The notes beneath the pieces are model-generated. The model ran no database searches and had not been told where the DNA came from. It worked only from the letters and a program-made list of their open reading frames with translations. From Clostridiales bacterium (GTDB lineage Bacteria; Bacillota; Clostridia; Oscillospirales; Oscillospiraceae): DNA of 64,000 nt. The position numbers were made by a program, and so were the translations under genes. Below, piece by piece: positions 1 to 64,000 of the stretch (position 1 is its first letter; each line of letters starts with the position of its first letter). The stretch lies in NCBI GenBank assembly GCA_020859945.1, contig JAJBVG010000036.1, positions 1-64,000 of the forward strand, given 5' to 3'.

Positions 1-1
1 C

Positions 2-241
2 CCCGCACCGCCGGGTCGCCGCCCCGCTGCAACGACCCGCCGACACCGGTTAAATCGTGGCCCTTCTCGGCCGTCACGGGCTCGGGGCGCGACCGCCACC
101 ACCTACAAGGGCAACTATATCACCGGTTACGGCGGTTCTTTCCAGCTGGGCGGCGACCCGGCGCTGCTGGACCTGCTGTACAACGCCGGTCTGGGCGGCA
201 AAAACGCCCAGGGGTTCGGGATGTTCGACCCCGTGAAGTGA
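2..241 (+). CDS. cas6: CRISPR-associated endoribonuclease Cas6, C-terminal part (5' end outside window)
   Basis: Cas6 cuts the CRISPR precursor RNA within each repeat. The reading frame enters from the left edge and stops at 239-241. Its last 45 or so codons end in the glycine-rich Cas6 signature GLGGKNAQGFGMFD, preceded by a strand reading GNYITGYGGSFQL, which is the usual end of the second ferredoxin-like fold. A CRISPR remnant follows 110 bases downstream, which supports the call. The first 90 or so bases translate to an unusual Arg/Pro-rich string that does not look like Cas6, so the left edge may be an assembly boundary or a recombination point. The family identity of the tail is fairly secure; the subtype (I-B or III) cannot be told from it. 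Confidence 0.75.
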   Translation, partial: PAPPGRRPAATTRRHRLNRGPSRPSRARGATATTYKGNYITGYGGSFQLGGDPALLDLLYNAGLGGKNAQGFGMFDPVK

Positions 242-320
242 ATCAGAATAGACAACTCCCCCGGCTGGGGCCTCAGAGATGGGGCGCTGAACCGTGGGAG
301 GTTGTTTTGGAGATGAAAAA

Positions 321-347
321 AGAGACGCGAAAGCGCCTCTTTTTTTC
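321..347. terminator. Bidirectional terminator between cas6 and the CRISPR remnant
   Basis: An eight-pair stem (AGAGACGC/GCGCCTCT, one A-C mismatch) with a GAAA loop is followed by a T run on the plus strand and, because it is preceded by an A run, also by a T run on the minus strand. It can end both cas6 (rightward) and the leftward CRISPR transcript. Confidence 0.7.
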
Positions 348-349
348 GT

Positions 350-503
350 TTTGGGAACCCTTAGAGGTAAGAAAACACGATTCAAGGGACAGAGCGGCAA
401 GGAAGTCGAGTATCAATCCCTTAGAGGTAAGAAAATACGGAAGAAGTAGCAAAGATAAATGTGACCAAAAATAAGTATCAATCCCTTAGAGGTAAGAAAA
501 CAC
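350..503 (-). CRISPR. Short CRISPR array: three repeats, two spacers, read leftwards
   Basis: Near-identical copies of a 29-30 base repeat lie at 474-503 and 409-438 (one difference), and a third copy at about 350-378 keeps only its right two thirds (from 358). Spacers are about 439-473 and 379-408. Read on the minus strand the repeat ends ATTGATAC, close to the ATTGAAAC tag of type I-B and III repeats, which sets the direction. The decayed copy is then the last one, as expected at the trailer end. The array is a remnant; the nearby Cas6 tail fits it. Confidence 0.8.
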
Positions 504-524
504 AGCAAGATTTTGTGTACCTTT

Positions 525-554
525 ACTATACCACGGCAAGCGATGGCCTGTCAA
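525..554 (-). promoter_or_regulatory. CRISPR leader promoter
   Basis: On the minus strand TTGACA (554-549) and TATAGT (530-525) are separated by 18 bases. A transcript would start near 518, about 15 bases before the first intact repeat. This agrees with the direction inferred from the repeat tag and makes 504-600 the leader. Confidence 0.6.
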
Positions 555-614
555 GTGGGAATCTCTGGTGTAGCTTTTTTTGTTTGTATTGCAACAGGCA
601 GGGTTTCCTTTATA

Positions 615-656
615 AACGGGAACTGCACCAACGCGATGCTCTGGTGCAGTTCCGTT
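615..656. repeat. Large inverted repeat upstream of the CRISPR leader
   Basis: GGAACTGCACCA at 619-630 is the exact reverse complement of 642-653, and three further flanking pairs extend the stem across one bulged G. There is no T run, so it is not a standard terminator. It could be the end of a lost mobile element or an RNA structure; its function is unknown. Confidence 0.5.
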
Positions 657-978
657 AGTTTCAGATGATCGGCAGCCCTGCGGAGAAAGTGAATTGAAGC
701 AAACACGGGGAGGCACGAAGTTCCGCCTGACGGCGGAGCTATGGCCCTCCTGGGCCATGCGAGTCGCATGGCGTCGTTCCGGGCGCGGGACATCCCGGTA
801 ATGGCCTATTGCCCTTGGCCCAGACCCACCGGGCCACACCCTCTCAGGTGCTTCGGGCGTTCCTGCTGGCCCAGGAGGGGGTCGTTCCCATCCCCCGCTC
901 CTCCTGCGCAGCCTGAACTTTTTTCACACTGTTTTGTGCCACGGTATGGCAACCACATGGAGGCTAACCCCGGTTCCG
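657..978. other. Gap without a supported gene
   Basis: No reading frame here has a convincing start or a recognisable product. The stretch contains a copy of dispersed repeat family A at 718-776 and otherwise GC-rich sequence of unknown role between the CRISPR leader and the end of the gene on the minus strand at 979. Confidence 0.5.
718..776 (+). repeat. Dispersed repeat family A, copy 1
   Basis: The block AAGTTCCGCCTGACGGCGG, continuing into a GGCC hairpin and GCCATGCGAGTCGCA, recurs nearly unchanged at 47830-47878. Shorter versions of its core lie at 61120-61136 and, inverted, at 16201-16216 and 38561-38580. All copies are intergenic. Confidence 0.65.
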
Positions 979-2517
979 TTAAAACCCCAAAAGGCTTGTA
1001 AATCCTCTGGCAAAGGAACCAATCGTATTTTTCGCGGCGCTTGCCACCCGCTTGACGCCTCTCACGGCAGACTTCGCCACGGTTTTAGCTACCCCGGCGA
1101 CCTTCTTCCCGGCGCTGTGGACGGCCTCGCCCAGCTTGGAGCCGCCCATGTAACCGACCATGCCGCCGACCAGCCCGCTCACCACGGAAAGGGGCGCGCC
1201 GATGACGGGAATCCACGCGGCCAGCTTCGCGCCGAAGGCGGCTCCCTTCGCCATCTGCCACAGCCCGGCGGCCATGGAGGTGGTCACCCGGGACATCCGA
1301 TCCAGCCCCCTGGTCAGGGACAGTTCGCCGGAGGCGATCTTGCCCAAAATCTTGACGTTTTCCACGCCCACACAGGCGACGTTGGCAATGATGCCCGCGG
1401 GGGTCGTTTTCGGAATGACGCTGAGGATGCCCTTGCGGATCGCCACCTGCAAAGTACCGGCGGTGACGACCTTGACGGAGGTATCCGCCCCGGTCTTGAT
1501 GGCAGCCTCCACCAGTTCGTCCGGGTCCACCTCCTCGCCCTCAAACACTTTTTTGGCGATGTTGAGACCGGTGGTGACGGCGGCGCTTTGCAGCGCCATG
1601 ACCCCGGCGTTCTTGCCGATGGACATAGCCAGATCCCGCGTTTGGTAATGGCTGTAGTCCATGCTGGGCATGATGCCGTCCTCTTGGGCGGCCTCCTGGA
1701 GGGCTTTCATTTCCTCCTTGGTGTAGGCTTTCCCCTCCGCGCCCCAGGCGTCGATGTGGTTGGTGATGGTCTTGTTGGAGCCTTTGGCCTTGAAATGGGC
1801 CTGGACCTCCTCCAGTTGGTCGGCGGGAACGACGATGCGCTGGTTGTTGTAGTTGCCCCGCTCGATGAGGTCGATGGTCGCTTTCGCGTCCTTGCCGAAC
1901 TTGAGCTGGTAGTTCTGGTACTCCCCGGTCTCCAGGTTGGTGGCCCGCACGTCCACGGAGTTTTTGGTGTAGGCGTCCCGCACCTCGACCTTGATGTTCT
2001 TCCCCTGCAAGGACGCGCTCAGTTCGGTGCTTTTGGCGACCATCTGTTCTGCGATGTTCCCGTCCAGATTGGGGCTCATCTTGATGTGGCCGTCGGAGGA
2101 ACGCTGCAAGGCGTCCGCCATCTCCATGTTCGCTTGATACAGCACGTCGTCCATGGCCTGGAGGGTCCTGCCGTACTCGTTGACGGACATCCCCACAGAG
2201 GACTCCTGCAACTTGTCCGCCAGCCAGCTCTCCTTGCTGACGCCGTGGGTCGCCGCCTCGTCCACCGCCTGCAAATCCTCATCGAAGGTCTCGATGGCGG
2301 TCACGATCTCCGCCGCGTCCTGCCGGGCTTCCTCGGCTGGCAGCTCCGGCAGCTCGGTCACGAACAGCCGCTCCAGCCAGACCTGGTCCGTCATGGAGGC
2401 GGGTTTTTTCTTATAATCACGGAGGGACTTTTTCAGCAGCGCCTTGACCGCTCTGGCCTCTTTCTCCGTGAGGTATTCCACCGGCGCTGCCGTCTCGGTG
2501 GTTTTCTTTTCGTCCAT
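979..2517 (-). CDS. Unknown protein with restriction-nuclease-like motif and membrane-type C-terminus
   Basis: 512 residues, not assigned to a named family. Residues 1-150 are helical and charged. Residues 165-225 form an alternating strand/helix region in which Asp189 and the pair Gln204-x-Lys206 match the D...(E/Q)xK pattern of PD-(D/E)xK nucleases; this is a motif reading, not a proven fold. Residues 425-458 are hydrophobic and rich in small residues (glycine-zipper-like), followed by a strongly basic tail, which suggests membrane insertion or nucleic-acid binding. It follows the AAA+ remnant by 11 bases in the same orientation, so it was probably the partner of that ATPase. The start at 2517 opens with MDEKKTTE. 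Proximity to CRISPR and WYL genes suggests defence, but this is inference. Confidence 0.6.
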   Translation of the reverse strand: MDEKKTTETAAPVEYLTEKEARAVKALLKKSLRDYKKKPASMTDQVWLERLFVTELPELPAEEARQDAAEIVTAIETFDEDLQAVDEAATHGVSKESWLADKLQESSVGMSVNEYGRTLQAMDDVLYQANMEMADALQRSSDGHIKMSPNLDGNIAEQMVAKSTELSASLQGKNIKVEVRDAYTKNSVDVRATNLETGEYQNYQLKFGKDAKATIDLIERGNYNNQRIVVPADQLEEVQAHFKAKGSNKTITNHIDAWGAEGKAYTKEEMKALQEAAQEDGIMPSMDYSHYQTRDLAMSIGKNAGVMALQSAAVTTGLNIAKKVFEGEEVDPDELVEAAIKTGADTSVKVVTAGTLQVAIRKGILSVIPKTTPAGIIANVACVGVENVKILGKIASGELSLTRGLDRMSRVTTSMAAGLWQMAKGAAFGAKLAAWIPVIGAPLSVVSGLVGGMVGYMGGSKLGEAVHSAGKKVAGVAKTVAKSAVRGVKRVASAAKNTIGSFARGFTSLLGF

Positions 2518-2528
2518 AAGCTACCCCT

Positions 2529-3778
2529 TTACTTGGAAGCGTTTTTGAACTTCCGGGTCTTGTACTCCTTCGCCATTCGGTCCAGGTCGTCCTTCATGAT
2601 TTCCGACAGGGAATGGGTGTTGTTGATGGCCCACAAAATGTCCGATGTCTGGACGTGGGCCTTGTCATCGGCAAAGGCGGCCTCCACCGCGTCCCGGACC
2701 ACACCCTCGATGTCCGCGCCGCTGTAGCCCTCGGTTTTGCCTACCAGCTCAGAGAGCCGGATCTGCTTCAAATCCTGGGGGCGGCGCTTCTGGATGTGAA
2801 TTTCAAAAATCTTCTCCCGCTCTTTGCCGTTGGGCAGACCCACGTAGAAAATCTCGTCAAACCGGCCCTTGCGCAGCAGCTCAGGCGGCTCCAGCACCTG
2901 AACGCAGTCCGGCGGCTGGCTGACCACCCACCGGGCGAAGCCCTCCGCGAACGCGCCCAGCTCCACGGTGACGGCGTCCTCGTCCTCCCGGACCACCCGC
3001 AGCCCCCGGAACCGGTCGTGCAGGTAGGGGTAATAGCTCTTCCGGCACCGCAGGGTGATGCTGCAAAAGTCCCCGCCGTACATCTGCACGATGCCGGGGG
3101 CGCAGGTCTGGAGATAACGCTCCACCCGCCGGGTCTCGTCTCCGGTCTGTCTGCGCACCACGGAGAAGGAATAGATACGGTCCACCCGGAAATAGGCGGC
3201 GTAGGGGGCCTCGCTGTCCTGGTGGTACGCCACCAGGTAGAGATACCCCAGGTCGTACCGGAGCAGGCAGGGGAGCAGCGTCCGGTTGACGGTGTTCCCG
3301 TCCCCCTTGACGTACTGCACCTGAATGACGGAGCGGTTCTGGATGATGCGCTGCAAATCGCCCTGCATTTTCAGGAGAGGGGATTTGTGGAGCGGCTCCT
3401 GATAGCCCTCCATGACCGCCCGCTGGTGGAACAGGACGTTTCCCGCGTGTTCCGTGTTCCGGGCGAGATGGGAGAGCAGGCCGTCCATCCGTCCTCCCGC
3501 AGGACGCCGGTGTCCAGCAGAAGCCGCTCGACGAAGAGGTACTCCATCGTCTCCAGCGGCTGCTGCCGCACTCCAGTAAGGGAGTAGGCGTTTTCCCGCT
3601 TGTTGTAGCGCAGTTCCTCGCCGCTGAACGTCTCGCTGAGATAGAGGCGGATGTCCTCGATGTCCCAGTCAAAGGAGCGGGGGTGGCTGTCGGTCTCCAT
3701 GCAGAAGATGAGCTTGTTTACGCTCTCCCCCTGCATCAGCTTGCTGTACAGCAGGAGCAGCCTGGTGTTCTTGTCCAT
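2529..3778 (-). pseudogene. Frameshifted WYL regulator fused in frame to an AAA+ ATPase C-terminus
   Basis: Reading starts at 3778 (MDKNTRLLLLY) with an N-terminal helix-turn-helix region of about 95 residues. Near 3488 the frame breaks; the continuation (3488-2529) needs one extra base and carries a WYL ligand-binding domain (about 150 residues). At 2888-2871 the WYL tail PPEL runs without a shift into ELLRKGRFDE, the arginine-finger region of an AAA+ ATPase, followed by its lid motif GYSGADIEGVVRDA. The Walker A and B half of the ATPase is absent, so no ATP hydrolysis is expected. WYL proteins commonly repress or sense for defence operons. The join looks like a deletion between a regulator and the next gene, using shared PPEL coding sequence. 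An assembly collapse is the alternative. Confidence 0.75.
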
Positions 3779-3857
3779 AGGCGGCCTCCCGTTCCTTTGG
3801 TTACTGAGGTTATTATAGCACAGTTCTTCGACAGAATATGACGTTGTATCATTTTTT

Positions 3858-3966
3858 CTGGTTATCCATTTTACGCAGCCAGCGGCGAAGCAAGCACAGC
3901 AGCCATCAAGTGGTCATAGAGGTCGGTCACAAAGTTCCGCCTGTTGAAACGATAGCAGCAATCAAA
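3858..3966 (+). repeat. Dispersed repeat family C, copy 1
   Basis: About 110 bases that match, at roughly three in four positions, the reverse complement of 35326-35432. Both copies can encode a short peptide ending GYPFY...GE.S...WS followed by a stop at the same place. Copy 2 has an in-frame start giving about 27 residues; copy 1 lacks one. Whether it is coding or a structural repeat is unknown. The rest of 3779-4134 shows no gene. Confidence 0.5.
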
Positions 3967-4134
3967 AAGAGAAATTCTCTCATAATACCCTTAAAAGTTC
4001 TAAAAATCTCATGGCCCAGCAAAGGACATTTATCCCGGAACAGCCTTCTATTCCGGGGTAAAAAAGTTCAAGCAGGAAAGTCGGGCGGTGCAAACAAATA
4101 TCTATAAACCTTTTATTTCTTCCTATTGACAGAC

Positions 4135-4166
4135 AAACCGCGCACAGGTCGCCCCGCGCGCGGTTG
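4135..4166 (-). terminator. Terminator after the esterase gene
   Basis: AACCGCGC (4136-4143) pairs with GCGCGGTT (4158-4165). On the minus strand the stem is followed by TTTGTCTGTC, a weak T tract. It lies about 50 bases past the stop codon of the gene at 4218. Confidence 0.5.
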
Positions 4167-4217
4167 TCGTTTGGTTGATTCGGTTATACTCCCTTCAAGG
4201 ACAAAAACAATCCTTTG

Positions 4218-5546
4218 TTACTTCTTAACGGTAACGGTCTTGACCTTGCTCCAACCGGCGTAAGAGGTCACGCTGCCGGAGGTCTTATAAGCCCGCATAC
4301 GGATGTAATACTTCTTGCCCTTGGTCAGGTTTTTCAAAGTGGTGGTCAGGTTCTTGTTGCCCTTGATAGTGACGGTCTTGGTGGTAGAGCTGGAGAAGCT
4401 GCTGGAAGTGGAATACTGGATCTGATAGCCGGTGGCCTTGGTGTTCCGGGTCCACTTCAAACTGATCTTCTTGCCGCTGACGTTCTTGGCACGGGTGAAG
4501 TGCTTGGCGGTCAGGCGGTAGATGGTCTTGGCGGCGGAAGCCTTGCTCTTACCGGCGGAGTTTACCGCATAAACCTTGTACTGGTACTTAGTGCCGTTCT
4601 TGGTGGCGGCGGTGTCGGTCCAGGAGGTGGAAGAGGTGGTCTTGACCTTTTTCCAGCTGCCGCTGCCGATCTTACGGTAGACCTGGTAGCTGGTGGCGGT
4701 GGATACACTGTTCCAGGAGAGCTTAATTCCGCTGGCCCGGTTCACCGCAGAGGTGATCTTGGTGGCGGAGGGGACAGTGACCTTTGTGGCTGCTGCCAGC
4801 GCGTCAATGGCGGCAGTCAGGGCAGAAGTAGCTTCGTCCACCTCGTCCTGGGTGGCATCGGCGTTGGCCGCGACAGTCTTGGCGCTTTCCAGCGCGGTTT
4901 CCAGGGCAGCCCAGGTGCTGCTGGTGTAGTCGCTTTCGGTCAGGGCTTCAGCCTGCTCGATGGCGGCGGTCAGGGCGGAGGTGTCAACAGCAGAGGTGGT
5001 ATCCTCGTCCTGCCATGCAACATTGGTCAGGAAGTCGTTGACCGCAGAACTCCACACACTCCAGTCGTGAGCGCCGCTCATCACTTTGAAGGAGGCGGAG
5101 CCGCCCAGGGCCGCAACTTCTTCATAGATTGTATAGGAGGCCGGTTCACGGTAATCCAGGTTGCCGCAATAGACGCTGATGACGGTGTTCTTGATGTCAT
5201 CCAAATCAGCCGTGGCGTTGCTCAGAGGGAAGCTGCGGCCCACAGAGCTGATGCCGATATAAGCAAACTCTTCGGGGATTGTCTGCATCAGCGTGGTGGC
5301 CATAGAACCGCCGGCGGAAAGGCCAAAGACCGCCCGGTCATTGACTTCGGTGGACGCGGAGTAGTTTTCCTCCATAAAGGGAACGATCACGTCCGCAATG
5401 TTCCTGGCCACGGCTTCCAGGTCGCTCATATTGTTAACAGAGCTTTCTGCGCCCTCGGAAGGAGATGCCTCTGAATTTTCCACACCGCAGGCCGCCACCA
5501 CGGAAATCATGCAGACAGCGAGTAGAAATGCAAGAAACCATCTCAT
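4218..5546 (-). CDS. Secreted lipoprotein: truncated esterase domain with FIVAR and two FN3 domains
   Basis: The start at 5546 (MRWFLAFLLAV) gives a lipoprotein signal with a lipobox ending VAAC and a proper ribosome site; longer upstream reading lacks one. Residues 60-180 are the C-terminal half of an esterase-D/feruloyl-esterase-like fold with nucleophile motif GLSAGGS and a late His in SGAHDW. The N-terminal half with the first strands of the alpha/beta-hydrolase sheet is missing, so activity is doubtful. Residues 190-260 resemble a FIVAR module (ALTAAIEQAEALTESDY), and two fibronectin type III repeats of about 90 residues end the protein. It would sit on the cell surface, binding or trimming glycans. 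It is downstream of, and almost touching, the acetyltransferase gene. The missing half looks like an internal in-frame deletion. Confidence 0.75.
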   Translation of the reverse strand: MRWFLAFLLAVCMISVVAACGVENSEASPSEGAESSVNNMSDLEAVARNIADVIVPFMEENYSASTEVNDRAVFGLSAGGSMATTLMQTIPEEFAYIGISSVGRSFPLSNATADLDDIKNTVISVYCGNLDYREPASYTIYEEVAALGGSASFKVMSGAHDWSVWSSAVNDFLTNVAWQDEDTTSAVDTSALTAAIEQAEALTESDYTSSTWAALETALESAKTVAANADATQDEVDEATSALTAAIDALAAATKVTVPSATKITSAVNRASGIKLSWNSVSTATSYQVYRKIGSGSWKKVKTTSSTSWTDTAATKNGTKYQYKVYAVNSAGKSKASAAKTIYRLTAKHFTRAKNVSGKKISLKWTRNTKATGYQIQYSTSSSFSSSTTKTVTIKGNKNLTTTLKNLTKGKKYYIRMRAYKTSGSVTSYAGWSKVKTVTVKK

Positions 5547-5547
5547 A

Positions 5548-6117
5548 CTATCCTTCCTTTTGGATTTTCTTGATGATTTTTGCGGGAACGCCCCCGACCA
5601 CTGTATAGGGCGGCACATCCTTCGTCACGACTGCTCCCGCCGCCACCACGGACCACTCCCCAATGGTCACGCCGGGGAGGACCGTCGCGTTGGAGCCGAC
5701 CCATACATGAGCGCCGATTGTGATGGGCGCGTAGTGATTCTTCCGGTCCTGCGCCGGGTCGAGGTCGTGGTTGATGGTCGCCAGCACTACGTTGTGGCCC
5801 AGCATGGTGCCATCGCCAATGACAATACCGCCCTGATCCTGAAAGTGGCAGCCGGAGTTGATAAAAACATCCCTCCCAATGTGGATATTCTTTCCAAAAT
5901 CCGTGTAAAACGGTGGAAACAGCCGGAAGGAGGCATTGATTTTCTCTCCGGTCAGGCGGCCCATGATCTCCCGAATTTCTTCCGGCGTATGGTATTGGTT
6001 GTTCAGCTCCATAGTGATGCGGAGCGCCTCCTGATAAAGGGTATCGGCGCAGGCGCTGCACACCTCGTTCTTCGTGTCCTCGTTATAATAGCTCGCAATA
6101 ACATCTTGAATGGTCAA
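5548..6117 (-). CDS. Maltose/galactoside-type O-acetyltransferase (left-handed beta-helix)
   Basis: 189 residues, the usual length for the LacA/Maa group, which transfers acetyl from acetyl-CoA to a sugar hydroxyl. Residues 5-55 form the helical N-terminal Mac domain. From about 70 onwards hexapeptide repeats are visible (IHIGRDVFI, GIVIGDGTMLG, ITIGAHVWVG, VTIGEWSVV), and NHDLDP supplies the expected catalytic His. The C-terminal VVGGVPAKII is typical. It is the first gene of a two-gene leftward unit with the esterase lipoprotein, whose start is one base past this stop, so the two are co-transcribed. The exact acceptor sugar is unknown. Confidence 0.9.
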   Translation of the reverse strand: MTIQDVIASYYNEDTKNEVCSACADTLYQEALRITMELNNQYHTPEEIREIMGRLTGEKINASFRLFPPFYTDFGKNIHIGRDVFINSGCHFQDQGGIVIGDGTMLGHNVVLATINHDLDPAQDRKNHYAPITIGAHVWVGSNATVLPGVTIGEWSVVAAGAVVTKDVPPYTVVGGVPAKIIKKIQKEG

Positions 6118-6270
6118 CGGTTCGTCCCCCTCGTTTATTCAGCCAGTGGATGCCTTCCGCTGGTTTTATTTTATCGTGGGGGAAGCAAAATGACAAATAT
6201 TTTGTTTCTATTTCTGGTTATTCGCAAAACGAATTTCTGAATAGGACAGCTCTCTTCCTGCGTCCTCAAC

Positions 6271-6312
6271 AAGAAACGGCCTTGAAACCATCCGGTTCCA
6301 GGCCGTTTCTTA
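6271..6312. terminator. Long hairpin, possible terminator
   Basis: AAGAAACGGCCT (6271-6282) pairs with AGGCCGTTTCTT (6300-6311), with inner AACC/GGTT pairs. It is followed by ATTTTGG on the plus strand, a weak T tract. No complete gene precedes it on either strand. Confidence 0.5.
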
Positions 6313-6461
6313 TTTTGGTCCCTATGATACAAGCAGAGGCACTTCACTTGAACAGAGCCGCCGTCACGTCCGTCCGCCATCGAAAACTTTCCGCTTTTTT
6401 GTCACCAAGTCGGCAAATGAAGGGAATTTTCTCTTTAATCTTCTCATAAGTTTGTCATTTT

Positions 6462-6485
6462 CCCGGTTCCGCCGGGATTTTTTTA
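6462..6485 (+). terminator. Intrinsic terminator without an upstream gene
   Basis: CCCGG-TTCCG-CCGGG followed by a run of seven T residues. It is a textbook rightward terminator, but no rightward gene lies upstream within 2 kb, so it is probably left over from a deleted gene. Confidence 0.65.
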
Positions 6486-6737
6486 TTTTTGCAAGACGAA
6501 AAGTATTCTGTTTCATTTTTGTCACTAATTTAACTTTGCGCCAAAGGCTTGAAAACCGGTTTAATCTATGGTGATTTTGAATAAAAATCGGAAAAAGAAA
6601 CTGTGAAAAACGCTAAAACCATGTTTTTGTCATCAAGTAATGTTGACAAAAGTGCGACATCAAAAACTCGCTTTTTCTGTTAATGTTGCATAAAATGATA
6701 CTCAGATAAGCAATCAGACAAGAGAGGTGATTCAAAA

Positions 6738-8891
6738 ATGTCTGCAAGTAGCACGACTGGTCCAGGCCCCCGGCGGCTGACCTCCCGGCAGGTCTCCATC
6801 ATTCAGATGCTGACAAAGACCGGCGCTAAGCCGGTGACCATCAACGCCATTGCGGAAAAGCTGGGCGTCTCCTCCCGAACGGTACTGCGGGAAATGCCCG
6901 CCATCGAAGCCTGGTTCGAGGAGAACGACTTTAAATTCGTCCGCAAGCCCGGCGTGGGCCTGATGATCCAGGAGGAGCCGGAGACCATTCAGCTGCTCCA
7001 GGAGCTGCTGCACACCGAGCAGGTCAAAACCACCTACAGCCGGAAGGAGCGGCGGCGACAGCTGCTGGGCGAGCTGCTGTGCGCCAAGGAGCCGATCAAG
7101 TCCTATGTGTTCCTCTCCCGGTTCCACATCTCCGAGGGCACCCTCTCCAACGATTTGGACGCCCTGAACGACTGGCTCTCCGACTACGGCATCAAGGTCA
7201 TTCGCCGTCCCGGTGTGGGCATCCTGCTGGAGGGCAGCGAAAGCGCCTACCGGCAGGCCATCGCCAACGCCGCGTTCGAGTTCATGGACGAGGGCGAAAT
7301 CCTCCAGCTCCTGCGGGGGCAGAAGGAGGAGCCTTCTCCCAGCAGCTCCACGCTGCTCCAGGACCGGCTGTTCAGCTTCATCGACCCCCAAATCGTCACC
7401 TTTGTGGAACGGGTGCTGGCGGAGTCGGAAAAGCAGCTGGACATCAAGTTCACCGACAGCGGCTATATGGCTCTGGTGGTCCACTTGTCGCTGGCTATCC
7501 GGCGGCTCCAGTCCGGCGAGACCATCGAGATGGACGCCGATGAGCTGGCAGAGCTGGCCGCCCTGCCGGAACACGGGGCCGCAGTCCAAATCGCGGAAAA
7601 AATCAGCGCCCAGTTCAAGCTGGACATCCCAAAGGAAGAGGTCGGGTTCATCACCATGCACCTGTCCAGCGCCCGTATCTGGCCCCAGTCCCGGAAGCCC
7701 CGGAGCCAGGTCCAGTCCATCAACACCCGTCAGGTGGTCATGTCCCTGGTGGATTCGGTGGAAGAAGAAATCGGCCTCCCCTTCCACACCTGCACCCGGA
7801 TGATCGAAGAGCTGATGAGCCACATGGACTCCATGATCAGCCGTCTCTCCCTGAACCTCCACCTGGACAACGCCCAGGTCGAGGACATTCAGCAGAACTA
7901 CCCGGACATCTACGCCGCCGTGGAGCGGGCCTGCGGCATTTTCAAGGACCTGCTCCAAATCAACGACATCTCCCCCTCGGAAATCACCTTCGTGGCCATG
8001 CACTTCGTCGCCGCGGCGGAGACCCTCCGGGTGGAGCAGAAGCGGGTGGCGGTGGCGGTGGTCTGCCCCAGCGGTATGGGTGCCTCCCGGATGCTGGCGG
8101 CCAACCTGATGCGCTCCTTCCACAACATTGAGATTCGCCAAATCGTCTCCGCGTTCAGCCTGGAGCCGAACGCCCTGCGGGAGGCGGGCATCGACCTGGT
8201 GATTTCCACCGTACCCCTCCAGCTGGACTTCCCCAACATCTGCGTCAGCCCCATTCCCCAGGCCCAGGATATGCTGGTCATCACCAACGCGGTGGAGGCC
8301 ATCAACAAAGACCGCAAGGACAACGCGGAGGCCCAGAAAGCCCTGCCCCAGCGGGCGGACACCGTCACTCTGGCGGACATCCGCTCCCTGACCCGGACGG
8401 GGGAGGAAATTTCCCAACTGTTGGACCACTTCACCCTGCGGGAGGTGCCCGGCCTCCAGCGAGCGGAGGAGCTGCTGGGTGAGGCGGCGGGGCTGTTCGC
8501 CAACACGGTGCTGGAGCGCCAGCGCATTGGCAGCGACCTGGCCCGGCGGGAACAGGTGAAAAGCACCTATCTGCCCCACATGAGCATTTACCTGCTGCAC
8601 TGCCGCACTGCGGCGGTCAGCCACTGTCGGTTCGGCTATCTCAGGCTGGACCACACCATCCTCACCCATTCCGGGACGGTGATGGGCGCTGTGCTGTTGC
8701 TGGCCCCCAAAACCGACTGGCCGGAGGGGGTCGAGGTCATCAGCAGGCTGAGTATGCTGCTGGTGGAGGACGAACGATTTTTACAGGCCCTGCAAGCCGG
8801 GGACCAGGACCGGGGGAAGGCCCTGGCGGAACAGGCGCTTGTGAAATATTACGCAACCGAACTAAAAAGAATAGGAGATGGAAAACTATGA
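6738..8891 (+). CDS. mtlR: PRD-containing PTS regulator, MtlR type
   Basis: 717 residues. MtlR-type activators bind the mannitol operon promoter and are switched by phosphorylation from HPr and the mannitol transporter. Domains in order: two helix-turn-helix regions (about 15-65 and 105-160), PRD1 (200-300, with His249 in VVHLSLA), PRD2 (310-430, motif VAMHFVAA), an EIIB-Gat-like domain whose loop CPSGMGAS has Cys443, and an EIIA-like domain from about 560. All parts are present, so the gene appears intact. It overlaps mtlA by four bases (ATGA), which makes regulator and transporter translationally coupled. This is the same family as the half regulator at 13439, which makes that truncation clear by comparison. 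Confidence 0.9.
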   Translation: MSASSTTGPGPRRLTSRQVSIIQMLTKTGAKPVTINAIAEKLGVSSRTVLREMPAIEAWFEENDFKFVRKPGVGLMIQEEPETIQLLQELLHTEQVKTTYSRKERRRQLLGELLCAKEPIKSYVFLSRFHISEGTLSNDLDALNDWLSDYGIKVIRRPGVGILLEGSESAYRQAIANAAFEFMDEGEILQLLRGQKEEPSPSSSTLLQDRLFSFIDPQIVTFVERVLAESEKQLDIKFTDSGYMALVVHLSLAIRRLQSGETIEMDADELAELAALPEHGAAVQIAEKISAQFKLDIPKEEVGFITMHLSSARIWPQSRKPRSQVQSINTRQVVMSLVDSVEEEIGLPFHTCTRMIEELMSHMDSMISRLSLNLHLDNAQVEDIQQNYPDIYAAVERACGIFKDLLQINDISPSEITFVAMHFVAAAETLRVEQKRVAVAVVCPSGMGASRMLAANLMRSFHNIEIRQIVSAFSLEPNALREAGIDLVISTVPLQLDFPNICVSPIPQAQDMLVITNAVEAINKDRKDNAEAQKALPQRADTVTLADIRSLTRTGEEISQLLDHFTLREVPGLQRAEELLGEAAGLFANTVLERQRIGSDLARREQVKSTYLPHMSIYLLHCRTAAVSHCRFGYLRLDHTILTHSGTVMGAVLLLAPKTDWPEGVEVISRLSMLLVEDERFLQALQAGDQDRGKALAEQALVKYYATELKRIGDGKL

Positions 8892-10759
8892 AAAATGGTG
8901 TCCAAAAGATGGGCAAGGTTTTGTCCGGCATGGTTATGCCGAACATCGGCGCCCTTATCGCATTCGGCTTCCTGGCCGCTCTGTTTATCGACTCCGGCTG
9001 GATTCCCAACGCACAACTGGCCGAACTGAACGGCCCCATGCTCACCTACCTCATCCCCATCCTGATCGCCGGTCAGGGCGGCTACATGTTTGGCGGAGAC
9101 CGGGGCCGCGTGGTCGGCTCCATCGCCATCATGGGCGCGATCGTCAGCAGTGATTACACCATGCTGATGGCTGCCATGGTCCTCGGCCCCGTGGGTGGCT
9201 GGAGCATCAAGAAGTTCGACGACGCTATGGAAGGCCATATGCCCGCCGGCTTTGAAATGCTCATCAACAACTTCTCCTGCGGCATCATGGGCATGATTTG
9301 GGCCATCATCGGCTACTACGCCATCGGCCCCATCATGAGCGCGATTTTGGCTGTTCTGACCGCTGGCGTCAACATCCTCATCAACGCCAACCTGCTGCCC
9401 CTCATCGCCATCTTCATCGAGCCTGCAAAGGTGCTGTTCCTGAACAACGCCATCAACCAGGGCGTGTTCACCCCCCTGGCCTCCGTGCAGGCCGCCGAAG
9501 CGGGCAAGTCCATCATCTACATGTTGGAACCCAACCCCGGCCCCGGTCTGGGCGTGCTGCTGGCCTACATGTTCTTCTGCAAGGATAAGGCCACCAAGGA
9601 CTCCGCCCCCGGCGCTATCATCATTCACTTCCTCGGCGGTATCCATGAAATTTACTTCCCCTACGTCCTGATGAACCCCGCCGTTATCGTCGCCCCCATC
9701 GTCGGCAACATGGTCGCCATCTTCTGGTTCAACCTGACCGGCTGCGGCCTGGTGGGTCCTGCCTCCCCCGGCTCCATCATCGCCTTCCTGATGATGACCC
9801 CCGCCAACAAGATGCTCTTCACCATCATCGGCGTGGCGCTGGCAACCGGTGTGTCCTTCGCCATCGCCTCGCCCATTGTGAAGATGTCCGGCGGCAAGAG
9901 CCTGGAGGCCGCCCAGAGCGAAATGGCCTCCATGAAGGCCGAGTCCAAGGGCCAAACCGTCGCTTCCGACGCTCCCACCAAGGAGGCCGGACGGGTCAAG
10001 AAGGTCGTCTTTGCCTGCGACGCCGGCATGGGCTCCTCCGCCATGGGCGCCACCAAGTTCCGCAACCGCGTGAAGACTGTCCGCCCCGACCTGACTGTCA
10101 TCAACACCTCTGTGGACAACATCCCCGGTGACTGCGATATCGCCGTGGTGCAGACCACTCTGGTGGAGCGCGCCCGGAAGTCCGCGCCCCAGGCCCAAAT
10201 CGTCACCATCGGCAACTTCCTGGCCGACCCCAATCTGGACGCGCTGTATGTCCAGCTGACCACCGGCGACGTGCCTGTGGAAAAGGTCATCGCCGCCTCC
10301 GCCGCCGCTGACGACGGCATCCCCACCCCCACCGTCAAAAAGACCGTCATGGTCGCCGAAGGCATCAAGCTGAACCAGGCCCCTGTCACCAAGGAAGAGG
10401 CGATTCAGGCCGCCGGTGAGCTGCTGGCCGAACTGGGTTACGTGGACGCCTCCTATGCCGACGCCATGCAGGAGCGTGAGAAGCTGGTCACCACCTACAT
10501 GGGCATGGGCGTGGCCATCCCCCACGGCACCACCCAGGCCAAGGGCACTGTCAAAAAGACCGGTATCGTCCTGCTCCAGTACCCGGAGGGCGTCTCCTTC
10601 GGCGACGAGAAGGCTCAGCTGGTGTTCGGCATCGCCGGTATCGGCGACGAGCATCTGGACCTGCTTGCCAAGATCTGCGAGACCCTGGAGGACGAGGAGA
10701 CCCTGGACAAGATGAAGAACACCAACGATGTGGACTGGGTCCTCAAGCAGTTGACCTGA
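8888..10759 (+). CDS. mtlA: PTS mannitol transporter, fused IICBA
   Basis: 623 residues, close to the 637 of E. coli MtlA. It imports mannitol and phosphorylates it to mannitol 1-phosphate. Residues 1-340 are the membrane IIC domain, with the conserved GGIHEIYFPYVLMNP loop that binds substrate. The IIB domain begins near 370, with phosphocysteine Cys377 in ACDAGMGSSAMG. The IIA domain (about 480-623) has phosphohistidine His546 in VAIPHGTTQ. A linker rich in Ala, Ser and Lys separates IIC and IIB. It is translated with mtlR and followed by mtlD 147 bases on, so one transcript can supply uptake and the first catabolic step. Confidence 0.95.
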   Translation: MKNGVQKMGKVLSGMVMPNIGALIAFGFLAALFIDSGWIPNAQLAELNGPMLTYLIPILIAGQGGYMFGGDRGRVVGSIAIMGAIVSSDYTMLMAAMVLGPVGGWSIKKFDDAMEGHMPAGFEMLINNFSCGIMGMIWAIIGYYAIGPIMSAILAVLTAGVNILINANLLPLIAIFIEPAKVLFLNNAINQGVFTPLASVQAAEAGKSIIYMLEPNPGPGLGVLLAYMFFCKDKATKDSAPGAIIIHFLGGIHEIYFPYVLMNPAVIVAPIVGNMVAIFWFNLTGCGLVGPASPGSIIAFLMMTPANKMLFTIIGVALATGVSFAIASPIVKMSGGKSLEAAQSEMASMKAESKGQTVASDAPTKEAGRVKKVVFACDAGMGSSAMGATKFRNRVKTVRPDLTVINTSVDNIPGDCDIAVVQTTLVERARKSAPQAQIVTIGNFLADPNLDALYVQLTTGDVPVEKVIAASAAADDGIPTPTVKKTVMVAEGIKLNQAPVTKEEAIQAAGELLAELGYVDASYADAMQEREKLVTTYMGMGVAIPHGTTQAKGTVKKTGIVLLQYPEGVSFGDEKAQLVFGIAGIGDEHLDLLAKICETLEDEETLDKMKNTNDVDWVLKQLT

Positions 10760-10906
10760 TTCTATACCCCCTTGGGCGGCGGGCCTGCGCCCGCTGCCCT
10801 TCCCCCGAAATGACTCTCCACCAACAGGACAATGCCGCGCACTTCTACCCTGCCGGGTCTGTGCGGCGTTTCCTTCCCCAAAATTCTGCGAAAGAGGTAA
10901 TGTGAT

Positions 10907-12064
10907 ATGAAAACCGCAATCCAGTTTGGCGGCGGCAACATTGGCCGCGGGTTCATCGGTATGCTGCTCTCTCAGGCGGGCTATCGCGTCGTCTTTGCGG
11001 ACGTGGCCGCGCCCATCATTGAGCGCCTGAATCAGGACGGCTGTTATACCGTCCACATCATGGACACCGAGGTCGAGGACGTGAAGATCACCAACGTCTG
11101 CGGCATCATGTCCAACGGCCCGGAGGTCATCGACGCCATCGCCGACCCGGACACCACCATCCTGACCACCGCTGTGGGTCTGCGGGTGCTGGGCTTCATC
11201 GCTCCCACCATCGCCCAGGGCATCCAGAAGCGCATCGCTAACGGCGTCAAGGTGCCGCTGAACCTGATTGCCTGCGAGAACGCCATCCGCGCCACCTCCC
11301 AGCTGAAAGAGCACGTCTACAAGGCCCTCTCCGATGAGGAAAAGGCGTACTGCGAGGAGTATGTGGGCTTTGCCGACTGCTCCGTGGACCGCATTGTGCC
11401 TCCCGTCCGCAGCGAGAACCCCATCGACGTGGTGGTGGAGAAATACTGCGAGTGGAACGTAGAGAAAGCCTCCCTCAAGGGCGAGATCCCCGAAATCGCC
11501 GGGATGAACCTGGCCTCCAACCTGATGGCCTATATCCAGCGCAAGCTGTTCACCCTGAACACCGGCCACTGCATCACCGCTTACACCGGCGTTCTGGCGG
11601 GTCACAAGACCATCGATCAGGCCATTGCCGACCCCAAGATCTACGAGCTGGTCCACGCCGCCATGCAGCAGTCCGGTGACGGTCTGATTCAGGAGTTCGG
11701 CTTCGACAAGGACGCTCATTATAAGTATATTGAGAAGATCATTGGCCGCTTCAAGAACCCCTACCTCCAGGACGACGTGACCCGTGTGGGCCGGGAGCCG
11801 CTGCGCAAGCTGTCCGCCACCGACCGGCTGGTCAGCCCGCTGCAAACCGCCATGAAGTATGGCCTGCCTGTGGACAAACTCATTGTTGGCATCGGCGCGG
11901 CCCTGCGGTATAATAACCCTGAGGACCCCCAGAGCGTGGAGCTTCAGGGCAAAATCGCCGAAAAGGGCGTCGCCGCCGCCTTCTCCGAGGTCTCCGGCGT
12001 CACTGACCAGGCCATTTTGGACCAGGTCGCCGCCGCTTACGACCAGGTCGTCACCATGTTTTAA
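10907..12064 (+). CDS. mtlD: Mannitol-1-phosphate 5-dehydrogenase
   Basis: 385 residues, the family's normal length. It oxidises mannitol 1-phosphate to fructose 6-phosphate with NAD+. The Rossmann motif GGGNIGRGFIG is at residues 8-18, and the C-terminal catalytic domain holds the expected NTGHCITAYTG stretch. The start codon follows a good AAGAGGTAA ribosome site. The 147-base gap from mtlA contains an imperfect GC hairpin (about 10831-10873) that could act as a partial attenuator. Together with mtlR, mtlA and the downstream HPr gene it forms a complete mannitol operon. Confidence 0.95.
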   Translation: MKTAIQFGGGNIGRGFIGMLLSQAGYRVVFADVAAPIIERLNQDGCYTVHIMDTEVEDVKITNVCGIMSNGPEVIDAIADPDTTILTTAVGLRVLGFIAPTIAQGIQKRIANGVKVPLNLIACENAIRATSQLKEHVYKALSDEEKAYCEEYVGFADCSVDRIVPPVRSENPIDVVVEKYCEWNVEKASLKGEIPEIAGMNLASNLMAYIQRKLFTLNTGHCITAYTGVLAGHKTIDQAIADPKIYELVHAAMQQSGDGLIQEFGFDKDAHYKYIEKIIGRFKNPYLQDDVTRVGREPLRKLSATDRLVSPLQTAMKYGLPVDKLIVGIGAALRYNNPEDPQSVELQGKIAEKGVAAAFSEVSGVTDQAILDQVAAAYDQVVTMF

Positions 12065-12215
12065 ATTTTAAGGTAACACCGCCCGTTTTCGGGCAGTGTC
12101 GCCCATATATCATCTCCCCTCCTTTCGTTCCATCCACCTCCTTTTGTTCCCAAACCCACCTGGCCGGGGTCGCCCCGGCTGGGCGGGCGCGGCTCTTCCG
12201 GGAAAGGACAGAATC

Positions 12216-12488
12216 ATGACGTCAATCAAGCTGCATCTCCACGAGGACGACTTTTTTCACGCCCGGCCCGCCGCCGTCACTGCCGCTGCCGCCAAACGGT
12301 TCGACAGCGTGGTTATGGTGGTCCTGGGAACCGAGCTTGCAGACGGGAAGGACGCCATGTCCCTCATGCGGCTGAGCCACCCCCGAGGGCGGACGGTGGA
12401 GTTGATCGCCGACGGCCCCGATGAGGCCGCCGCGCTGGAGGCGGTGTCTGCCGCCATCCGCCAGTGCTTTCAAATGGCGGGAGAATGA
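12216..12488 (+). CDS. HPr-family phosphocarrier with His15 but Asp at position 46
   Basis: 90 residues. HPr passes phosphate from enzyme I to sugar-specific PTS enzymes through His15. The start at 12216 follows GGAAAGGAC and places FFHARPA so that His is exactly residue 15. Residue 46, normally Ser and the target of HPr kinase in Firmicutes, is Asp (GKDAMSL). It should therefore carry phosphate for transport but not form the Ser46-phosphate signal for CcpA. Its place after mtlD suggests it serves the mannitol transporter. A second HPr-like gene at 55122 has the opposite pattern (Tyr15, Ser46). Confidence 0.85.
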   Translation: MTSIKLHLHEDDFFHARPAAVTAAAAKRFDSVVMVVLGTELADGKDAMSLMRLSHPRGRTVELIADGPDEAAALEAVSAAIRQCFQMAGE

Positions 12489-12491
12489 CCG

Positions 12492-12668
12492 AAAAGCCGC
12501 ACGTTGAGGTGTCCGCCGAAGGCGCTGGGGGAGGCGGTGGAGCAGATTACTGCGAAGAACTACGATGAGTTCTTTGGCATTGATGTGCCGCCGGAAATCA
12601 TCCATTATGGCATTGCATTTTATAAGAAAAAGTGCCGGGTCAAGATGGAACGGGTACAGGGAGCTTAA
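12492..12668 (+). pseudogene. C-terminal fragment of an AAA-like ATPase/PD-(D/E)xK family protein
   Basis: An open frame without a start ends at 12668 and reads ALGEAVEQITAKNYDEFF, then IHYGIAFYKKKCRV. This is the typical end of the widespread mobile-element-like proteins that combine an AAA-like N-terminus with a C-terminal PD-(D/E)xK nuclease domain. Only about 50 codons remain, starting four bases after the HPr stop. Nothing of the N-terminal part is present. It is a non-functional remnant and, with the tRNA fragment 150 bases on, marks a deletion or excision scar. Confidence 0.6.
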
Positions 12669-12817
12669 CGAGATTCGCTTGCCCCAATTTTACCCCAACC
12701 TAAACGTCCCTGTTTGCGGCGAATTAGAAGTTGTGTATAAATGTCTTAAAAAGGCTTCCTAAAGTCGCGGAAATGCGCTTGTACAGGAACATTTTTTGAA
12801 AAACCAAATGTTGTCAT

Positions 12818-12863
12818 CCTTATAACCCGGGGACCGGTGGTTCAAATCCGGCCCCCACAACCA
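12818..12863 (+). pseudogene. 3' half of a tRNA gene (anticodon loop to CCA)
   Basis: The sequence runs from an anticodon-loop-like CTTATAA through the start of a variable region, a T arm with the loop TTCAAAT, and an acceptor end closing in ACAACCA. The T stem has one mismatch, and no 5' half with D arm lies upstream. This is what a tRNA-targeted integration site (attachment site) leaves behind. It is not a working tRNA. Confidence 0.6.
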
Positions 12864-12864
12864 T

Positions 12865-12912
12865 AAGAAGTTCTGAAATCTATGGGTTTCAGAGCTTCTT
12901 TCTTTACTTTTT
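12865..12912 (+). terminator. Terminator after the tRNA fragment
   Basis: A 14-base stem (12865-12878 with 12887-12900, one G-T pair) is followed by TTCTTTACTTTTT. It directly follows the tRNA remnant and probably belonged to that gene. Confidence 0.7.
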
Positions 12913-13249
12913 AGCTCTTTTGATTGCTTCGATTCGTAAACACCGCTTGATTTTGACCCCAATTCAATTTTTGAAAAACGGCGAAGAAGCCGAAAAAGTG
13001 ATAAAATTCAAAACAATTTGCTTATGGCTAATTTGAGCACATATTACGCGCCAAATCCAGAGGCAAAAGGAAAGTCATGCCGCGTTCCAATATGTACGTT
13101 CCGAAACTGGCCTTCTCTGAAAAATGGCCTGCCCATCCATCATTGAAACCAAAACCCGGCCGGGACAGCTATGGCTCCTGGCTGAAGGAGAACAGGAAGT
13201 CGATATACTCGTAAATGTCGTTCATCTGTTTGAATTCATTCCGGTATGG
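12913..13249. other. Intergenic region with a possible gene tail on the minus strand
   Basis: No complete gene. On the minus strand a short frame (about 13260-13187) ends NDIYEYIDFLFSFSQEP and then stops; it has no start and no recognised family, so it may be another gene remnant. The sequence is AT-rich on its left half. Confidence 0.35.
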
Positions 13250-13296
13250 ATTCTAACCACATTCTAACCATTTTTGTCAATATGGTTGGATAGAAT
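13250..13296. promoter_or_regulatory. Operator-like repeats upstream of the fused PTS gene
   Basis: ATTCTAACCA occurs twice in tandem (13250-13259 and 13261-13270), and an inverted relative TGGTTGGATAGAAT lies at 13283-13296. Spacing and symmetry suggest a protein-binding site about 70 bases upstream of the promoter. The binding protein is unknown. Confidence 0.4.
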
Positions 13297-13367
13297 CATC
13301 GAACCGGATACGTCTGGACACAATGTCCTTGCACAAACCTCATGCAGAAAACTGGATTCCTCCCCGA

Positions 13368-13396
13368 TTGTTTTTCCCCGTCCAGCCCTCTATAAT
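13368..13396 (+). promoter_or_regulatory. Promoter of the fused BglG/UlaA gene
   Basis: TTGTTT (13368-13373) and TATAAT (13391-13396) are 17 bases apart. The start codon is at 13439, preceded by the ribosome site AAGGAGGA. Confidence 0.65.
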
Positions 13397-13438
13397 AAAA
13401 CTATCATAAAGTCCATACGGAAGAAAAGGAGGAATGTT

Positions 13439-15571
13439 ATGCCGCTGTATATGAACGCGCGCTGCAAGCAGATTTTGAATCTCCTGCTGACGCGGTCAGA
13501 GTACATCTCCATGAACCAGCTGGCCCAGGCGCTGGGTGTTTCCCGGCGGACGGTCTACTACGACCTGGAGAAGATCAACCTCTGGCTCAAGCAAGCCCAG
13601 CTGCCGGAGCTGGAGATCGTGCGGGAAAAGGGCGTGTTTATCTCTCACAGCCGGAGGAAGAAAATTCAGCGCCTGCTGGAAACGGACACCCAGGAGCAGA
13701 TTTATATTTTCTTCCGGTCGGAGCGGGTGAAGTGCATCATCTGCCAGGTGATTTATTCGCCGGAACCGGTCTACCTGGAGCAGCTGACCGACTGCCTGGA
13801 GGTCAGCCGCAACACCGTGTTCACCGACCTGAAGGAGGTGACGCGCACCCTGAAGCAGTACAGCCTGCGCCTGGAGTACCAGCCCAAAACCGGCTACTAC
13901 CTCTCCGGCGACCAGGTGCGCATCCGGGCGCTGTTCTGCCTGTACTTCAATGAACTGCGCTCCCTGTTCACCAGCGGGGCGGTGAAATTCTTTCAGATGG
14001 AGCAAATTCAGGGCTATCTGGAGACATTGGAACAGATTCAGGCGGAACTGGGCATCGATTATGTGGAGGGCGTGCTGCTGTCCCTGGCCGCGCTGGTGCC
14101 CCTGTCTTACCGGGACGGGCCGGAGCTGGTCATCACCGGCCTGAAAGAGGCGGAGATTCGGAAAACCAGAGAGTTTGCGCTGATCGGGAAGTATTTCCCC
14201 GACCTGCCCGAAAGCGAGCAGTTGTACCTGACCCTGCACCTGCTGGCGCTGCTGGGTCTGCTGCTCCAGAAGAAGGACACCCAGTCCTGCATCAAGGGCA
14301 CCATTAAAACCATCCTCGGCTTCATCATCCTGAACGCCGGTTCCAATGTGGTCCAGGAGGCCATCATCCCCTTCGGCGACCTGTTCCAAATCGCCTTTGG
14401 CGTGGAGGGCGTCGTCCCCAACAACGAGGCCATCACCTCTCTGGGCCTGTCCGAGTTTGCAGTCCAGACCGCCTCCATCTTCGCGCTGGGCATGGTGTGC
14501 AACATCCTCCTGGCCCGGTTCTCCCGGTTGAAGTACATCTTCCTGACCGGCCACCACGCCCTCTATATGTCCTGCCTGATTGCCATTCTGATGTCCATCG
14601 CCGGCATGAGCGGCGTACAGCTCATCGTCACCGGTGCGCTGCTGCTGGGCCTGGTCATGGCGGTGTTCCCCGCGCTGATGCAACCCACCATCCGCAAGGT
14701 CACTGGCGACGACTCTCTGGCCCTGGGACACTTCGGCAGCGGCTGCTACTGGCTCAGCGCCCAAATCGGCAAGCTTTTTGGCCGGGACGAAAACACCACC
14801 ACCACGGAGGACATCAAATTCCCTCAGTTCCTGTCCTTCCTGCGTGAAAACACCATCTCCATTGCCATTGCCATGTTCATCTGCTATGTGCCCGTCTCTC
14901 TGATCGCCACAATGCAGGACGCCGCGGCTGCTGCGGAAATCTTCGAGGATCAGAACTGGTTCCTGTACTCCCTCATCATGTCCATCACCTTCTCCGCCGG
15001 TATTTACATCGTTCTGGCCGGTGTCCGTATGCTCATCAACGAGATCGTCCCCGCCTTCAAGGGCATCTCTGAAAAGCTGGTCCCCAACGCCAAGCCCGCT
15101 CTGGACTGCCCCATCGTGTTCCCCTTCGCCCCCAACGCTGTTCTGATTGGCTTCTTCTGCTCTTTCCTCGGCGGCATCCTGGGCATGATCGTCCTGGCCC
15201 TGATGGGCAACGCCGGTCTCGCCGTGGCCATCATCCTCCCCGGCGCGGTGCTGCACTTCTTCTGCGGCGCGACGGCTGGCGTCTGCGGCAACGCCACCGG
15301 CGGACTGAAAGGCTGCGTGGTCGGCTCTTTCGTTCACGGCGTGGTGGCTACCTTCCTGGCCGCTGGCCTGTACCCGGTGCTGGGGCAGATGGGCTTTGCC
15401 AACACCACCTTCTCCGACACTGACTTCACCCTCGTAGGTATCCTCTTCGGCAACCTGATAAAAGTCGTCAACGCCAACACTCTGTCCATCATCGTCGTCG
15501 TGCTGTTCCTGCTGCCGGTGCTTTACAACTACACCATCGGCAGAAAAGCCCACGCCAAAGCCGCCGACTAA
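13439..15571 (+). CDS. In-frame fusion: N-terminal half of a BglG/MtlR-type regulator joined to ascorbate-type PTS IIC (UlaA)
   Basis: 710 residues from the start MPLYMNARC. Residues 1-267 match a PRD regulator: helix-turn-helix regions (SMNQLAQALGVSRRTVYYDL and LTDCLEVSRNTVFTDLKEV) and the beginning of PRD1, ending in LYLTLHLL. With no frame change, residues from about 268 (ALLGLLLQKK, then IKGTIKTILGF) are UlaA, the membrane IIC of the ascorbate PTS, including VPNNEAI and the ARFSRLKYIFLTGHH loop, complete to its normal C-terminus. The regulator has lost PRD2, EIIB and EIIA parts; UlaA has lost about 20 N-terminal residues. The IIB gene follows 83 bases on, but no IIA gene is present. The likely origin is a deletion between CTGCTGG repeats in neighbouring genes. 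Such a fusion is not a known architecture. An assembly error must be excluded. Confidence 0.85.
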   Translation: MPLYMNARCKQILNLLLTRSEYISMNQLAQALGVSRRTVYYDLEKINLWLKQAQLPELEIVREKGVFISHSRRKKIQRLLETDTQEQIYIFFRSERVKCIICQVIYSPEPVYLEQLTDCLEVSRNTVFTDLKEVTRTLKQYSLRLEYQPKTGYYLSGDQVRIRALFCLYFNELRSLFTSGAVKFFQMEQIQGYLETLEQIQAELGIDYVEGVLLSLAALVPLSYRDGPELVITGLKEAEIRKTREFALIGKYFPDLPESEQLYLTLHLLALLGLLLQKKDTQSCIKGTIKTILGFIILNAGSNVVQEAIIPFGDLFQIAFGVEGVVPNNEAITSLGLSEFAVQTASIFALGMVCNILLARFSRLKYIFLTGHHALYMSCLIAILMSIAGMSGVQLIVTGALLLGLVMAVFPALMQPTIRKVTGDDSLALGHFGSGCYWLSAQIGKLFGRDENTTTTEDIKFPQFLSFLRENTISIAIAMFICYVPVSLIATMQDAAAAAEIFEDQNWFLYSLIMSITFSAGIYIVLAGVRMLINEIVPAFKGISEKLVPNAKPALDCPIVFPFAPNAVLIGFFCSFLGGILGMIVLALMGNAGLAVAIILPGAVLHFFCGATAGVCGNATGGLKGCVVGSFVHGVVATFLAAGLYPVLGQMGFANTTFSDTDFTLVGILFGNLIKVVNANTLSIIVVVLFLLPVLYNYTIGRKAHAKAAD

Positions 15572-15654
15572 AAACGGCTCATCCATCTGTCGCTCATTCC
15601 GCTTATCATCCTGCGGAAATCAATCCAATTTGTATTATAAAGGAGAATATTACT

Positions 15655-15933
15655 ATGAGTATCAGCAAAATCATGTGCTTCTGCGGTTCCGGTCTCGGCA
15701 CTTCCTTCGTCATGGAGATGAACGCCAAAAAGGTGCTGACCTCTCTGGGCGTCACCGGCGTGGAAGTGATCCACTCCACCATCGACGATGTGATGCCCGG
15801 CGCCGCTGACCTGTACATTTGCAGCGCCGACCTGGTCCCCAACGCGGAGAAAGCCGGCCCCGCTGTTGGCTTGGTCAACATGATGTCGGTGAAGGAGCTG
15901 ACGGAAAAGCTGGCTCCGTATTTCGGGAAGTAA
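15655..15933 (+). CDS. ulaB: PTS ascorbate-type IIB component
   Basis: 92 residues. IIB accepts phosphate from IIA on a cysteine and passes it to the sugar bound by IIC. The P-loop CFCGSGLGTSF at the N-terminus supplies the phosphocysteine Cys10, and the rest matches the small lactose/ascorbate IIB fold. An AAAGGAGAA ribosome site precedes the start. It pairs with the UlaA half of the gene upstream. The absent IIA protein would have to be encoded elsewhere. A strong double hairpin follows the stop. Confidence 0.9.
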   Translation: MSISKIMCFCGSGLGTSFVMEMNAKKVLTSLGVTGVEVIHSTIDDVMPGAADLYICSADLVPNAEKAGPAVGLVNMMSVKELTEKLAPYFGK

Positions 15934-15962
15934 ATCAAATCAACCAGTCGCCAACGGAAAAG

Positions 15963-16020
15963 GGGCCGGGAGAGCAGGAAAAGCTCTCCCGGCCCTCAGC
16001 CTGTCGAAAAACGACAGGCT
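15963..16020. terminator. Two consecutive hairpins between convergent genes
   Basis: GGGCCGGGAGAGC (15963-15975) pairs perfectly with 15983-15995; a second perfect stem AGCCTGTCG/CGACAGGCT follows (15998-16006 with 16012-16020). On the minus strand the first stem is followed by CCTTTTCC. It lies between ulaB and the lacZ end, so it can serve both directions. Confidence 0.6.
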
Positions 16021-16192
16021 CTCGACCAAAATCACGAATTTGGATTGAACATGCGGCCCCGGCAGCACACATCGTCGCCGCAAGCTCCATATCGCTGGTC
16101 GTTCATTCCGGCTGCGGCTCCTCTCCCGGCCAAACCCGCCAAACCCGCTTCGCGGGGCTTTGGCCGGGTCCCCATATGCGCACTTTTGGGGC
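16012..16192 (+). repeat. Dispersed repeat family B, copy 1
   Basis: GACAGGCTCTCGACCAAAAT at 16013 onward, then GCGGCCCCGGCAGC and, further on, CGCAC.TTTGGGGCCTCC. The same string of blocks occurs at 48966-49051. The GGCCCC and GGGGCC blocks can pair. The insert between blocks is longer here. Confidence 0.6.
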
Positions 16193-16200
16193 CTCCGACC

Positions 16201-16235
16201 TCAAGCGGCACTTCCGAAGCTGCGCTTCGCTCCCT
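16201..16235 (-). repeat. Dispersed repeat family A, inverted copy
   Basis: TCAAGCGGCACTTCCG followed by GCGCTTCGCTCCCTG is the reverse complement of the family A core (compare 47815-47846). It lies in the gap downstream of lacZ, where no gene is seen. Confidence 0.55.
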
Positions 16236-16274
16236 GTTTCACATCGTTGGGGCATGCAAACATCCTGTTTGTAT

Positions 16275-19136
16275 TTATGCACCGAAGTTGGGGACGATAT
16301 AGAAGGAAAAACGCATATCCTCCTCCCCACTGACCCGATAGAGTTCCTCCACGTCGCTTCGCCAGCTGTCGATGCCGCCCACGCCCCGCAGCGCGCCCAA
16401 AATACGGATGACGGTGCGGCTGCTCTCCGGCAGCTCCTCCTGATGCGCTGCGGCGGCCAGTTGGTGCTGGGTGTAGGGGAGGACCGAGCAGTGGAAGGGC
16501 CGTTCCTCACACAGGAAGGTCAATGCTCCCGCCCGCAGGCGGTAAGTGTCCTTGTGGTTGCCGCACTCCTGGGGAACCAGATAGGGGGTCACGGCAACCG
16601 CCGCCTCATGGGAGCCAAACTGTGCGCCCTTGTAGCGGTCCGGGTAAGTCTCCCCGGAAAGGCCGTCCCAGCGGTAGCTGTCCAGCCGCTGGGCGGAGAG
16701 AAGCTCCAGGCCAAAGGCAGGCAGCTCTGGCAGCCCCTTTGCCCCCTGATAGTCTAAGCTCACCTTGATTTTGCCCAGGGCGTTGACCCGCCAGGTCACA
16801 GTGACGAGGGCCTGCGGCGTGGTGGCCGTGGGCCAGGTGTGACGAATCTCCACCTCCCGGATGTCCTCTCTGGCGGGGCGGCGCTGGGCGAAGTCCAGAG
16901 GGTCCAGCGTCTCGGTGAAGCCGTCGCCAAACTCCTGCACCTGACACGCCGTCGCCACGCTGTACCGGTCAGCGCCCATCCAGGCGGCGCTCCTGGCGGG
17001 GAAGTTACAGCCCAGGTCGTTTTCCGTGGGCGCGTGCCAGAAGGTGGGGCGGGGTGCGCGGTAAAGCTGCTCTTTCCCATCGACCATCAGAGACACCGGG
17101 CCGCCCTTGTCGAAGGAAAATACATAGTGGAACCCCGCCCCATAGAGGCCCAGGTTGTAGTCGGTGTGGATGACCTTCAAACAGGGGCCGGAAGCGGTCG
17201 TGTCGGAGAACTGTTCCAGTTCCCGCAGGGCGCTGCTGCGGCAGTCCTGTCGGCGCTGGGCGTTGGCATGGTCGAAGGCGGCCCGTTCCTCACGGCTTAA
17301 ATACCAGTACCGCACCTCCTCCATGGCCGGTTTTTCGGTCCGGTCCGCAAAGAGCAGGCCGTTGGCGCAAAAGGCGTAGTCGCTGGGCCGATCTCCGAAG
17401 TCGCCGCCGTAGAGCAGCCGCTCCGACTGGCCGTCTTTGCTCCAATAGAGGGCCTGGTCGATGAAATCCCACAAGAACCCGCCCTGGAAGGAGGGAAATT
17501 CCTCCCGCAGCTTCATGTAAGATTCCAAGCCACCCACCGAGTTGCCCATACTGTGCATATACTCGCACAGGCACATGGGCTTGGGCGGATCGTGTTCCAG
17601 ATACGCCCGCACGTCTGCGGGGGTGGGGTACATCCGGCTCTCGATGTCGGTAATGAAATCATAGCTGCGGTCATAGAACACGCCCTCGTAATGCACCAGC
17701 CGGGTGGGGTCAACGGCGTGGAAGTAGTCGCACATCTGCTGAATGACTGTCCCCACATGGGACTCGTTCCCGGCGGACCACCACAAAATCGAGGGGTGGT
17801 TCTTGTCCCGCTGGTACATGGACTTGGCCCGGTCCAGGCAGCAGGGCAGCCATGCGGGGTCAGAGCCGGGGATATTCCAGGAGGTCTCGGTGATGCCTAG
17901 CTTCATGCAGGTGCCGTGGCTTTCCAGATTCGTCTCGTCCATGACGCAGATGCCCACCCGGTCGCAAAGGGCATACCACAGGCTCTGGTTGGGGTAGTGG
18001 GAGGTGCGAACGGCGTTGATGCCGTTGCGCCCCATGATTTGGATGTCTTTCTCCATCTCTGCCGGAGAAATGGCCCGCCCGGTGCGGGGGTGCCACTCGT
18101 GGCGGTCCACGCCGTTGACCAGCAGCCGCTTCCCGTTCAGTAGCATGACGTTGTTCTGTATCTCGAACCGGCGGAACCCCACGTCCCAGGGGACCACCTC
18201 CAACACCCGGCCCTCGTTGTCCAGCACCTGGAGCAGCAGCCGGTAGAGGTTGGGCCGTCCCACGTCCCAGGGCGTGATTTGCTCCAGCGATATCGGGCTG
18301 CTGGTGCAGGCGTCGGCGGGAAGCGCACCGGCGGCAAGCACCTGTTCTCCATCCAGCAGCTGCCAGGAGAGGATCGCCGCCCGACTGCCGGAGACCTCCG
18401 CCCCAAAGGAGAGCGTACCGGTCCCCGTCTCCGGGTCGTAATCGGCCCGGACGGTCAGGTCCTCCACATGGCCCTGGGGTTTGGCGTAGAGAAACACCTC
18501 CCGAAACAGGCCGGAGAACCGGAAAAAGTCCTGATCCTCGATCCAGGCGGCGGAGCTGCGCTTGTATAGCTCCACGCACAGGCGGTTTCCCCTGGGGCGG
18601 ACGGCATCGGTGATGTCGAAGTCCGATGGGGTGAAGGAGTCCTCTCCGTAGCCAATGAACTGGCCGTTGAGCCAGACGTAGATGGCCTGCTCTGCCCCCT
18701 GGAAGGAGATACACACCCGCTTCCCCAGCAGCGGCGCATCCAGGTCGAACTCCTTCACATAGCTGGCCACCGGGTCGTGTTCCCAGTCCACCTGGGGCGG
18801 GCGCAGGAAGGCGTGGCCGTCCCAGGGGTAGGCGGTGTTGGTGTACTGAATTTGCCCGTATCCGTTCAGCTCCAGGTGGGAGGGGACGGGGATGGGCCGG
18901 AAGGCAGAGATGTCGTACCCCTCCTGCCAGAAGTCGGCGGGGCGCAGGGCCGGATTTTCACTCCAAGCCACCTGCCACTGGCCATTCAGGGACTGTTTCA
19001 GGGTCTGGACCCCGGCCTCGTAAGAGGCCGTGTCCAGATAAAAGGGGTGGTCGGAGTGGGCGTCCAGGCGGTTCACCTGGAACACGGTGGGGTCCTCCAG
19101 CCAGGAGAGGCTGGGCGTTGAGATTTTTTGCGCCAT
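16275..19136 (-). CDS. lacZ: Beta-galactosidase, glycoside hydrolase family 2
   Basis: 953 residues, slightly shorter than the roughly 1020 of E. coli LacZ. It hydrolyses lactose and related beta-galactosides. Domains in order: sugar-binding jelly roll (about 40-220), two immunoglobulin-like domains flanking a TIM barrel (about 335-620), and a C-terminal beta-sandwich (small-chain domain, about 690-950). Acid/base Glu458 lies in SAGNESHVG and nucleophile Glu525 in LCEYMHSMGNS. There is no signal peptide, so it acts in the cytoplasm on sugar imported by the GPH symporter encoded just upstream. TGATATG joins the two genes, with AGGAGG inside the symporter end, so they are one operon under the divergent AraC regulator. 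Confidence 0.95.
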   Translation of the reverse strand: MAQKISTPSLSWLEDPTVFQVNRLDAHSDHPFYLDTASYEAGVQTLKQSLNGQWQVAWSENPALRPADFWQEGYDISAFRPIPVPSHLELNGYGQIQYTNTAYPWDGHAFLRPPQVDWEHDPVASYVKEFDLDAPLLGKRVCISFQGAEQAIYVWLNGQFIGYGEDSFTPSDFDITDAVRPRGNRLCVELYKRSSAAWIEDQDFFRFSGLFREVFLYAKPQGHVEDLTVRADYDPETGTGTLSFGAEVSGSRAAILSWQLLDGEQVLAAGALPADACTSSPISLEQITPWDVGRPNLYRLLLQVLDNEGRVLEVVPWDVGFRRFEIQNNVMLLNGKRLLVNGVDRHEWHPRTGRAISPAEMEKDIQIMGRNGINAVRTSHYPNQSLWYALCDRVGICVMDETNLESHGTCMKLGITETSWNIPGSDPAWLPCCLDRAKSMYQRDKNHPSILWWSAGNESHVGTVIQQMCDYFHAVDPTRLVHYEGVFYDRSYDFITDIESRMYPTPADVRAYLEHDPPKPMCLCEYMHSMGNSVGGLESYMKLREEFPSFQGGFLWDFIDQALYWSKDGQSERLLYGGDFGDRPSDYAFCANGLLFADRTEKPAMEEVRYWYLSREERAAFDHANAQRRQDCRSSALRELEQFSDTTASGPCLKVIHTDYNLGLYGAGFHYVFSFDKGGPVSLMVDGKEQLYRAPRPTFWHAPTENDLGCNFPARSAAWMGADRYSVATACQVQEFGDGFTETLDPLDFAQRRPAREDIREVEIRHTWPTATTPQALVTVTWRVNALGKIKVSLDYQGAKGLPELPAFGLELLSAQRLDSYRWDGLSGETYPDRYKGAQFGSHEAAVAVTPYLVPQECGNHKDTYRLRAGALTFLCEERPFHCSVLPYTQHQLAAAAHQEELPESSRTVIRILGALRGVGGIDSWRSDVEELYRVSGEEDMRFSFYIVPNFGA

Positions 19137-19137
19137 A

Positions 19138-20520
19138 TCAGCCCTCCTGCTTCTCGCCGTGGGCCTCGTCCCAAGCTTGGTTGGCCTGTTCCACCTTCAG
19201 GAAGTACAGCAGCACCGTGATGAGGATATTCAGGATGAAGGGGAACACCAGGTACATGAAGTTCAGCATATTGATGCAGGACTGAGGCTGCTGCGCGGCG
19301 TTCTGGACGTATCCACCGGCAGCCAGCAGCCAGCCGCCCAGAGCGGTGCCTACGCCGCCGCCGATTTTGGTGCCCAGAGAGGTGCAGGAGTACATGGTGC
19401 CGTCGATGTGCTTGCCGGTGGTGCGCCAGGTGTACTCCGAGCAGGTGGCGATCAGGGCGTTCAGGTCGCCCTGGAGGGGGCTGGTGCCGATGTAGGCCAG
19501 GGCAGTGAACACCAGCATCAGCGGGACGTTTTTCATCAGGCCCGCCACGATGACCAGCGCCCGGAACACCGTGGACAGGGCGTAGCCGGTGAGGTTGACC
19601 TTGTAAATGCCTTTGGCCTTTTTCACGATGGAGGGGGTCAGCAGCAGGCCCACGATGATGGGGGCGTTCATGGCAATGGAGAACCGGCCCAACAGGTTGG
19701 CGTCCCCCAGCACGTAAGTCATGAAGTAGATACCCATAGCGGTCAGGGCGGAGGACACCTGGCAGCAGATGTACACGCCGCAGATGATGAGGTAGAACCG
19801 GTTGGACAGCAGCAGCTTGGCGGATTCCAGCAGGGAGATCTGTTCCGCCGGGGCGCTGTCCTCCGCTTCGCCCTCCAGAGCAAGCTCCTCAGGGGGCAGC
19901 TCCTTGACGGAAAAGACGGAGAAGGTGTTGACCAGCAGACCCACGATGGCGTAGATGATGGCCACGGTGCGCCAGCCAGCGGCCCCGCCGCCGAAGTAGC
20001 TGACCAGACCCACGGTGATGGATTGGATCAGCATACTGGTGCTGAACGCGAAGATGAAGCGGATGGAGCCCATCTGGACCCGCTCATGGCCGTTTTTGGT
20101 GATGAGGGCGGTAAGGGCAGAGTAGGCAATGTTGTTGGCGGTGTAGAACACGGCGTTGAGCAAGCTGTAGGTGATGAAAAAGTAGGCGTACTGGGCGGTT
20201 GCCTGGAAGGAGGATGGGACGGAGTAGATGGCTACCAGCAGGAACGCGCAGCCCACATAGGCGTAGAGCATCCAGGGCCGGGCCTTGCCCATCTTGGAGT
20301 GGGTACGGTCGATGAGGGAGCCGAAGAACACGTCGGTGACGCCGTCAAAAATCTTGGACAGCATCATCAGCGTACCGATAATACCGGAGTTCAGCCCCAC
20401 CGTGTCGGTCAGGTAGATCATGACGAAGGCGGAGAGGAAGGCGTAGACGACGTTGCCTGCCACGTCGCCGGAGCCGTAGCCGATTTTATTAAACCAGCTC
20501 AGATAACGCTTTTCGTTCAT
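19138..20520 (-). CDS. GPH-family sugar:cation symporter (galactoside type)
   Basis: 460 residues with about twelve membrane helices. The glycoside-pentoside-hexuronide family imports sugars with Na+ or H+. The signature region around DVFFGSLIDRTHSKMGKARP, between helices 2 and 3, is clear. The start at 20520 (MNEKRYLSW) is preceded by AAAGGAGAAA; an open frame continues 72 codons upstream but lacks a ribosome site and crosses the promoter region, so it is rejected. It is followed directly by lacZ, which implies a beta-galactoside substrate. No C-terminal EIIA domain is present, unlike the LacS subgroup, so inducer exclusion by HPr is not expected. Confidence 0.9.
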   Translation of the reverse strand: MNEKRYLSWFNKIGYGSGDVAGNVVYAFLSAFVMIYLTDTVGLNSGIIGTLMMLSKIFDGVTDVFFGSLIDRTHSKMGKARPWMLYAYVGCAFLLVAIYSVPSSFQATAQYAYFFITYSLLNAVFYTANNIAYSALTALITKNGHERVQMGSIRFIFAFSTSMLIQSITVGLVSYFGGGAAGWRTVAIIYAIVGLLVNTFSVFSVKELPPEELALEGEAEDSAPAEQISLLESAKLLLSNRFYLIICGVYICCQVSSALTAMGIYFMTYVLGDANLLGRFSIAMNAPIIVGLLLTPSIVKKAKGIYKVNLTGYALSTVFRALVIVAGLMKNVPLMLVFTALAYIGTSPLQGDLNALIATCSEYTWRTTGKHIDGTMYSCTSLGTKIGGGVGTALGGWLLAAGGYVQNAAQQPQSCINMLNFMYLVFPFILNILITVLLYFLKVEQANQAWDEAHGEKQEG

Positions 20521-20544
20521 AATTGATTTCTCCTTTGAAAAATT

Positions 20545-20711
20545 TTCTCGCAAAATGATTTTTTTGACGCGCCAAATCATCATTTGTTGTGGTATAATTA
20601 TAGATAATTTGAGACATTTTGCACATGGCCGAACTATACCGAAGCATGGACAAAACAGTATATACAAAACAAATGAAAAATGGACAAAAGAATACAATAA
20701 TTTTGCGAGAA
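20545..20711. promoter_or_regulatory. Mirrored 12-base repeats in the two leaders of a divergent pair
   Basis: TTCTCGCAAAAT at 20545-20556 is the exact reverse complement of ATTTTGCGAGAA at 20700-20711. Each lies just upstream of (or overlapping) the Shine-Dalgarno region of one of the two diverging genes (GPH symporter and AraC regulator). TATAAT occurs at 20593-20598. A shared operator or RNA-level control site is plausible. Confidence 0.5.
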
Positions 20712-20725
20712 GGAGCGGAGCAACT

Positions 20726-21622
20726 ATGTATATCAACGTCGCGTACCTGGAAGGGATGATGGAGCGCTACCTGACCCCGGTGGACCTGGAGGACCGGAGC
20801 GTTCCGCTGCGCGTCCTCTGCTGCGGGTTCTACCGGGTCACGGACGCGGACCCGGTCATCGACACGCCTCGCCCCAACGGGCGCAAGGATTACCAATTAC
20901 TCTATTTCCACGCCGGACAGGGGCGGTTCTCCTTCCGGGCAGAGGAGGACGGCGGCCAATGTACCAACCTGGTCACGGCGGGACAGGTGGTGCTGTTCCG
21001 TCCCCACGACCGACAGGTCTACGAATATTATCCCTCAGACCACACGGAGGTGTATTGGGTCCACTTCACCGGCAGCCAGGTGGAGGAGATGTTAGAGCAG
21101 TTTGGCTTTGCTGGCAAGGAACAAATTTACTGGGGCGGCGTGACGCTGGAATATCAGAATCTGTTCCGAAAGATGATAAAAGAGTTGCAGCTCTGCCGAA
21201 AGGGATACGAGGCCATGCTCACCCACCAGCTCCAGGCGCTGCTGATTTTACTCAGCCGGAACCGGCATAACCCATACGTCACCGGCACCCAGGCGGAGCA
21301 GATGGTCAACGACGCCCAGCTCTACTTTGACGAAAACTATGCCAAAGCGCTGAGCATCAACGACTACGCGGCCTCCGTTTATGTCAGCTCCTGCTGGCTC
21401 ATTCGGAGCTTCCGGCAGTATGTGGGGGTGACGCCGCTGCAATACATCATCAACGTCCGCATGAGCAACGCACGGGAGCTGCTGCTGAACCCAGCCCTGT
21501 CCATCTCTGATGTGGCCAGCTCCGTGGGATATGACGACCCGTTTTATTTCAGCCGACTGTTCAAAAAGTGCGTAGGCGTGTCGCCCAGGGAGTATCGACA
21601 CGCCTACAACGAGAAACAGTAG
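20726..21622 (+). CDS. AraC-family transcriptional regulator of the beta-galactoside operon
   Basis: 298 residues. The start at 20726 (MYINVAYLEGMM) follows AAGGAGCGG; the longer open frame crosses the promoter and is rejected. Residues 1-170 form a cupin-like sensor domain (motif VLFRPHDRQVYEY). Residues 195-295 hold two helix-turn-helix motifs (INDYAASVYVSSCWLIRSF and ISDVASSVGYDDPFYFSRLF) and the usual end GVSPREYR. It diverges from the symporter-lacZ operon across 205 bases and most likely activates that operon in response to a galactoside. The sensed ligand is not visible from the sequence. Confidence 0.9.
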   Translation: MYINVAYLEGMMERYLTPVDLEDRSVPLRVLCCGFYRVTDADPVIDTPRPNGRKDYQLLYFHAGQGRFSFRAEEDGGQCTNLVTAGQVVLFRPHDRQVYEYYPSDHTEVYWVHFTGSQVEEMLEQFGFAGKEQIYWGGVTLEYQNLFRKMIKELQLCRKGYEAMLTHQLQALLILLSRNRHNPYVTGTQAEQMVNDAQLYFDENYAKALSINDYAASVYVSSCWLIRSFRQYVGVTPLQYIINVRMSNARELLLNPALSISDVASSVGYDDPFYFSRLFKKCVGVSPREYRHAYNEKQ

Positions 21623-21710
21623 GGAAGCTGACAATGGGCATGCTGCCGTCTCAAATGCAAGCCTTTTCTGGTAGATTCCAGCGCAATGTCACAGAAAAAC
21701 CTCGTATTTT

Positions 21711-21971
21711 TCAAAACGGTGTGTCTACTAAAATTGCACCATCGGGCAGGTCGATCTCCTTTAGTCCCACCTCTACCTCACTGACGAAGTAGTGGGTGGC
21801 CGACTGGGAGAAAGTCCACTTCTTGATCACGCTTTTCAGCTCTGCCTTCGAGTTACATTCAATACCCTGGAAGAAATTCTGCACAAAGGAACAAGACCCC
21901 GATTCAATAAACGCATTTACTACAAATAGATTTGGGAGGGTGGCGGCACATGAAAGCCGACACCCTCCCAA
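21711..21971 (-). pseudogene. Fragment of a dynamin-like GTPase
   Basis: A minus-strand frame of 86 codons ends with FVSEVEVGLKEI, then LPDGAILVDTP and a stop two codons later. The last part matches the strand leading into the G3 motif DTPG of bacterial dynamin-like GTPases. The P-loop upstream and everything after DTP are missing, and the first 25 codons run through the terminator hairpin, so the apparent start is not real. It is a remnant lying between the AraC gene and the polyol operon. The family call rests on a short stretch and is moderate. Confidence 0.4.
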
Positions 21972-21973
21972 AA
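21931..21973. terminator. Strong hairpin after the polyol operon
   Basis: TTGGGAGGGTG (21932-21942) pairs perfectly with CACCCTCCCAA (21961-21971). Neither side has a long T run (AAATCTATTT on the minus strand), but the position, 30 bases after the symporter stop, fits an operon end. Confidence 0.6.
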
Positions 21974-22000
21974 TGTATTGTATAGAATCAAGGTTTCTGT

Positions 22001-23338
22001 TTATTCACTCACAGCTTCGCATCTTCTCGCTTCCAGGGCTTCGGTCATTTCCCCACGGATACCGTCCAGCTTATAGAAATAGGTGAGAGCCGCAATCGCC
22101 GCGCACAGCACGATGGGGATCCAGATAAAGCAGATTTCGATATAAGAAAGGGCTTTCTCCGTCTGTACGGCGTTGGCCACATAGCCGCCGCTCTTCAAAA
22201 AGGCGCCGATGACGAAGCTGGTCAGACCCATGCCGCCTTTTACAAAGAACCCCTGGAAGGCGGCGATCAGCCCGGACACGCTGGCGTTCTTTTTGTACTC
22301 CGAATAGTCGATGACATCCGGCTGCATGGCAAAGGTGATGCCGAAAATGCCGTAGATACCCAGACCGGTGATGACCAGCCCCAGGAGCAGGCACGCAGCG
22401 GAATTTTTCCCGGCGAAGATGACGATGTCGCCCGCGATGTACAGCGCCACGCTGAAGAACATCAGGTTTCGCTTGCTGAAATGCTTTTCCAATTCCGGCA
22501 GCAGCAGGAGCATCGGCAGACCGGAGAGGATACCCAGCAGACCGACCAGGGACAGCCAGCCTTCTCTGCCCAGATTGTACTTAAAGTAATAGATAACGGT
22601 GGTGCTTCTCACCACATAGAGGGAGAAATAGAACAGGTTCAGCAGAAACAAAATCCATGCCTGACCGGTCAGCCCCTTGAAGTCCTCTCGCAGCGAGGAG
22701 TGCTTCTGGTTGATGGTGGGAGGAACCATTTCCTCTGTGCTGGCGAAGGTCACAAAGAAAATCAGCATAGCCGCAATGCCGTAGATCGTCATGGTGATGA
22801 GATAGCCCCGCGCTTCGTTTCCCTGGCCGAAGAACTTGACCAGCGGAGAAGTGATCGACATCACGACTGCCGTGCCCAGCATGGCGCACACCATTCGGGT
22901 GGACACCAGGATGTCCCGCTCGTGTACGTCGGAGGTCAGCCGGGGAACGATGGTGTTGAGGGGGATATTGACCACGGTGTACGCCGTACACAGCAGACAG
23001 TAGGTCACATAGGCCCAAATCAGCTTTCCGGTGCTTCCGAAGTCGGGAATGAGGAAAGTCAGCACCGTGAACACCGCGAAGGGCACCGCGCCGACCACAA
23101 AGTATGGCCTGCCCTGTCCCCATTTCGTGTGGGTCCGGTCCACGATCAGGCCCATACCCGTATCGGTGAAGGCGTCGATAAACTTCGTCACCAGCATCAT
23201 CGTGCCAGCCGCCGCAGCCGAGATGCCAAACACATCCGTATAGAAAACCATCAGATAGGACGCCATAGTGCTGAACACCAGGTTGCAGCCCAAATCGCCG
23301 ATGCCGTATCCGATTCGTTTGCCCCATTTTTTCAACAT
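22001..23338 (-). CDS. GPH-family sugar or polyol symporter
   Basis: 445 residues, about twelve membrane helices, with the family signature GMGLIVDRTHTKWGQGRP. The start at 23338 (MLKKWGKRIGYG) has AAAGGAGG eight bases upstream, which decides it over an in-frame ATG seven codons earlier that lies inside that ribosome site. It is the third gene of the SDR-kinase-symporter operon, 17 bases after the kinase stop, and presumably imports the polyol or sugar that these enzymes process. It is clearly distinct in sequence from the GPH protein at 19138. Confidence 0.9.
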   Translation of the reverse strand: MLKKWGKRIGYGIGDLGCNLVFSTMASYLMVFYTDVFGISAAAAGTMMLVTKFIDAFTDTGMGLIVDRTHTKWGQGRPYFVVGAVPFAVFTVLTFLIPDFGSTGKLIWAYVTYCLLCTAYTVVNIPLNTIVPRLTSDVHERDILVSTRMVCAMLGTAVVMSITSPLVKFFGQGNEARGYLITMTIYGIAAMLIFFVTFASTEEMVPPTINQKHSSLREDFKGLTGQAWILFLLNLFYFSLYVVRSTTVIYYFKYNLGREGWLSLVGLLGILSGLPMLLLLPELEKHFSKRNLMFFSVALYIAGDIVIFAGKNSAACLLLGLVITGLGIYGIFGITFAMQPDVIDYSEYKKNASVSGLIAAFQGFFVKGGMGLTSFVIGAFLKSGGYVANAVQTEKALSYIEICFIWIPIVLCAAIAALTYFYKLDGIRGEMTEALEARRCEAVSE

Positions 23339-23355
23339 GATATTTTCCTCCTTTG

Positions 23356-24951
23356 TCACCAGTCCATGGCGGAAATGGCGCTTTTTTCAACTTCCAGTCC
23401 TTTTTTGTAACGCTCCATAAAGGTCTCGAACCCGGCTGCGTCAGCCTCATCGGGGGCGACGCTCTCGCCGGAAAGGTTTTTGAAAATTTTGTTTTCCAGG
23501 TAATCCTCCAGTTTTTCGCCTGGTTCCTGCCACCGCAGATAGGCTGCCAGAAGCGCGATGCCCCACGCGCCGCCTTCGCTGGCGGTGTCCATCACCGTGA
23601 CCGGCGCGTTCACCGACGCAGCCAGATACCGCTGCCCGATTCCCTTCGTCTTGAAGAAGCCGCCGTGCCCGGTGATGCGGTCCACCTTGACCAGTTCGTC
23701 CTTCATGAGGATATCCAGCCCCATCTTGACCGCACCCAGAGACGTGTACAAATGGGCTTTCATGAAGTTCGCCAGGTCAAATTTGCTCTCCGCGGTCCGC
23801 AGGAAAATGGGCCGTCCCTCGTTGAGCATGGTGATGTTTTCGCCGGAATAATACCCGTAGGCCAGCAGCCCGCCGCAGTCGGCGTCCCCCTCCAGCGACT
23901 TGGTGTACAGCTTTTGGAACAGCTCACCCTGGCTGACATTGAGACCCATCAGTTCGGCAAACTCTCCGAACAGGCCCACCCAGGCGTTCAAGTCGGAGGT
24001 GCCGTTGTTGGCGTGGGACATGGCGCAGGGGAAGCCGGTGGGGGTTGTCACCATATCGATTTCCCGGTAAAGGCGGCTGAGCTGTTTTTCCAGCACAATC
24101 ATGGCAAAGGTGCTGGTCCCTGCGGACACATTTCCCGTGCGGGGCGCGACGGAATTGGTGGCCGCCATGCCGGTCCCGGCGTCCCCTTCCGGCGGACAGA
24201 GGGGGATCCCCGCGGTCAGCTGGCCCGTTTCATCCAGGAACGCCGCCCCTTCCGCGGTCAGGTATCCCGCTGTTTCGCCCGCAACCAGCACCTTGGGGAA
24301 GATGTCCCGGAGCTTCCAAGAGAACCCATACGGCTGAATCAGGGCGTTAAACTTTTCCTCCATGCCCCGGTCGTAATCCTTCGTGTTGGAATCAATGGGG
24401 AACATCCCCGCCGCGTCGCCGATGCCGATGTACCGCTTGCCCGTCAGCAACAGGTGGATGTAGCCGCTCAGCGTGGTGACATAGTCCAAATCCTTCACAT
24501 GAGCTTCCCCGTCCAGGATGCGCTGATAGAGATGAGCCACGGTCCAGCGCAGGGGGATGTTGAAGTTGAACAGCTCTGTCAGTTCGTCCGCCGCCTGCTG
24601 GGTGTTGGTGTTCCGCCAGGTCTGGAAGGGCGCGATTTGCTTGAGGTCTTTGTCCAGCGCCATGTAGCCGTGCATCATGGCGCTGATACCGATGGAGCCG
24701 ATGGTGGTCAGGGTGATTCCATACTCCCGCTCCACCGCCTCCCGCAGGGAGCGGTAGCACCCGCGGAGACCTGCATGTATCTCCTCAATGCTATAGGTCC
24801 ACACGTTGTCGATGAAGGAATTTTCCCAGTCGTAAATGCCCACCGCCAGCACGTTCCCGCTGGAATCGCTCAGCACGCCCTTGATGCGCGTGGACCCCAG
24901 CTCGATGCCAAGGGCGGTCTCGCCGTTTTGAATCGCTTCTTTTCTGTTCAT
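23356..24951 (-). CDS. FGGY-family carbohydrate kinase
   Basis: 531 residues, a normal length for the family, which phosphorylates pentuloses, hexuloses or polyols with ATP. The N-terminal phosphate-binding loop GIELGSTRIKGVL, the GISAMMHG motif of the substrate domain, and the C-terminal adenosine and hinge segments (GNVSAGTSTFAM, GHGGFFKTKG, ASEGGAWG) are all present. It lies between a dehydrogenase and a symporter in one operon. By analogy a polyol is oxidised to a ketose, which this enzyme then phosphorylates. It resembles ribulokinase/xylulokinase members, but the substrate cannot be fixed from sequence. Confidence 0.85.
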   Translation of the reverse strand: MNRKEAIQNGETALGIELGSTRIKGVLSDSSGNVLAVGIYDWENSFIDNVWTYSIEEIHAGLRGCYRSLREAVEREYGITLTTIGSIGISAMMHGYMALDKDLKQIAPFQTWRNTNTQQAADELTELFNFNIPLRWTVAHLYQRILDGEAHVKDLDYVTTLSGYIHLLLTGKRYIGIGDAAGMFPIDSNTKDYDRGMEEKFNALIQPYGFSWKLRDIFPKVLVAGETAGYLTAEGAAFLDETGQLTAGIPLCPPEGDAGTGMAATNSVAPRTGNVSAGTSTFAMIVLEKQLSRLYREIDMVTTPTGFPCAMSHANNGTSDLNAWVGLFGEFAELMGLNVSQGELFQKLYTKSLEGDADCGGLLAYGYYSGENITMLNEGRPIFLRTAESKFDLANFMKAHLYTSLGAVKMGLDILMKDELVKVDRITGHGGFFKTKGIGQRYLAASVNAPVTVMDTASEGGAWGIALLAAYLRWQEPGEKLEDYLENKIFKNLSGESVAPDEADAAGFETFMERYKKGLEVEKSAISAMDW

Positions 24952-24972
24952 GGTTTGCTTTTCTCCTTCCCA

Positions 24973-24998
24973 TCGGCCTGCCGCACCCGGCGGGCCGA
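24973..24998 (-). promoter_or_regulatory. Intercistronic hairpin between dehydrogenase and kinase genes
   Basis: TCGGCC and GGCCGA (24973-24978, 24993-24998) close a GC-rich stem with inner GCCG/CGGC pairs. It has no T run. In a leftward mRNA it could stabilise or modulate expression of the genes that follow. Confidence 0.35.
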
Positions 24999-25033
24999 TT
25001 TGTCATGTCCGAAAGGGTCTGCGGGACGCTGGC

Positions 25034-25810
25034 TTAGAAGCAGGTGAACGCGCCGTCGATGACGAAATCAGAACCTGTGGTAAAGGTGCTGGTATCCCCG
25101 GCCAGGTACACGCAGATGGATTCCAGCTCCTCCGGCTTGCCCATTCTGCCCAGCGGGGCCATGGCGTTCCACTTCTCGATGAGGGGGATCAGCGTGGGGG
25201 AGTTCAGCGTCAGTTCGGTGCCGATATAGCCGGGGCTGATGCTGTTGACCCGCACGCCCCGCTTGGCCCATTCGATGGCCAGCGACTTGGTCAGCTGAAT
25301 GACGCCTGCCTTAGACGCATTGTAGGCGCACTGGGGCTGGGGGACGTTGACGATGTGGGCCGACATGGAGGCGGTGTTGATGATGGAGCCGCCGCCGTGG
25401 GCCAGCATGTATTTCCCTGCCGCAATGTCGGTGAGGAAAATGCCGTTGAGGTTGATGTTGATGACCTTCAGCCACTGGTCATAGGTCATCTCCTCCGCCG
25501 GAGCGTTGATGCAGATACCGGCGTTGTTGTGGCAGAAGTCCAGGCCGCCCAGCTCCTGCACGACCTGCTCCACCATGCTGTCCACCTGCGCCTTGTCGGT
25601 GCAGTCGGTCTTGATGGCGATGACCTTGCGGCCGGTCAGCGCCGCCAGCTCCCTGGCGGTCTTTTCCGCCTCCGCGATGTCCACGTCCACGATGGCCACG
25701 TCCGCGCCCGCCTCGGCGAACGCCGTAGCGGTACACTTGCCGATGCCCCGCGCAGCGCCAGTGACAAAGCCCTTTTTCCCGTCCAACCGCATTTTCTCGA
25801 TGATACCCAT
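25034..25810 (-). CDS. SDR-family NAD(P)-dependent polyol/sugar dehydrogenase
   Basis: 258 residues. The start at 25810 (MGIIEKMRLDGKK) follows AAGGAG; a longer reading upstream lacks a site and crosses the promoter. The Rossmann motif TGAARGIG, the NNAG structural motif and the catalytic pair in CAYNASKAG define a classical short-chain dehydrogenase. It is the first gene of an operon with an FGGY kinase and a GPH symporter, so the likely role is oxidation of an imported polyol (arabinitol, mannitol or similar) or interconversion of a ketose. The family is certain; the substrate is open. Confidence 0.9.
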   Translation of the reverse strand: MGIIEKMRLDGKKGFVTGAARGIGKCTATAFAEAGADVAIVDVDIAEAEKTARELAALTGRKVIAIKTDCTDKAQVDSMVEQVVQELGGLDFCHNNAGICINAPAEEMTYDQWLKVININLNGIFLTDIAAGKYMLAHGGGSIINTASMSAHIVNVPQPQCAYNASKAGVIQLTKSLAIEWAKRGVRVNSISPGYIGTELTLNSPTLIPLIEKWNAMAPLGRMGKPEELESICVYLAGDTSTFTTGSDFVIDGAFTCF

Positions 25811-25851
25811 GATTTGTACACTCCTTATTTTGTATTTCCAATTAAGAAAAT

Positions 25852-26008
25852 CATTTTGTAAGTTCATTTTCCTAATTGCATTTACATAATAAGCCCTGAA
25901 ATCCAATTCGTCAACCCGTAATAATAGCTAAAGTTGAAGTGAAATTTTTGTGCAGGTTTCACAATTCGCTTTTTCGCCGCGTCATGGTATAATTCAATTT
26001 ACAAAATG
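25852..26008. promoter_or_regulatory. Mirrored 10-base sites and extended -10 in the ROK/SDR divergent region
   Basis: CATTTTGTAA (25852-25861) and TTACAAAATG (25999-26008) are exact reverse complements, one in each leader. The rightward gene has an extended -10, TGGTATAAT (25985-25993), just before the right copy. Sites of this type are plausible operators for the ROK repressor encoded here. Confidence 0.5.
25886..25914 (-). promoter_or_regulatory. Promoter of the SDR-kinase-symporter operon
   Basis: On the minus strand TTGACG (25914-25909) and TATTAT (25891-25886) are 17 bases apart. Transcription would start near 25879, about 70 bases before the dehydrogenase start. Confidence 0.7.
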
Positions 26009-26036
26009 GGTTTACAATCGGAAGGGGAACCACGTC

Positions 26037-27173
26037 ATGGCAAACAGCATCACCCCAAACCAAATCAAGCAGAACAACCGAAACCTGATCTATCAATATA
26101 TCTACACCAATCAAACGGTCTCCCAACAGGACATCTGCTCCGCGCTGCATTTGAGCCGCCCCACCGTTACCGGTAAGCTGGCGGAGCTGGAGCAGGAGGG
26201 GCTGATTGCCCGGTGCGGACAAATCGACAGCGAGTATGTGGGGCGCAAGGCCACCGCCTATGGCATTGTCCCCAACTACCGGGTCAGCGTGGGGGTGGAA
26301 ATTCGGAGGCGAGAGGTCAAAATCATCGCCATTGATTTGTACGGCAGCAAAATCAAACGGCTGGCCTGTCCCATCGCCTACACGAACAGCGACGCCTATT
26401 TTCAGGAGGTGTGCGGTGAAATCCTCTCTTTCATTGGCTCGCTCCAACTGAAATCGGAACAAATTCTCGGCGTTGGAGTGGCGTTTCAGGGGCTTGTCGC
26501 CCCCGACCATAATACGGTGATTTATGGAAAAATCCTGAACTGTACCGGCCTGTCCACCCAAGCGTTCACCAAATATCTCCCCTATCCCTGCGCGTTCTTT
26601 CACGACGCGGACAGCGCCGCCGTGTCGGAGCTGTGGGTCTCCCCGGAGCTGAAAGACGGGGTTTATCTGTCCATCAGCAGGCACCTGGGGGCCGCCATCG
26701 TCCGGGACGGCAAAATATTGTCCGGCAAGCACGGCCATAACGCCACCATCGAACACATCCAGATGAAACCGGACGGCGCGGCCTGCTACTGCGGAAAGCG
26801 GGGCTGCATGGAGACCCTCTGTTCCCTCAAGGCGCTGCTCCATCCAGAGGAAACGCTGGAAGCCTTTTTCGGGCAGCTCCGCTCCGGCGACCCTGCCTGT
26901 CGCCAGCGCTGGGACGTGTTTTTGACAGATTTGGCCGCTTCCATTAACATGCTCCACCTGGTTCACGATACCGACTTTATCCTGGGCGGGTATCTGGCTC
27001 CTTATCTGCGGCAGGACGATTTGGCGGCGCTTCACGAAAAAATCAAAGCGCTGACGCCTTTTCCCGAACCGGAGGATTTTATTTCCATCAGCAAAATGCC
27101 AAAGCACAACATCACCATCGGGGCCGCGCTCCCCTATGTTCAGGAGTTTCTAGCCCAGAACACCCGTTCTTAG
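26037..27173 (+). CDS. ROK-family transcriptional repressor (NagC/XylR type)
   Basis: 378 residues. The start at 26037 (MANSITPNQIKQNN) follows GAAGGGGA. Residues 10-75 are a winged helix-turn-helix (SQQDICSALHLSRPTVTGKL), and the remainder is a sugar-kinase-like ROK domain. The zinc-binding CxCGxxGC pattern is visible as CYCGKRGCMETL. Several catalytic positions of true ROK kinases look altered, in line with a sensor rather than an enzyme. It diverges from the polyol operon across 226 bases that hold mirrored sites, so it probably represses that operon until a sugar or sugar phosphate binds. Confidence 0.9.
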   Translation: MANSITPNQIKQNNRNLIYQYIYTNQTVSQQDICSALHLSRPTVTGKLAELEQEGLIARCGQIDSEYVGRKATAYGIVPNYRVSVGVEIRRREVKIIAIDLYGSKIKRLACPIAYTNSDAYFQEVCGEILSFIGSLQLKSEQILGVGVAFQGLVAPDHNTVIYGKILNCTGLSTQAFTKYLPYPCAFFHDADSAAVSELWVSPELKDGVYLSISRHLGAAIVRDGKILSGKHGHNATIEHIQMKPDGAACYCGKRGCMETLCSLKALLHPEETLEAFFGQLRSGDPACRQRWDVFLTDLAASINMLHLVHDTDFILGGYLAPYLRQDDLAALHEKIKALTPFPEPEDFISISKMPKHNITIGAALPYVQEFLAQNTRS

Positions 27174-27231
27174 CCAAATATTAGCGGTTTTAACGCCGTT
27201 TTTATGGAACATCGGACCGTGTAATAACTTA

Positions 27232-27480
27232 TCAGATAAAAAATGCCCCGACACGGCAGCCACAACTTCTGTGGTGCTGTGTCGGGGTCAGTGGGAAGGC
27301 CAGAGAGCGGAGCTTGTTTCTCCTGCTCTCTGGTTTTTTGATAGAGATTCGACAAGCAATCATGGGCTGGACGCAACCAACGCTTTCCTCCATGGGGCAC
27401 TCCCGCAGGATGTTCAACAGGCATTGCTCCGCCTGCCGCAGACGGGGCAGCGCCGCGCCGTAATATTCTTCTTCGGTCAT
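27232..27480 (-). pseudogene. N-terminal fragment of a RelA/SpoT-type (p)ppGpp synthetase
   Basis: From the start MTEEEYYGAALPRLRQ about 65 codons read like the N-terminus of a small alarmone synthetase, including ISIKKPESRRNKLRSLAFPL, which corresponds to the substrate-side segment (R-IK-PES-KL) of that family. After LTPT the frame runs into the hairpin of the terminator at 27238-27287 and stops. The catalytic core is absent, so no ppGpp synthesis is possible. The gene seems to have lost about 120 codons by a deletion that joined its 5' part to its own or another terminator. Confidence 0.5.
27238..27287 (-). terminator. Intrinsic terminator of the leftward unit
   Basis: CCCCGACAC and GTGTCGGGG (27246-27254, 27279-27287) close a long hairpin, with further pairing inside. 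The minus strand then has a run of six T. It ends the GtrA-fusion/4-TM/RelA-fragment unit and lies inside the reading frame of the RelA fragment. Confidence 0.8.
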
Positions 27481-27490
27481 GGCGTTTGTC

Positions 27491-27853
27491 TCATTGCTTT
27501 CGCTGGCCCAGACCATAACAGAGCACGCCGCTCAGCAGGAAAATCCCGCCCGCGACCCAGTAGACCGCGCTCAGCCGGTTGGTGGTGCCGTAAATCTCCA
27601 GCGCCCCGCGGAAGAGGCAGCCCACGGTGAAGGCAGCGATGCCGGAGTGATACAAATTCCGGGCCAGCCGTCCCGGAACCCGCCATTCGGAACCGGCCAG
27701 GACGAAAAAGGGCAGCACGCCTCCTGCCAGTGGGACCGCAAAGGCATAAATCATATAGTAAGAGAATACCCCGTGGCTGAACCGCTCGTAGACCGCCCCA
27801 AACAGCGCGCAGAACAGGGACACAAAGAGATAGACAAAGCCCGTCCGCCCCAT
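27491..27853 (-). CDS. Small membrane protein, four predicted helices, unknown function
   Basis: About 120 residues from MGRTGFVYLFVSL. Four hydrophobic segments are visible (VYLFVSLFCALFGAVY, YYMIYAFAVPLAGGVL, a region around IAAFTVGCLF, and YWVAGGIFLLSGVLCYGL), and the C-terminus is basic. An upstream in-frame ATG at 27889 overlaps the preceding gene and has no clear ribosome site; the chosen start is itself not strongly marked. It lies between the glycosidase fusion and the RelA fragment in one leftward unit. I do not recognise the family. Confidence 0.55.
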   Translation of the reverse strand: MGRTGFVYLFVSLFCALFGAVYERFSHGVFSYYMIYAFAVPLAGGVLPFFVLAGSEWRVPGRLARNLYHSGIAAFTVGCLFRGALEIYGTTNRLSAVYWVAGGIFLLSGVLCYGLGQRKQ

Positions 27854-27869
27854 CTGCTCATGAGGGGCC

Positions 27870-28988
27870 TCAATACCCAATATATACAATGTCGCTCACA
27901 CTTCTTTCTTTGATGTGCCGCCCGCTGGTGGTGGGCTGGTTGATGACCTGGCCGTTGAAATACAGGGTGGAGGAGCCGCCGCCGTCCAGATTATAGGCAG
28001 TGGAGCCCCCCAGCTCTGACAGAAACGCCGCCAGTTCGGAGAGGGTCAGCCCCGCGCTCTCCTCCGTGCGCCCGTCGGAGACCACAAATACATAGTGCGG
28101 GCTGTCGATGATGCCGATGGCCGTCCTGGGATTGCTGGCCTTGGCCTTGCCCACCTCCTCGTCCTGGGTGACGGAAACCGTCCCCTCCGTCACCAGCGCC
28201 GGACCAAAGGAGAGCACCTGGACCGCGCCGGCTTCCAGCAGCGGCTCCGCTGTCACCTCGTCCTCAGAGATAATGCCAAAGGAACCGTTCGCGTAGATGA
28301 CCAAGTCCTCCTGGCCGCTGGACGCAGTGGAGCGGTAAAGGGCGCCGTTGCGGATCACATATCCGCTCTCCTGCGCGCCATAATAGTCCCCGTTGATGGC
28401 CAGAATCGCCCCCACGCTCTCAGCAATCTCTGAGGTTTTTGCGGTGACGTTCCGGCCATAGGCGTTTTCGGCCAGAGCCGTCTGCGAATACTCCGCGGAG
28501 GAGAGGACGATGTCCGCCACATAAATGGCAGTCTCGTATTCCCGGTATTCCGTCAGGGTGATGGTGATATTCTCGTCGCTGTAGGAGGTTTCGGTGATGA
28601 TCGTCTCCGTCTCCTCCTGCGCCTCGTCCTCAATTTCCTCTGTTTCCTCTTCTGTCTGGGCAGACTGGGCGCTGCTTTCCGCCTCAGCTGCCACGGCGTA
28701 GACCCGTGTGATAACGAAAGTATCCAGAGCCAGGTAGACGGTAAAAGCGGTCAGCAACACGCTGTAAAGCACCGACCAACTGAGCAGAAAGAACAGCAGC
28801 TCGGTGCAGAGCTTGGCGGCGTACCGGTTCATCCCCAGTCCGCCGGTCAGGAGGTGCAGCGTCCAGGTGTTGCCCGTCAGCACCACCACCGCCAGCAGGA
28901 AATATTGTCCGGCGGACCTGACGGCGCTTCTGTCGCTTTGAAACACCAGGTTCCGGTTCAGGGTGTAATTGACGCTGGCGCTGACCAC
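27870..28988 (-). CDS. In-frame fusion: partial GtrA-like membrane domain joined to a phosphodiester glycosidase (NAGPA-like)
   Basis: 372 residues. The first 70 or so (VNYTLNRNLVF, then LNMNR-like loop MNRYAAKLCTELLFFLLSWSV) are the C-terminal half of a GtrA-family flippase-type protein, which moves lipid-linked sugars. Without a break the sequence continues as LYSVLLTAFTVYLALDTF, the N-terminal anchor of a phosphodiester glycosidase, then an acidic linker and the NAGPA domain with AINGDYY, NPRTAIG, VSDGR and AYNLDGGGSSTLYFNG. The glycosidase part, which in this family hydrolyses a sugar-phosphodiester bond, is complete. The GtrA part has no N-terminus: the frame begins at a GTG codon right at a junction with a rightward AraC fragment. 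Deletion or assembly error both explain this. Confidence 0.75.
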   Translation of the reverse strand: MVSASVNYTLNRNLVFQSDRSAVRSAGQYFLLAVVVLTGNTWTLHLLTGGLGMNRYAAKLCTELLFFLLSWSVLYSVLLTAFTVYLALDTFVITRVYAVAAEAESSAQSAQTEEETEEIEDEAQEETETIITETSYSDENITITLTEYREYETAIYVADIVLSSAEYSQTALAENAYGRNVTAKTSEIAESVGAILAINGDYYGAQESGYVIRNGALYRSTASSGQEDLVIYANGSFGIISEDEVTAEPLLEAGAVQVLSFGPALVTEGTVSVTQDEEVGKAKASNPRTAIGIIDSPHYVFVVSDGRTEESAGLTLSELAAFLSELGGSTAYNLDGGGSSTLYFNGQVINQPTTSGRHIKERSVSDIVYIGY

Positions 28989-29009
28989 CCGCGCCCCCCA
29001 CGTTGGAGG

Positions 29010-29334
29010 CGGTCAGGCTGGCCCCGCCGCCCTCTACGCGGAGACCCATTTGGCGGAAAAAATCACCCTGGAGGGGGCGGCACAAAGCCTGCTGGTCAGT
29101 CAGAGCGCCCTCCAGCAAACCTTCCGGGACAAACTGGGGGTCAGCTTTTACCGCTTCGTCACCCAACGGCGGCTGATCGCGGCAAAAAACCTGATTTTGG
29201 AGGGACAACCTCTGACTTCCGTTGGGGAACAGGTGGGCTTTTCTGACTATTCGACCTTTTATCGGGCCTTCCAAAAGGAATACGGCGTTTCCCCCTCTCA
29301 GTTCCGCAAGAGGAACCGGCCCGCTAATGGATGA
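29010..29334 (+). pseudogene. C-terminal DNA-binding part of an AraC-family regulator
   Basis: The frame from about 29010 to 29334 covers both helix-turn-helix motifs of an AraC regulator (LEGAAQSLLVSQSALQQTF and LTSVGEQVGFSDYSTFYRAF) and ends GVSPSQFRKR. The sensor domain and the start codon are missing. The 5' edge abuts the truncated start of the GtrA/glycosidase gene on the other strand, so one rearrangement near 28990-29010 cut both genes. The fragment could bind DNA only if some upstream start is used; none with a ribosome site is visible. Confidence 0.75.
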
Positions 29335-29716
29335 CGGGGTTTGTTGATCGCAGCAGTCTGATGTTTGTCTAAAACAGGCGATTCATGAATTTGTTCCGTT
29401 TTGATATTCTCTGATTGATTCCTTTTTCTGCGGTTTCACTCACATTGTTTCGTAAATTCGTTCCTGTTTTCCCTATCTTCAACGCCAGTCTCAGAGGCAG
29501 CGCCATCCAGAACAATGTCTCCTAGCGAGGGGACTGCAACGTCCCCTGTTCCTTCTATTAGCAAACAACACGCCGCTACCCTGCGCGCAGGATAGCGGCA
29601 TTGTTTTACCCGTCAGACAGATGATGGTACAGGTTGCTTGCTAATTTCTATATTCTTTGCGCTGCTACCGGCGGAAGAATACGTTGTCGCCGCAGGAATT
29701 GTGCACAGAAGTTTTA
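29335..29716. other. Intergenic region at the edge of an AT-rich segment
   Basis: No gene is supported. It contains a strong terminator at 29567-29608 and a shorter GGGGAC/GTCCCC stem near 29529-29547. From about 29340 the base composition becomes clearly more AT-rich, which continues through the module at 29717-31869. Confidence 0.5.
29567..29608 (+). terminator. Strong terminator downstream of the AraC fragment
   Basis: ACAA...GCCGCTA pairs with TAGCGGC...TTGT, and the centre CCTGCGCGCAGG is itself a palindrome. TTGTTTTACC follows on the plus strand. Confidence 0.7.
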
Positions 29717-31006
29717 TCAATCCCATGATATTGTTTCTAAATGTAAATCATCCCCCTCTATCATTTTCTTGTAGCTGCCAAAAACAAATTCCTTTTTAAT
29801 TTCCCGAATATATTCCTTGTCACTGATTAGTCGTTGAACCATCACCAGCAGTCCACCCATGTCCAGCTGCTTTATGGTAGCTTTATTTCCAACTGCCATG
29901 TTCCCTCCAACCCAGAGGGCATTGCTGGAGGTGGCGATGACGTTAGAATATGTAATTATTTTCCTGGTGCGGATGCTGTACACATCTTTTGATATTCCAT
30001 CGGCGGGGTTATACATGAGCATATGGACGGTAGAAATGATGGTGTTAATAAGCTCCGCCAATTTCGCCGAAGCACCTACTTTCATCAAATCGCCATTGCT
30101 TACGTACTTGGTCAGCCGTTCAACATCCTTGTTGGAAAGGATGAGATTGGCCGCCGGGATCTGGATTCCGCAAGGCGTATACAAATCTGTGCCAATATGA
30201 ATGATTTGCTTGATTAGCGATGCCACAAGCGCGCCCGGCTGTTCTTTCGTTCGCTCTATTACATTTTCCAGCATTACAATAGTTGACCCATATGTCGCAA
30301 TCCGCGGGTCCTTATAATCTGATGTATAAACGACATGATTGGTCGTCAGCACCGGAATACCAATCCCTTTTACCGCAATCGGTGTTTTCACACAGGTAAT
30401 GGTATTGGTCATGATGTTGCCCGTTCCAAAAATCAGGCCCAAAACAGGATCATGCCCCAACGTAGAGTAGCGGTGGTTTGCACCCTTAAACAGATTCATC
30501 TTTTCTGTAGGGATATAGGATTCTATATCGAAATCCCACATTCTGTTTTTACCTTTTAAGTAGTCGATTTGTGCTTTTGTCAATGGAGTTGTCGCATCAT
30601 AGGGAACGCCCAGTTTCGTAATAATATGCTCCATTGACGCATGGTATGGCACCTCCTCCTCTTCCGGATCGGCCCCAAACTGCTGCAATATTTTTTCTTG
30701 GAATTTATGTAGAGTGTCTTCCTTTTGGTTTCCCTGGCCGGCCTTTTCCGGTTTGGTCAGTTCATTCAGAATGACCCATCTAGCGACCTGCAACCCTGTA
30801 GCTACAAACAAAAACGGGATGTCCTTTCCATTCAGCCCTGTTTGATTTTCAAACTCACGGTCCAAATCGTCCAGTATTTCCCTTGTATTGTGGGCCACTG
30901 TTGCGACCCGGTTCGCCTCCTGTCGGCCTTCCTCCAAGCTGTTGATGGTATTATCCATGCGGCCCTGAATCTGGGATCTTCTTTTTCGGAACTCTTCGCT
31001 GCTCAT
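29717..31006 (-). CDS. Unknown protein, second gene of an uncharacterised two-gene module
   Basis: 429 residues; I do not recognise the family. Residues 1-60 are a charged coiled-coil-like helix (RRSQIQGRMDNTINSLEEG). A hydrophobic helix follows near 65-82 (IPFLFVATGLQVARWVIL). The centre has a striking glycine-rich segment, LGHDPVLGLIFGTGNIM, then alternating hydrophobic and small-residue stretches that could be membrane-associated or a packed beta/alpha core. No nucleotide-binding loop, nuclease triad or metal site is evident. Its start overlaps the stop of the upstream gene by four bases (ATGA), so the two proteins are translationally coupled and likely interact. Composition is more AT-rich than flanking genes, which suggests transfer. 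Linked WYL and XRE regulators hint at defence or stress, by inference only. Confidence 0.65.
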   Translation of the reverse strand: MSSEEFRKRRSQIQGRMDNTINSLEEGRQEANRVATVAHNTREILDDLDREFENQTGLNGKDIPFLFVATGLQVARWVILNELTKPEKAGQGNQKEDTLHKFQEKILQQFGADPEEEEVPYHASMEHIITKLGVPYDATTPLTKAQIDYLKGKNRMWDFDIESYIPTEKMNLFKGANHRYSTLGHDPVLGLIFGTGNIMTNTITCVKTPIAVKGIGIPVLTTNHVVYTSDYKDPRIATYGSTIVMLENVIERTKEQPGALVASLIKQIIHIGTDLYTPCGIQIPAANLILSNKDVERLTKYVSNGDLMKVGASAKLAELINTIISTVHMLMYNPADGISKDVYSIRTRKIITYSNVIATSSNALWVGGNMAVGNKATIKQLDMGGLLVMVQRLISDKEYIREIKKEFVFGSYKKMIEGDDLHLETISWD

Positions 31007-31869
31007 GATTTCACCTCACATAAATATTTCAGCTCCGCAATCTGCATTTTGGTTGTAGAAATTTCATCCAACATTTCGCAAATGATGCCCATTAATTCCT
31101 GACACTCGGCGTTTCCCTCCGCTTTCAGCTTATTCAGCTTCTTTTTTAATTCATCAATCTTTGCTTCGTTCGTCTTCTTCATGTCCTGGTATTTGCGTTG
31201 TGCAGCTTGATCCATCTTTCTTGCTTGCGCCCTATACAACTGATTAAACAGTAAGGAGATAATGCCAGAGTATTTGTCACCGTGTAATATGAGCATTAGG
31301 ATTATTAGAACTGGATCAATCTTGCCTAATGTGCCCGTGGTGGTTGTGTTAAAAGGTTCACCGTCAGGGATATCAGCCGTGTCGAGTGTTTCCTGCGTTT
31401 TGGAACTGGATTCAGATTCCTCCACTATGCTAGACAAATCGAGCGTTTTCCCAAGTACAGGAAGAAAAACGCTTCCATTCGCAACAATACCTTTAGAAGC
31501 TTCTTTAGTAACATCTTTTATTTGCTGGTTCACCCGTTGTTCAAGCTTTTCCTTTGTTTTCTCCAGTTCCTCCAGTTTTTCTTGCAGAGCATCTGCCTGA
31601 ATGTCAAATGCCTCATCCTTGGCCTTGAACAGTTCAAGGGTTTGCTGGTATTCATCCTCAATTTCCTTGTATGTTTCCTCAAATTCCTGAGCTGCTTTTT
31701 CACAGCCTCTCTTTCCTCCTTCAATTTCGACATCACTACGGATTACAGCTAATTTGTTCGGGATTTCTTTTATTTGCAGATGTACATCCTCTTGGATTTC
31801 GCCTATCTTTTCTGACACAGTATTTCCAAGGTCATCAAAGAACATTTCTAAGTCAAATAGGAAACCCAT
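31003..31869 (-). CDS. Unknown coiled-coil membrane protein, first gene of the two-gene module
   Basis: 288 residues; family not recognised. Residues 55-125 form a long coiled coil (FEETYKEIEDEYQQTLELF, LQEKLEELEKTKEKLEQRV). A short linker rich in Ser and Thr follows, then one hydrophobic segment (DPVLIILMLILHG, about residue 190). The C-terminal 70 residues form a second coiled coil (KTNEAKIDELKKKLNKLKAE). This layout suggests a membrane-anchored scaffold with helical arms on both sides. It starts at 31869 with GGAGG upstream and overlaps the next gene by four bases. A WYL regulator gene lies 110 bases upstream in the same direction. Confidence 0.65.
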   Translation of the reverse strand: MGFLFDLEMFFDDLGNTVSEKIGEIQEDVHLQIKEIPNKLAVIRSDVEIEGGKRGCEKAAQEFEETYKEIEDEYQQTLELFKAKDEAFDIQADALQEKLEELEKTKEKLEQRVNQQIKDVTKEASKGIVANGSVFLPVLGKTLDLSSIVEESESSSKTQETLDTADIPDGEPFNTTTTGTLGKIDPVLIILMLILHGDKYSGIISLLFNQLYRAQARKMDQAAQRKYQDMKKTNEAKIDELKKKLNKLKAEGNAECQELMGIICEMLDEISTTKMQIAELKYLCEVKS

Positions 31870-31902
31870 CCTTTTATCCTCCTAAAATATAAAGTATTCT
31901 GA

Positions 31903-31955
31903 TTATTCCTCCAGCGCAACATACTCCCCCTGGCTTCGCAGCCACATATCGCCCT
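31903..31955 (-). pseudogene. Duplicated tail of a WYL regulator
   Basis: The minus strand reads GDMWLRSQGEYVALEE and stops, nearly the same as the last residues of the WYL protein ending at 31979 (IDMWLRSQGEYVTIEV). Only about 16 codons remain. It lies between the intact WYL gene and the unknown two-gene module, and shows that a second, diverged WYL gene or the 3' end of the same gene was once here. Confidence 0.65.
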
Positions 31956-31978
31956 CCTCTTCTGAAAATGTATCCTTT

Positions 31979-32920
31979 TTATACCTCTATCGTAACATAT
32001 TCCCCCTGGCTTCGCAACCACATATCAATCCCCTTTCCAAACACCTCCGCCTGCACGGTATACACCCCGTTCTCTTCCTTCAAAATCTCCGCCGTGGGCA
32101 GCCTGTCCAGAACCGCCTCGATGGACGGCCCGGAGTAGGTAAACCGCACCGTGCGCAGGGTGCCGCCGTACATGAACTGCACCCGCTTGCGGAACTCGCC
32201 TTCCTCGAACCGGTCCCGGTAAGGGATGCGGAAGTGGTCCTTTGTGATTTGGAAGTCTCGAATACGGTCAATGCGGTAAATAGTAGAGAACAAATCGTCT
32301 GCGTGTTCAAAGTGACTTTCCCGGTCAATATCCTCAATAAACGCCGTCAGATAGAAGTAATACTCCGAGAACATGATGCCCACCGGCTGCACCCGGCGAG
32401 TGACCAGCGTCGGGTCTTTCATCCGCTCATACTGAATCTCCACCACAAGCTGGCTCTGAACAGCCTGGCCCAGCTCCCACATGGTCTCCAAAATAAGCTG
32501 GCCGTGGTGCGGCTCGATGTAGTGGAACTTCTCGTTGTTCAACAGCCGTTCCACCGTCCGCAGGTTCTCCTCTGGAACACAACAGGCGACCAACTTCTCC
32601 AGGATGGGCATCATCTCCTCTTTGCAGAGGGAGCGGCTCTCCAGGAGGAATTTGCACACGGCAAAAATCTCGCTGTTGGACATTCTCAATGGCGGACTGC
32701 CGCTAAGTCGGTAGCCCTTCTTTTCCCGGTCATAGACAATGCTCTCAGACTGCCCCTGTTCTGCCAGGAAACAGCGCAGAGACTCCATGTCCCGCTGAAT
32801 ACTCCGCTGGGTCACGCCGAACTCCAGAGCCAGTTCCGCCTTGCCCAATATCTCACCATTGCTCAGGCGGTGGTAGAACACCAGCAGACGGGAAGACTTT
32901 ACGTCTGGGATGTAACTCAT
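31979..32920 (-). CDS. WYL-domain transcriptional regulator
   Basis: 313 residues, complete. Residues 1-60 are a winged helix-turn-helix (LGKAELALEFGVTQRSIQRDM), followed by a linker and a WYL domain (about 145-225), which binds nucleic-acid or nucleotide-like ligands, and a WCX-type C-terminal extension ending GEYVTIEV. Regulators of this kind often control phage defence genes and CRISPR loci. It is transcribed towards the unknown module at 31869-29717 and is the best candidate to control it. A small XRE regulator diverges on its other side. It is clearly different from the broken WYL gene at 2529-3778. Confidence 0.85.
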   Translation of the reverse strand: MSYIPDVKSSRLLVFYHRLSNGEILGKAELALEFGVTQRSIQRDMESLRCFLAEQGQSESIVYDREKKGYRLSGSPPLRMSNSEIFAVCKFLLESRSLCKEEMMPILEKLVACCVPEENLRTVERLLNNEKFHYIEPHHGQLILETMWELGQAVQSQLVVEIQYERMKDPTLVTRRVQPVGIMFSEYYFYLTAFIEDIDRESHFEHADDLFSTIYRIDRIRDFQITKDHFRIPYRDRFEEGEFRKRVQFMYGGTLRTVRFTYSGPSIEAVLDRLPTAEILKEENGVYTVQAEVFGKGIDMWLRSQGEYVTIEV

Positions 32921-33043
32921 TCAATTTGCCCCTTTCCATGTGCCAAAAGGCATAAATCTATATCTAATAAATATAATATCCTATTTGTTCGCTCATGTCA
33001 ATCGCTGACTGAAACGGGTAACATAGTTCTGTGAGGTGAGAAC

Positions 33044-33274
33044 ATGAAACCTGTTTACGCATCGGAATATTTGCAGTTGGGCTTGAAAATTGCCTACTAC
33101 CGCAAGCTGCGGGGGCTGACCCAGGAACAGCTGGCGGAGAAAATTGACCGCACTCCCGCCTTTATCGGCCATGTGGAGGCTCCCAACATCGAAAAGGCCA
33201 TTTCGCTGGACACCCTGTTTGACATCGCCACAGTGTTGGACGTTCCAGCCTATAAGTTCCTGATGTTCGACTGA
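33044..33274 (+). CDS. Small XRE-family helix-turn-helix regulator
   Basis: 76 residues consisting almost entirely of one HTH_3 domain: IAYYRKLRGLTQEQLAEKI, TPAFIGHVE, then ISLDTLFDIATVLDVPAYKF. No ligand-binding domain is present. The start at 33044 follows a GTGAGG site. It diverges from the WYL gene across 123 bases, and a terminator lies 235 bases downstream. Such single-domain proteins often act as repressors of neighbouring accessory genes; a partner in control of the WYL/module locus is possible but unproven. Confidence 0.8.
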   Translation: MKPVYASEYLQLGLKIAYYRKLRGLTQEQLAEKIDRTPAFIGHVEAPNIEKAISLDTLFDIATVLDVPAYKFLMFD

Positions 33275-33886
33275 CTCCGGCAGCTTTCTTCGTATCCCTA
33301 TCATACCATATTGGGGTGGACAGCTGATGTCACTTTGCAAAAATTCGTGAAAAAATTTTTGACGTGGCCTCCGTCAAAAGAGGTCACGTCCAATTACGAT
33401 GACGTAAAAGCAAACCGATAAAACTGTGGGGAACACTTCACGATCTGTGAACGCTGTTTTTCAACCTGTTATGCCTGTCGCACTCGACAATCTAAATCGT
33501 ATTACCTGGTCTTGGGCTATCTGCCCAGGACTATTTTTATTTGAAGGAAAATACACTATAAACGAAAGGCTCTAAACCGTCATGAATGCTTTACTTGATC
33601 TTGCGGGATAGCATCGCCTTAGAGCAGACTTCTGATACAGCTAAAACATTCTATAATTCCTTACATGTTTCACAGTTAAATGAGGTTCAATTTAGCTCAA
33701 TGTTCTTCTCTGTGCATTTTTCTTTCGAGCCGCTAGCTACTAGCTGCCAAAAACGTGGCGGATTCAAATGAGCAGTCGTAACCTTCCATGTGCTGCTGCA
33801 TTTTTGCAAAGAAAACGGCAGCTTCCTATTATAGGCCGCTGCCTTTCTCGATACCACTTTATTTTTACGATTGAGCGCCACGGACG
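33275..33886. other. Intergenic region with terminator and no supported gene
   Basis: Contains a GACGTGGCCTC/GAGGTCACGTC hairpin (33360-33390), the terminator at 33509-33539, and a short open frame at 33586-33771 without a ribosome site that I do not accept. The right end (33710-33886) flanks the MATE gene end and contains a CGGCAGC...GCCGCTGCC hairpin near 33818-33845, a possible MATE terminator. Confidence 0.45.
33509..33539 (+). terminator. Terminator downstream of the XRE gene
   Basis: GTCTTGGGC (33509-33517) pairs with GCCCAGGAC (33523-33531), and TATTTTTATTT follows. It fits the end of the small rightward transcript starting near 33020. Confidence 0.65.
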
Positions 33887-35251
33887 CTATTCTTTCTCCC
33901 CAAGCTCCTTCAATATCCTGCTCGTCAGCACAAGGGCCAGGAAGAAGGCGAGCACGTCGGAAACCGGCTGTGCGATCTGCAGCCCGCGCAGACCGAATAT
34001 GGATGGGAGGATAGCCAACACGGGAATCAGGAACAGACCTTGCCGCGCACAGGAAATGATGGACGCACGGAAGCCGTATCCGATGGATTGGGAGAACATA
34101 TTGCACATGATATAGTAGCCCCAGAGCGGCATTGTGACCAGCTGCGCGCGCAGCGCGAAGGTACCGATTTCAATCACCCGCGCATCGTCCCTCCGGAACA
34201 GCTCAATAATGTGCCCGGAGAACAGCAGAGCTATCACGCACAGAAGGAGCAGCGTGACCGTCGCGACCTTTACGCAGAACCAGAACGCCCGCTTGACACG
34301 GTCGTATTTCTTTGCGCCAAAATTAAATGCGCAGACCGGCTGGAAGCCCTGGCCAAAGCCGATGACGACGGAATTGATGAACATCGTGAAACGCGAAACG
34401 ATGGACATTGCCGCCACCGCTGCGTCACCGTACCCTCCAGCAATGGAGTTCAGCATCACGGACGAGATGCTTCCAATGCCCTGCCGCGCAAGGGAGGGCG
34501 CACCTGTATACAGGATCCTCCCATACATCCGTACAGTTGGACGGTAATTGCGAGGCGTGATCCGAATCGCATCCTTATGCGTATTGCACATAACCAGAAG
34601 AATGCAGAAGCTGACAAACTGGGAGAAGCCAGTTGCGACTCCGGTGCCCATTGTGCCCATCCCGGCGCCGAAAATGAGGATCGGGTCGAGAATCATGTTT
34701 AAAATGCCGCCGGTGGTGATGCCCACCATGGAATAGACAGCCAGCCCCTGGGCGCGCAGCAGATTGTTCATAATAAACGAACACATCATAAACGGCGCAG
34801 CCAGGAAAATGTAACGAGCATAGGCCACCGCATAGGGGGCAATCGTTTCCGTGGAACCAAGCAGCATGACGATGGATTCCATCTGCGTCATGCCCAGCAC
34901 CGCAACTACACACCCAAGCCCAAAGCCGGTAAACCAGGCAACCGATGTATAATGCTTTGCCTCTTCCTCCTGGCCCTTCCCAAGCAACTGAGAAATCTGA
35001 TTTCCCGCGCCCATGCCGATCATAAAGGCAAAAGCCTGTATCAGCGACATTGCCGAATAGATGATACCCACAGCGCCGGATGCGGATGTACCGAGCTGGC
35101 TGACAAAGAAGGTGTCCGCCATATTGTAGATAGCGGTGATCAGCATTGACAAAATGGTCGGTCCCGCAAGCGTCGGAATCACTTTTTCCACCGGATCGTT
35201 CAGCATACGCTCGTTGCGTGAGCGCGGTGGTTTTTCTTTCGCTTTTCGCAT
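33887..35251 (-). CDS. MATE-family efflux transporter
   Basis: 454 residues, about twelve membrane helices in two halves, normal for the family, which exports drugs or metabolites against Na+ or H+. The start at 35251 (MRKAKEKPPRS) follows AAAGAGGA; an earlier ATG six codons upstream overlaps that site. The N-terminal part shows the family pattern (IPTLAGPTILSMLITAIYNM ADTFFVSQLG, here split for length). The substrate is unknown. It is transcribed alone, between the XRE locus and the insertion sequences. A copy of dispersed repeat family C lies directly upstream. Confidence 0.9.
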   Translation of the reverse strand: MRKAKEKPPRSRNERMLNDPVEKVIPTLAGPTILSMLITAIYNMADTFFVSQLGTSASGAVGIIYSAMSLIQAFAFMIGMGAGNQISQLLGKGQEEEAKHYTSVAWFTGFGLGCVVAVLGMTQMESIVMLLGSTETIAPYAVAYARYIFLAAPFMMCSFIMNNLLRAQGLAVYSMVGITTGGILNMILDPILIFGAGMGTMGTGVATGFSQFVSFCILLVMCNTHKDAIRITPRNYRPTVRMYGRILYTGAPSLARQGIGSISSVMLNSIAGGYGDAAVAAMSIVSRFTMFINSVVIGFGQGFQPVCAFNFGAKKYDRVKRAFWFCVKVATVTLLLLCVIALLFSGHIIELFRRDDARVIEIGTFALRAQLVTMPLWGYYIMCNMFSQSIGYGFRASIISCARQGLFLIPVLAILPSIFGLRGLQIAQPVSDVLAFFLALVLTSRILKELGEKE

Positions 35252-35325
35252 ATCTGTTCCTCTTTGCAATTAGGAATATTGTATCATGTTACGCTTCCAT
35301 AGCAATTAACTGTATCACACATTTA

Positions 35326-35432
35326 TGAATTTTTCTACCATTTCAATAGGCGACACTTTGTGACCTTTTGCTATGACCACCTGGAAGCCGCCATACTTCC
35401 TTCGCCGTTGGCTAAGTAAAAGGGATAACCAG
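35326..35432 (-). repeat. Dispersed repeat family C, copy 2
   Basis: Reverse complement of a sequence very similar to 3858-3966. On the minus strand it can encode a peptide of about 27 residues that ends GYPFYLANGEGSMAASRWS at a TAG. Copy 1 has the same reading frame and stop. The element lies between the MATE gene and the insertion sequences. Confidence 0.5.
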
Positions 35433-35462
35433 TTTTCATTTTAATTACTAACATAGAAGTAA

Positions 35463-35573
35463 GGTTCTATAATAAATGTTGGGGTCAGGTAAAGCACCTG
35501 GCCCCAAATTCATAAAAGGCTCTATAATAAATGTTGGGGTCAGGTAAAGCACCTGACCCCAAATTCATAAAAA
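35463..35573 (+). repeat. Tandem duplication of the ISL3-type left end
   Basis: Two 55-base copies, differing at only two or three positions, each with GGTCAGGT...ACCTG.CC as a hairpin and TAAATGTTGGGG. The second copy starts GGCTCTAT, the first GGTTCTAT. The duplication may reflect insertion next to an older end or a slippage event. Confidence 0.8.
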
Positions 35574-35644
35574 AAGGTTGAGCATAGAGAAAAAATCCGT
35601 TACTATTATATGGTACCCCTACCGAATAGAAAGGAAGATTCTCT

Positions 35645-36817
35645 ATGCCCAACAAAGATTATACTACAGCGATTCTCAATTTGGAAGATGTCAAAATCAC
35701 GAATGTAGAAAATGAGATAGATACTATCCACATTTATCTGGAGCTGCCTCGCAAGGAGCACATCTGTCCCGCTTGCGGGACAGTGACCAACTGTGTCCAC
35801 GATTATAGAGTACAAGTGATTAAAGACATTCCTCTGGGGCGAAACACATACCTGCACTTGAAGAAACGTCGTTATCGCTGCCCGGAATGTGGGAAACGCT
35901 TTGCGGAGAAAAATTCATTTCTCCCTCGTTACCAGCGTAAGACCAACCGCCTGACCGCCAGTGTGATCAATGCCTTCCGCAAGGCTCACTCGGCCACTGA
36001 GATAGCGGAACAATATAATATTTCTGTGTCCACGGCTTTGCGCATTTTTGACCTTGTTTCCTATCAGCCCAAAGAGCTGCCGGAGGTGCTTTCTATCGAT
36101 GAATTTAAGGGAAATGCGGGAGGGCAGAAGTATCAAACGATTCTTACAGACCTGAAAAAGAAAAAGATACTGGACATTTTACCAAATCGTTATGAAGCTG
36201 ATTTGATTTCGTATTTTAAGCAATTTCCGTCAAGAATGAGTGTAAAATACTTTGTTTGTGACATGAATCCGCACTTTCGGTCTGTGGCAAAGGCTTGCTT
36301 TCCAAAAGCAAAAATCGTTGCGGATAAATATCATGTGGTTCGGCAGGCTGTATGGGCAATGGAGCGAGTGCGCAAAGAGGAACAGAAAAAATTATCCAAA
36401 CGGTTCCGCATTTATTTCAAACGTTCCCGCTATCTTTTGAATAAACCAAAGGAAACGCTGACCGAAGATGAAATGAACCGGTTAGCCCTGATGTTTGAGA
36501 TCGCTCCGCGCCTGGCGGATGCCTATCGAGTCAAAAACGAATTTATCGCTGCCATGCGAGCTGGCTCTTCTCAGGAAGGACGGAAACTGCTCCTGTGCTG
36601 GCTTCAGAGTGTAAATGTTCTGGAGCTTCCGGAGTTTAATGCCTGTGTAACCGCCTGCTATAACTGGTTCCAGGAAATCCTGAACTCTTTTGACGTACCC
36701 TGGACAAACGGATTTACTGAGGGATGTAACAACAAAACCAAGGTACTGAAACGGGTCTGTTACGGCGTCAGAAAGTTTGATCGCTTTCGCAACAGAATCC
36801 TTCACCGTGCTCCGTAA
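35645..36817 (+). CDS. ISL3-family transposase
   Basis: 390 residues, near normal. An N-terminal zinc-finger pair (CPACGTVTNC and CPECGKRF) is followed by a helix-turn-helix (SATEIAEQYNISVSTALRIF) and the DDE catalytic core: Asp in VLSIDEFKG, Asp in VCDMNPHFRSV, and Glu in FTEGCNNKTK. All three acidic residues are present, so the protein may be active. It begins ATGCCC at 35645 after AAAGGAAG. The element's right end is displaced by the IS3 insertion but intact. Confidence 0.95.
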   Translation: MPNKDYTTAILNLEDVKITNVENEIDTIHIYLELPRKEHICPACGTVTNCVHDYRVQVIKDIPLGRNTYLHLKKRRYRCPECGKRFAEKNSFLPRYQRKTNRLTASVINAFRKAHSATEIAEQYNISVSTALRIFDLVSYQPKELPEVLSIDEFKGNAGGQKYQTILTDLKKKKILDILPNRYEADLISYFKQFPSRMSVKYFVCDMNPHFRSVAKACFPKAKIVADKYHVVRQAVWAMERVRKEEQKKLSKRFRIYFKRSRYLLNKPKETLTEDEMNRLALMFEIAPRLADAYRVKNEFIAAMRAGSSQEGRKLLLCWLQSVNVLELPEFNACVTACYNWFQEILNSFDVPWTNGFTEGCNNKTKVLKRVCYGVRKFDRFRNRILHRAP

Positions 36818-36918
36818 ATAGAGAAAGCCAGAGTTTCCCCTGGCTTCTGATATAGTCCCCTTAGAGTAGACACTCGAAAAAGCAAAAATTTCGAGGCTAC
36901 ACTAAGGGGGCTATTATT

Positions 36919-37455
36919 ATGGCAAGAAGCAGTCGTAAGAACAAGAAATACAGTATTGAATTAAAGAAGGCTGCGGTAGAGGCATATCTGGCAGGAGAAG
37001 GAGGACTACGAACAATTTGTCAAAGGTATGAGATTTCGGATCATCATGTACTCCGAAACTGGATTGCGTGCTATAATGGTCAGAAAGAGAATAAGCAGCC
37101 CAGTGCTGCAAGAGGAGCGCTCTATATGACCAAGGGGAAGCAAACAACACAGCAGGAACGGGCAGAGATCGTAGCCTTCTGTCTGGAGCACGGGAAGGAC
37201 TATTTGCAGACAGTTAAGCAATACGGTGTGTCCTACAACCAGATTTATTCCTGGGTGCGCAAGTATGAGGAGAAGGGAATAGACGGTCTGGCAGACGGCA
37301 AAGGGCGTACAAAGCCGGAAAGTGAGATGACTGACACCGAGAAGCTTCAGGCCCAGGTGCGGATGCTGGAGGCCCAACTCCGGGACAAGCAGATGGAGAT
37401 TGATTTGTTAAAAAAAGTGAAGGAACTGGAAGGAGGTGTTTGGTGGGAGAAGTAA
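36919..37455 (+). CDS. IS3-family transposase OrfA (helix-turn-helix protein)
   Basis: 178 residues with two helix-turn-helix regions (LRTICQRYEISDHHVLRNW and TVKQYGVSYNQIYSWVRKY) and a C-terminal leucine-zipper-like helix (LQAQVRMLEAQLRDKQMEI). It binds the element ends. Near its end a run of seven A (37410-37416) precedes a G, a classic slippery site: a -1 shift there enters the orfB frame, which is open from that point with no stop, giving the OrfAB transposase. This is the standard IS3 control of transposition. Confidence 0.9.
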   Translation: MARSSRKNKKYSIELKKAAVEAYLAGEGGLRTICQRYEISDHHVLRNWIACYNGQKENKQPSAARGALYMTKGKQTTQQERAEIVAFCLEHGKDYLQTVKQYGVSYNQIYSWVRKYEEKGIDGLADGKGRTKPESEMTDTEKLQAQVRMLEAQLRDKQMEIDLLKKVKELEGGVWWEK

Positions 37456-38345
37456 GACAGGAACCGTTGTATCTGGCAATTCAATATATACACGAAACAG
37501 AGAAGCATCCAGTGTCTAAATTGTGCGTTGCTCTTCACATTCCACGCTGTTCGTACTACAAATGGCTAAAACGGGAGAAAAACAGCAACGAGTTATTAAA
37601 TGAACAGATAATTGAATGGATTAAGGAACTTTACATAGAGCAAAATGGGATTCTTGGCTACCGACAGATGACCATCGCTATTAACCGTATCCATCATACA
37701 GCGTTCAATAAGAAGCGGATTTACAGATTGATGCGCGCTTTGGGGCTGCGTTCTGTATGTCGGAAAAAGAGATACCGTTACACACCATCCACACCGGAAG
37801 TCACCGCTGAGAACATCCTGAACCGGGACTTCCATGCCGACAAGCCGAACGAAAAGTGGCTGACAGATGTAACAGAGTTCAAGTGGTATGAGGGACCGGT
37901 GATACATAAGCTATACCTTAGCGCCATTCTGGATTTGTATGATCGCCGGATTGTGGCATACAGAATCGGCCCCAGCAATAACAATGCGCTGGTATTTGAT
38001 ACCTTTGATGAAGCTGTCGGGCGGAATCCAGACGCACACCCTCTGTTCCATAGTGACCGCGGGTTTCAGTACACTAGTAAACTGTTCCGTGCAAAGCTGG
38101 AGAAAGCAGAGATGACGCAGAGTATGTCCAGAGTGGGAAGATGCATCGACAACGGTCCAATGGAAGGCTTCTGGGGAATCCTCAAATCTGAGATGTATTA
38201 TCTCAGGAAGTTTACAGACGAGCAGGAATTGACGGATACCATTGAGAATTACATCCAATTCTACAACACAAAACGATACCAAAAGCGACTTATGTGCATG
38301 ACACCTATGGAGTACCATGAAGAGTATCATGCAACCGCTGCATAA
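37440..38345 (+). CDS. IS3-family transposase OrfB (DDE integrase core)
   Basis: 301 residues. After an N-terminal HTH_21-like region (NGILGYRQMTIAINR), the rve core has the catalytic triad: Asp in KWLTDVTEF, Asp in FHSDRGFQY, and Glu in MEGFWGILKSEM. All are intact. Independent translation could begin at TTG 37440 after AAGGAGG, while the productive transposase is expected from -1 frameshifting in orfA. It reads up to 38345, 84 bases from the right end of the element. Confidence 0.95.
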   Translation: MVGEVRQEPLYLAIQYIHETEKHPVSKLCVALHIPRCSYYKWLKREKNSNELLNEQIIEWIKELYIEQNGILGYRQMTIAINRIHHTAFNKKRIYRLMRALGLRSVCRKKRYRYTPSTPEVTAENILNRDFHADKPNEKWLTDVTEFKWYEGPVIHKLYLSAILDLYDRRIVAYRIGPSNNNALVFDTFDEAVGRNPDAHPLFHSDRGFQYTSKLFRAKLEKAEMTQSMSRVGRCIDNGPMEGFWGILKSEMYYLRKFTDEQELTDTIENYIQFYNTKRYQKRLMCMTPMEYHEEYHATAA

Positions 38346-38541
38346 AAGATGGCCTCTGCCATGCGGCAAAGACCATCTCTAGCAAATCTTTTTTGTTTTT
38401 TTTACTGTCTACTTGACAGGGGCACTTCATTCACTATTTTTGCGGGTTATTTTTCTCTACCCCAACTCTTGACATAGAACCTAAAATCAGAGGTTCCTTT
38501 GCGCTTCTCGGCTATTTTTGCATCAAGTCCACTATACACCT

Positions 38542-38644
38542 TGTAGGGGCGGCTCTTACCGTCAAGCGGTACTTTCGCTTCGCTCCCTGCGGCCGCCCGG
38601 AGGTCAGATGGCGGTTTTTCGGGCGGCCACGGGTCGCCCCTACA
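38542..38644. repeat. Palindromic element family D, long copy
   Basis: The left end TGTAGGGGCGGC and the right end CGCCCCTACA are inverted repeats flanking about 80 bases, which contain a core of family A (GTCAAGCGGTACTTTCG) and GCGGCCGCCCGG/CGGGCGGCC pairing. A minimal copy lies at 52462-52490. It occupies the gap between the insertion sequences and the oxidoreductase gene, where no gene is seen. Confidence 0.6.
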
Positions 38645-38665
38645 CACGGTGGGAAAGTTTTCCTT

Positions 38666-39628
38666 TTAGCGGCAATTCTTATGGGCCAGCTCCAGCACGG
38701 TAGACACCTCGATGCTCTGGACGGCCATTTGCTCAAACAAATCCTTATCCCCGCCGTCGATGGCCTCCCGGAAGGCGGCCAGCTCATAGCACAGCCGCCT
38801 GTCGTTGTCCTGGAGCTGGAAGGGCTGGGACCGCCCCGCCGTATCCAGCGAGCACTGGCCGAAGGTGTTCAGCGGGCCGTCCACCCGCAGGGTGGCGGCG
38901 GTGCCCTGGAGCAGGAAACTGCTGCCCCGGGCGCAGTTTTTGGCGCAGAAAATCTCCACCTTCAGGTCGGGGTAGTCCAGCGTCAGCATCCCGGACACGT
39001 CCACCCCGTTTTTGCCCCGGATGGGGAAGTAGGTGACGCCGTGGGGACGGCCCAGCATCCACACCACCGCATGGACGGCGTAGACCCCCAGGTCGTTCAG
39101 CGCGCCGCCCTCCATCTCCGGGTCGAAGGCGTTGATGTGTTCCCCCCGCAGGTAGGCGCTGTAGCGGCTGGAGCGCTGGGTGTAGCTGCACACCACGTTT
39201 TTCACCTGGCCCACCTCCTGCATCAGCTCGGCGCAGCGGAGGAAGTTGGGCATATACAGGGTGGAGACGGCCTCAAACACAAAGACCCCTCTGGCGCGGG
39301 CGGCCTGAAACACCTCTTTGGCCTGGGCCGCGGTGGTGGCCAGGGGCTTTTCGCAGATGACGTGCTTCCCCGCGGCAATGGCCTGGAGCGCCTGAGCCGC
39401 GTGGAGGCTGTTGGGGGTGGCCAGATAGACGGTGTTGATGTCGCTGCTCTGTGCCATCTCCTCCAGGGAGATGAACGCCAGGGGGATCTGGTGGTTCTGG
39501 GCGAACTGGGTGGCCCGCTCCTGGCTGCGGGAGCAGACGGCGGCGCACTCCACGCCCTCCACCTGGGCCATGGCACGGAGCATCTGCTCGGTGATGGCGC
39601 CGGTTCCAACGGTTCCTATTTTTAACAT
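38666..39628 (-). CDS. Gfo/Idh/MocA-family NAD(P)-dependent oxidoreductase
   Basis: 320 residues. The start at 39628 (MLKIGTVGTGAITEQ) follows GAGGTAAC; an upstream extension of 15 codons lacks a site. The N-terminal Rossmann fold has VGTGAIT and the family signature EKPLATT. The C-terminal alpha/beta domain contains DLGVYAVHA, with the His that usually acts with the EKP Lys in hydride transfer on sugar substrates. It is transcribed alone. The family oxidises or reduces many sugars and inositols, so the substrate is not assigned. Confidence 0.9.
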   Translation of the reverse strand: MLKIGTVGTGAITEQMLRAMAQVEGVECAAVCSRSQERATQFAQNHQIPLAFISLEEMAQSSDINTVYLATPNSLHAAQALQAIAAGKHVICEKPLATTAAQAKEVFQAARARGVFVFEAVSTLYMPNFLRCAELMQEVGQVKNVVCSYTQRSSRYSAYLRGEHINAFDPEMEGGALNDLGVYAVHAVVWMLGRPHGVTYFPIRGKNGVDVSGMLTLDYPDLKVEIFCAKNCARGSSFLLQGTAATLRVDGPLNTFGQCSLDTAGRSQPFQLQDNDRRLCYELAAFREAIDGGDKDLFEQMAVQSIEVSTVLELAHKNCR

Positions 39629-39760
39629 GGCAGTTACCTCGATATTCCTGACACCCCGGGCTTTGGGGCGCATTTTTTCTATGATTTAATAGTATAATCG
39701 AAGCTGCGCCAAATTTCCAGTCCCCCGGCAGAAAAACCTGACGAATGGGCGAGAAAAAGG

Positions 39761-40399
39761 TTACGAAAAGACCCGCAGCGCGGCCTCCAGCGGCTCCACC
39801 GTCTGTACGCACATCGCCAGGTGGACGCCCGCCGCCGGGAAGGGCACAAGCGCTGCCTGATAGCCCGGTCTGTCCAACGTCACAGGATCCAGGGTAAAGG
39901 TTGTGGCGCTGAGCGGCGTGCGTAATCCGTCGCCGGTGCATTTGCAGAAAGCCTCTTTCAGGCACCACAGGTCATAAAAGGCGCTCTGTCGCTCCGCTTC
40001 GGGCAGCGCCTCCAACAGCGCCTGTTCCGCCGGGGCGAACCGCCGGAGCAGGTTCCGGCGCAGAGGACGCTCCTCCTGGAGGTCTGCCCCCACCGGGGCG
40101 GCGCACAGGGCGCACACCGCCCACGGGCCGCTGTGGGACAGGTTAAAGCCGACGTCCGGCGCGTCTGCCAGCAGGGGTTTGTCCTGCCAGCCGTAGTCCA
40201 GCCGGGGCGGGAGGGATAACGCGGGATACTGTTCCTTGAGCAGCTGCCCCAGCAGCCACCGGCCCGCTACGGACCGCTTCTGGTCCTCTGGGCGGCGGCG
40301 GGAGAGCCGCTCCGCCTCACCGGGGGAGAGCAGAGCACGGTTTCGCTCCAGGGTGAACCGTTCCCCGTCCGCCCGGACAGCGGCCAGGTGAATTTTCAC
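39761..40399 (-). CDS. 4'-phosphopantetheinyl transferase superfamily protein
   Basis: 212 residues from a GTG start at 40399 that overlaps the malQ stop (GTGA). The family moves the phosphopantetheine arm of coenzyme A onto a Ser of carrier proteins. Motifs: a basic N-terminal SVAGRWLL, NLSHSGPWAVCAL, the metal-binding stretch VGADLQEE (usually GVDIE), and LWCLKEAFCKCTGDG, equal to the W-x-x-KEA motif. It is of the Sfp length class. Coupling to a glucanotransferase is unusual and may simply be operon packing. A longer open frame upstream is only the shadow of malQ. Confidence 0.85.
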   Translation of the reverse strand: MKIHLAAVRADGERFTLERNRALLSPGEAERLSRRRPEDQKRSVAGRWLLGQLLKEQYPALSLPPRLDYGWQDKPLLADAPDVGFNLSHSGPWAVCALCAAPVGADLQEERPLRRNLLRRFAPAEQALLEALPEAERQSAFYDLWCLKEAFCKCTGDGLRTPLSATTFTLDPVTLDRPGYQAALVPFPAAGVHLAMCVQTVEPLEAALRVFS

Positions 40400-41889
40400 C
40401 ACAGCCGCCCGTAGGTGCCGGTGATCTCCCGCAGCCGTCCGGCCACCTCGTCGTTCAGGGCCTCCATGCGCACCCGCCAGCTCCAGTTGTGGGGACCCAT
40501 GGTGCCGGGGGCGTTCATGCGGGCGTCGCCGCCCAGCCCCAGCACGTCCTGGAGGGAGGCCATGGCCAGCCGGGAGACGCTCTCCCAGGCGCAGGCCACC
40601 GCCGTCCAGCCGATGGCGTCGCCGTAGTGCATCCGGGTGTAGCGGTTGCAGAAGTCCCGCTGGGCCTCGTCCGCGATGTCGGTGTACCACTGGACAAAGG
40701 TGGCGCTGTCGTGGGTGCTGGTGTACATCACCGAATCCGGCACGCAGTTGTGGGGCAGGAAGTCGGAGCTGCCCCAGATGTCGCTGAACGCGTCGCACAG
40801 CACCCGCATCCCCGGCAGACCGGAGCTGACGATGAAGTTGTGGGCGGCCTCGTCGATGTCCCCCAAATCTTCCGCGATGAACTGGGCCTCGGGGACCTGC
40901 TTCTGGACCGCGTCCAGCAGCGCCTGCCCCGGTCCCTGCCGCCAGCGGCCCTCCAGGGCCGACTTCGCTCCGGCGGGAATCTCCCAATAGGAGTGGAACC
41001 CCCGGAAGTGGTCGATGCGGATGACATCGTAGAAGGCGTTGGTGTGGCGGATGCGGTCGCACCACCACCGGTAGCCGTCCGCGGCGTGGGCGGGCCAGTC
41101 GTAGAGGGGGTTGCCCCACAGCTGCCCCAGGTCGGAGAACAGGTCGGCGGGGACCCCCGCCACAAAGTCCGCCTTGCCGGTGGCGGGGTCCACCTGGAAC
41201 AGCTCCGGGTGGACCCACACGTCCACCGAGTCCGGGGAGACGTAGAAGGGGATGTCCCCGATGATGGAGCCCCCCCGCCCGTTGGCGTAGGCTTTCAGGC
41301 TGTTCCACTGCTGGAAAAACAGGTATTGGTTGAACACATAGCTGCCGATTTCCTTCTCCAGCAGCATCCGGTATTCCGCCAAAGCCTCCGGCTCCCGGCG
41401 CAGCAGCTTTTTGTCCGGCCAGGCGGAGAGCTTGGCGTCGAAGTGGTCGTGGGCGGCCCGGAACAGGGCGTAGTCCGGCAGCCAATCGGATTGCTCCTGA
41501 GCGAAGGCCCATGCCTCGTCCAGCAGAGACTGGGAAGCGTTTTCATAGGCTTTTTTCAGTAGGGCATAGTGGTGCCGGGTGACCCAGCCGTAGTCCACCC
41601 GATCCGGCGCGTAGTAGCGGCAGCTCTCCAAATCCTCCGCCGTCAGAAGGCCCCGGTCCCGCAGGTCCTCCAGGTCGATGAACAGGGGGTTGCCCGCCGC
41701 AGTGGAGGGGGACATATAGGGAGAGGCCCCTTCGCCGGGGGGGACCAGGGGCAGCAGCTGCCAGTAGTGCTGGCCGGCCTTCTGCAAAAAGTCTACAAAG
41801 TGGCGGGCCTCCCGCCCCATGGAGCCGATGCCGTACTTGCCGGGGAGAGAGGAGATGTGAAGCAGGATACCGCTGGAGCGTGGAAACAT
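40396..41889 (-). CDS. malQ: 4-alpha-glucanotransferase (amylomaltase)
   Basis: 497 residues, the short bacterial GH77 form. It transfers glucan segments between maltodextrins. The start at 41889 (MFPRSSGILLHIS) follows AAAGGACGG and opens with the usual GILLHISSLPGKYGIG. The nucleophile Asp lies in VIRIDHFRGF, the acid/base Glu in FIAEDLGDID, and the third acidic residue in STHDSATFVQWY. No signal peptide: it acts on cytoplasmic glycogen or maltodextrin. It is followed with four-base overlap by the phosphopantetheinyl transferase gene. Confidence 0.95.
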   Translation of the reverse strand: MFPRSSGILLHISSLPGKYGIGSMGREARHFVDFLQKAGQHYWQLLPLVPPGEGASPYMSPSTAAGNPLFIDLEDLRDRGLLTAEDLESCRYYAPDRVDYGWVTRHHYALLKKAYENASQSLLDEAWAFAQEQSDWLPDYALFRAAHDHFDAKLSAWPDKKLLRREPEALAEYRMLLEKEIGSYVFNQYLFFQQWNSLKAYANGRGGSIIGDIPFYVSPDSVDVWVHPELFQVDPATGKADFVAGVPADLFSDLGQLWGNPLYDWPAHAADGYRWWCDRIRHTNAFYDVIRIDHFRGFHSYWEIPAGAKSALEGRWRQGPGQALLDAVQKQVPEAQFIAEDLGDIDEAAHNFIVSSGLPGMRVLCDAFSDIWGSSDFLPHNCVPDSVMYTSTHDSATFVQWYTDIADEAQRDFCNRYTRMHYGDAIGWTAVACAWESVSRLAMASLQDVLGLGGDARMNAPGTMGPHNWSWRVRMEALNDEVAGRLREITGTYGRLW

Positions 41890-42019
41890 AGTCGATCCGT
41901 CCTTTATCGTAAAATCAGGCCGCAGCGCGGCGAAACTCGTTTGCTGTTTGCTGATACCATTATACGGTTCGCCGGGGCAAAGGTCAAGCGGCAGTTCACC
42001 GCCGCGACCCACGTAGCCC

Positions 42020-42048
42020 TTGACAAAACCCCGCCGCCGGGGTATACT
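42020..42048 (+). promoter_or_regulatory. Promoter of antisense RNA 1
   Basis: TTGACA (42020-42025) and TATACT (42043-42048), 17 bases apart; the spacer is itself GC-palindromic (CCCCGCCGCCGGGG). An identical promoter is at 42406-42434. Confidence 0.85.
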
Positions 42049-42054
42049 AAGAAT

Positions 42055-42147
42055 CAGAAAAAGGGCGCTGCCCGGCAACGGCCAGCCCCCTATATAGTTA
42101 CTAAAGAAGTAACCGCGCTATTGGACTGAGGGCGGTTACTTCTTTTT
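42055..42147 (+). ncRNA. Antisense RNA of type I toxin-antitoxin locus 1
   Basis: A transcript of about 93 bases from the strong promoter at 42020 would begin near 42055, fold a GGGCGCTGCCC stem near its 5' end, and stop at the hairpin 42104-42144 followed by five T. The last 12 or so bases overlap, in antisense, the 3' end of the toxin gene. The hairpin (AAGAAGTAACCGC/GCGGTTACTTCTT) is symmetric and terminates both RNAs. This is the layout of the par/fst class of systems. Confidence 0.7.
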
Positions 42148-42228
42148 GTTATTGTAGTAAATTATCAGAAATAATTCACACATGCCGACAATAAATTGAC
42201 AAAACATAAAAATTTCTGTCGCACTCAT
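42136..42228 (-). CDS. Small hydrophobic type I toxin 1 (Fst/Hol-Tox-like)
   Basis: 30 residues, too short for routine gene calling: MSATEIFMFCQFIVG and then a hydrophobic span ending in YYNNKKK. One membrane helix with a short charged tail is typical of Fst, TxpA and holin-like toxins, which damage the membrane when over-produced. The ribosome site AAGGAAGGGGG precedes the ATG. Promoter TTGCGT-17-TATGCT lies at 42368-42340, giving a leader of about 100 bases. A convergent antisense RNA (42055-42147) shares its terminator. A diverged copy follows at 42523. Confidence 0.75.
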   Translation of the reverse strand: MSATEIFMFCQFIVGMCELFLIIYYNNKKK

Positions 42229-42339
42229 CGGGCAGCCCCCCTTCCTTTGAGAACAGGGGCAAAAGAAGCTGCCCCCGTGGAGGGGCCAACCGCATACCGT
42301 ATTGGGCAACGCCCTGATCCTCCGAAGAGAACCAATGAC

Positions 42340-42368
42340 AGCATATCACAGAATTTGACGAAACGCAA
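42340..42368 (-). promoter_or_regulatory. Promoter of toxin 1 mRNA
   Basis: On the minus strand TTGCGT (42368-42363) and TATGCT (42345-42340), 17 bases apart. The downstream leader contains GGGCGTTGCCC and GCGGTTGGCCCC, which are repeated in locus 2. Confidence 0.7.
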
Positions 42369-42405
42369 CAAAAATCGCCGCGCCGCCGCAACCGTGCGCA
42401 GCCTC

Positions 42406-42434
42406 TTGACAAAACCCCGCCGCCGGGGTATACT
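42406..42434 (+). promoter_or_regulatory. Promoter of antisense RNA 2
   Basis: TTGACA (42406-42411) and TATACT (42429-42434), spacer 17 bases, identical to the locus 1 promoter over about 60 bases. Confidence 0.85.
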
Positions 42435-42440
42435 AAGAAT

Positions 42441-42534
42441 CAGAAAAAGGGCGCTGCCCGGCAACGGTCAGCCCCATATGTTGTTACAAAGAAGTAACCG
42501 CCATAGTTGTGAGCTGGGGCGGTTACTTCTTTTT
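42441..42534 (+). ncRNA. Antisense RNA of type I toxin-antitoxin locus 2
   Basis: Same design as antisense RNA 1: strong promoter, GGGCGCTGCCC stem, and the bidirectional hairpin AAAGAAGTAACCGCC/GGCGGTTACTTCTTT (42488-42532) with T run. The first 40 bases are almost identical to RNA 1, while the part before the terminator differs, so the two antisense RNAs could in part act on both toxin mRNAs. Confidence 0.7.
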
Positions 42535-42612
42535 GTTATAGTAGATCGTCAGAAACAACCCACACAGTCCGATGATTACCAAACAGAACTGATAAAATTC
42601 CGAAGTCGTCAT
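42523..42612 (-). CDS. Small hydrophobic type I toxin 2 (Fst/Hol-Tox-like)
   Basis: 29 residues: MTTSEFYQFCLVIIG, then LCGLFLTIYYNKKK. It shares with toxin 1 the start, the QFC element, the hydrophobic helix and the YYN(N)KKK tail, though only about half of the residues are identical, so both copies appear to have been kept as coding. The ATG follows a GAGAGGGGGTGA site. Its promoter is TTGCGT-17-TATCCT at 42770-42742. The convergent antisense RNA 42441-42534 overlaps its 3' end. Confidence 0.75.
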   Translation of the reverse strand: MTTSEFYQFCLVIIGLCGLFLTIYYNKKK

Positions 42613-42741
42613 TGGGCAGTCACCCCCTCTCGTTAAAACAGGGGGCAAAAGAAGCTGCCCCCGCAGTGAGGGGGCCAACCGCATACCGTATTGGGCAACG
42701 CCCTAGCTCTCCGAGAAGAACCTCCAAGGAGAACCATTGAC

Positions 42742-42770
42742 AGGATACCATACTTTTTGGCAAAACGCAA
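42742..42770 (-). promoter_or_regulatory. Promoter of toxin 2 mRNA
   Basis: On the minus strand TTGCGT (42770-42765) and TATCCT (42747-42742), spacer 17 bases. The leader 42735-42613 repeats that of toxin 1. Confidence 0.65.
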
Positions 42771-42811
42771 CAGAAAACGACGCAGTTTGCCATGCCGTCC
42801 GTTTGCCGCAC

Positions 42812-42850
42812 AAAAAACCACCCGCAGGAGGTTTCGTCCTCCCGCGGGTG
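42812..42850 (-). terminator. Terminator of the nrdD-nrdG operon
   Basis: CACCCGCGGGAGG (minus strand) pairs with CCTCCTGCGGGTG across a short loop with one mismatch, followed by GTTTTTTG. It lies about 55 bases after the nrdG stop. Confidence 0.8.
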
Positions 42851-42906
42851 AAATTCGTTTCCAATCGTTTTTTGTGCTGCGGTCTATTGTGTCATTGCAC
42901 ATTGCC

Positions 42907-43440
42907 TCACGGCTGACCGCTGCCGTCCCACCACAGCACCTGGTCGTGCTCCAGGCTCCGGGGCACGTCGATGATGCGCTGGTTGGCGCTGCCCCGGAAC
43001 CGGAGGTTCAGGTCCTTCTGGTCCTGGACGAACTCTCCGTCCACCAGCACATCCAGCAGACCCAGCATTTCTTTCGTCACGGCCCAGTCCCCCAACTGGC
43101 CGGTGAGCATGTCCAGCTCGTAGTTGTAGCCGGAGTAGCACCACACGGTTTTGTCCGGGAACCGCTCCCGGAACCGGCGCAGCAGGGGCAGCAGCGCCTT
43201 CTGGTTGGCCGGTTCAAAGGGCTCCCCGCCCAGCAGGGACAGCCCCCGGATGTAGGGCTTGTCGCAGGCGTCCAAAATCTCCTGCTCTGTCTCGGCGGTG
43301 TAGGGCTGGCCGTAGTGGAAATCCCAGGTTTCCGGGTTGAAGCAGCCCTCGCAGTGGTGGGTGCAGCCGGACACAAAGAGGGAGACCCGCACACCGGGGC
43401 CGTTGGCGATATCGTGGGTTTTGATGGCGGCGTAGTTCAT
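42907..43440 (-). CDS. nrdG: Anaerobic ribonucleotide reductase activating protein
   Basis: 177 residues. This radical-SAM enzyme makes the glycyl radical on NrdD. The start at 43440 (MNYAAIKTHDIANG) follows AAAAGGGGA; an in-frame ATG six codons earlier has no site. The [4Fe-4S] ligands are Cys26, Cys30 and Cys33 in SGCTHHCEGC, and LLGGEPFEP is the SAM-binding GGEP motif. It lies downstream of nrdD, separated by 175 bases that are filled with a heptamer element (43456-43613), and is followed by a strong terminator. Confidence 0.95.
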   Translation of the reverse strand: MNYAAIKTHDIANGPGVRVSLFVSGCTHHCEGCFNPETWDFHYGQPYTAETEQEILDACDKPYIRGLSLLGGEPFEPANQKALLPLLRRFRERFPDKTVWCYSGYNYELDMLTGQLGDWAVTKEMLGLLDVLVDGEFVQDQKDLNLRFRGSANQRIIDVPRSLEHDQVLWWDGSGQP

Positions 43441-43455
43441 AGCGGTCCCCTTTTC

Positions 43456-43613
43456 CAATTAGCAATTAGCAATTTGCAATTAGCAATGAAATATTGTCCT
43501 GGCGTGGTTCTTTATGGTCTGGCTGGCACAAACTCTGTGTGCTGTGCAATGTGCAATGGCCGGGTTTCCCCATAATTGCACATTGCACATTGCACATTGC
43601 TAATTGCACATTA
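43456..43613. repeat. Heptamer-arm element 1 (between nrdD and nrdG)
   Basis: Left arm AATTAGCAATTAGC... (43457-43488) and right arm ATTGCACATTGCAC... (43574-43613) are built of seven-base units that are inverted relative to each other, flanking an 85-base centre. The element fills almost the whole gap between the two genes without disturbing the ribosome site of nrdG. Confidence 0.75.
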
Positions 43614-43615
43614 AA

Positions 43616-45742
43616 TCACAGGTGCAGCACTCTGGCCTTGATCTCCTTGGTCTTGCCCACGTTCCAGAAATTCTCTCCCAGATAGCCGCAGGTCCGGCGC
43701 ACCACGTTCATCTTGTGGTGGTCCCGGTTGCCGCAGCAGGGGCACTCCCACTCCAGCTTGTCGTTGATGGTCATTTCGCCGTCGTAGCCGCACACCTGGC
43801 AGTAGTCGCTCTTGGTGTTGAACTCGGCGTACTGGATGTTGTCGTAGATGAAGCGGACCACGTCCTCCAGGGCGGTCAGGTTGTGGCGCATGTTGGGCAC
43901 CTCCACATAGCTGATGCAGCCGCCCAGGGAGATGGCCTGGAACTCGGCCTCCAGCTGGAACTTGGAGAAGGCGTCGATGGGCTCCCGCACGTCCACGTGG
44001 TAGGAGTTGGTGTAATAGCCCTTGTCGGTGACGTTCTTCACGGTGCCGTAGCGCTTGCGGTCGATCTCCGCGAAGCGGTAGCACAGGCTCTCGGCGGGGG
44101 TGCCGTAGAGGGCGAAGCCGATGTTGGTCTCGGCCTTCCACCGGTCAACGGTGGCTTTCAGGTGGTGCATGACCTGGAGGGCGAAGTCATGGCCCTCGCC
44201 GGAGGTGTGGCTGTGGCCGGTCATCAGGTAGGTCAGCTCATACAGGCCGATGTAGCCCAGGGAGATGGAGGAGTAGCCGCCGTAGAGCAGGTCCTTGATG
44301 GATTCGCCCTTGTCCAGCCGGGCGATGGCGCCGTACTGCCAGTGGATGGGGCTGGAATCGGAGGTGACGTTCTTTAAGGCGTTGTGGCGGCACATCAGCG
44401 CCTCCTTGCACAACTCCAGCCGCCGGTCGAACTCCGGCCAGAACTTGTCCATGTTGCCCCGGACCTCCAGGCCCACCTGGGGCAGGTTGATGGACACCAC
44501 GCCCTGGTTGAAGCGGCCCTCGAACTGGTACTCGCCCTTGTCGTTCTTCCAGGGGGCCAGGAAGGAGCGGCAGCCCATGGGGGAGAACACGTTGCCCTCG
44601 TAGTTCTCCCGCATCTTCTTGGCGGAGATGTAGTCGGGGTACATCCGCTTGGCGGAGCAGCGGACGGCCAGGTGGGTCAGGTAGTCATACTTGCCGCCGG
44701 AGAGGTTGTTGTTCTCGTCCAGCACGTAGACCAGCTTGGGGAAGGCGGGGGTGACGTAGACGCCGCTCTCGTTCTTGATGCCCTCCAGCCGCTGGCGGAG
44801 GATCTCCTCGATGATCATGGCGTTTTCCTCTTCATAGGGGTCGTTGTCCCGGATGTAGAGGAACAGGGTGACGAAGGGGGACTGGCCGTTGGTGGTCATC
44901 AGGGTGTTGATCTGGTACTGGATGGTCTGCACGCCGTTGGACAGCTCGGTGCGCACCCGCTCGTCCACCAGCCGCTCCAGCACGTCGGAGGGCAGGTCGC
45001 CGCCCACGGCGTTCAGGATCTTTTTGCGGAACTTGTCCCGGCTGCGGCGCAGGTACTTGCCCAGGTGACTGACGTCCACGCTCTGGCCGCCGTACTGGTT
45101 GGAGGCGACGCAGGCGATGATTTGAGTGGTGACGGTGCAGGCCACCTGGAAGCTCTTGGGGCTTTCGATGAGCTTGCCGTTCATCATGGTGCCGTTGTCC
45201 AGCATGTCCCCGATGTTGATGAGGCAGCAGTTGAAGATGGGCTGGACGAAATAGTCCGCGTCGTGGAAGTGGAGCACGCCCTCGTCGTGGGCCTTGGAAA
45301 TTTTATCCGGCAGCAGCAGGCGGCGGGTCAGGTCCCGGCTGACGATGCCGGCGATGTAGTCCCGCTGGGTGGAGGCCACGCTGGTGTCCTTGTTGGAGTT
45401 CTCCTCCGCCATCTCCTTGTTGGTGCCCTCCAGCAGCTTGAGGATGTCGTTGTCGGTGGTGTTCTGCTTCCGGGCCAGGGAGCGTTGATAGCGGTAGATG
45501 ATATAGGCTTTGGTCAGGGGATAGGTGCCGATCTTGACCAGCTGGTTTTCCACCATGTCCTGGATGTCCTCTACCAGCAACCGGGGCCGGTCTACGGCGG
45601 CCACATAGTCCGCGATGGACTCAATCTCCGCGTCGGTGATGCGGTCCTCCGGGGCGACGGCGGCGTTGGCCTTCTGGACGGCGACAATAATTTTTGTGCG
45701 GTCGAAATCGACGGTGGAGCCGTCTCGCTTGATAACTTTCAT
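43616..45742 (-). CDS. nrdD: Anaerobic ribonucleoside-triphosphate reductase
   Basis: 708 residues, matching E. coli NrdD. It reduces ribonucleoside triphosphates to deoxy forms without oxygen, using formate as reductant. An N-terminal ATP-cone (1-95, VIKRDGSTVDFDRTKI) gives allosteric control. The C-terminus has the zinc site CQVCGYDG...CPCCGN and the glycyl radical segment RRTCGYLGENFW near Gly686. The start at 45742 follows GGAGGAA. A promoter with a possible NrdR site lies 170-200 bases upstream. It makes the host capable of DNA synthesis in anaerobic life; no aerobic reductase is in the window. Confidence 0.97.
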   Translation of the reverse strand: MKVIKRDGSTVDFDRTKIIVAVQKANAAVAPEDRITDAEIESIADYVAAVDRPRLLVEDIQDMVENQLVKIGTYPLTKAYIIYRYQRSLARKQNTTDNDILKLLEGTNKEMAEENSNKDTSVASTQRDYIAGIVSRDLTRRLLLPDKISKAHDEGVLHFHDADYFVQPIFNCCLINIGDMLDNGTMMNGKLIESPKSFQVACTVTTQIIACVASNQYGGQSVDVSHLGKYLRRSRDKFRKKILNAVGGDLPSDVLERLVDERVRTELSNGVQTIQYQINTLMTTNGQSPFVTLFLYIRDNDPYEEENAMIIEEILRQRLEGIKNESGVYVTPAFPKLVYVLDENNNLSGGKYDYLTHLAVRCSAKRMYPDYISAKKMRENYEGNVFSPMGCRSFLAPWKNDKGEYQFEGRFNQGVVSINLPQVGLEVRGNMDKFWPEFDRRLELCKEALMCRHNALKNVTSDSSPIHWQYGAIARLDKGESIKDLLYGGYSSISLGYIGLYELTYLMTGHSHTSGEGHDFALQVMHHLKATVDRWKAETNIGFALYGTPAESLCYRFAEIDRKRYGTVKNVTDKGYYTNSYHVDVREPIDAFSKFQLEAEFQAISLGGCISYVEVPNMRHNLTALEDVVRFIYDNIQYAEFNTKSDYCQVCGYDGEMTINDKLEWECPCCGNRDHHKMNVVRRTCGYLGENFWNVGKTKEIKARVLHL

Positions 45743-45909
45743 GTTCCTTCCTCCTTGGGGTGTGCGCAGGGTGTGTGCGAATGAAAAACCGCCGCTTTTC
45801 CTGCCTGCCGTCTGCCCGTTCGCTCCGGGCGGGTGGGACTGTGCGTGCGGTGAACGGTTCTGTTTTTGGGCGGCGGACTGTCGGCGCGCCGCACCGGTGA
45901 GTGGCTTTC

Positions 45910-45950
45910 AGCATACCAGATTCAAAGCCAAAAATCAATATGTTGTGGTG
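45910..45950 (-). promoter_or_regulatory. nrd promoter with possible NrdR box
   Basis: On the minus strand TTGATT (45938-45933) and TATGCT (45915-45910) are 17 bases apart. CACAACATATTGAT overlaps the -35 and partly matches the NrdR box pattern ACAC.ATAT.T.GTGT. The rest of 45743-46101 is non-coding leader for nrdD and upstream region for yqfC. Confidence 0.45.
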
Positions 45951-46101
45951 TAGAAAATTTGACCCCACTACATCGTGCGGCACACGAATTTCTACGTTTT
46001 GCACAAACGGCTGGAAAAAGGAAAAAATCTCTCTGGAACGGCGGCGGACAGGCAACCTTTTGCCCCCTCCGGCATAGGCTGGAGGCGGGAAGTGACGGCG
46101 A

Positions 46102-46380
46102 ATGGGAAAAAAAGAGCGTTGGGATTTTATGGACGCGGCGGCGGAGGCGTTGGAACTTCCGGCGGATGTTGTGGCGGGCGCGCCCCTCATCGAGCTGGTG
46201 GGCAAACGGGAACTTCGGATGGAGAATCACCGGGGCATCCTGTCCTACGGCCCGGAGGAGATCAGCATCAGCGGCGGGCGGCTGCTGGTGCGGGTCCGGG
46301 GGGAGGGGCTGACCCTGGGGGCTATGAGCGGGGACTCTCTGCTCATCACGGGGGTCATCCGCGCCGTGGAGCTGGAGTGA
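46102..46380 (+). CDS. yqfC: Sporulation protein YqfC
   Basis: 92 residues of the YabP/YqfC family. In Bacillus it is made in the mother cell under sigma E and is paired with YqfD; the molecular role is not known. The family pattern is clear: LPADVVAGAPLIELVGKREL, then NHRGILSYGPEEISI and a final strand region LLITGVIRAVELE. The start at 46102 is preceded by only a weak site (GTGACGGCG). The gene is followed 29 bases later by yqfD, the conserved partner, and places the organism among endospore formers. Confidence 0.9.
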   Translation: MGKKERWDFMDAAAEALELPADVVAGAPLIELVGKRELRMENHRGILSYGPEEISISGGRLLVRVRGEGLTLGAMSGDSLLITGVIRAVELE

Positions 46381-46409
46381 CCGGGCGGCGGCAGAAAGGT
46401 GGGCGAAAC

Positions 46410-47609
46410 GTGAGGAAAATCATCCATTTCATCGGCGGTTCTGCGCAAATCCGTCTGGAGGGGGCGTTCCCGGAGCGGTTCCTGAACCTGTGCGGCACGG
46501 CGCGCCTCCTCTTCTGGGACGTGGAGCGGGAAAACGACCACGTCCTCTACCTCACGCTCCCTGTCTGGCAGCTTCGCCGGGCCAGGGCGCTGGCGGAGCG
46601 GGCCATGTGTGCGCTGACGGTGGAGCAGCGCTTTGGATTGCCCGCTTTTTTGTATCGGTTCCGTCGGCGGTACGCTCTGGCCGCCGGGCTGGTTTTCGCA
46701 CTTTTTTGCGCTGTCATTCTGTCCCAGTTCGTTTGGGTCATTGAAGTGACGGGAAACAGCGCCGTCCCCAATTCCGTCATTTTGACCGAATTGGATTCCT
46801 TAGGATTCGGAATTGGCAGTTATGGCCCCGGCGTGGACTGCCGGGCGCTGGCGAATCAGGCCCTGCTGGACCTGCGGGAGCTGAGCTTTCTGTCGGTCAA
46901 CATCAGCGGTGTTTACGCCGAAGTGGTGGTGCGGGAGGCCACCCCCGCCCCGGAGGTGGAGGACCCCACGGCGGCGGCGGATATCGTGGCCGCCGTGGAC
47001 GGGGTGGTGGTGGACGTAGACACGGTCCGGGGCAGGACCCAGGTGGAGGAAGGCCAGGCGGTGTTGGCAGGAGAAATTCTCATCTCCGGGCTGGAGACCT
47101 ACGAGAGCGGCGATGGCAGCGGCGCGGTGCTGTCCTCCCGGCAGGTCCGGGCGGAGGGGGACGTCTGGGCGCTGACCAACCGGACCCTCCGCTCCGCCAC
47201 CCCCCTGACGGCGGAAACCAGGGCCGGAGAGACCGTGCGGACCCTGTACTCGTTAAAAATTTTAAAACGCTCGGTCAAATTTTATCAAAACAGTGGCATT
47301 TCCGACCTGACCTGTGGTAAAATAAAAAAAGTTTACGCCCTGACCCTGCCTGGCGGGACGGTTTTGCCCCTGGCGTGGGAGAAATTGACCGTCGCCACCG
47401 GCGGGCTGACCTCCGCCAGCGTGGACCGGGCCAGCGCCGAGGACTACCTGACCGGGGTGCTGGAGACCCGGCTCTCCGCCCTGTTGGGGGAGGAGGGGCA
47501 GCTGCTCTCCAGCCAAATCACCTTTGCTGAGACGGACGGGGTGCTGACCGGCGCCCTGCGGGCCTCGTGCTTGGAGCAAATTGGCAGGACAGTGGAGTTG
47601 GAGAATTAG
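46410..47609 (+). CDS. yqfD: Sporulation protein YqfD
   Basis: 399 residues from a GTG start at 46410 after AAAGGTGGG; the open frame extends further upstream through yqfC but has no site there. A membrane helix lies at about residue 90-115 (ALAAGLVFALFCAVIL), and the downstream part resembles a POTRA-like extracellular domain with VEEGQAVLAGEILISG. YqfD acts with YqfC in the mother cell during spore formation, probably at the forespore membrane. The order yqfC-yqfD-phoH-ybeY is conserved in many Clostridia and Bacilli. Confidence 0.9.
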   Translation: MRKIIHFIGGSAQIRLEGAFPERFLNLCGTARLLFWDVERENDHVLYLTLPVWQLRRARALAERAMCALTVEQRFGLPAFLYRFRRRYALAAGLVFALFCAVILSQFVWVIEVTGNSAVPNSVILTELDSLGFGIGSYGPGVDCRALANQALLDLRELSFLSVNISGVYAEVVVREATPAPEVEDPTAAADIVAAVDGVVVDVDTVRGRTQVEEGQAVLAGEILISGLETYESGDGSGAVLSSRQVRAEGDVWALTNRTLRSATPLTAETRAGETVRTLYSLKILKRSVKFYQNSGISDLTCGKIKKVYALTLPGGTVLPLAWEKLTVATGGLTSASVDRASAEDYLTGVLETRLSALLGEEGQLLSSQITFAETDGVLTGALRASCLEQIGRTVELEN

Positions 47610-47663
47610 CAATTAGCAATTAGCAATTAGCAATGTGCAATTGAGCTGTTAGCTCTTAGCTTT
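47603..47663 (+). repeat. Heptamer-arm element 2 (single arm, mixed units)
   Basis: Four units of AATTAGC type, overlapping the end of yqfD, are followed by GTGCAAT and then by TTAGCTC-type units. It is the only place where the two unit families are directly joined. No inverted partner is seen before phoH; the gap to 47947 otherwise holds repeat family A at 47830-47878. Confidence 0.65.
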
Positions 47664-47829
47664 GGATAGTGCTTGCTGTTTCGTCAGCATTTTACCCAAT
47701 CCAATATAGTACAGCTTTCCCATAAAGAACATCGTTTCGTAAATTGACCACCCCTCTTGCCTCCCCTGAGAAGCGCTGGCCGAATGGCCAATTCCTCTTT
47801 AGCGCAAATGCAGGCAAGGAGCGCAGCGG

Positions 47830-47878
47830 AAGTGCCGCTTGACGGCGGAGCTATGGCCTTTAGGCCATGCGAGTCGCA
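47830..47878 (+). repeat. Dispersed repeat family A, copy 4
   Basis: AAGTGCCGCTTGACGGCGG, then a GGCC...GGCC hairpin and GCCATGCGAGTCGCA. Nearly the same as 718-776. It lies 70 bases upstream of phoH. Confidence 0.7.
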
Positions 47879-47947
47879 AAGGGGAGGAGGGCCGCCGCCG
47901 CAGGCGGTGGCGGAGGGGTTTCCACCACAACCACAGAGAGACAGGAG

Positions 47948-48952
47948 ATGAACCCATTGATCGAACAGCGCGTCAGTCTGGAGCGGATGGAGGAAGCGGC
48001 CACCCTCTTCGGCGCTTTTGATGAAAATATCCGCATCATCGAGCGGGAGTTGTCCGTTCGCATTTTGATCCGGGAGGAAGAGCTGAAAATCAGCGGCGAG
48101 GCGGAGCAGGTGCTGCTGGCGGTGAAAACCGTCCAGGGCCTGATGAGCCTCATCGCCCGGGGCGAGCCGCTGAACGAGCAGAACATCCGCTACATGATCT
48201 CCCTGGCCCGGGCGGGCCAGGAGGAACGCATCAACGACATGGCCAAGGACGTGGTCTGTGTCACCGCAAACGGCAAGCCCATCAAGGCCAAGACCGTGGG
48301 ACAGGCCCGCTACGTCAAGGACATCCAGACCCACACCATCACCCTGGGGGTGGGGCCTGCGGGCACCGGCAAGACCTACCTGGCGGTGGCGGCGGCGGTG
48401 GCGGCGTTCAAGGCCCGGGAGGTCAACCGCATCATCCTGCCCAGCCCGGCGGGGTCGGCCGGGGAGCGGCTGGGCTTCCTGCCCGGCGATTTGCAGAGCA
48501 AGGTGGACCCCTACCTGCGGCCCCTCTACGACGCCCTGTTTGAAATGCTGGGCAGCGAGACCTACGAGAAGTATGTGGAGCGGGGCAATATCGAAGTCGC
48601 GCCCCTGGCCTACATGCGGGGCCGGACGCTGGACGACTCGTTCATCATCCTGGACGAGGCCCAGAACACCTCCCGGGAGCAGATGAAGATGTTCCTGACC
48701 CGGCTGGGCTTCGGCTCCAAAATCGTCATCACCGGCGACATCACCCAAATCGACCTGCCGAAGGACCAAACCTCCGGTCTGAAGGAGGCCATGCGGGTGC
48801 TGAATGGGGTGGAGGACATCGCCATTCGCCGCCTGACCGGGGCCGACGTGGTGCGACACGCTCTGGTGCAGCGCATCATTCAGGCTTACGAGGAGGACGA
48901 GCAGCGCCGGAATCCGCCCAAAAAGCACCCGGCGGACAAGCCCCACAAGTGA
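47948..48952 (+). CDS. phoH: PhoH-family ATPase
   Basis: 334 residues. PhoH is a cytoplasmic ATPase with RNA-related roles, commonly beside ybeY. The start at 47948 (MNPLIEQRVSL) follows ACAGGAG. A KH-like N-terminal part is followed by the RecA-like core with Walker A GPAGTGKTYL, Walker B FIILDEAQNTS, and FLTRLGFGSKIVITGD. One oddity: the segment that is normally LTRPAVEAGE reads LPSPAGSAGE, changing three usually invariant residues (Arg, Val, Glu) while the frame is kept. This may be true divergence or paired sequence errors. Confidence 0.9.
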   Translation: MNPLIEQRVSLERMEEAATLFGAFDENIRIIERELSVRILIREEELKISGEAEQVLLAVKTVQGLMSLIARGEPLNEQNIRYMISLARAGQEERINDMAKDVVCVTANGKPIKAKTVGQARYVKDIQTHTITLGVGPAGTGKTYLAVAAAVAAFKAREVNRIILPSPAGSAGERLGFLPGDLQSKVDPYLRPLYDALFEMLGSETYEKYVERGNIEVAPLAYMRGRTLDDSFIILDEAQNTSREQMKMFLTRLGFGSKIVITGDITQIDLPKDQTSGLKEAMRVLNGVEDIAIRRLTGADVVRHALVQRIIQAYEEDEQRRNPPKKHPADKPHK

Positions 48953-48965
48953 TGCGCCTGTCTCC

Positions 48966-49051
48966 GACAGGCTCTCGACCAAAATCACGGATTTTGGTCG
49001 AATATGCGGCCCCGGCAGCGCACTCGCTGCGCTCGCACGTTTGGGGCCTCC
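48966..49051 (+). repeat. Dispersed repeat family B, copy 2
   Basis: GACAGGCTCTCGACCAAAAT (from 48967), GCGGCCCCGGCAGC, and GCACGTTTGGGGCCTCC match the blocks at 16013-16192. The remaining gap to ybeY (to 49204) holds no gene. Confidence 0.65.
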
Positions 49052-49204
49052 CTGTGTGCTTTTGCCGGTACACGCCCGGCTAAAAGCACGGATTACAATT
49101 TATTTTGCCGCTTTGCGGCAAAACTCCTGCGGAGGGCTTCTATGACCTTTCGTTACACTTAATTCTGTTGGAAATGACTTTTTGACAGTCTGAGGAACTT
49201 AATC

Positions 49205-49702
49205 ATGAACCACGAAATCATTTTGGAGTCCGAGCTGGAGGAACCCTTTCCCTACGCCGACCTGCTGGAGACCTGCATCTGCGCCGCTCTGGAGCAGGAG
49301 GGGGTTGCGGTGGGCTGCGAGGTGGACGTGCTCATCACCGACGACGAAAGCATCCACGAGATCAACCGGGAGCAGCGGGGGGTGGACCGGCCCACCGACG
49401 TGCTCTCCTTCCCCATGTTCCAGCTGGAGCCGGGCGTTCCCCCCACTGAGGAGACGGCGGAGACCGACCCCGCCACCGGGCTGCTGCCCCTGGGGGATAT
49501 GGTCATCTCCTACCAGCGGGCCGAGGCCCAGGCGGAGGAGTACGGCCACAGCGTCCGGCGGGAGCTGGGCTATCTGGCGGTCCACTCCGTCCTCCACCTG
49601 CTGGGCTACGACCACATGGACGGGGACGACGGCCCCATGAAGCGCCAAATGCGGGCGCGGGAAGAGGCCATTATGAACGCGCTGGGGATACCCAGAGAGT
49701 AA
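49205..49702 (+). CDS. ybeY: Endoribonuclease YbeY (rRNA maturation factor)
   Basis: 165 residues. YbeY is a zinc-dependent RNase needed for 16S rRNA 3' processing and ribosome quality control. The metal motif H-x3-H-x5-H is seen in HSVLHLLGYDH near residue 126, and DRPTDVLSFPM is the family signature. The start at 49205 has little ribosome-site sequence upstream (CTGAGGAACTTA, with GAGGA), which is acceptable. It lies between phoH and a YcxB-like gene, the expected context. Confidence 0.95.
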   Translation: MNHEIILESELEEPFPYADLLETCICAALEQEGVAVGCEVDVLITDDESIHEINREQRGVDRPTDVLSFPMFQLEPGVPPTEETAETDPATGLLPLGDMVISYQRAEAQAEEYGHSVRRELGYLAVHSVLHLLGYDHMDGDDGPMKRQMRAREEAIMNALGIPRE

Positions 49703-49705
49703 AAC

Positions 49706-49851
49706 CAATTAGCAATTAGCAATGTGCAATGAACGGGTTTGCCGCCACAGCTGCATATGGAAAAGTTGATGGAAAACGATACCTTTCGCAGGTAATCGCC
49801 AGCGTCTGTTTTCCCCTTAATTGCTAATTGCTAATTGCACATTGCTAATTT
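49706..49851. repeat. Heptamer-arm element 3 (after ybeY)
   Basis: Left arm AATTAGCAATTAGCAATG... (49707-49730), right arm TTAATTGCTAATTGC... (49817-49851), inverted, with an 87-base centre. The right arm ends a few bases before the AAAAGGAG ribosome site of the next gene. Confidence 0.75.
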
Positions 49852-49867
49852 GAAAAGGAGCGAACCC

Positions 49868-50494
49868 ATGAGCGAACAGGAACAAAACGAGACCATGAAC
49901 GTCACCATCGAGGAAGTGGACGAGGAGGAATCCCGCCCCATCGTGGAGACCACCACCGTCATCGACCAGCGGCTGGTCCATGTGCTGGCCAAAAGCGCCG
50001 CCCGCCGGGACCAAAAGAGCGAGAAGCGCCGCCCCATCTACACCGGCCTTGCCATCGCCATTCTGGTGCTGGCGGCGTACCTGGCCTACACCTACTTCAT
50101 CACCAAGACCAACACCACCCGCGGGCCGGTGATGATCGTCATCATGGTCATCATGGCCATCACCCTGCTGCAATACCTCCGCACCCCGCTGGTGGACACG
50201 ATGGAGAAGCGGATGCAGCCCTACCTGGGCCAGGCGTGGCACTACGTCGTCTCCGACGACGGCATCACCCTGACCCTGAACGGCCAGGAGGCCCTGTTCA
50301 AGTGGGAGGAGATCACCGGCTGGTGGCTGGAGGACGGCTTCTATATGATGGAGGTCGCAGGTCAGTCCATCGTATTCCGCCAGGACAGCCTGGACGAGGA
50401 CGAGGAAGAGGACTTGAAGGAGCTGCTCTACGTCTATTTGGGCGACGCTATGTCCGTGGAAAATCTGGACGAGGGCGCGGAAAATCCGGCGTGA
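49868..50494 (+). CDS. YcxB-like membrane protein
   Basis: 208 residues from 49868 (MSEQEQNETMNV), after AAAAGGAG. An acidic N-terminus is followed by two membrane helices (IAIAILVLAAYLAYTYF, as read near residue 60, and MIVIMVIMAITLLQYL near 90) and a cytoplasmic C-terminal domain of the YcxB type, in which a pleckstrin-like strand pattern (DDGITLTLNGQEALFKWEEI) is recognisable. The C-terminal 25 residues are strongly acidic. The function of the family is unknown. Its place between ybeY and era, where Bacillus and Clostridia often have dgkA and cdd, is unusual. Confidence 0.7.
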   Translation: MSEQEQNETMNVTIEEVDEEESRPIVETTTVIDQRLVHVLAKSAARRDQKSEKRRPIYTGLAIAILVLAAYLAYTYFITKTNTTRGPVMIVIMVIMAITLLQYLRTPLVDTMEKRMQPYLGQAWHYVVSDDGITLTLNGQEALFKWEEITGWWLEDGFYMMEVAGQSIVFRQDSLDEDEEEDLKELLYVYLGDAMSVENLDEGAENPA

Positions 50495-50510
50495 GAGAAA
50501 AGCTCTTTTC

Positions 50511-50541
50511 TAACCACTAACCACTGGCCACTAGCCACTAA
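50511..50541 (+). repeat. Heptamer run 4 (CACTAAC type)
   Basis: Four seven-base units of the form CACTAAC, CACTGGC, CACTAGC and CACTAAA between the YcxB-like gene and era. The unit family differs from the AATTAGC and TTAGCTC types, but the period is the same. No inverted arm is present. Confidence 0.6.
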
Positions 50542-50554
50542 AAACGAGGTAACT

Positions 50555-51451
50555 ATGAACATCAACTATTCCGGCATCATCACCATCGTGGGCCGCCCCA
50601 ACGTGGGCAAGTCCACCCTGCTCAACGCCCTGGTGGGGGAAAAGGTGGCCATCGTCAGCCACAAGCCCCAGACCACCCGGAACCGCATCACCGGCATCGT
50701 CAACCGGGGGGACAAGCAGTATGTCTTTACCGACACCCCCGGCCTCCACAAAGCCCGCAACCGGCTGGGGGAGTATATGGACGGCGTGGTCCGGGCCAGC
50801 ATTGACTCCGTGGACGCAGCGGTGCTGGTGGTGGAGCCAATCCCCACCCCCGGCGAGCCAGAGGTGCAGCTCATGCAGCGCATCCAGGCGTTAAAGGTCT
50901 CCGCCGTGCTGGTCATCAACAAGATCGACCTGCTGGAGAATAAGGACAAGCTGCTGGAGGTCATCGCCGCCTACCAGGAACAGTGTCGGTTCGAGGCCAT
51001 CATTCCCCTCTCCGCCACCAAAAAGGACGGCGTGGACGAGTTGCTGGACACCCTGGGAGGGCTGCTGCCCGAAGGCCCCCAGCTGTTCCCCGACGACATG
51101 ACCACCGACCAGCCCGAACGCCAGATGATGGCGGAGATTTTGCGGGAGAAGCTGTTGCTGCGGCTGAACAAGGAAATTCCCCACGGCACCGCCGTGGAAA
51201 TCACCCGCTTCGCTGAGCGAGACGACGGCATCATCGACGTGGAGGCCACCATCTTCTGCGAAAAGGCCAGCCACAAGGGGATCATCATCGGCAAAAACGG
51301 CGCCATGCTGAAAAGCATCTCCACCGCCGCCCGGCGGGACATGGAGCGCTTCATGGGCGCCAAGGTCTACCTCCAGACCTGGGTGAAGGTCAAGGAGAAC
51401 TGGCGGGACAGCCTGACCGCCATCCACAACTTCGGCTACCGGGAGGACTAA
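50555..51451 (+). CDS. era: GTPase Era
   Basis: 298 residues. Era binds the 3' end of 16S rRNA and couples GTP hydrolysis to 30S assembly. The GTPase motifs are all there: G1 GRPNVGKST, G3 DTPGLH, G4 NKIDLL, G5 LSATK. The C-terminal KH domain with GIIIGKNGAMLK (KH loop) is intact. The start follows a GAGGTAAC site. Position before yqzL and recO is the standard Firmicute order. Confidence 0.97.
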   Translation: MNINYSGIITIVGRPNVGKSTLLNALVGEKVAIVSHKPQTTRNRITGIVNRGDKQYVFTDTPGLHKARNRLGEYMDGVVRASIDSVDAAVLVVEPIPTPGEPEVQLMQRIQALKVSAVLVINKIDLLENKDKLLEVIAAYQEQCRFEAIIPLSATKKDGVDELLDTLGGLLPEGPQLFPDDMTTDQPERQMMAEILREKLLLRLNKEIPHGTAVEITRFAERDDGIIDVEATIFCEKASHKGIIIGKNGAMLKSISTAARRDMERFMGAKVYLQTWVKVKENWRDSLTAIHNFGYRED

Positions 51452-51511
51452 TCTTTCCAGACATAAACCCAGCGGAATCCTCACAGCCTAACCCCAACGG
51501 AGGATTCGACT

Positions 51512-51688
51512 ATGACATCTGAACAGAGTTGGGCGCTCTTTTTCCGCACCGGCCTGCCGGAGGCTTATGTACTGGCCAAGGCCGCTGAGAGAGGACGGGA
51601 CCACCATGAACCTGACCACCCAGGCCATCGTCCTGCGGGCGGTGAACTACAAGGAATCGGACAAAATTCTGACCCTGCTGACCCGTGA
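51512..51688 (+). CDS. yqzL: YqzL-family small protein
   Basis: 58 codons from 51512 after ACGGAGGA. The N-terminal part MTSEQSWALFFRTGLPEAYV matches the YqzL family (W-x-LF-x-x-TG-x-PEAYL), tiny proteins of unknown role always found between era and recO. The family usually ends at about 45-50 residues; here no stop comes before recO starts, and the frame overlaps the first 28 codons of recO, ending at 51688. The overlap could be a recently lost stop codon. Confidence 0.75.
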   Translation: MTSEQSWALFFRTGLPEAYVLAKAAERGRDHHEPDHPGHRPAGGELQGIGQNSDPADP

Positions 51689-52352
51689 CAGCGGCAAGCT
51701 GACCGTCACGGCGCGAGCCAGCCGCAAAAAGGGGGGCGGTATCTCCGCCGCCGCCCAGCTGCTGGTCTGGTCGGATGTGGTGCTGAAAGAGTACCGGGGC
51801 CGCTGGACCCTCAGCGAAGCGGTGACTGACCGGGAGTTCCGGGGGGTCCGGGAGGACCTGGACAAAATGGCCCTCGGCTCCTACTTCGCGGAGGTGACGG
51901 AGCTGCTGGCCCCGGAGGGGGTCCCCGCCCCGGAGCTGCTGGCCCTGCTGCTGAACTCCCTCTACGCCCTGGAGAGCCTGGACCGGCCCCTGCCCCTGGT
52001 CAAGGCGGCCTTTGAGCTGCGGGCCATGTGTCTGGCGGGATATGCCCCTGCCCTGGACCGGTGCGCCCTCTGCGGCGCGGAGCAGCCGGAGGAACCCCGC
52101 TTTCACCTGCGGGAAGGGGTGCTGCACTGCCGGGACTGCCGGGTGGGGGAGGGCATCTCCCTGCCCCTGGATGCCGGGAGCCTGGCCGCCATGCGGCACA
52201 TCGTCTCCTGCCCCTCCAAACGGCTGTTCTCCTTCCGCCTCTCCGGGCCGGGGGAAAAGCGGCTGGGAGACGCGGCGGAGGGGTTTCTGCTGACCCAGCT
52301 GGAGCGGGGGTTTCGTACATTGGACTTTTATAAACAGGTAAAGAGCCATTAG
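51606..52352 (+). CDS. recO: DNA repair protein RecO
   Basis: 248 residues. RecO loads RecA at gaps and anneals strands with RecR. The start at 51606 (MNLTTQAIVLRAVNY) follows GAGAGAGG inside the yqzL frame. It has the N-terminal OB fold (residues 1-80), the helical middle, and a zinc site CALCG...CRDC near 150-175. The length is normal. It overlaps yqzL by 83 bases, so the two are co-translated. Confidence 0.95.
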   Translation: MNLTTQAIVLRAVNYKESDKILTLLTRDSGKLTVTARASRKKGGGISAAAQLLVWSDVVLKEYRGRWTLSEAVTDREFRGVREDLDKMALGSYFAEVTELLAPEGVPAPELLALLLNSLYALESLDRPLPLVKAAFELRAMCLAGYAPALDRCALCGAEQPEEPRFHLREGVLHCRDCRVGEGISLPLDAGSLAAMRHIVSCPSKRLFSFRLSGPGEKRLGDAAEGFLLTQLERGFRTLDFYKQVKSH

Positions 52353-52378
52353 CTGTGAGCTGTTAGCCGTTAGCTCGG
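52346..52378 (+). repeat. Heptamer run 5 (TTAGCTG type, single arm)
   Basis: CATTAGCTGTGAGCTGTTAGCCGTTAGC-type units overlapping the last codons of recO. No inverted partner is visible before mutS2. Confidence 0.55.
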
Positions 52379-52461
52379 CTCGTGCTTGCCGTTGCGACAG
52401 CTTTTTTGCCCGGCATAGTACACATTAGAAAGAATAACTGTGCAATATCTTTCACGTTTCT

Positions 52462-52490
52462 TGTAGGGGCGGCCAAGGGCCGCCTCTACA
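52462..52490. repeat. Palindromic element family D, minimal copy
   Basis: TGTAGGGGCGGCC (52462-52474) and GGCCGCCTCTACA (52478-52490), an almost perfect palindrome with a three-base centre. Its ends match those of the longer element at 38542-38644. It lies 60 bases upstream of mutS2. Confidence 0.65.
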
Positions 52491-52552
52491 GGCGCAAGGA
52501 TAAACAGGCAACCATTGCAGGAACATAGATACAGAATTAAAGGAACCCGACC

Positions 52553-54931
52553 ATGACAGACTTATACGAAAAATCCATCCACACTCTGGAGCTGCCCCGG
52601 GTGCTGGAGCTGCTGGCGGAGCAGGCGGTCAGCGACGGGGCCAAGGAGCGCTGCCTGGCCCTGCGGCCCAGCGGCGAAGAGGTGGAGGTGCTGCGCCGCC
52701 AGGCGGAGACCACCGCCGCAAGGGACATGATGGACCTCCACGGCAACCCCGCCCTCGCTAACCTGAAAACGGTGGACGCCACCCTCCAGCGGGCGGCGCT
52801 GGGGGGCGCGCTGAACAACCGGGAGCTGCTGGAGGTGGCGGCGGTGCTGCGCACCGCCCGGAACGTGGCCGCCTACAGCGGCTTCGGGGAGAAAAGCACC
52901 ATCCTAGACCCCCTGTTCCGCAGTCTGGTCCCCGACCAGGCTCTGGAGAACCGCATCACCGGGGCCATCCTCTCCGAGGACGAGGTGGCCGACAGCGCCA
53001 GCCCAGCTCTGGCGGACATCCGCCGCCACATCCGCAGCGCCTCCGGCAAGGCCCGGGAGGTACTCCAGCGGCTCATCTCCTCCTCCGCATCCAAATATTT
53101 GCAGGAGGCCATCATCACCATCCGCAACGACCGCTTTGTGGTGCCGGTGAAAGCGGAGTGCCGGGGCAGCGTTCCCGGCCTTATCCACGACGTCTCCGCC
53201 TCCGGCTCCACCCTGTTCGTGGAACCTATGGCGGCAGTCCAGGCCAACAACGAGCTGCGGGAGCTGCTGAGCCGGGAGGAAAAAGAGGTTGCCCGGATTT
53301 TGGCGGAGCTTTCCGCCCTGGCCGCCCAGCGCCGGGAGGACATCCTGCTGGACTATGACCTGCTGCTCCAGCTGGACGTGATTTTCGCCAAGGGAAAACT
53401 CTCCTACGCCATGAACGGGATGCCCCCCAGACTGTCCCACAGCGGCGGCTTCCACTTCCGCAAGGCCCGGCACCCCCTGCTGGACCCCAAGACGGCAGTG
53501 CCCATCGACCTGCGGCTGGGAGAGGACTTCGATACATTGGTCATCACCGGCCCCAACACCGGCGGCAAGACGGTGACGCTGAAAACCGCCGGGCTGCTGA
53601 CCCTGATGGCCCAGTGCGGCCTGCACCTGCCCGTGGGGGACGACAGCAGCTTTTCCATCTTCCAGGCGGTGCTGGCGGACATCGGGGACGAGCAGTCCAT
53701 CGAGCAGAGCCTCTCCACCTTCTCCTCCCACATCACCAACATTGTGGAAATCCTCGCCCAGGCGGGGGAGGACACCTTAATTCTCTTCGACGAGCTGGGG
53801 GCGGGCACCGACCCCATCGAGGGCGCGGCTCTGGCCGTGGCCATCATTGAGGAGGCTCGGAGCATCGGGGCGCGGGTGGCGGCTACCACCCACTACGCCG
53901 AACTCAAAGTTTACGCCATGACCACGCCGGGGGTGGAAAACGCCTCCTGCGAGTTCAACGTGGAGACGTTGCAGCCCACTTACCGGCTGCTCATCGGCGT
54001 TCCCGGCAAGTCCAACGCCTTCGCCATTTCCCGGCGGCTGGGCCTGCCGGAACACGTCATCGCCAACGCGGGAGACCGCATCGACCGGCAGAATGTCCAG
54101 TTTGAGGACGTGCTGACCCGGCTGGAGCAGCAGCGCCAGGAGTTGGAGGACCAGCAGCAGGAGGCCGCGAAGCTCCGCCGTCAGCTGGAGCAGGACGCCG
54201 CCGCCTCCGCCGAGAGCCGCAGAGCCATTGAGGAGGAGCGCGCCAAGGTGGTGGACAAGGCCCGCGCCGAGGCCCAGCAGATTCTGGACGACGCCCGCAG
54301 CGCCTCCAACCGGGTGTTCCACGAGTTGGACGGCATGAAAAAGCGCCAGAAGCAGGGCCAGGAGGCCGGGGACACCAATGCCCAGCGCGCCGAACTGCGC
54401 CGCCAGCTGAACCAGGCCAGCCAGCGGGTGGGCCAGAGCCGCAGCCTGCCCCAGCCGGAGCCGTCCCGCCCCGCCCAGGCGGGGGACACGGTGGAGCTGC
54501 TCAGCCTGGGCACCCGCGCCCAGGTCCTCTCCGTGGGCAAGGACGGGGCCTTGCAGCTGAAAGCCGGCATCCTGACCATCTCCGCCACCCAGGACGAGGT
54601 GCGGGTGGTCTCCGCCGCCAGCGCCCAGCCCAAAAAGCAGGCCCCCCGCAAGGGCGGCGCCGCCCATCACCAGGTCACACGCAGCAGCGTGGGCCAGGAG
54701 CTGGACATCCGGGGCATGACCTGCGACGAGGGCGTGGCCATGGTGGAGCGGTTTTTGGACAGCGCGGTGATGGCCCACCTGACCGGCGTCTCCATCATCC
54801 ACGGCAAGGGCACCGGCGTGTTGCGCCAGGCCGTCCACCAGTACCTGAAAACCTGCAAGTACGTGAAGCGCTACCGGCTGGGCCGGTTCGGAGAGGGCGA
54901 GGACGGCGTCACGGTTGTCGAGCTGAAATGA
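52553..54931 (+). CDS. mutS2: Endonuclease MutS2
   Basis: 792 residues. MutS2 senses collided or stalled ribosomes and branched DNA in Firmicutes. Domains: N-terminal core and clamp (1-300), MutS ATPase (320-510, Walker A GPNTGGKTVTLKT, Walker B LILFDELGAGTD), a long coiled coil (515-640), a KOW-like segment, and the C-terminal Smr nuclease domain (about 715-792, LDIRGMTCDEGV and HGKGTGVLRQ). All parts are present. It stands alone between recO and the HPr-like gene. Confidence 0.97.
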   Translation: MTDLYEKSIHTLELPRVLELLAEQAVSDGAKERCLALRPSGEEVEVLRRQAETTAARDMMDLHGNPALANLKTVDATLQRAALGGALNNRELLEVAAVLRTARNVAAYSGFGEKSTILDPLFRSLVPDQALENRITGAILSEDEVADSASPALADIRRHIRSASGKAREVLQRLISSSASKYLQEAIITIRNDRFVVPVKAECRGSVPGLIHDVSASGSTLFVEPMAAVQANNELRELLSREEKEVARILAELSALAAQRREDILLDYDLLLQLDVIFAKGKLSYAMNGMPPRLSHSGGFHFRKARHPLLDPKTAVPIDLRLGEDFDTLVITGPNTGGKTVTLKTAGLLTLMAQCGLHLPVGDDSSFSIFQAVLADIGDEQSIEQSLSTFSSHITNIVEILAQAGEDTLILFDELGAGTDPIEGAALAVAIIEEARSIGARVAATTHYAELKVYAMTTPGVENASCEFNVETLQPTYRLLIGVPGKSNAFAISRRLGLPEHVIANAGDRIDRQNVQFEDVLTRLEQQRQELEDQQQEAAKLRRQLEQDAAASAESRRAIEEERAKVVDKARAEAQQILDDARSASNRVFHELDGMKKRQKQGQEAGDTNAQRAELRRQLNQASQRVGQSRSLPQPEPSRPAQAGDTVELLSLGTRAQVLSVGKDGALQLKAGILTISATQDEVRVVSAASAQPKKQAPRKGGAAHHQVTRSSVGQELDIRGMTCDEGVAMVERFLDSAVMAHLTGVSIIHGKGTGVLRQAVHQYLKTCKYVKRYRLGRFGEGEDGVTVVELK

Positions 54932-55048
54932 CACAAATCTTGCATATTTTGAGGCATATTTCCCCCTTTCCCTGCGGCTTTCGTACCATTTTCACGACAA
55001 TGTGGCATATTTCCTCTCCAGACGGAAAAAAGTTTGTTAAATTTGACA

Positions 55049-55078
55049 TTGACGGCGGGAAATAAAATTTGTTATGAT
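55049..55078 (+). promoter_or_regulatory. Promoter of the HPr-like gene
   Basis: TTGACG (55049-55054) and TATGAT (55073-55078), 18 bases apart, in an AT-rich leader; a second TTGACA lies six bases upstream of the -35. Confidence 0.65.
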
Positions 55079-55121
55079 ATACTCCAGCTATAACAGGATA
55101 GCCTTTGGGGAGGAATCTTTC

Positions 55122-55385
55122 ATGACTGTAAAAGAAGCGGTTGTCAGCAGCAAGGTTGGCCTGTATGCGCGCCCTGCCACGTTTTTCATCCAGAAAGCCA
55201 ACGAGTACGTCAGCTCCATCTGGGTGGAGGTCGAAGACAGCCGGGTAAACGCCAAAAGTCTGCTGGGTGTGCTATCTATGGGCATTCTCCAGGGAACCGT
55301 TGTGAAGCTGATGGCAGACGGACCGGACGAAAAAGAGGCCATTGAGGGCCTGGTGGAAGTCCTGGCCTGCGATACCGTCAACTGA
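55122..55385 (+). CDS. HPr-like regulatory protein with Tyr15 and Ser46 (Crh-like)
   Basis: 87 residues from MTVKEAVVSSKVG (start 55122 after GGGAGGA). The fold is HPr, but the active-site residue 15, His in all phosphocarriers, is Tyr (GLYARPA). The Ser46 site for HPr kinase is kept (NAKSLLGVLSMG). It cannot relay phosphate from enzyme I, but it can be phosphorylated on Ser46 and should serve carbon catabolite control with CcpA, like Bacillus Crh (which has Gln15). It is monocistronic: own promoter and a perfect terminator at 55406. It complements the HPr at 12216, which has His15 but Asp46. Confidence 0.85.
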   Translation: MTVKEAVVSSKVGLYARPATFFIQKANEYVSSIWVEVEDSRVNAKSLLGVLSMGILQGTVVKLMADGPDEKEAIEGLVEVLACDTVN

Positions 55386-55405
55386 TCTGTTTGAGGACAA
55401 AAATC

Positions 55406-55437
55406 AGCGCCGCAGGGTTTTGCGGCGCTTTTTTTGT
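55406..55437 (+). terminator. Terminator of the HPr-like gene
   Basis: GCGCCGCA (55407-55414) pairs with TGCGGCGC (55421-55428), followed by seven T. Confidence 0.9.
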
Positions 55438-55461
55438 GAACAGCCACACCGGGAGGCGGCA

Positions 55462-57285
55462 ATGACCAAGGAAGAATTGAAGGAAAAGGCCCACTCCCTC
55501 CCCCTCCAGCCGGGGGTCTACATCATGATGGACAAGGCGGGAGAGGTCATTTACGTGGGCAAGTCCCGGGCGCTGAAAAACCGGGTCAGCCAATACTTCG
55601 CGGACCTGGCCAGTCACACGGGCAAGACCCGGGCCATGGTCAGCCAGATCGACCACTTCGACTATATCCTGGCCGACAGTGAGTTTGAGGCCCTGGTGCT
55701 GGAAAACTCCCTCATCAAGCGCCACAAGCCCAAGTATAACATCTTATTAAAGGACGACAAGGGCTACCCCTATATCCGCCTGTCCGTCAAGGACGAGTAC
55801 CCCCGGTTCTCCCTGGCCTCCCGGTCTGTGGACGACGGGGCCAGGTACTTCGGGCCCTACGGCAGCCGGGGCAGCAGCTACGAGATCATCAAAACCGTCT
55901 CTGCCGCCCTGCGCCTGCCCACCTGTAAAAAGAAGTTCCCCCGGGACATCGGCAAGGAGCGCCCTTGCCTGAACCACCATCTGGGCACCTGCGACGGCTG
56001 GTGTCAGCCGACGATGAGCGCGGAGGAGTACCAGTCCCGCATCCGCCAGGCCATCCGCCTGCTGGACGGAAAATTTGCCCAGGTGGAGAAGGAATTGGAA
56101 GAGGAAATGCTGCAAGCCTCGGCGGAGCTGCGGTTCGAGAACGCCGCCGAGCTGCGGGACCGCTTGCAGGCCATCCAGTTGCTGGGGACCCGGCAGAAGG
56201 TGGTGGCCGGGGCCGGGGCGGACACCGACGTGGTGGGCTTTTATCGCGGCGAGGCCAAGAGCTGCTTCGTGGTGCTGCACTTCCTGGACGGGGCGCTGGC
56301 GGACAGGGACACCGAGCTGCTGCCCACCCCCATGGAGGAGGATGAGCAGGACGTGGTCTCCGCGCTGGTGAGCCAGTATTACGGCGACCGGGGCAACCTG
56401 CCCCGTCAAATCTTGCTGCCCTGCGAGGTGGAGGGCCGGGAGGCCCTGCAACAGCTGCTGACCCAGGCGGCGGGCCGCAAGATCGAGCTGCTGGTGCCCC
56501 AGCGGGGGGACAAGGTGCGGCTGGTGGAGCTGGCGGGGAAAAACGCCGCCGACGAAGCCGAGCGCGCCACCACCAAGGAGGAGCGGCAAAATCGCCTGAT
56601 GGAGCTGCTGGGCAGCATGATGGGGCTGGAGAGCGTGCCTCACCGGTTCGAGGCGTATGACATCTCCAACACCGGTTCGGCGGACATCGTGGCCTCCATG
56701 ACCGTCTTTGTGGACGGAAAGCCCCTGAAAAAGGATTACCGCCGGTTCCGGCTCAAGGACATGACCGGCCCCGACGACTACGCCTCCATGGAGCAGGTGC
56801 TGACCCGGCGGTTCCGCCGCTATCTGAACGGGGACGAGAAATTCGGCACCCTGCCCGACGTGCTGCTGATGGACGGCGGCCTGGGCCAGGTCCACGCGGC
56901 GGAAACGGTGCTGGAGACGATGGGGCTGACCGTCCCCGTGTTCGGCATGGTGAAGGACGGACGTCACCGCACCCGCGCGCTGGTGGCGGGAGACGGACGG
57001 GAGATCGGCATCCAGTCCAACCAGGCAATCTTCTCCATGATCGGACGCATCCAGGAGGAGACCCACCGCTTCGCCATCACCTACCACCGGGAGAGCCATG
57101 CGAAACACACCGTCGCCTCGGAACTGGAGGCCATTCCCGGTGTGGGAGAGGCCCGGCGCAAGGCGCTGATGAAGCAGTTCAAAAGCGTGAAGAACATCCG
57201 CGCCGCCAGCTACGAGGAGCTGTGCCAGGCGGTGCCAAAGAATGCCGCGAAAGCGGTGTATACGCATTTTCATTCGGAAGAATAG
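55462..57285 (+). CDS. uvrC: UvrABC system protein C
   Basis: 607 residues. UvrC makes both incisions in nucleotide excision repair. The N-terminal GIY-YIG domain (GVYIMMDKAGEVIYVGKS), the UVR helix pair near 205-240, the RNase H-like nuclease domain with DVLLMDGGLGQ, and C-terminal helix-hairpin-helix motifs (IPGVGEARRKALMKQF) are in order. The start at 55462 (MTKEELKEK) follows GGGAGGCGG; the open frame reaches upstream into the HPr-like gene but has no site. Length is normal. Confidence 0.97.
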   Translation: MTKEELKEKAHSLPLQPGVYIMMDKAGEVIYVGKSRALKNRVSQYFADLASHTGKTRAMVSQIDHFDYILADSEFEALVLENSLIKRHKPKYNILLKDDKGYPYIRLSVKDEYPRFSLASRSVDDGARYFGPYGSRGSSYEIIKTVSAALRLPTCKKKFPRDIGKERPCLNHHLGTCDGWCQPTMSAEEYQSRIRQAIRLLDGKFAQVEKELEEEMLQASAELRFENAAELRDRLQAIQLLGTRQKVVAGAGADTDVVGFYRGEAKSCFVVLHFLDGALADRDTELLPTPMEEDEQDVVSALVSQYYGDRGNLPRQILLPCEVEGREALQQLLTQAAGRKIELLVPQRGDKVRLVELAGKNAADEAERATTKEERQNRLMELLGSMMGLESVPHRFEAYDISNTGSADIVASMTVFVDGKPLKKDYRRFRLKDMTGPDDYASMEQVLTRRFRRYLNGDEKFGTLPDVLLMDGGLGQVHAAETVLETMGLTVPVFGMVKDGRHRTRALVAGDGREIGIQSNQAIFSMIGRIQEETHRFAITYHRESHAKHTVASELEAIPGVGEARRKALMKQFKSVKNIRAASYEELCQAVPKNAAKAVYTHFHSEE

Positions 57286-57286
57286 A

Positions 57287-57397
57287 GTTATTAGCTTTTA
57301 GCTCTTAGCTCTTAGCTTGGTGGTGCTTTCTTTTAAGCTCTACGCTTTTGGTTTGCAGTACCTGACTAACAGCTAACGGCTAATAGCTAACAGCTTA
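57287..57397. repeat. Heptamer-arm element 6 (after uvrC)
   Basis: Left arm of TTAGCTC/TTAGCTT units (57289-57319) and right arm of AGCTAAC-type units (57364-57397), inverted, with a 45-base centre. It fills the gap between uvrC and rsmD up to the ribosome site AAGGAGGA. Confidence 0.7.
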
Positions 57398-57416
57398 TCA
57401 ATAAGGAGGACCCGCC

Positions 57417-57962
57417 ATGCGCGTCATCACCGGTACGGCCAGAGGCCGTCGCCTGGGCGAACTGCCCGGCATGGAGACCCGCCCCACCACTGACCGGGTG
57501 AAGGAGGGCATGTTCAACATCATCCAATTCGACATCGAGGGCCGCCGGGTGCTGGACCTCTTCGGCGGCACCGGACAGCTGGGCATCGAGTGCCTGAGCC
57601 GGGGGGCGGCGGAGTGCGTCTTTGTGGACCAGCGGAAGGACGCGGTGAAGCTCATCCGGGACAACCTGCGCGTCACCGGCTTCACCGACAAGGCCAAGGT
57701 GGTGCAGGGGGATTCCATCGGCTACCTCAGCACCGTCCGCCAGCCCTTCCATCTGGTGTTCCTGGACCCGCCCTATGACAGCGGATTGCTGGAATCTGCG
57801 CTGAAAAAGCTCGCTGCAATTGACATTTTGACGGATAATGGTATAATCATCTGTGAGAGCCGCGCAGAGGCCCAGCTGCCCGACCTGCCCGCCCCCTTTG
57901 TCAAGAGCAAGGACTACCGTTACGGCAAGATCAAGGTCACTCTCTATCGAAAGGAAGGCTGA
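57417..57962 (+). CDS. rsmD: 16S rRNA (guanine966-N2)-methyltransferase
   Basis: 181 residues. RsmD methylates G966 of 16S rRNA in the assembled 30S. The opening MRVITGTARGRRL and RPTTDRVKEGMFN are the family start; SAM-binding DLFGGTGQLGIE and the catalytic FLDPPYD are intact. A clear AAGGAGGA site precedes the start. It is followed four bases later by coaD, the standard pairing. Confidence 0.97.
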   Translation: MRVITGTARGRRLGELPGMETRPTTDRVKEGMFNIIQFDIEGRRVLDLFGGTGQLGIECLSRGAAECVFVDQRKDAVKLIRDNLRVTGFTDKAKVVQGDSIGYLSTVRQPFHLVFLDPPYDSGLLESALKKLAAIDILTDNGIIICESRAEAQLPDLPAPFVKSKDYRYGKIKVTLYRKEG

Positions 57963-57966
57963 CGCC

Positions 57967-58470
57967 ATGAGGACTGCCATCTATCCCGGCAGCTTTGACC
58001 CCGTCACTGCGGGGCATCTGGACATCATCCAGCGGGCGGCGGCCCAGTTTGACCGGCTGGTGGTCTGCGTGATGTACAATTCGGAGAAGCAGGGGCTGTT
58101 CACCCCGGCGGAGCGGGTGGACCTCATTCGCCGGAGCCTGACCGAGGTGGAGGGCGTGGACAACGTGGAGGTGGACTACGCCGACGGCCTGCTGGTGGAC
58201 TACGCCCGCCGCCAAAACGCCAACTGCGTGGTCAAGGGCCTGCGGCGGGTGGCGGACTTCGAGGCGGAGATGCAGATGGCTGACCTGAACCGGCAGCTCA
58301 GCCCCGGAGTGGACACCCTGTTTCTCACCGCCCGGCCTGAACTGGCCTTTATCAGCTCCACCATCGTCAAGGAAATGGCCCGGTATCAGGTGGACCTGCG
58401 GGGCTATGTGGCCGGGAGCATCGCGGACGACGTGACCGAGCGGATGCGCCAACGGTTGGAAAAGCAATAA
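57967..58470 (+). CDS. coaD: Phosphopantetheine adenylyltransferase
   Basis: 167 residues. CoaD makes dephospho-CoA from phosphopantetheine and ATP. The start at 57967 follows AAAGGAAGG. The nucleotidyltransferase motif GSFDPVTAGH is at residues 9-18, and the second motif FISSTIVKE supplies the later ATP contacts. The family length is about 160. It is co-transcribed with rsmD. Confidence 0.97.
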   Translation: MRTAIYPGSFDPVTAGHLDIIQRAAAQFDRLVVCVMYNSEKQGLFTPAERVDLIRRSLTEVEGVDNVEVDYADGLLVDYARRQNANCVVKGLRRVADFEAEMQMADLNRQLSPGVDTLFLTARPELAFISSTIVKEMARYQVDLRGYVAGSIADDVTERMRQRLEKQ

Positions 58471-58733
58471 AAATTAGCAATTAGCAATGTGCAATGTGCA
58501 ATTATGGGGAGACCGAAGGCTGGGTATTTGCTGAAAAAGCGTGGTTTTGCACGGACGTTTGTGTAGGCGTGTGGCAACAAGTCCAAGTAAAATTGATTCA
58601 GTTGAGCAAAAGCGATGGCCAGATAACGGAAAATACCCGTTTCTTTGCGAAAAACGTTTTCGACTGCGTCCCGGTTGTTCAGCTGCGGCTGCAAACCTGG
58701 TCATTGCTCATTGCTAATTGCACATTGCAAATT
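58471..58733. repeat. Heptamer-arm element 7 (after coaD)
   Basis: Left arm AATTAGCAATTAGCAATGTGC... (58472-58504) and right arm CATTGCTCATTGCTAATTGC... (58701-58733), inverted, with a 196-base centre, the longest of the set. The centre shows no gene. Confidence 0.75.
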
Positions 58734-58758
58734 AAAAACAAAGGGGAGGGTGCAGTTA

Positions 58759-59331
58759 ATGGCAAACAAGGAAAAGGTAAACGAGTTGCTGAACGCGCTG
58801 TACGAAATGATCGACGAGGCCAGAGGCGGGTTCGGCGGCACCTGCAAAATCGACCGGGACAAAGCGCTGGACATCCTGGACGAGGTGCGCCGGGTGTTCC
58901 CGGTGGAGATCGACGAGTCCCAGCGGATCATGGCCCAGCGGGCGGAGTACCTGGCCAACGCGGAGCGGGACGCGGACCGCATCCGCAAGCAGGCGGAGGA
59001 GCAGGCCCGGCAGATGATCGACGACAGCGAAATTCAGGCCAGGGTCAAGGCCAAGGCCACCGAGATTCTCCAGGAGACCGAACGCCGGAGAGACGAGATG
59101 ATCCGCCAGGCGGAGACCGCCGCCAGCGAAGCCACCGCCAAGGCGGAGCAGCGCTCCACCGAGCTCCAGCAGGCGGCCAACGGCTACTGCGACGACGTGC
59201 TGCGCCGGACAGAGGAGGCCCTGAACGAGGCGCTGGCCGAGGTGCAGCAGGCCCGCAGCCAGTTCCAGGCCATCTCCGGCAAGGAGAAGGGCAAGAAAAA
59301 GACCGCTTACGACGCGGAGAAGGAATCCTGA
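58759..59331 (+). CDS. Coiled-coil protein of unknown function next to coaD
   Basis: 190 residues from MANKEKVNELLNAL (start 58759, after GGGGAGGG). An N-terminal helical part with a segment ILDEVRRVFPVEI is followed by a long Ala/Glu/Arg-rich coiled coil (from about residue 65 to 170) like that of ATP-synthase b or H subunits and DivIVA-like scaffolds, but without a membrane helix. The C-terminus is basic. This gene is commonly found after coaD in related Clostridia, so it is conserved, but its role is not known. A perfect terminator follows. Confidence 0.75.
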   Translation: MANKEKVNELLNALYEMIDEARGGFGGTCKIDRDKALDILDEVRRVFPVEIDESQRIMAQRAEYLANAERDADRIRKQAEEQARQMIDDSEIQARVKAKATEILQETERRRDEMIRQAETAASEATAKAEQRSTELQQAANGYCDDVLRRTEEALNEALAEVQQARSQFQAISGKEKGKKKTAYDAEKES

Positions 59332-59341
59332 GCCACTACAA

Positions 59342-59378
59342 GGCCCGGCAGCGTTTGTCAGACGTTGCCGGGCTTTTT
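59342..59378 (+). terminator. Terminator after the coiled-coil gene
   Basis: GCCCGGCA (59343-59350) pairs with TGCCGGGC (59366-59373), with extra ACG/CGT inner pairs, followed by TTTTTG. Confidence 0.9.
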
Positions 59379-59529
59379 GTTCCCATTATCCGCCAAAAAT
59401 GGAGAAAAAAGGAATGTCCCGCGGGGAAAAGGATGCAAACCGAATCTTTTCACGGCGAAATGACCGCAAAATCGACAAAAAATTTCAGAAACCCCGCCGC
59501 CCAACGAGAAAAATCCAAGAAAAAAAGGC

Positions 59530-59558
59530 TTGCTATTTCCAAAAGGCTGAATTATACT
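59530..59558 (+). promoter_or_regulatory. Promoter of the division cluster (mraZ)
   Basis: TTGCTA (59530-59535) and TATACT (59553-59558), spacer 17 bases. Transcription would start near 59565, just before the MraZ box array. Confidence 0.75.
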
Positions 59559-59569
59559 ATAAGATACCG

Positions 59570-59627
59570 GTGGTAGTAAAGTGGTCCTTTGTGGAGGGAT
59601 AAGCGGCAAAGTGGAGCGGAGGTGGCG
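59570..59627 (+). promoter_or_regulatory. MraZ box array
   Basis: GTGG-type hexamers recur every 10-11 bases: GTGGTA 59570, GTGGTC 59581, GTGGAG 59591, degenerate at 59601, GTGGAG 59611, GTGGCG 59622. MraZ is known to bind direct repeats of this kind in its own leader and repress the cluster. The last box overlaps the mraZ ribosome site. Confidence 0.75.
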
Positions 59628-59630
59628 CAG

Positions 59631-60071
59631 TTGACCGGGAAATCCGAGCATAACCTGGACAGCAAGGGCCGTCTCATCCTGCCCGTGCGGTTCCGCGCCG
59701 ACCTGGGCGAGGCGTTCTACGTCGCCGCAGGCTACCACAGGACCCAGGACGGGAACCTGATCCCCAATCTGACCCTCTACCCCATGGACGCATGGAACGA
59801 CATGTGTGCCAAATTCGCCGCCCTGCCGGAGGACGAGAGCAGCGTGGCGGAGGCGTTTTTCGCCTCGGCGGAGCGCTGCGAGCCGGACAGCCAATACCGC
59901 ATCGTCATCCCCGGCTACCTGCGGGAGTACGCCCAGCTGAAAAAGGCCGTGGTACTCATCGGCTGCAACACCCGCGCCAAGCTGTGGGACGCCGACCTGC
60001 TGGCCCAGACCGAGAGCATGAAGCTGAATGTCAACAACATCGCCCGCATGATGCAGGCCATCCGGGGCTGA
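59631..60071 (+). CDS. mraZ: Transcriptional regulator MraZ
   Basis: 146 residues from a TTG start at 59631, placed by GGAGG just upstream and by the family opening L-T-G-x-x-EHNLDSKGRL; an ATG 14 codons earlier lies within the box array and lacks a site. Two AbrB-like SpoVT folds each show the DxxGR-type motif (DSKGRLILPVRF and DSQYRIVIPGYL). MraZ forms a ring that binds the direct repeats upstream and represses the division cluster. In the second motif the usual Gly is Tyr. Confidence 0.9.
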   Translation: MTGKSEHNLDSKGRLILPVRFRADLGEAFYVAAGYHRTQDGNLIPNLTLYPMDAWNDMCAKFAALPEDESSVAEAFFASAERCEPDSQYRIVIPGYLREYAQLKKAVVLIGCNTRAKLWDADLLAQTESMKLNVNNIARMMQAIRG

Positions 60072-60101
60072 CATCACACCATCCAAACAAAGGAGCCGTT
60101 C

Positions 60102-61037
60102 ATGGAAGAACTGACCCATCGCCCGGTGCTGCTGCAAGAGTGCATCCAGGGCCTGCGCATCCGCCCGGAAGGGGTTTATATCGACGGGACCCTGGGCCGT
60201 GCAGGTCACAGCCGGGAGATCGCCAAACGGCTGGACGGCGGGCGGCTCATCTGCATCGACCGGGACCAGGCGGCGCTGGACGCCGCTCAGGTGCGCCTGG
60301 CCGACTATATGGACCGGGTCACGCTGGTCCACGACAACTTTGTCAATATCCCCCAGGTGATGGACGAACTGGGGATTTCGGGGGCCGACGGGGTGCTGTT
60401 GGACTTGGGGGTGTCCTCCCCCCAACTGGACGACCCCAGCCGGGGCTTCTCTTACATGCACAACGCGCCGCTGGACATGCGCATGGACCAGACCCAGCCG
60501 CTGACCGCTGCCCAGGTGGTCAACCAGTGGCCGGAGCAGGAGCTGAGTTTCATCCTTTCCCGATACGGAGAGGAACGCTACGCCCGCTCCATCGCCGCCG
60601 CCATCGTCCGCCGCCGGGAGGAACGGCCCATCGAGGAAACGCTGGATTTGGTGGAGGTCATCAAGTCCGCCATGCCCGCCGCCGCCCTGAGGGAGAAGCA
60701 GCACCCGGCCAAGCGTAGCTTTCAGGCCATCCGCATCGCCGTCAACGACGAGCTTTCCGCCTGCTCCCAGGCGGTGGACGCCATCATCCCCCGGCTGAAT
60801 CCGGGCGGGCGGCTGTGCGTCATCACCTTCCACTCCCTGGAGGACCGGCTGGTGAAAAACGGCTACCAGGCCCAGGCCAGAGGGTGCATCTGCCCGCCGG
60901 AGTTCCCGGTGTGCGTCTGCGGCAGGACCCCGGCCATCAAAATGACCCCCAAAAAGCCCATCCTCCCCTCGGCGGAGGAAATCAAGGAGAATCCCCGCGC
61001 CCGCAGCGCCAAGCTGCGCATCGCGGAAAAAGTTTGA
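60102..61037 (+). CDS. rsmH: 16S rRNA (cytosine1402-N4)-methyltransferase
   Basis: 311 residues. RsmH methylates C1402 in the ribosomal P site. HRPVLLQECIQGL is the usual opening, DGTLGRAGHS the SAM loop, LLDLGVSSPQLDDPSRGFSY the signature, and VITFHSLEDRLVK the catalytic end region. The C-terminal part carries Cys residues (CICPPEFPVCVCG) as in other Firmicutes. It lies 30 bases after mraZ in the division operon. Confidence 0.97.
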   Translation: MEELTHRPVLLQECIQGLRIRPEGVYIDGTLGRAGHSREIAKRLDGGRLICIDRDQAALDAAQVRLADYMDRVTLVHDNFVNIPQVMDELGISGADGVLLDLGVSSPQLDDPSRGFSYMHNAPLDMRMDQTQPLTAAQVVNQWPEQELSFILSRYGEERYARSIAAAIVRRREERPIEETLDLVEVIKSAMPAAALREKQHPAKRSFQAIRIAVNDELSACSQAVDAIIPRLNPGGRLCVITFHSLEDRLVKNGYQAQARGCICPPEFPVCVCGRTPAIKMTPKKPILPSAEEIKENPRARSAKLRIAEKV

Positions 61038-61156
61038 GAGCTATTAGCCATTAGCTGTTGGCTGTTAGCTTGCGACATCTTACTAACAGCTAAAAGCTAC
61101 AGGGAGGGGCAAAGCCCCGGAAGTGCCGCTTGACGGCAAGAGCTAACAGCTCAATT
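61038..61156. repeat. Heptamer-arm element 8 with repeat family A inside
   Basis: Left arm of CATTAGC/TGTTAGC units (61040-61070), inverted AGCTAAAAGC units (61083-61100), then repeat family A core AAGTGCCGCTTGACGGC (61120-61136), and a second AGCTAACAGC unit (61140-61150). It looks as if family A inserted into, or was captured by, the right arm. It fills the rsmH-ftsL gap. Confidence 0.65.
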
Positions 61157-61179
61157 TCAACAAAGAGAGGTAGTTCATC

Positions 61180-61749
61180 ATGGCTGCACGACGCAAAAGA
61201 CAGAACCCTTTTCAGACGGCTATCAGCGGAAATGTGGCCTATGATGTCAACACCCGCGGCAACGTCGCCTATGAGCCGGAGCGGGAGGAGCGCACGGAAC
61301 AGCAGCGCATCTCCGACACCGGCCTCCAGCGGGCCAAACAGACCCGCCGCCAGCCGGTAGAGTTGCGCAAGCAGCAGCCCGTCTCCCTCACCGCCGTGGC
61401 CGGTTTCGTGCTGGTGGCGATGCTGGCGGTGGGCGTGCTGACCAGCTACATCCAGCTCAACAGCATTTACGCCGAGACCGTCACCGCCCAGACCGAGCTG
61501 ACCGAGCTGGAGGACACCTACACCAAGCTGGCCGCCGAGGAGGAGGAAGTGTTCGACACCGAGACCCTGCGCCAGGCGGCAGAGGAGGCCGGGCTGACCG
61601 AACCCAGCGCCAGCCAGAAGGTCTACATCGAGTTCTCCTCCCCGGACAACACCGTAGTCTATGCCCAGCAGGAGCAGGCCACCGGGCTGCGGGGCTGCTG
61701 GCAGACAGTGGTCTCCTTCTTCACCGGCCTGGGGGCATATTTCAGTTAA
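61180..61749 (+). CDS. ftsL: FtsL-like cell division protein
   Basis: 189 residues, longer than typical FtsL (about 120). A basic N-terminus with a short repeat (SGNVAYDVN, RGNVAYEPE), then one membrane helix (SLTAVAGFVLVAMLAVGVL, residues 68-86), a leucine-zipper-like coiled coil (LTELEDTYTKLAAEEEEVF), and a C-terminal periplasmic-side tail. This layout and position between rsmH and a class B penicillin-binding protein identify it as FtsL, which scaffolds septal synthesis with DivIC. Sequence identity in this family is low, so the call rests on context and topology. Confidence 0.8.
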   Translation: MAARRKRQNPFQTAISGNVAYDVNTRGNVAYEPEREERTEQQRISDTGLQRAKQTRRQPVELRKQQPVSLTAVAGFVLVAMLAVGVLTSYIQLNSIYAETVTAQTELTELEDTYTKLAAEEEEVFDTETLRQAAEEAGLTEPSASQKVYIEFSSPDNTVVYAQQEQATGLRGCWQTVVSFFTGLGAYFS

Positions 61750-61806
61750 ACGGGACATATCAGTGTTTTGGACGAGAGAACGGCAAAAGCCATAAGAAAC
61801 AACAGA

Positions 61807-61840
61807 GGGCGTAAGAAGAGTACATTCTTGCGCCCTTCTT
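61807..61840 (+). terminator. Hairpin between ftsL and the penicillin-binding protein gene
   Basis: GGGCGTAAGAA (61807-61817) pairs with TTCTTGCGCCC (61825-61835), followed by TTCTTCG. The T run is poor, so partial termination or mRNA processing is more likely than a full stop. Confidence 0.5.
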
Positions 61841-61862
61841 CGACAGCCGGGGAGGTGAATCC

Positions 61863-64000
61863 ATGAACAGGCAAAAGCGGAAAAAGAGCAGCAGCCGCCA
61901 GGCCAACCGGCGCATTTTCCGCAGGACGGTGTTCCTGCTGGCCATCTGCGGCGTGGTCATGTTCCTCCCCATCGTCTACAAGCTGTGGTACTGGCAGATC
62001 AGCCGCCACGACGAGATCGAGCAGAAGGCGGTGCAGCAGCAGACCAGCGAGCTGTCCGTCTCCGCCCAGCGGGGAGCCATCTACGACTCTGAGGGCAACG
62101 TGCTGGCCATCAGTGCCAGCGCCTACGACGTGATTTTGTCCCCCAAGGCCATCAACGACAAGCAGCAGGAGCTGGACGCCGCCGCGGAGACCGCCCGTGA
62201 AAAGGGCGAGGACCCCGGCGAGGTCTTGGACGTGGTGGAGACCATCGCCACTGGCCTGGCCGAGATTCTGGACGGCGTGGACGCGGACACCATCCGGGAG
62301 AAGTGTCAGGACACCAACAGCCAGTACAAAAAAATCGCCACCAAGCTGGACGCCACCACTGAGGAAGCGGTGCGGGAGTTCATGGACGAGTATGACCTCT
62401 CCGGCTGCATTTACCTGACCCCCAACTCCAAGCGGTACTACCCCTATTCCACCCTGGCCGCCCAGATCATCGGCTTCACCAACGACAACGGCGGCGCTTA
62501 CGGCATTGAGGCGGAGCTGGACGACGAACTGTCCGGGACCTCCGGCCTGGTGGTCACAGCCCAGAACGCCAGCGGCACCGACCTGCTGAACTTCTACCAG
62601 GAGTATTACGACGCAGAGAGCGGCAGCACCGTCACCCTGACCCTGTCCACCGAAATCCAGAAGCTGTGCGAGGATGCGCTGGCGGACGGCGTGGAGAAGT
62701 ACGACGCCCAGAACGGCGGCTTTATCATCGTCATGGACTGCGACAGCGGCGCGATTTTGGGCATGGCCAGCAGTCCCACCTACGACCTGAACAACTACAG
62801 CACCATCATTGACAGCGTGCTTCAGGAGGAAGTGGAGTCCGGGGCCATCACCGAGTCGGAGGCGCTGAACGAGATGTGGCGCAACAAGGCGCTGAACGAC
62901 ACCTATGAGCCGGGGTCCACCTTCAAGTCGCTGGTGCTGGCCGCCGCGCTGCAAGAGGGGACTGTCAGCGAGAGCACCACCTTCAACTGCTCTGGCTCTG
63001 TCACCGTTTCCAACTACACCATCCGCTGCTCCAACCGCTCCGGCCACGGTCTCCAGACCCTGGCGGAGGCGGTGGGCAACTCCTGCAACCCCGCCTTTAT
63101 CTCCATCGGCCAGAGCCTGGGCGCGGAGACCTTCTACTCCTACATGGAGCGGTTCGGCCTGATGGATTCCACCGGCATCGACCTGCCCGGCGAAAGCGCC
63201 AACGTCATCTGGAGCCTGGAGAACTTCGGCATCACCGAGCTGGCCACCGCCTCCTTCGGGCAGCGGTTCACCGTCACTCCCATCAGCCTCATCACCGCCA
63301 TCAACGCGGTGGTCAACGGCGGCTATCTCTACACCCCCCATGTGGTGCAGAGCATCGTGGACGCCGACGGCGACACCACCTATGAGGCGGACACCACCCC
63401 CGTCCGGCAGGTCATCAGCGAGGAGACCTCTCAGCGCTGCGCCACCATCCTGGAGGGGGTCGTCACCAGCTTCACCGGGCGCAACGCCTATATGTCCGGC
63501 TACCGCATCGGCGGCAAGACCGGCACCTCCCAGACCCTGGTGGACGACGAGTACATCGTCTCCTTTATGGGCTTTGCCCCGGCGGACGACCCGGAGATCA
63601 TCGTGCTGGTGGCCTTCGACTCCCCCAAGGTGGACGCGGCGGGCAGCAACTACTCCACCACCGGCTACTACATCTCCGGCGGCAACATGGCCGCGCCGGT
63701 GGCGGGACAACTCATCGCGGACATTCTGGACTATATGGGCTACGAAAAGCAGTACACCGACGACGATCTCTCCGGCGTCAGCGTCTCCATGCCCGCCCTG
63801 GCGGGCCTCTCCGAGAGCGAGGCGGCGGAGGCGCTGGAGGCCAAGGACCTGACCTACCGGGTGGTGGGCGACGGGGAGACCGTCACCGACCAGTGCCCCG
63901 CCTCCGGGTCCACCCTGCCCAGCGGCAGCGAGGTCATCCTCTATATGGGGGAGGAGGCCCCCGACGACACCGTCACCGTCCCGGACCTGACCGGCATGAC
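61863..64000 (+). CDS. Class B penicillin-binding protein with PASTA domains (FtsI/SpoVD type), 3' end outside window
   Basis: The frame is open from ATG 61863 (after GGGGAGGTG) to the window edge, about 712 codons. A basic N-terminus and one membrane anchor (VFLLAICGVVMFLPIVYKLW) lead to the dimerisation domain (RGAIYDSEGNVLA) and the transpeptidase domain with SxxK in PGSTFKSL, SxN in GNSCNPAF and KTG in IGGKTGTSQ. From about residue 635 a PASTA domain begins (VSMPALAGLSESEAAEAL), and a second one starts at the edge (VTVPDLTG). Such proteins cross-link septal (FtsI/PBP2B) or spore-cortex (SpoVD) peptidoglycan. SpoVD usually has one PASTA and often follows the division gene; the missing end prevents a firm choice. 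Confidence 0.93.
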   Translation, partial: MNRQKRKKSSSRQANRRIFRRTVFLLAICGVVMFLPIVYKLWYWQISRHDEIEQKAVQQQTSELSVSAQRGAIYDSEGNVLAISASAYDVILSPKAINDKQQELDAAAETAREKGEDPGEVLDVVETIATGLAEILDGVDADTIREKCQDTNSQYKKIATKLDATTEEAVREFMDEYDLSGCIYLTPNSKRYYPYSTLAAQIIGFTNDNGGAYGIEAELDDELSGTSGLVVTAQNASGTDLLNFYQEYYDAESGSTVTLTLSTEIQKLCEDALADGVEKYDAQNGGFIIVMDCDSGAILGMASSPTYDLNNYSTIIDSVLQEEVESGAITESEALNEMWRNKALNDTYEPGSTFKSLVLAAALQEGTVSESTTFNCSGSVTVSNYTIRCSNRSGHGLQTLAEAVGNSCNPAFISIGQSLGAETFYSYMERFGLMDSTGIDLPGESANVIWSLENFGITELATASFGQRFTVTPISLITAINAVVNGGYLYTPHVVQSIVDADGDTTYEADTTPVRQVISEETSQRCATILEGVVTSFTGRNAYMSGYRIGGKTGTSQTLVDDEYIVSFMGFAPADDPEIIVLVAFDSPKVDAAGSNYSTTGYYISGGNMAAPVAGQLIADILDYMGYEKQYTDDDLSGVSVSMPALAGLSESEAAEALEAKDLTYRVVGDGETVTDQCPASGSTLPSGSEVILYMGEEAPDDTVTVPDLTGM

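Follow-up and report, generated by a model that had tools for sequence, protein, structure and literature searches.

Bunzi, formed by BnzA and BnzB, is an anti-phage system whose mechanism is listed as unknown (PMC12926258) and for which a TerB domain has been noted (PMC10952713). The WYL proteins CapW and BrxR act as repressors of other defence operons, namely CBASS and BREX (PMC9122588, PMC9122601), and PADLOC includes PDC-M09 as a phage-defence candidate. Here, we scrutinized a 64,000-nucleotide stretch of a Clostridiales genome (hereafter the window), in which a WYL regulator heads an operon of two further genes, A and B, and compared it with these systems. Like Bunzi, A and B form a two-gene block, and B is a BnzB homolog. 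Unlike Bunzi, the module has a WYL/XRE head and, in place of BnzA with its N-domain, TerB-like region, and Gly-zipper, an unrelated coiled-coil protein, A. No match of A to the BnzA model was found at E<=1, nor was TerB found in A or B at E<=1 (Pfam); hence, going by the two-gene definition, the locus is not Bunzi but a Bunzi relative and, judged from sequence comparison, apparently a distant and uncatalogued one. PDC-M09A-type partners likewise accompany BnzB-type cores, and in one case, in a sister genome (G031), they do so behind the same WYL head, but neither A nor B of the window matched a PDC-M09 model at E<=1. As with CapW and BrxR, the WYL regulator lies directly upstream of a defence-type operon and is preceded by a conserved control region. 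It gave no sequence match to any solved structure in the PDB, either as a single sequence or as a family profile.

Organization of the WYL-A-B Operon

The operon lies on the minus strand. Its first gene encodes the WYL-domain regulator (313 aa, 31979..32920), whose WYL match (Pfam, E=3e-8) is above the Pfam cut-off, whereas HTH_11 in its N-terminus (E=0.007) is below it. Gene A (288 aa, 31003..31869), an ORF predicted to encode a partner protein that folds as a coiled-coil hairpin and includes a short hydrophobic stretch, and gene B (429 aa, 29717..31006), encoding the BnzB-like core, follow and share the four-base ATGA overlap recorded in the first-pass annotation. The complete WYL regulator and divergent XRE regulator reported there were likewise confirmed from the ORFs, the latter being an XRE-type HTH protein of 76 aa on the plus strand (33044..33274; Pfam HTH_3, E=1.3e-9). 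The block had also been described as AT-rich, which holds for A (40.8% GC) and B (45.3% GC) in a window of 58.2% GC but not for the WYL (55.0%) and XRE (52.4%) genes, both of which are nearly host-like. The foreign look by GC is restricted to A and B.

Comparison with related copies supported the coding status of these genes. B differed from its sister-species copy by 36 synonymous and 28 nonsynonymous codon changes, which indicates purifying selection once the larger number of nonsynonymous sites is allowed for. The WYL paralogs were separated by 67 synonymous and 19 nonsynonymous changes, and the XRE protein was identical to that of a paralogous module on contig C26 of the same genome (20 synonymous and 0 nonsynonymous changes). 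These substitution patterns mark B, WYL, and XRE as real coding genes under constraint. No further operon gene was found downstream of B in the window, where a constant 3' segment (29538..29687, minus strand) carries a terminator-like hairpin (29601-29570). WYL-A-B is a real, well-bounded module.

The region between the divergent WYL and XRE genes (32921..33043) contains a strong promoter-like site facing the operon (TTGACA-17-TATTAT, 33001-32973, minus strand). Between the window and its C26 paralog, 2/123 sites of this gap differ compared with 85/389 third codon positions of the adjoining genes (p=4e-9). Since these are fewer differences than at third codon positions on either side, we interpret the gap as a control region that has been conserved, although the similarity could also stem from a short gene-conversion tract. 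Across loci with enough flanking sequence, a same-strand WYL gene occurred within 2.5 kb upstream of B in 19/88, some of them overlapping the next gene, and none of this kind was found in 320 kb of control DNA. XRE genes were near WYL in a minority of B loci. The regulated two-gene system proposed in the first-pass annotation was borne out as a WYL-headed operon.

Several other features of the window were recorded. Convergent to the module is an AraC-type HTH fragment of 121 aa (28969-29334) that overlaps the start of a GtrA/phosphodiester-glycosidase gene and looks truncated. Beside the module, a MATE gene is adjoined by an ISL3-family transposase (35645-36817) and an IS3-family pair (36919-38345), together spanning 35645-38345. 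At 2916-3778, two weak WYL-regulator matches (E=7e-8 and 2e-7) lie in different open frames and represent a WYL-type regulator, perhaps split.

Gene B Belongs to the BnzB Superfamily

The first-pass annotation had called the module uncharacterized and had overlooked the kinship of B with BnzB. The PADLOC BnzB model PDLC03834 matched B at E=1.1e-26 (92 bits), aligning B 100-407 to profile positions 200-479, so that, unlike in Bunzi, the main match does not start until position 200 of the 504-position profile. The canonical-type BnzB of sister genome G031 matched the same model at E=1e-117; compared with this value, window B represents a distant BnzB branch. Relatives of B matched the model at 1e-18 to 1e-30, and B belongs to the BnzB superfamily. 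No match to B was found in Pfam, NCBIfam, or PHROGs, in phage records, or in the PDB by sequence.

Across 109 relatives of B (about 80 clusters at 70% identity), D137, H178, H185, G190, H270, and D274 were invariant. H185 and G190 had been partly preselected by a search pattern, but they were equally constant in loci retrieved by profile, for which that pattern was not used. Position 62 was always D or E and position 273 always S or T. D62 and these six residues, encoded within 30185..30823 (minus strand), are shared with the BnzB of Bunzi, and the conservation presumed for the LGHDPVLGLIFG segment was evident among the relatives. Because the polar set is invariant despite identities to B as low as 16%, a catalytic or metal site is suggested; the His/Asp set would then form a putative, unrecognized enzyme or metal site. 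The earlier statement that B has no known catalytic motif consequently stands with respect to known families but not with respect to this candidate site. An HD-domain phosphohydrolase, considered for the H...HD...D pattern, was rejected, as residue 186, D in window B, is N, S, H, or E in canonical BnzB and the H...HD...D spacing of that family differs from that in B.

The AlphaFold2 model of B (pLDDT 87.9) was mainly helical with a small strand region. Foldseek searches of the PDB and of viral models gave best E values of 0.76 and 0.48, respectively, and VIA-align gave a best Z of 7.8 (Munc13 MUN domain), a value commonly reached by unrelated helical folds. The model has no convincing match to a solved or viral fold and we claim none. 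In three Coriobacteriia loci (L068, L069, and L072), the open frame containing B is 645 to 676 aa long, possibly fused to an extra domain.

Gene A and Other Partners of B

In its predicted structure (mean pLDDT 67), A consists of two helices of ~80 residues, connected by a disordered linker and a short hydrophobic segment (about residues 184-208). Coiled coils on both sides of one hydrophobic helix had been proposed; the hydrophobic segments of A family members are weak, however, so that a true membrane helix is not assured. Searches of A against Pfam, NCBIfam, and PHROGs returned coiled-coil noise only, and A was not found in viral contigs. A ZorA3 match (E=6e-4) was confined to the coiled coil and the Pfam scan contained no MotA-type family, so Zorya was rejected.

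A and B travel as a pair. In the window and five further loci reached via B, A was directly upstream of B in 6/6, and a search of 398 genomes of the phylum that started from the A profile by itself added one genome (G971), in which A is directly followed by the start of B before the contig ends. Conserved co-occurrence, on which the first-pass annotation had let its own proposal stand or fall, was thus found, B being immediately downstream in all seven A loci.

Beyond A, the neighbors of B were strikingly varied in some 110 loci. The window-type A partners formed a cluster of six (210-288 aa). Other partners were Gly-zipper proteins (182-205 aa), membrane proteins (358-381 aa) accompanied by a 139 aa protein, dynamin GTPases (Pfam, E=2e-18), beta-helix proteins, and TerB proteins, and partner genes in related loci matched PDC-M09A/B. 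The Gly-zipper partner of the C26 paralog, the only BnzA-model match in its own genome, aligned with the Gly-zipper region of BnzA (E=5e-10), and a 358 aa partner with the N-terminal region (E=4e-15). By these matches, BnzA looks like one assembly of pieces found separately elsewhere.

Several unrelated partner classes have in common the motif G[YMFCL]..[ASG]...[FYW]E.[KRT], which in A reads GCEKAAQEFEET (residues 55-66; 31672..31707, minus strand). It was present in 39/281 genes adjoining B vs 2/830 other ORFs (0.19 expected in shuffles), counts that come from partly related loci and from the very data used to refine the pattern. The motif follows the membrane segment in membrane partners; in dynamin and beta-helix partners it is N-terminal. 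We read it as a possible docking element, while its position on coiled coils makes convergence possible.

Cassettes Are Exchanged behind the WYL Head

The second module of the same genome, on C26, has a WYL regulator 94% identical to that of the window. Behind this head, a 182 aa Gly-zipper protein is followed by a 467 aa B that is about 32% identical to window B, and DNA similarity to C26 spans 31921-33393 of the window, ending in the WYL-A gap. In sister genome G031, the head (88% DNA identity) and the outer flank are the same, but the cassette is PDC-M09A/BnzB/TerB-like. In sister genome G023, the window's B (93%) is followed by three genes that are PDC-M09B-, TerB-, and PDC-M09A-like; its contig starts at B, so the head lies outside its sequence. 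Collectively, four loci in three sister genomes share the 3' terminator segment and three of them the WYL head, with differing cassettes between. The terminator segment was restricted to the three module-carrying members of the genus among 32 genomes searched, except for one 38-bp match. The latter is a copy (95%) of the hairpin core on contig C66 of the source genome (10542-10579).

Between WYL and A, the window contains a remnant of a second WYL gene's 3' end (GDMWLRSQGEYVALEE*; 31903..31953, minus strand). A divergent relic occupies the same place on C26 and none is present in G031. This second copy is likely a footprint of cassette exchange. Related strains exchange the cassette that follows the WYL head, and recombination in the conserved WYL tail would be the simplest account at the sequence level. 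Any match to B was found in 5/98 genomes, the source genome included, and A occurred in 1/200 genomes of the same family. Together with the foreign GC content and the exchange breakpoints, these frequencies support the horizontal acquisition suggested in the first-pass annotation.

Genomic Context and Alternative Functions

Relatives of B were also found on plasmids, beside large serine recombinases, and in viral-collection contigs. Plasmid pNP40 carries WYL, a B homolog, and a 486 aa partner (L039 5088-8675). pNP40 is known for phage resistance (PMC8194271), and this block may account for phage-resistance activity of the plasmid that still lacks an assigned gene. In the flanks of B relatives, 175 PADLOC models were hit in 127 genes vs 75 in 113 control genes, with real defence genes in both sets and models that overlap; other defence genes show no clear excess near the relatives.

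These mobile locations, and the resemblance of the XRE gene to HipB-type antitoxins, would also suit a role in stabilizing mobile DNA, either toxin-antitoxin-like or in plasmid conflict, in which B (or A with B) is a toxin restrained by A or the regulators and anti-phage activity is incidental or absent. We consider this unlikely, as the dynamin, beta-helix, and Gly-zipper partners exceed a usual antitoxin in size and variety and BnzB is part of a reported defence system.

Less probable still is an envelope-stress or surface-remodeling function without a phage link, whereby A and B would act on membrane shape and WYL would sense envelope or DNA damage. Membrane-type and dynamin partners are compatible with it, as are the LRR or FN3-like surface-protein genes that adjoin the cassettes of G031 and the C26 paralog, but the extremely patchy distribution (A in 2/398 genomes of the phylum) and the exchange of cassettes at a fixed head are unlike a housekeeping role, and the BnzB and PDC-M09 matches point elsewhere. 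DNA at 4134-4988 of the window is 80-87% similar to the FN3-like surface-protein gene beside the C26 paralog (L040 6540-7661), indicating a repeated family.

On the Lactococcus dairy plasmid pLLI11B, the gene order is WYL, A, B, BnzA (E=5e-128), and a second BnzB-like gene, placing the A-B block directly beside canonical Bunzi. The coexistence of both pairs indicates that A and BnzA are different partners and, with the missing BnzA match of A and its lack of TerB, makes it improbable that the locus is simply a diverged Bunzi of the ordinary kind with an unrecognizable BnzA, even though B is a BnzB homolog and other partners match parts of BnzA. The same position of the pair, along with the BnzB homology of B, upheld the link to phage defence proposed in the first-pass annotation.

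Discussion

We favor, with moderate confidence, a Bunzi-related, WYL-controlled anti-phage module. Counted against this reading are the weak membrane segment of A, its missing match to BnzA, possible convergence of the motif, the unclear enrichment of neighboring defence genes, and the lack of a fold or sequence match that would identify B as an enzyme. We infer, for the module, anti-phage activity, enzyme activity, and docking, and the docking-and-enzyme reading in its detail is tentative. By analogy with CapW for CBASS and BrxR for BREX, WYL, perhaps with XRE, would keep the operon low and release it upon an infection- or damage-linked signal. The coiled-coil hairpin of A may then hold B through the shared G-Y-x2-A-x3-Y-E-x-K motif and, as a scaffold or adaptor, place it at the membrane or at a phage target. 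B, with its invariant His/Asp set, would be the enzymatic or switching core, and its activation might harm the cell envelope or block phage entry, giving abortive or early protection.

More generally, though this falls short of being probable, BnzB-type proteins could form the enzymatic core of an immune platform that is large and modular, into which unrelated effectors (coiled-coil, Gly-zipper, dynamin, and beta-helix) plug via one short docking motif, with the cassette exchanged by recombination at the conserved WYL 3' end. The locus and its relatives offer handles on the mechanism of Bunzi, namely the His/Asp set, a candidate docking motif, and natural effector swaps behind one regulator. 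They provide evidence for a modular superfamily, which current models either divide or overlook. If this is true, many gene pairs labeled "hypothetical" in gut Firmicutes, Bacteroidota, Treponema, and dairy plasmids would constitute one defence superfamily, which a search requiring BnzA would miss.
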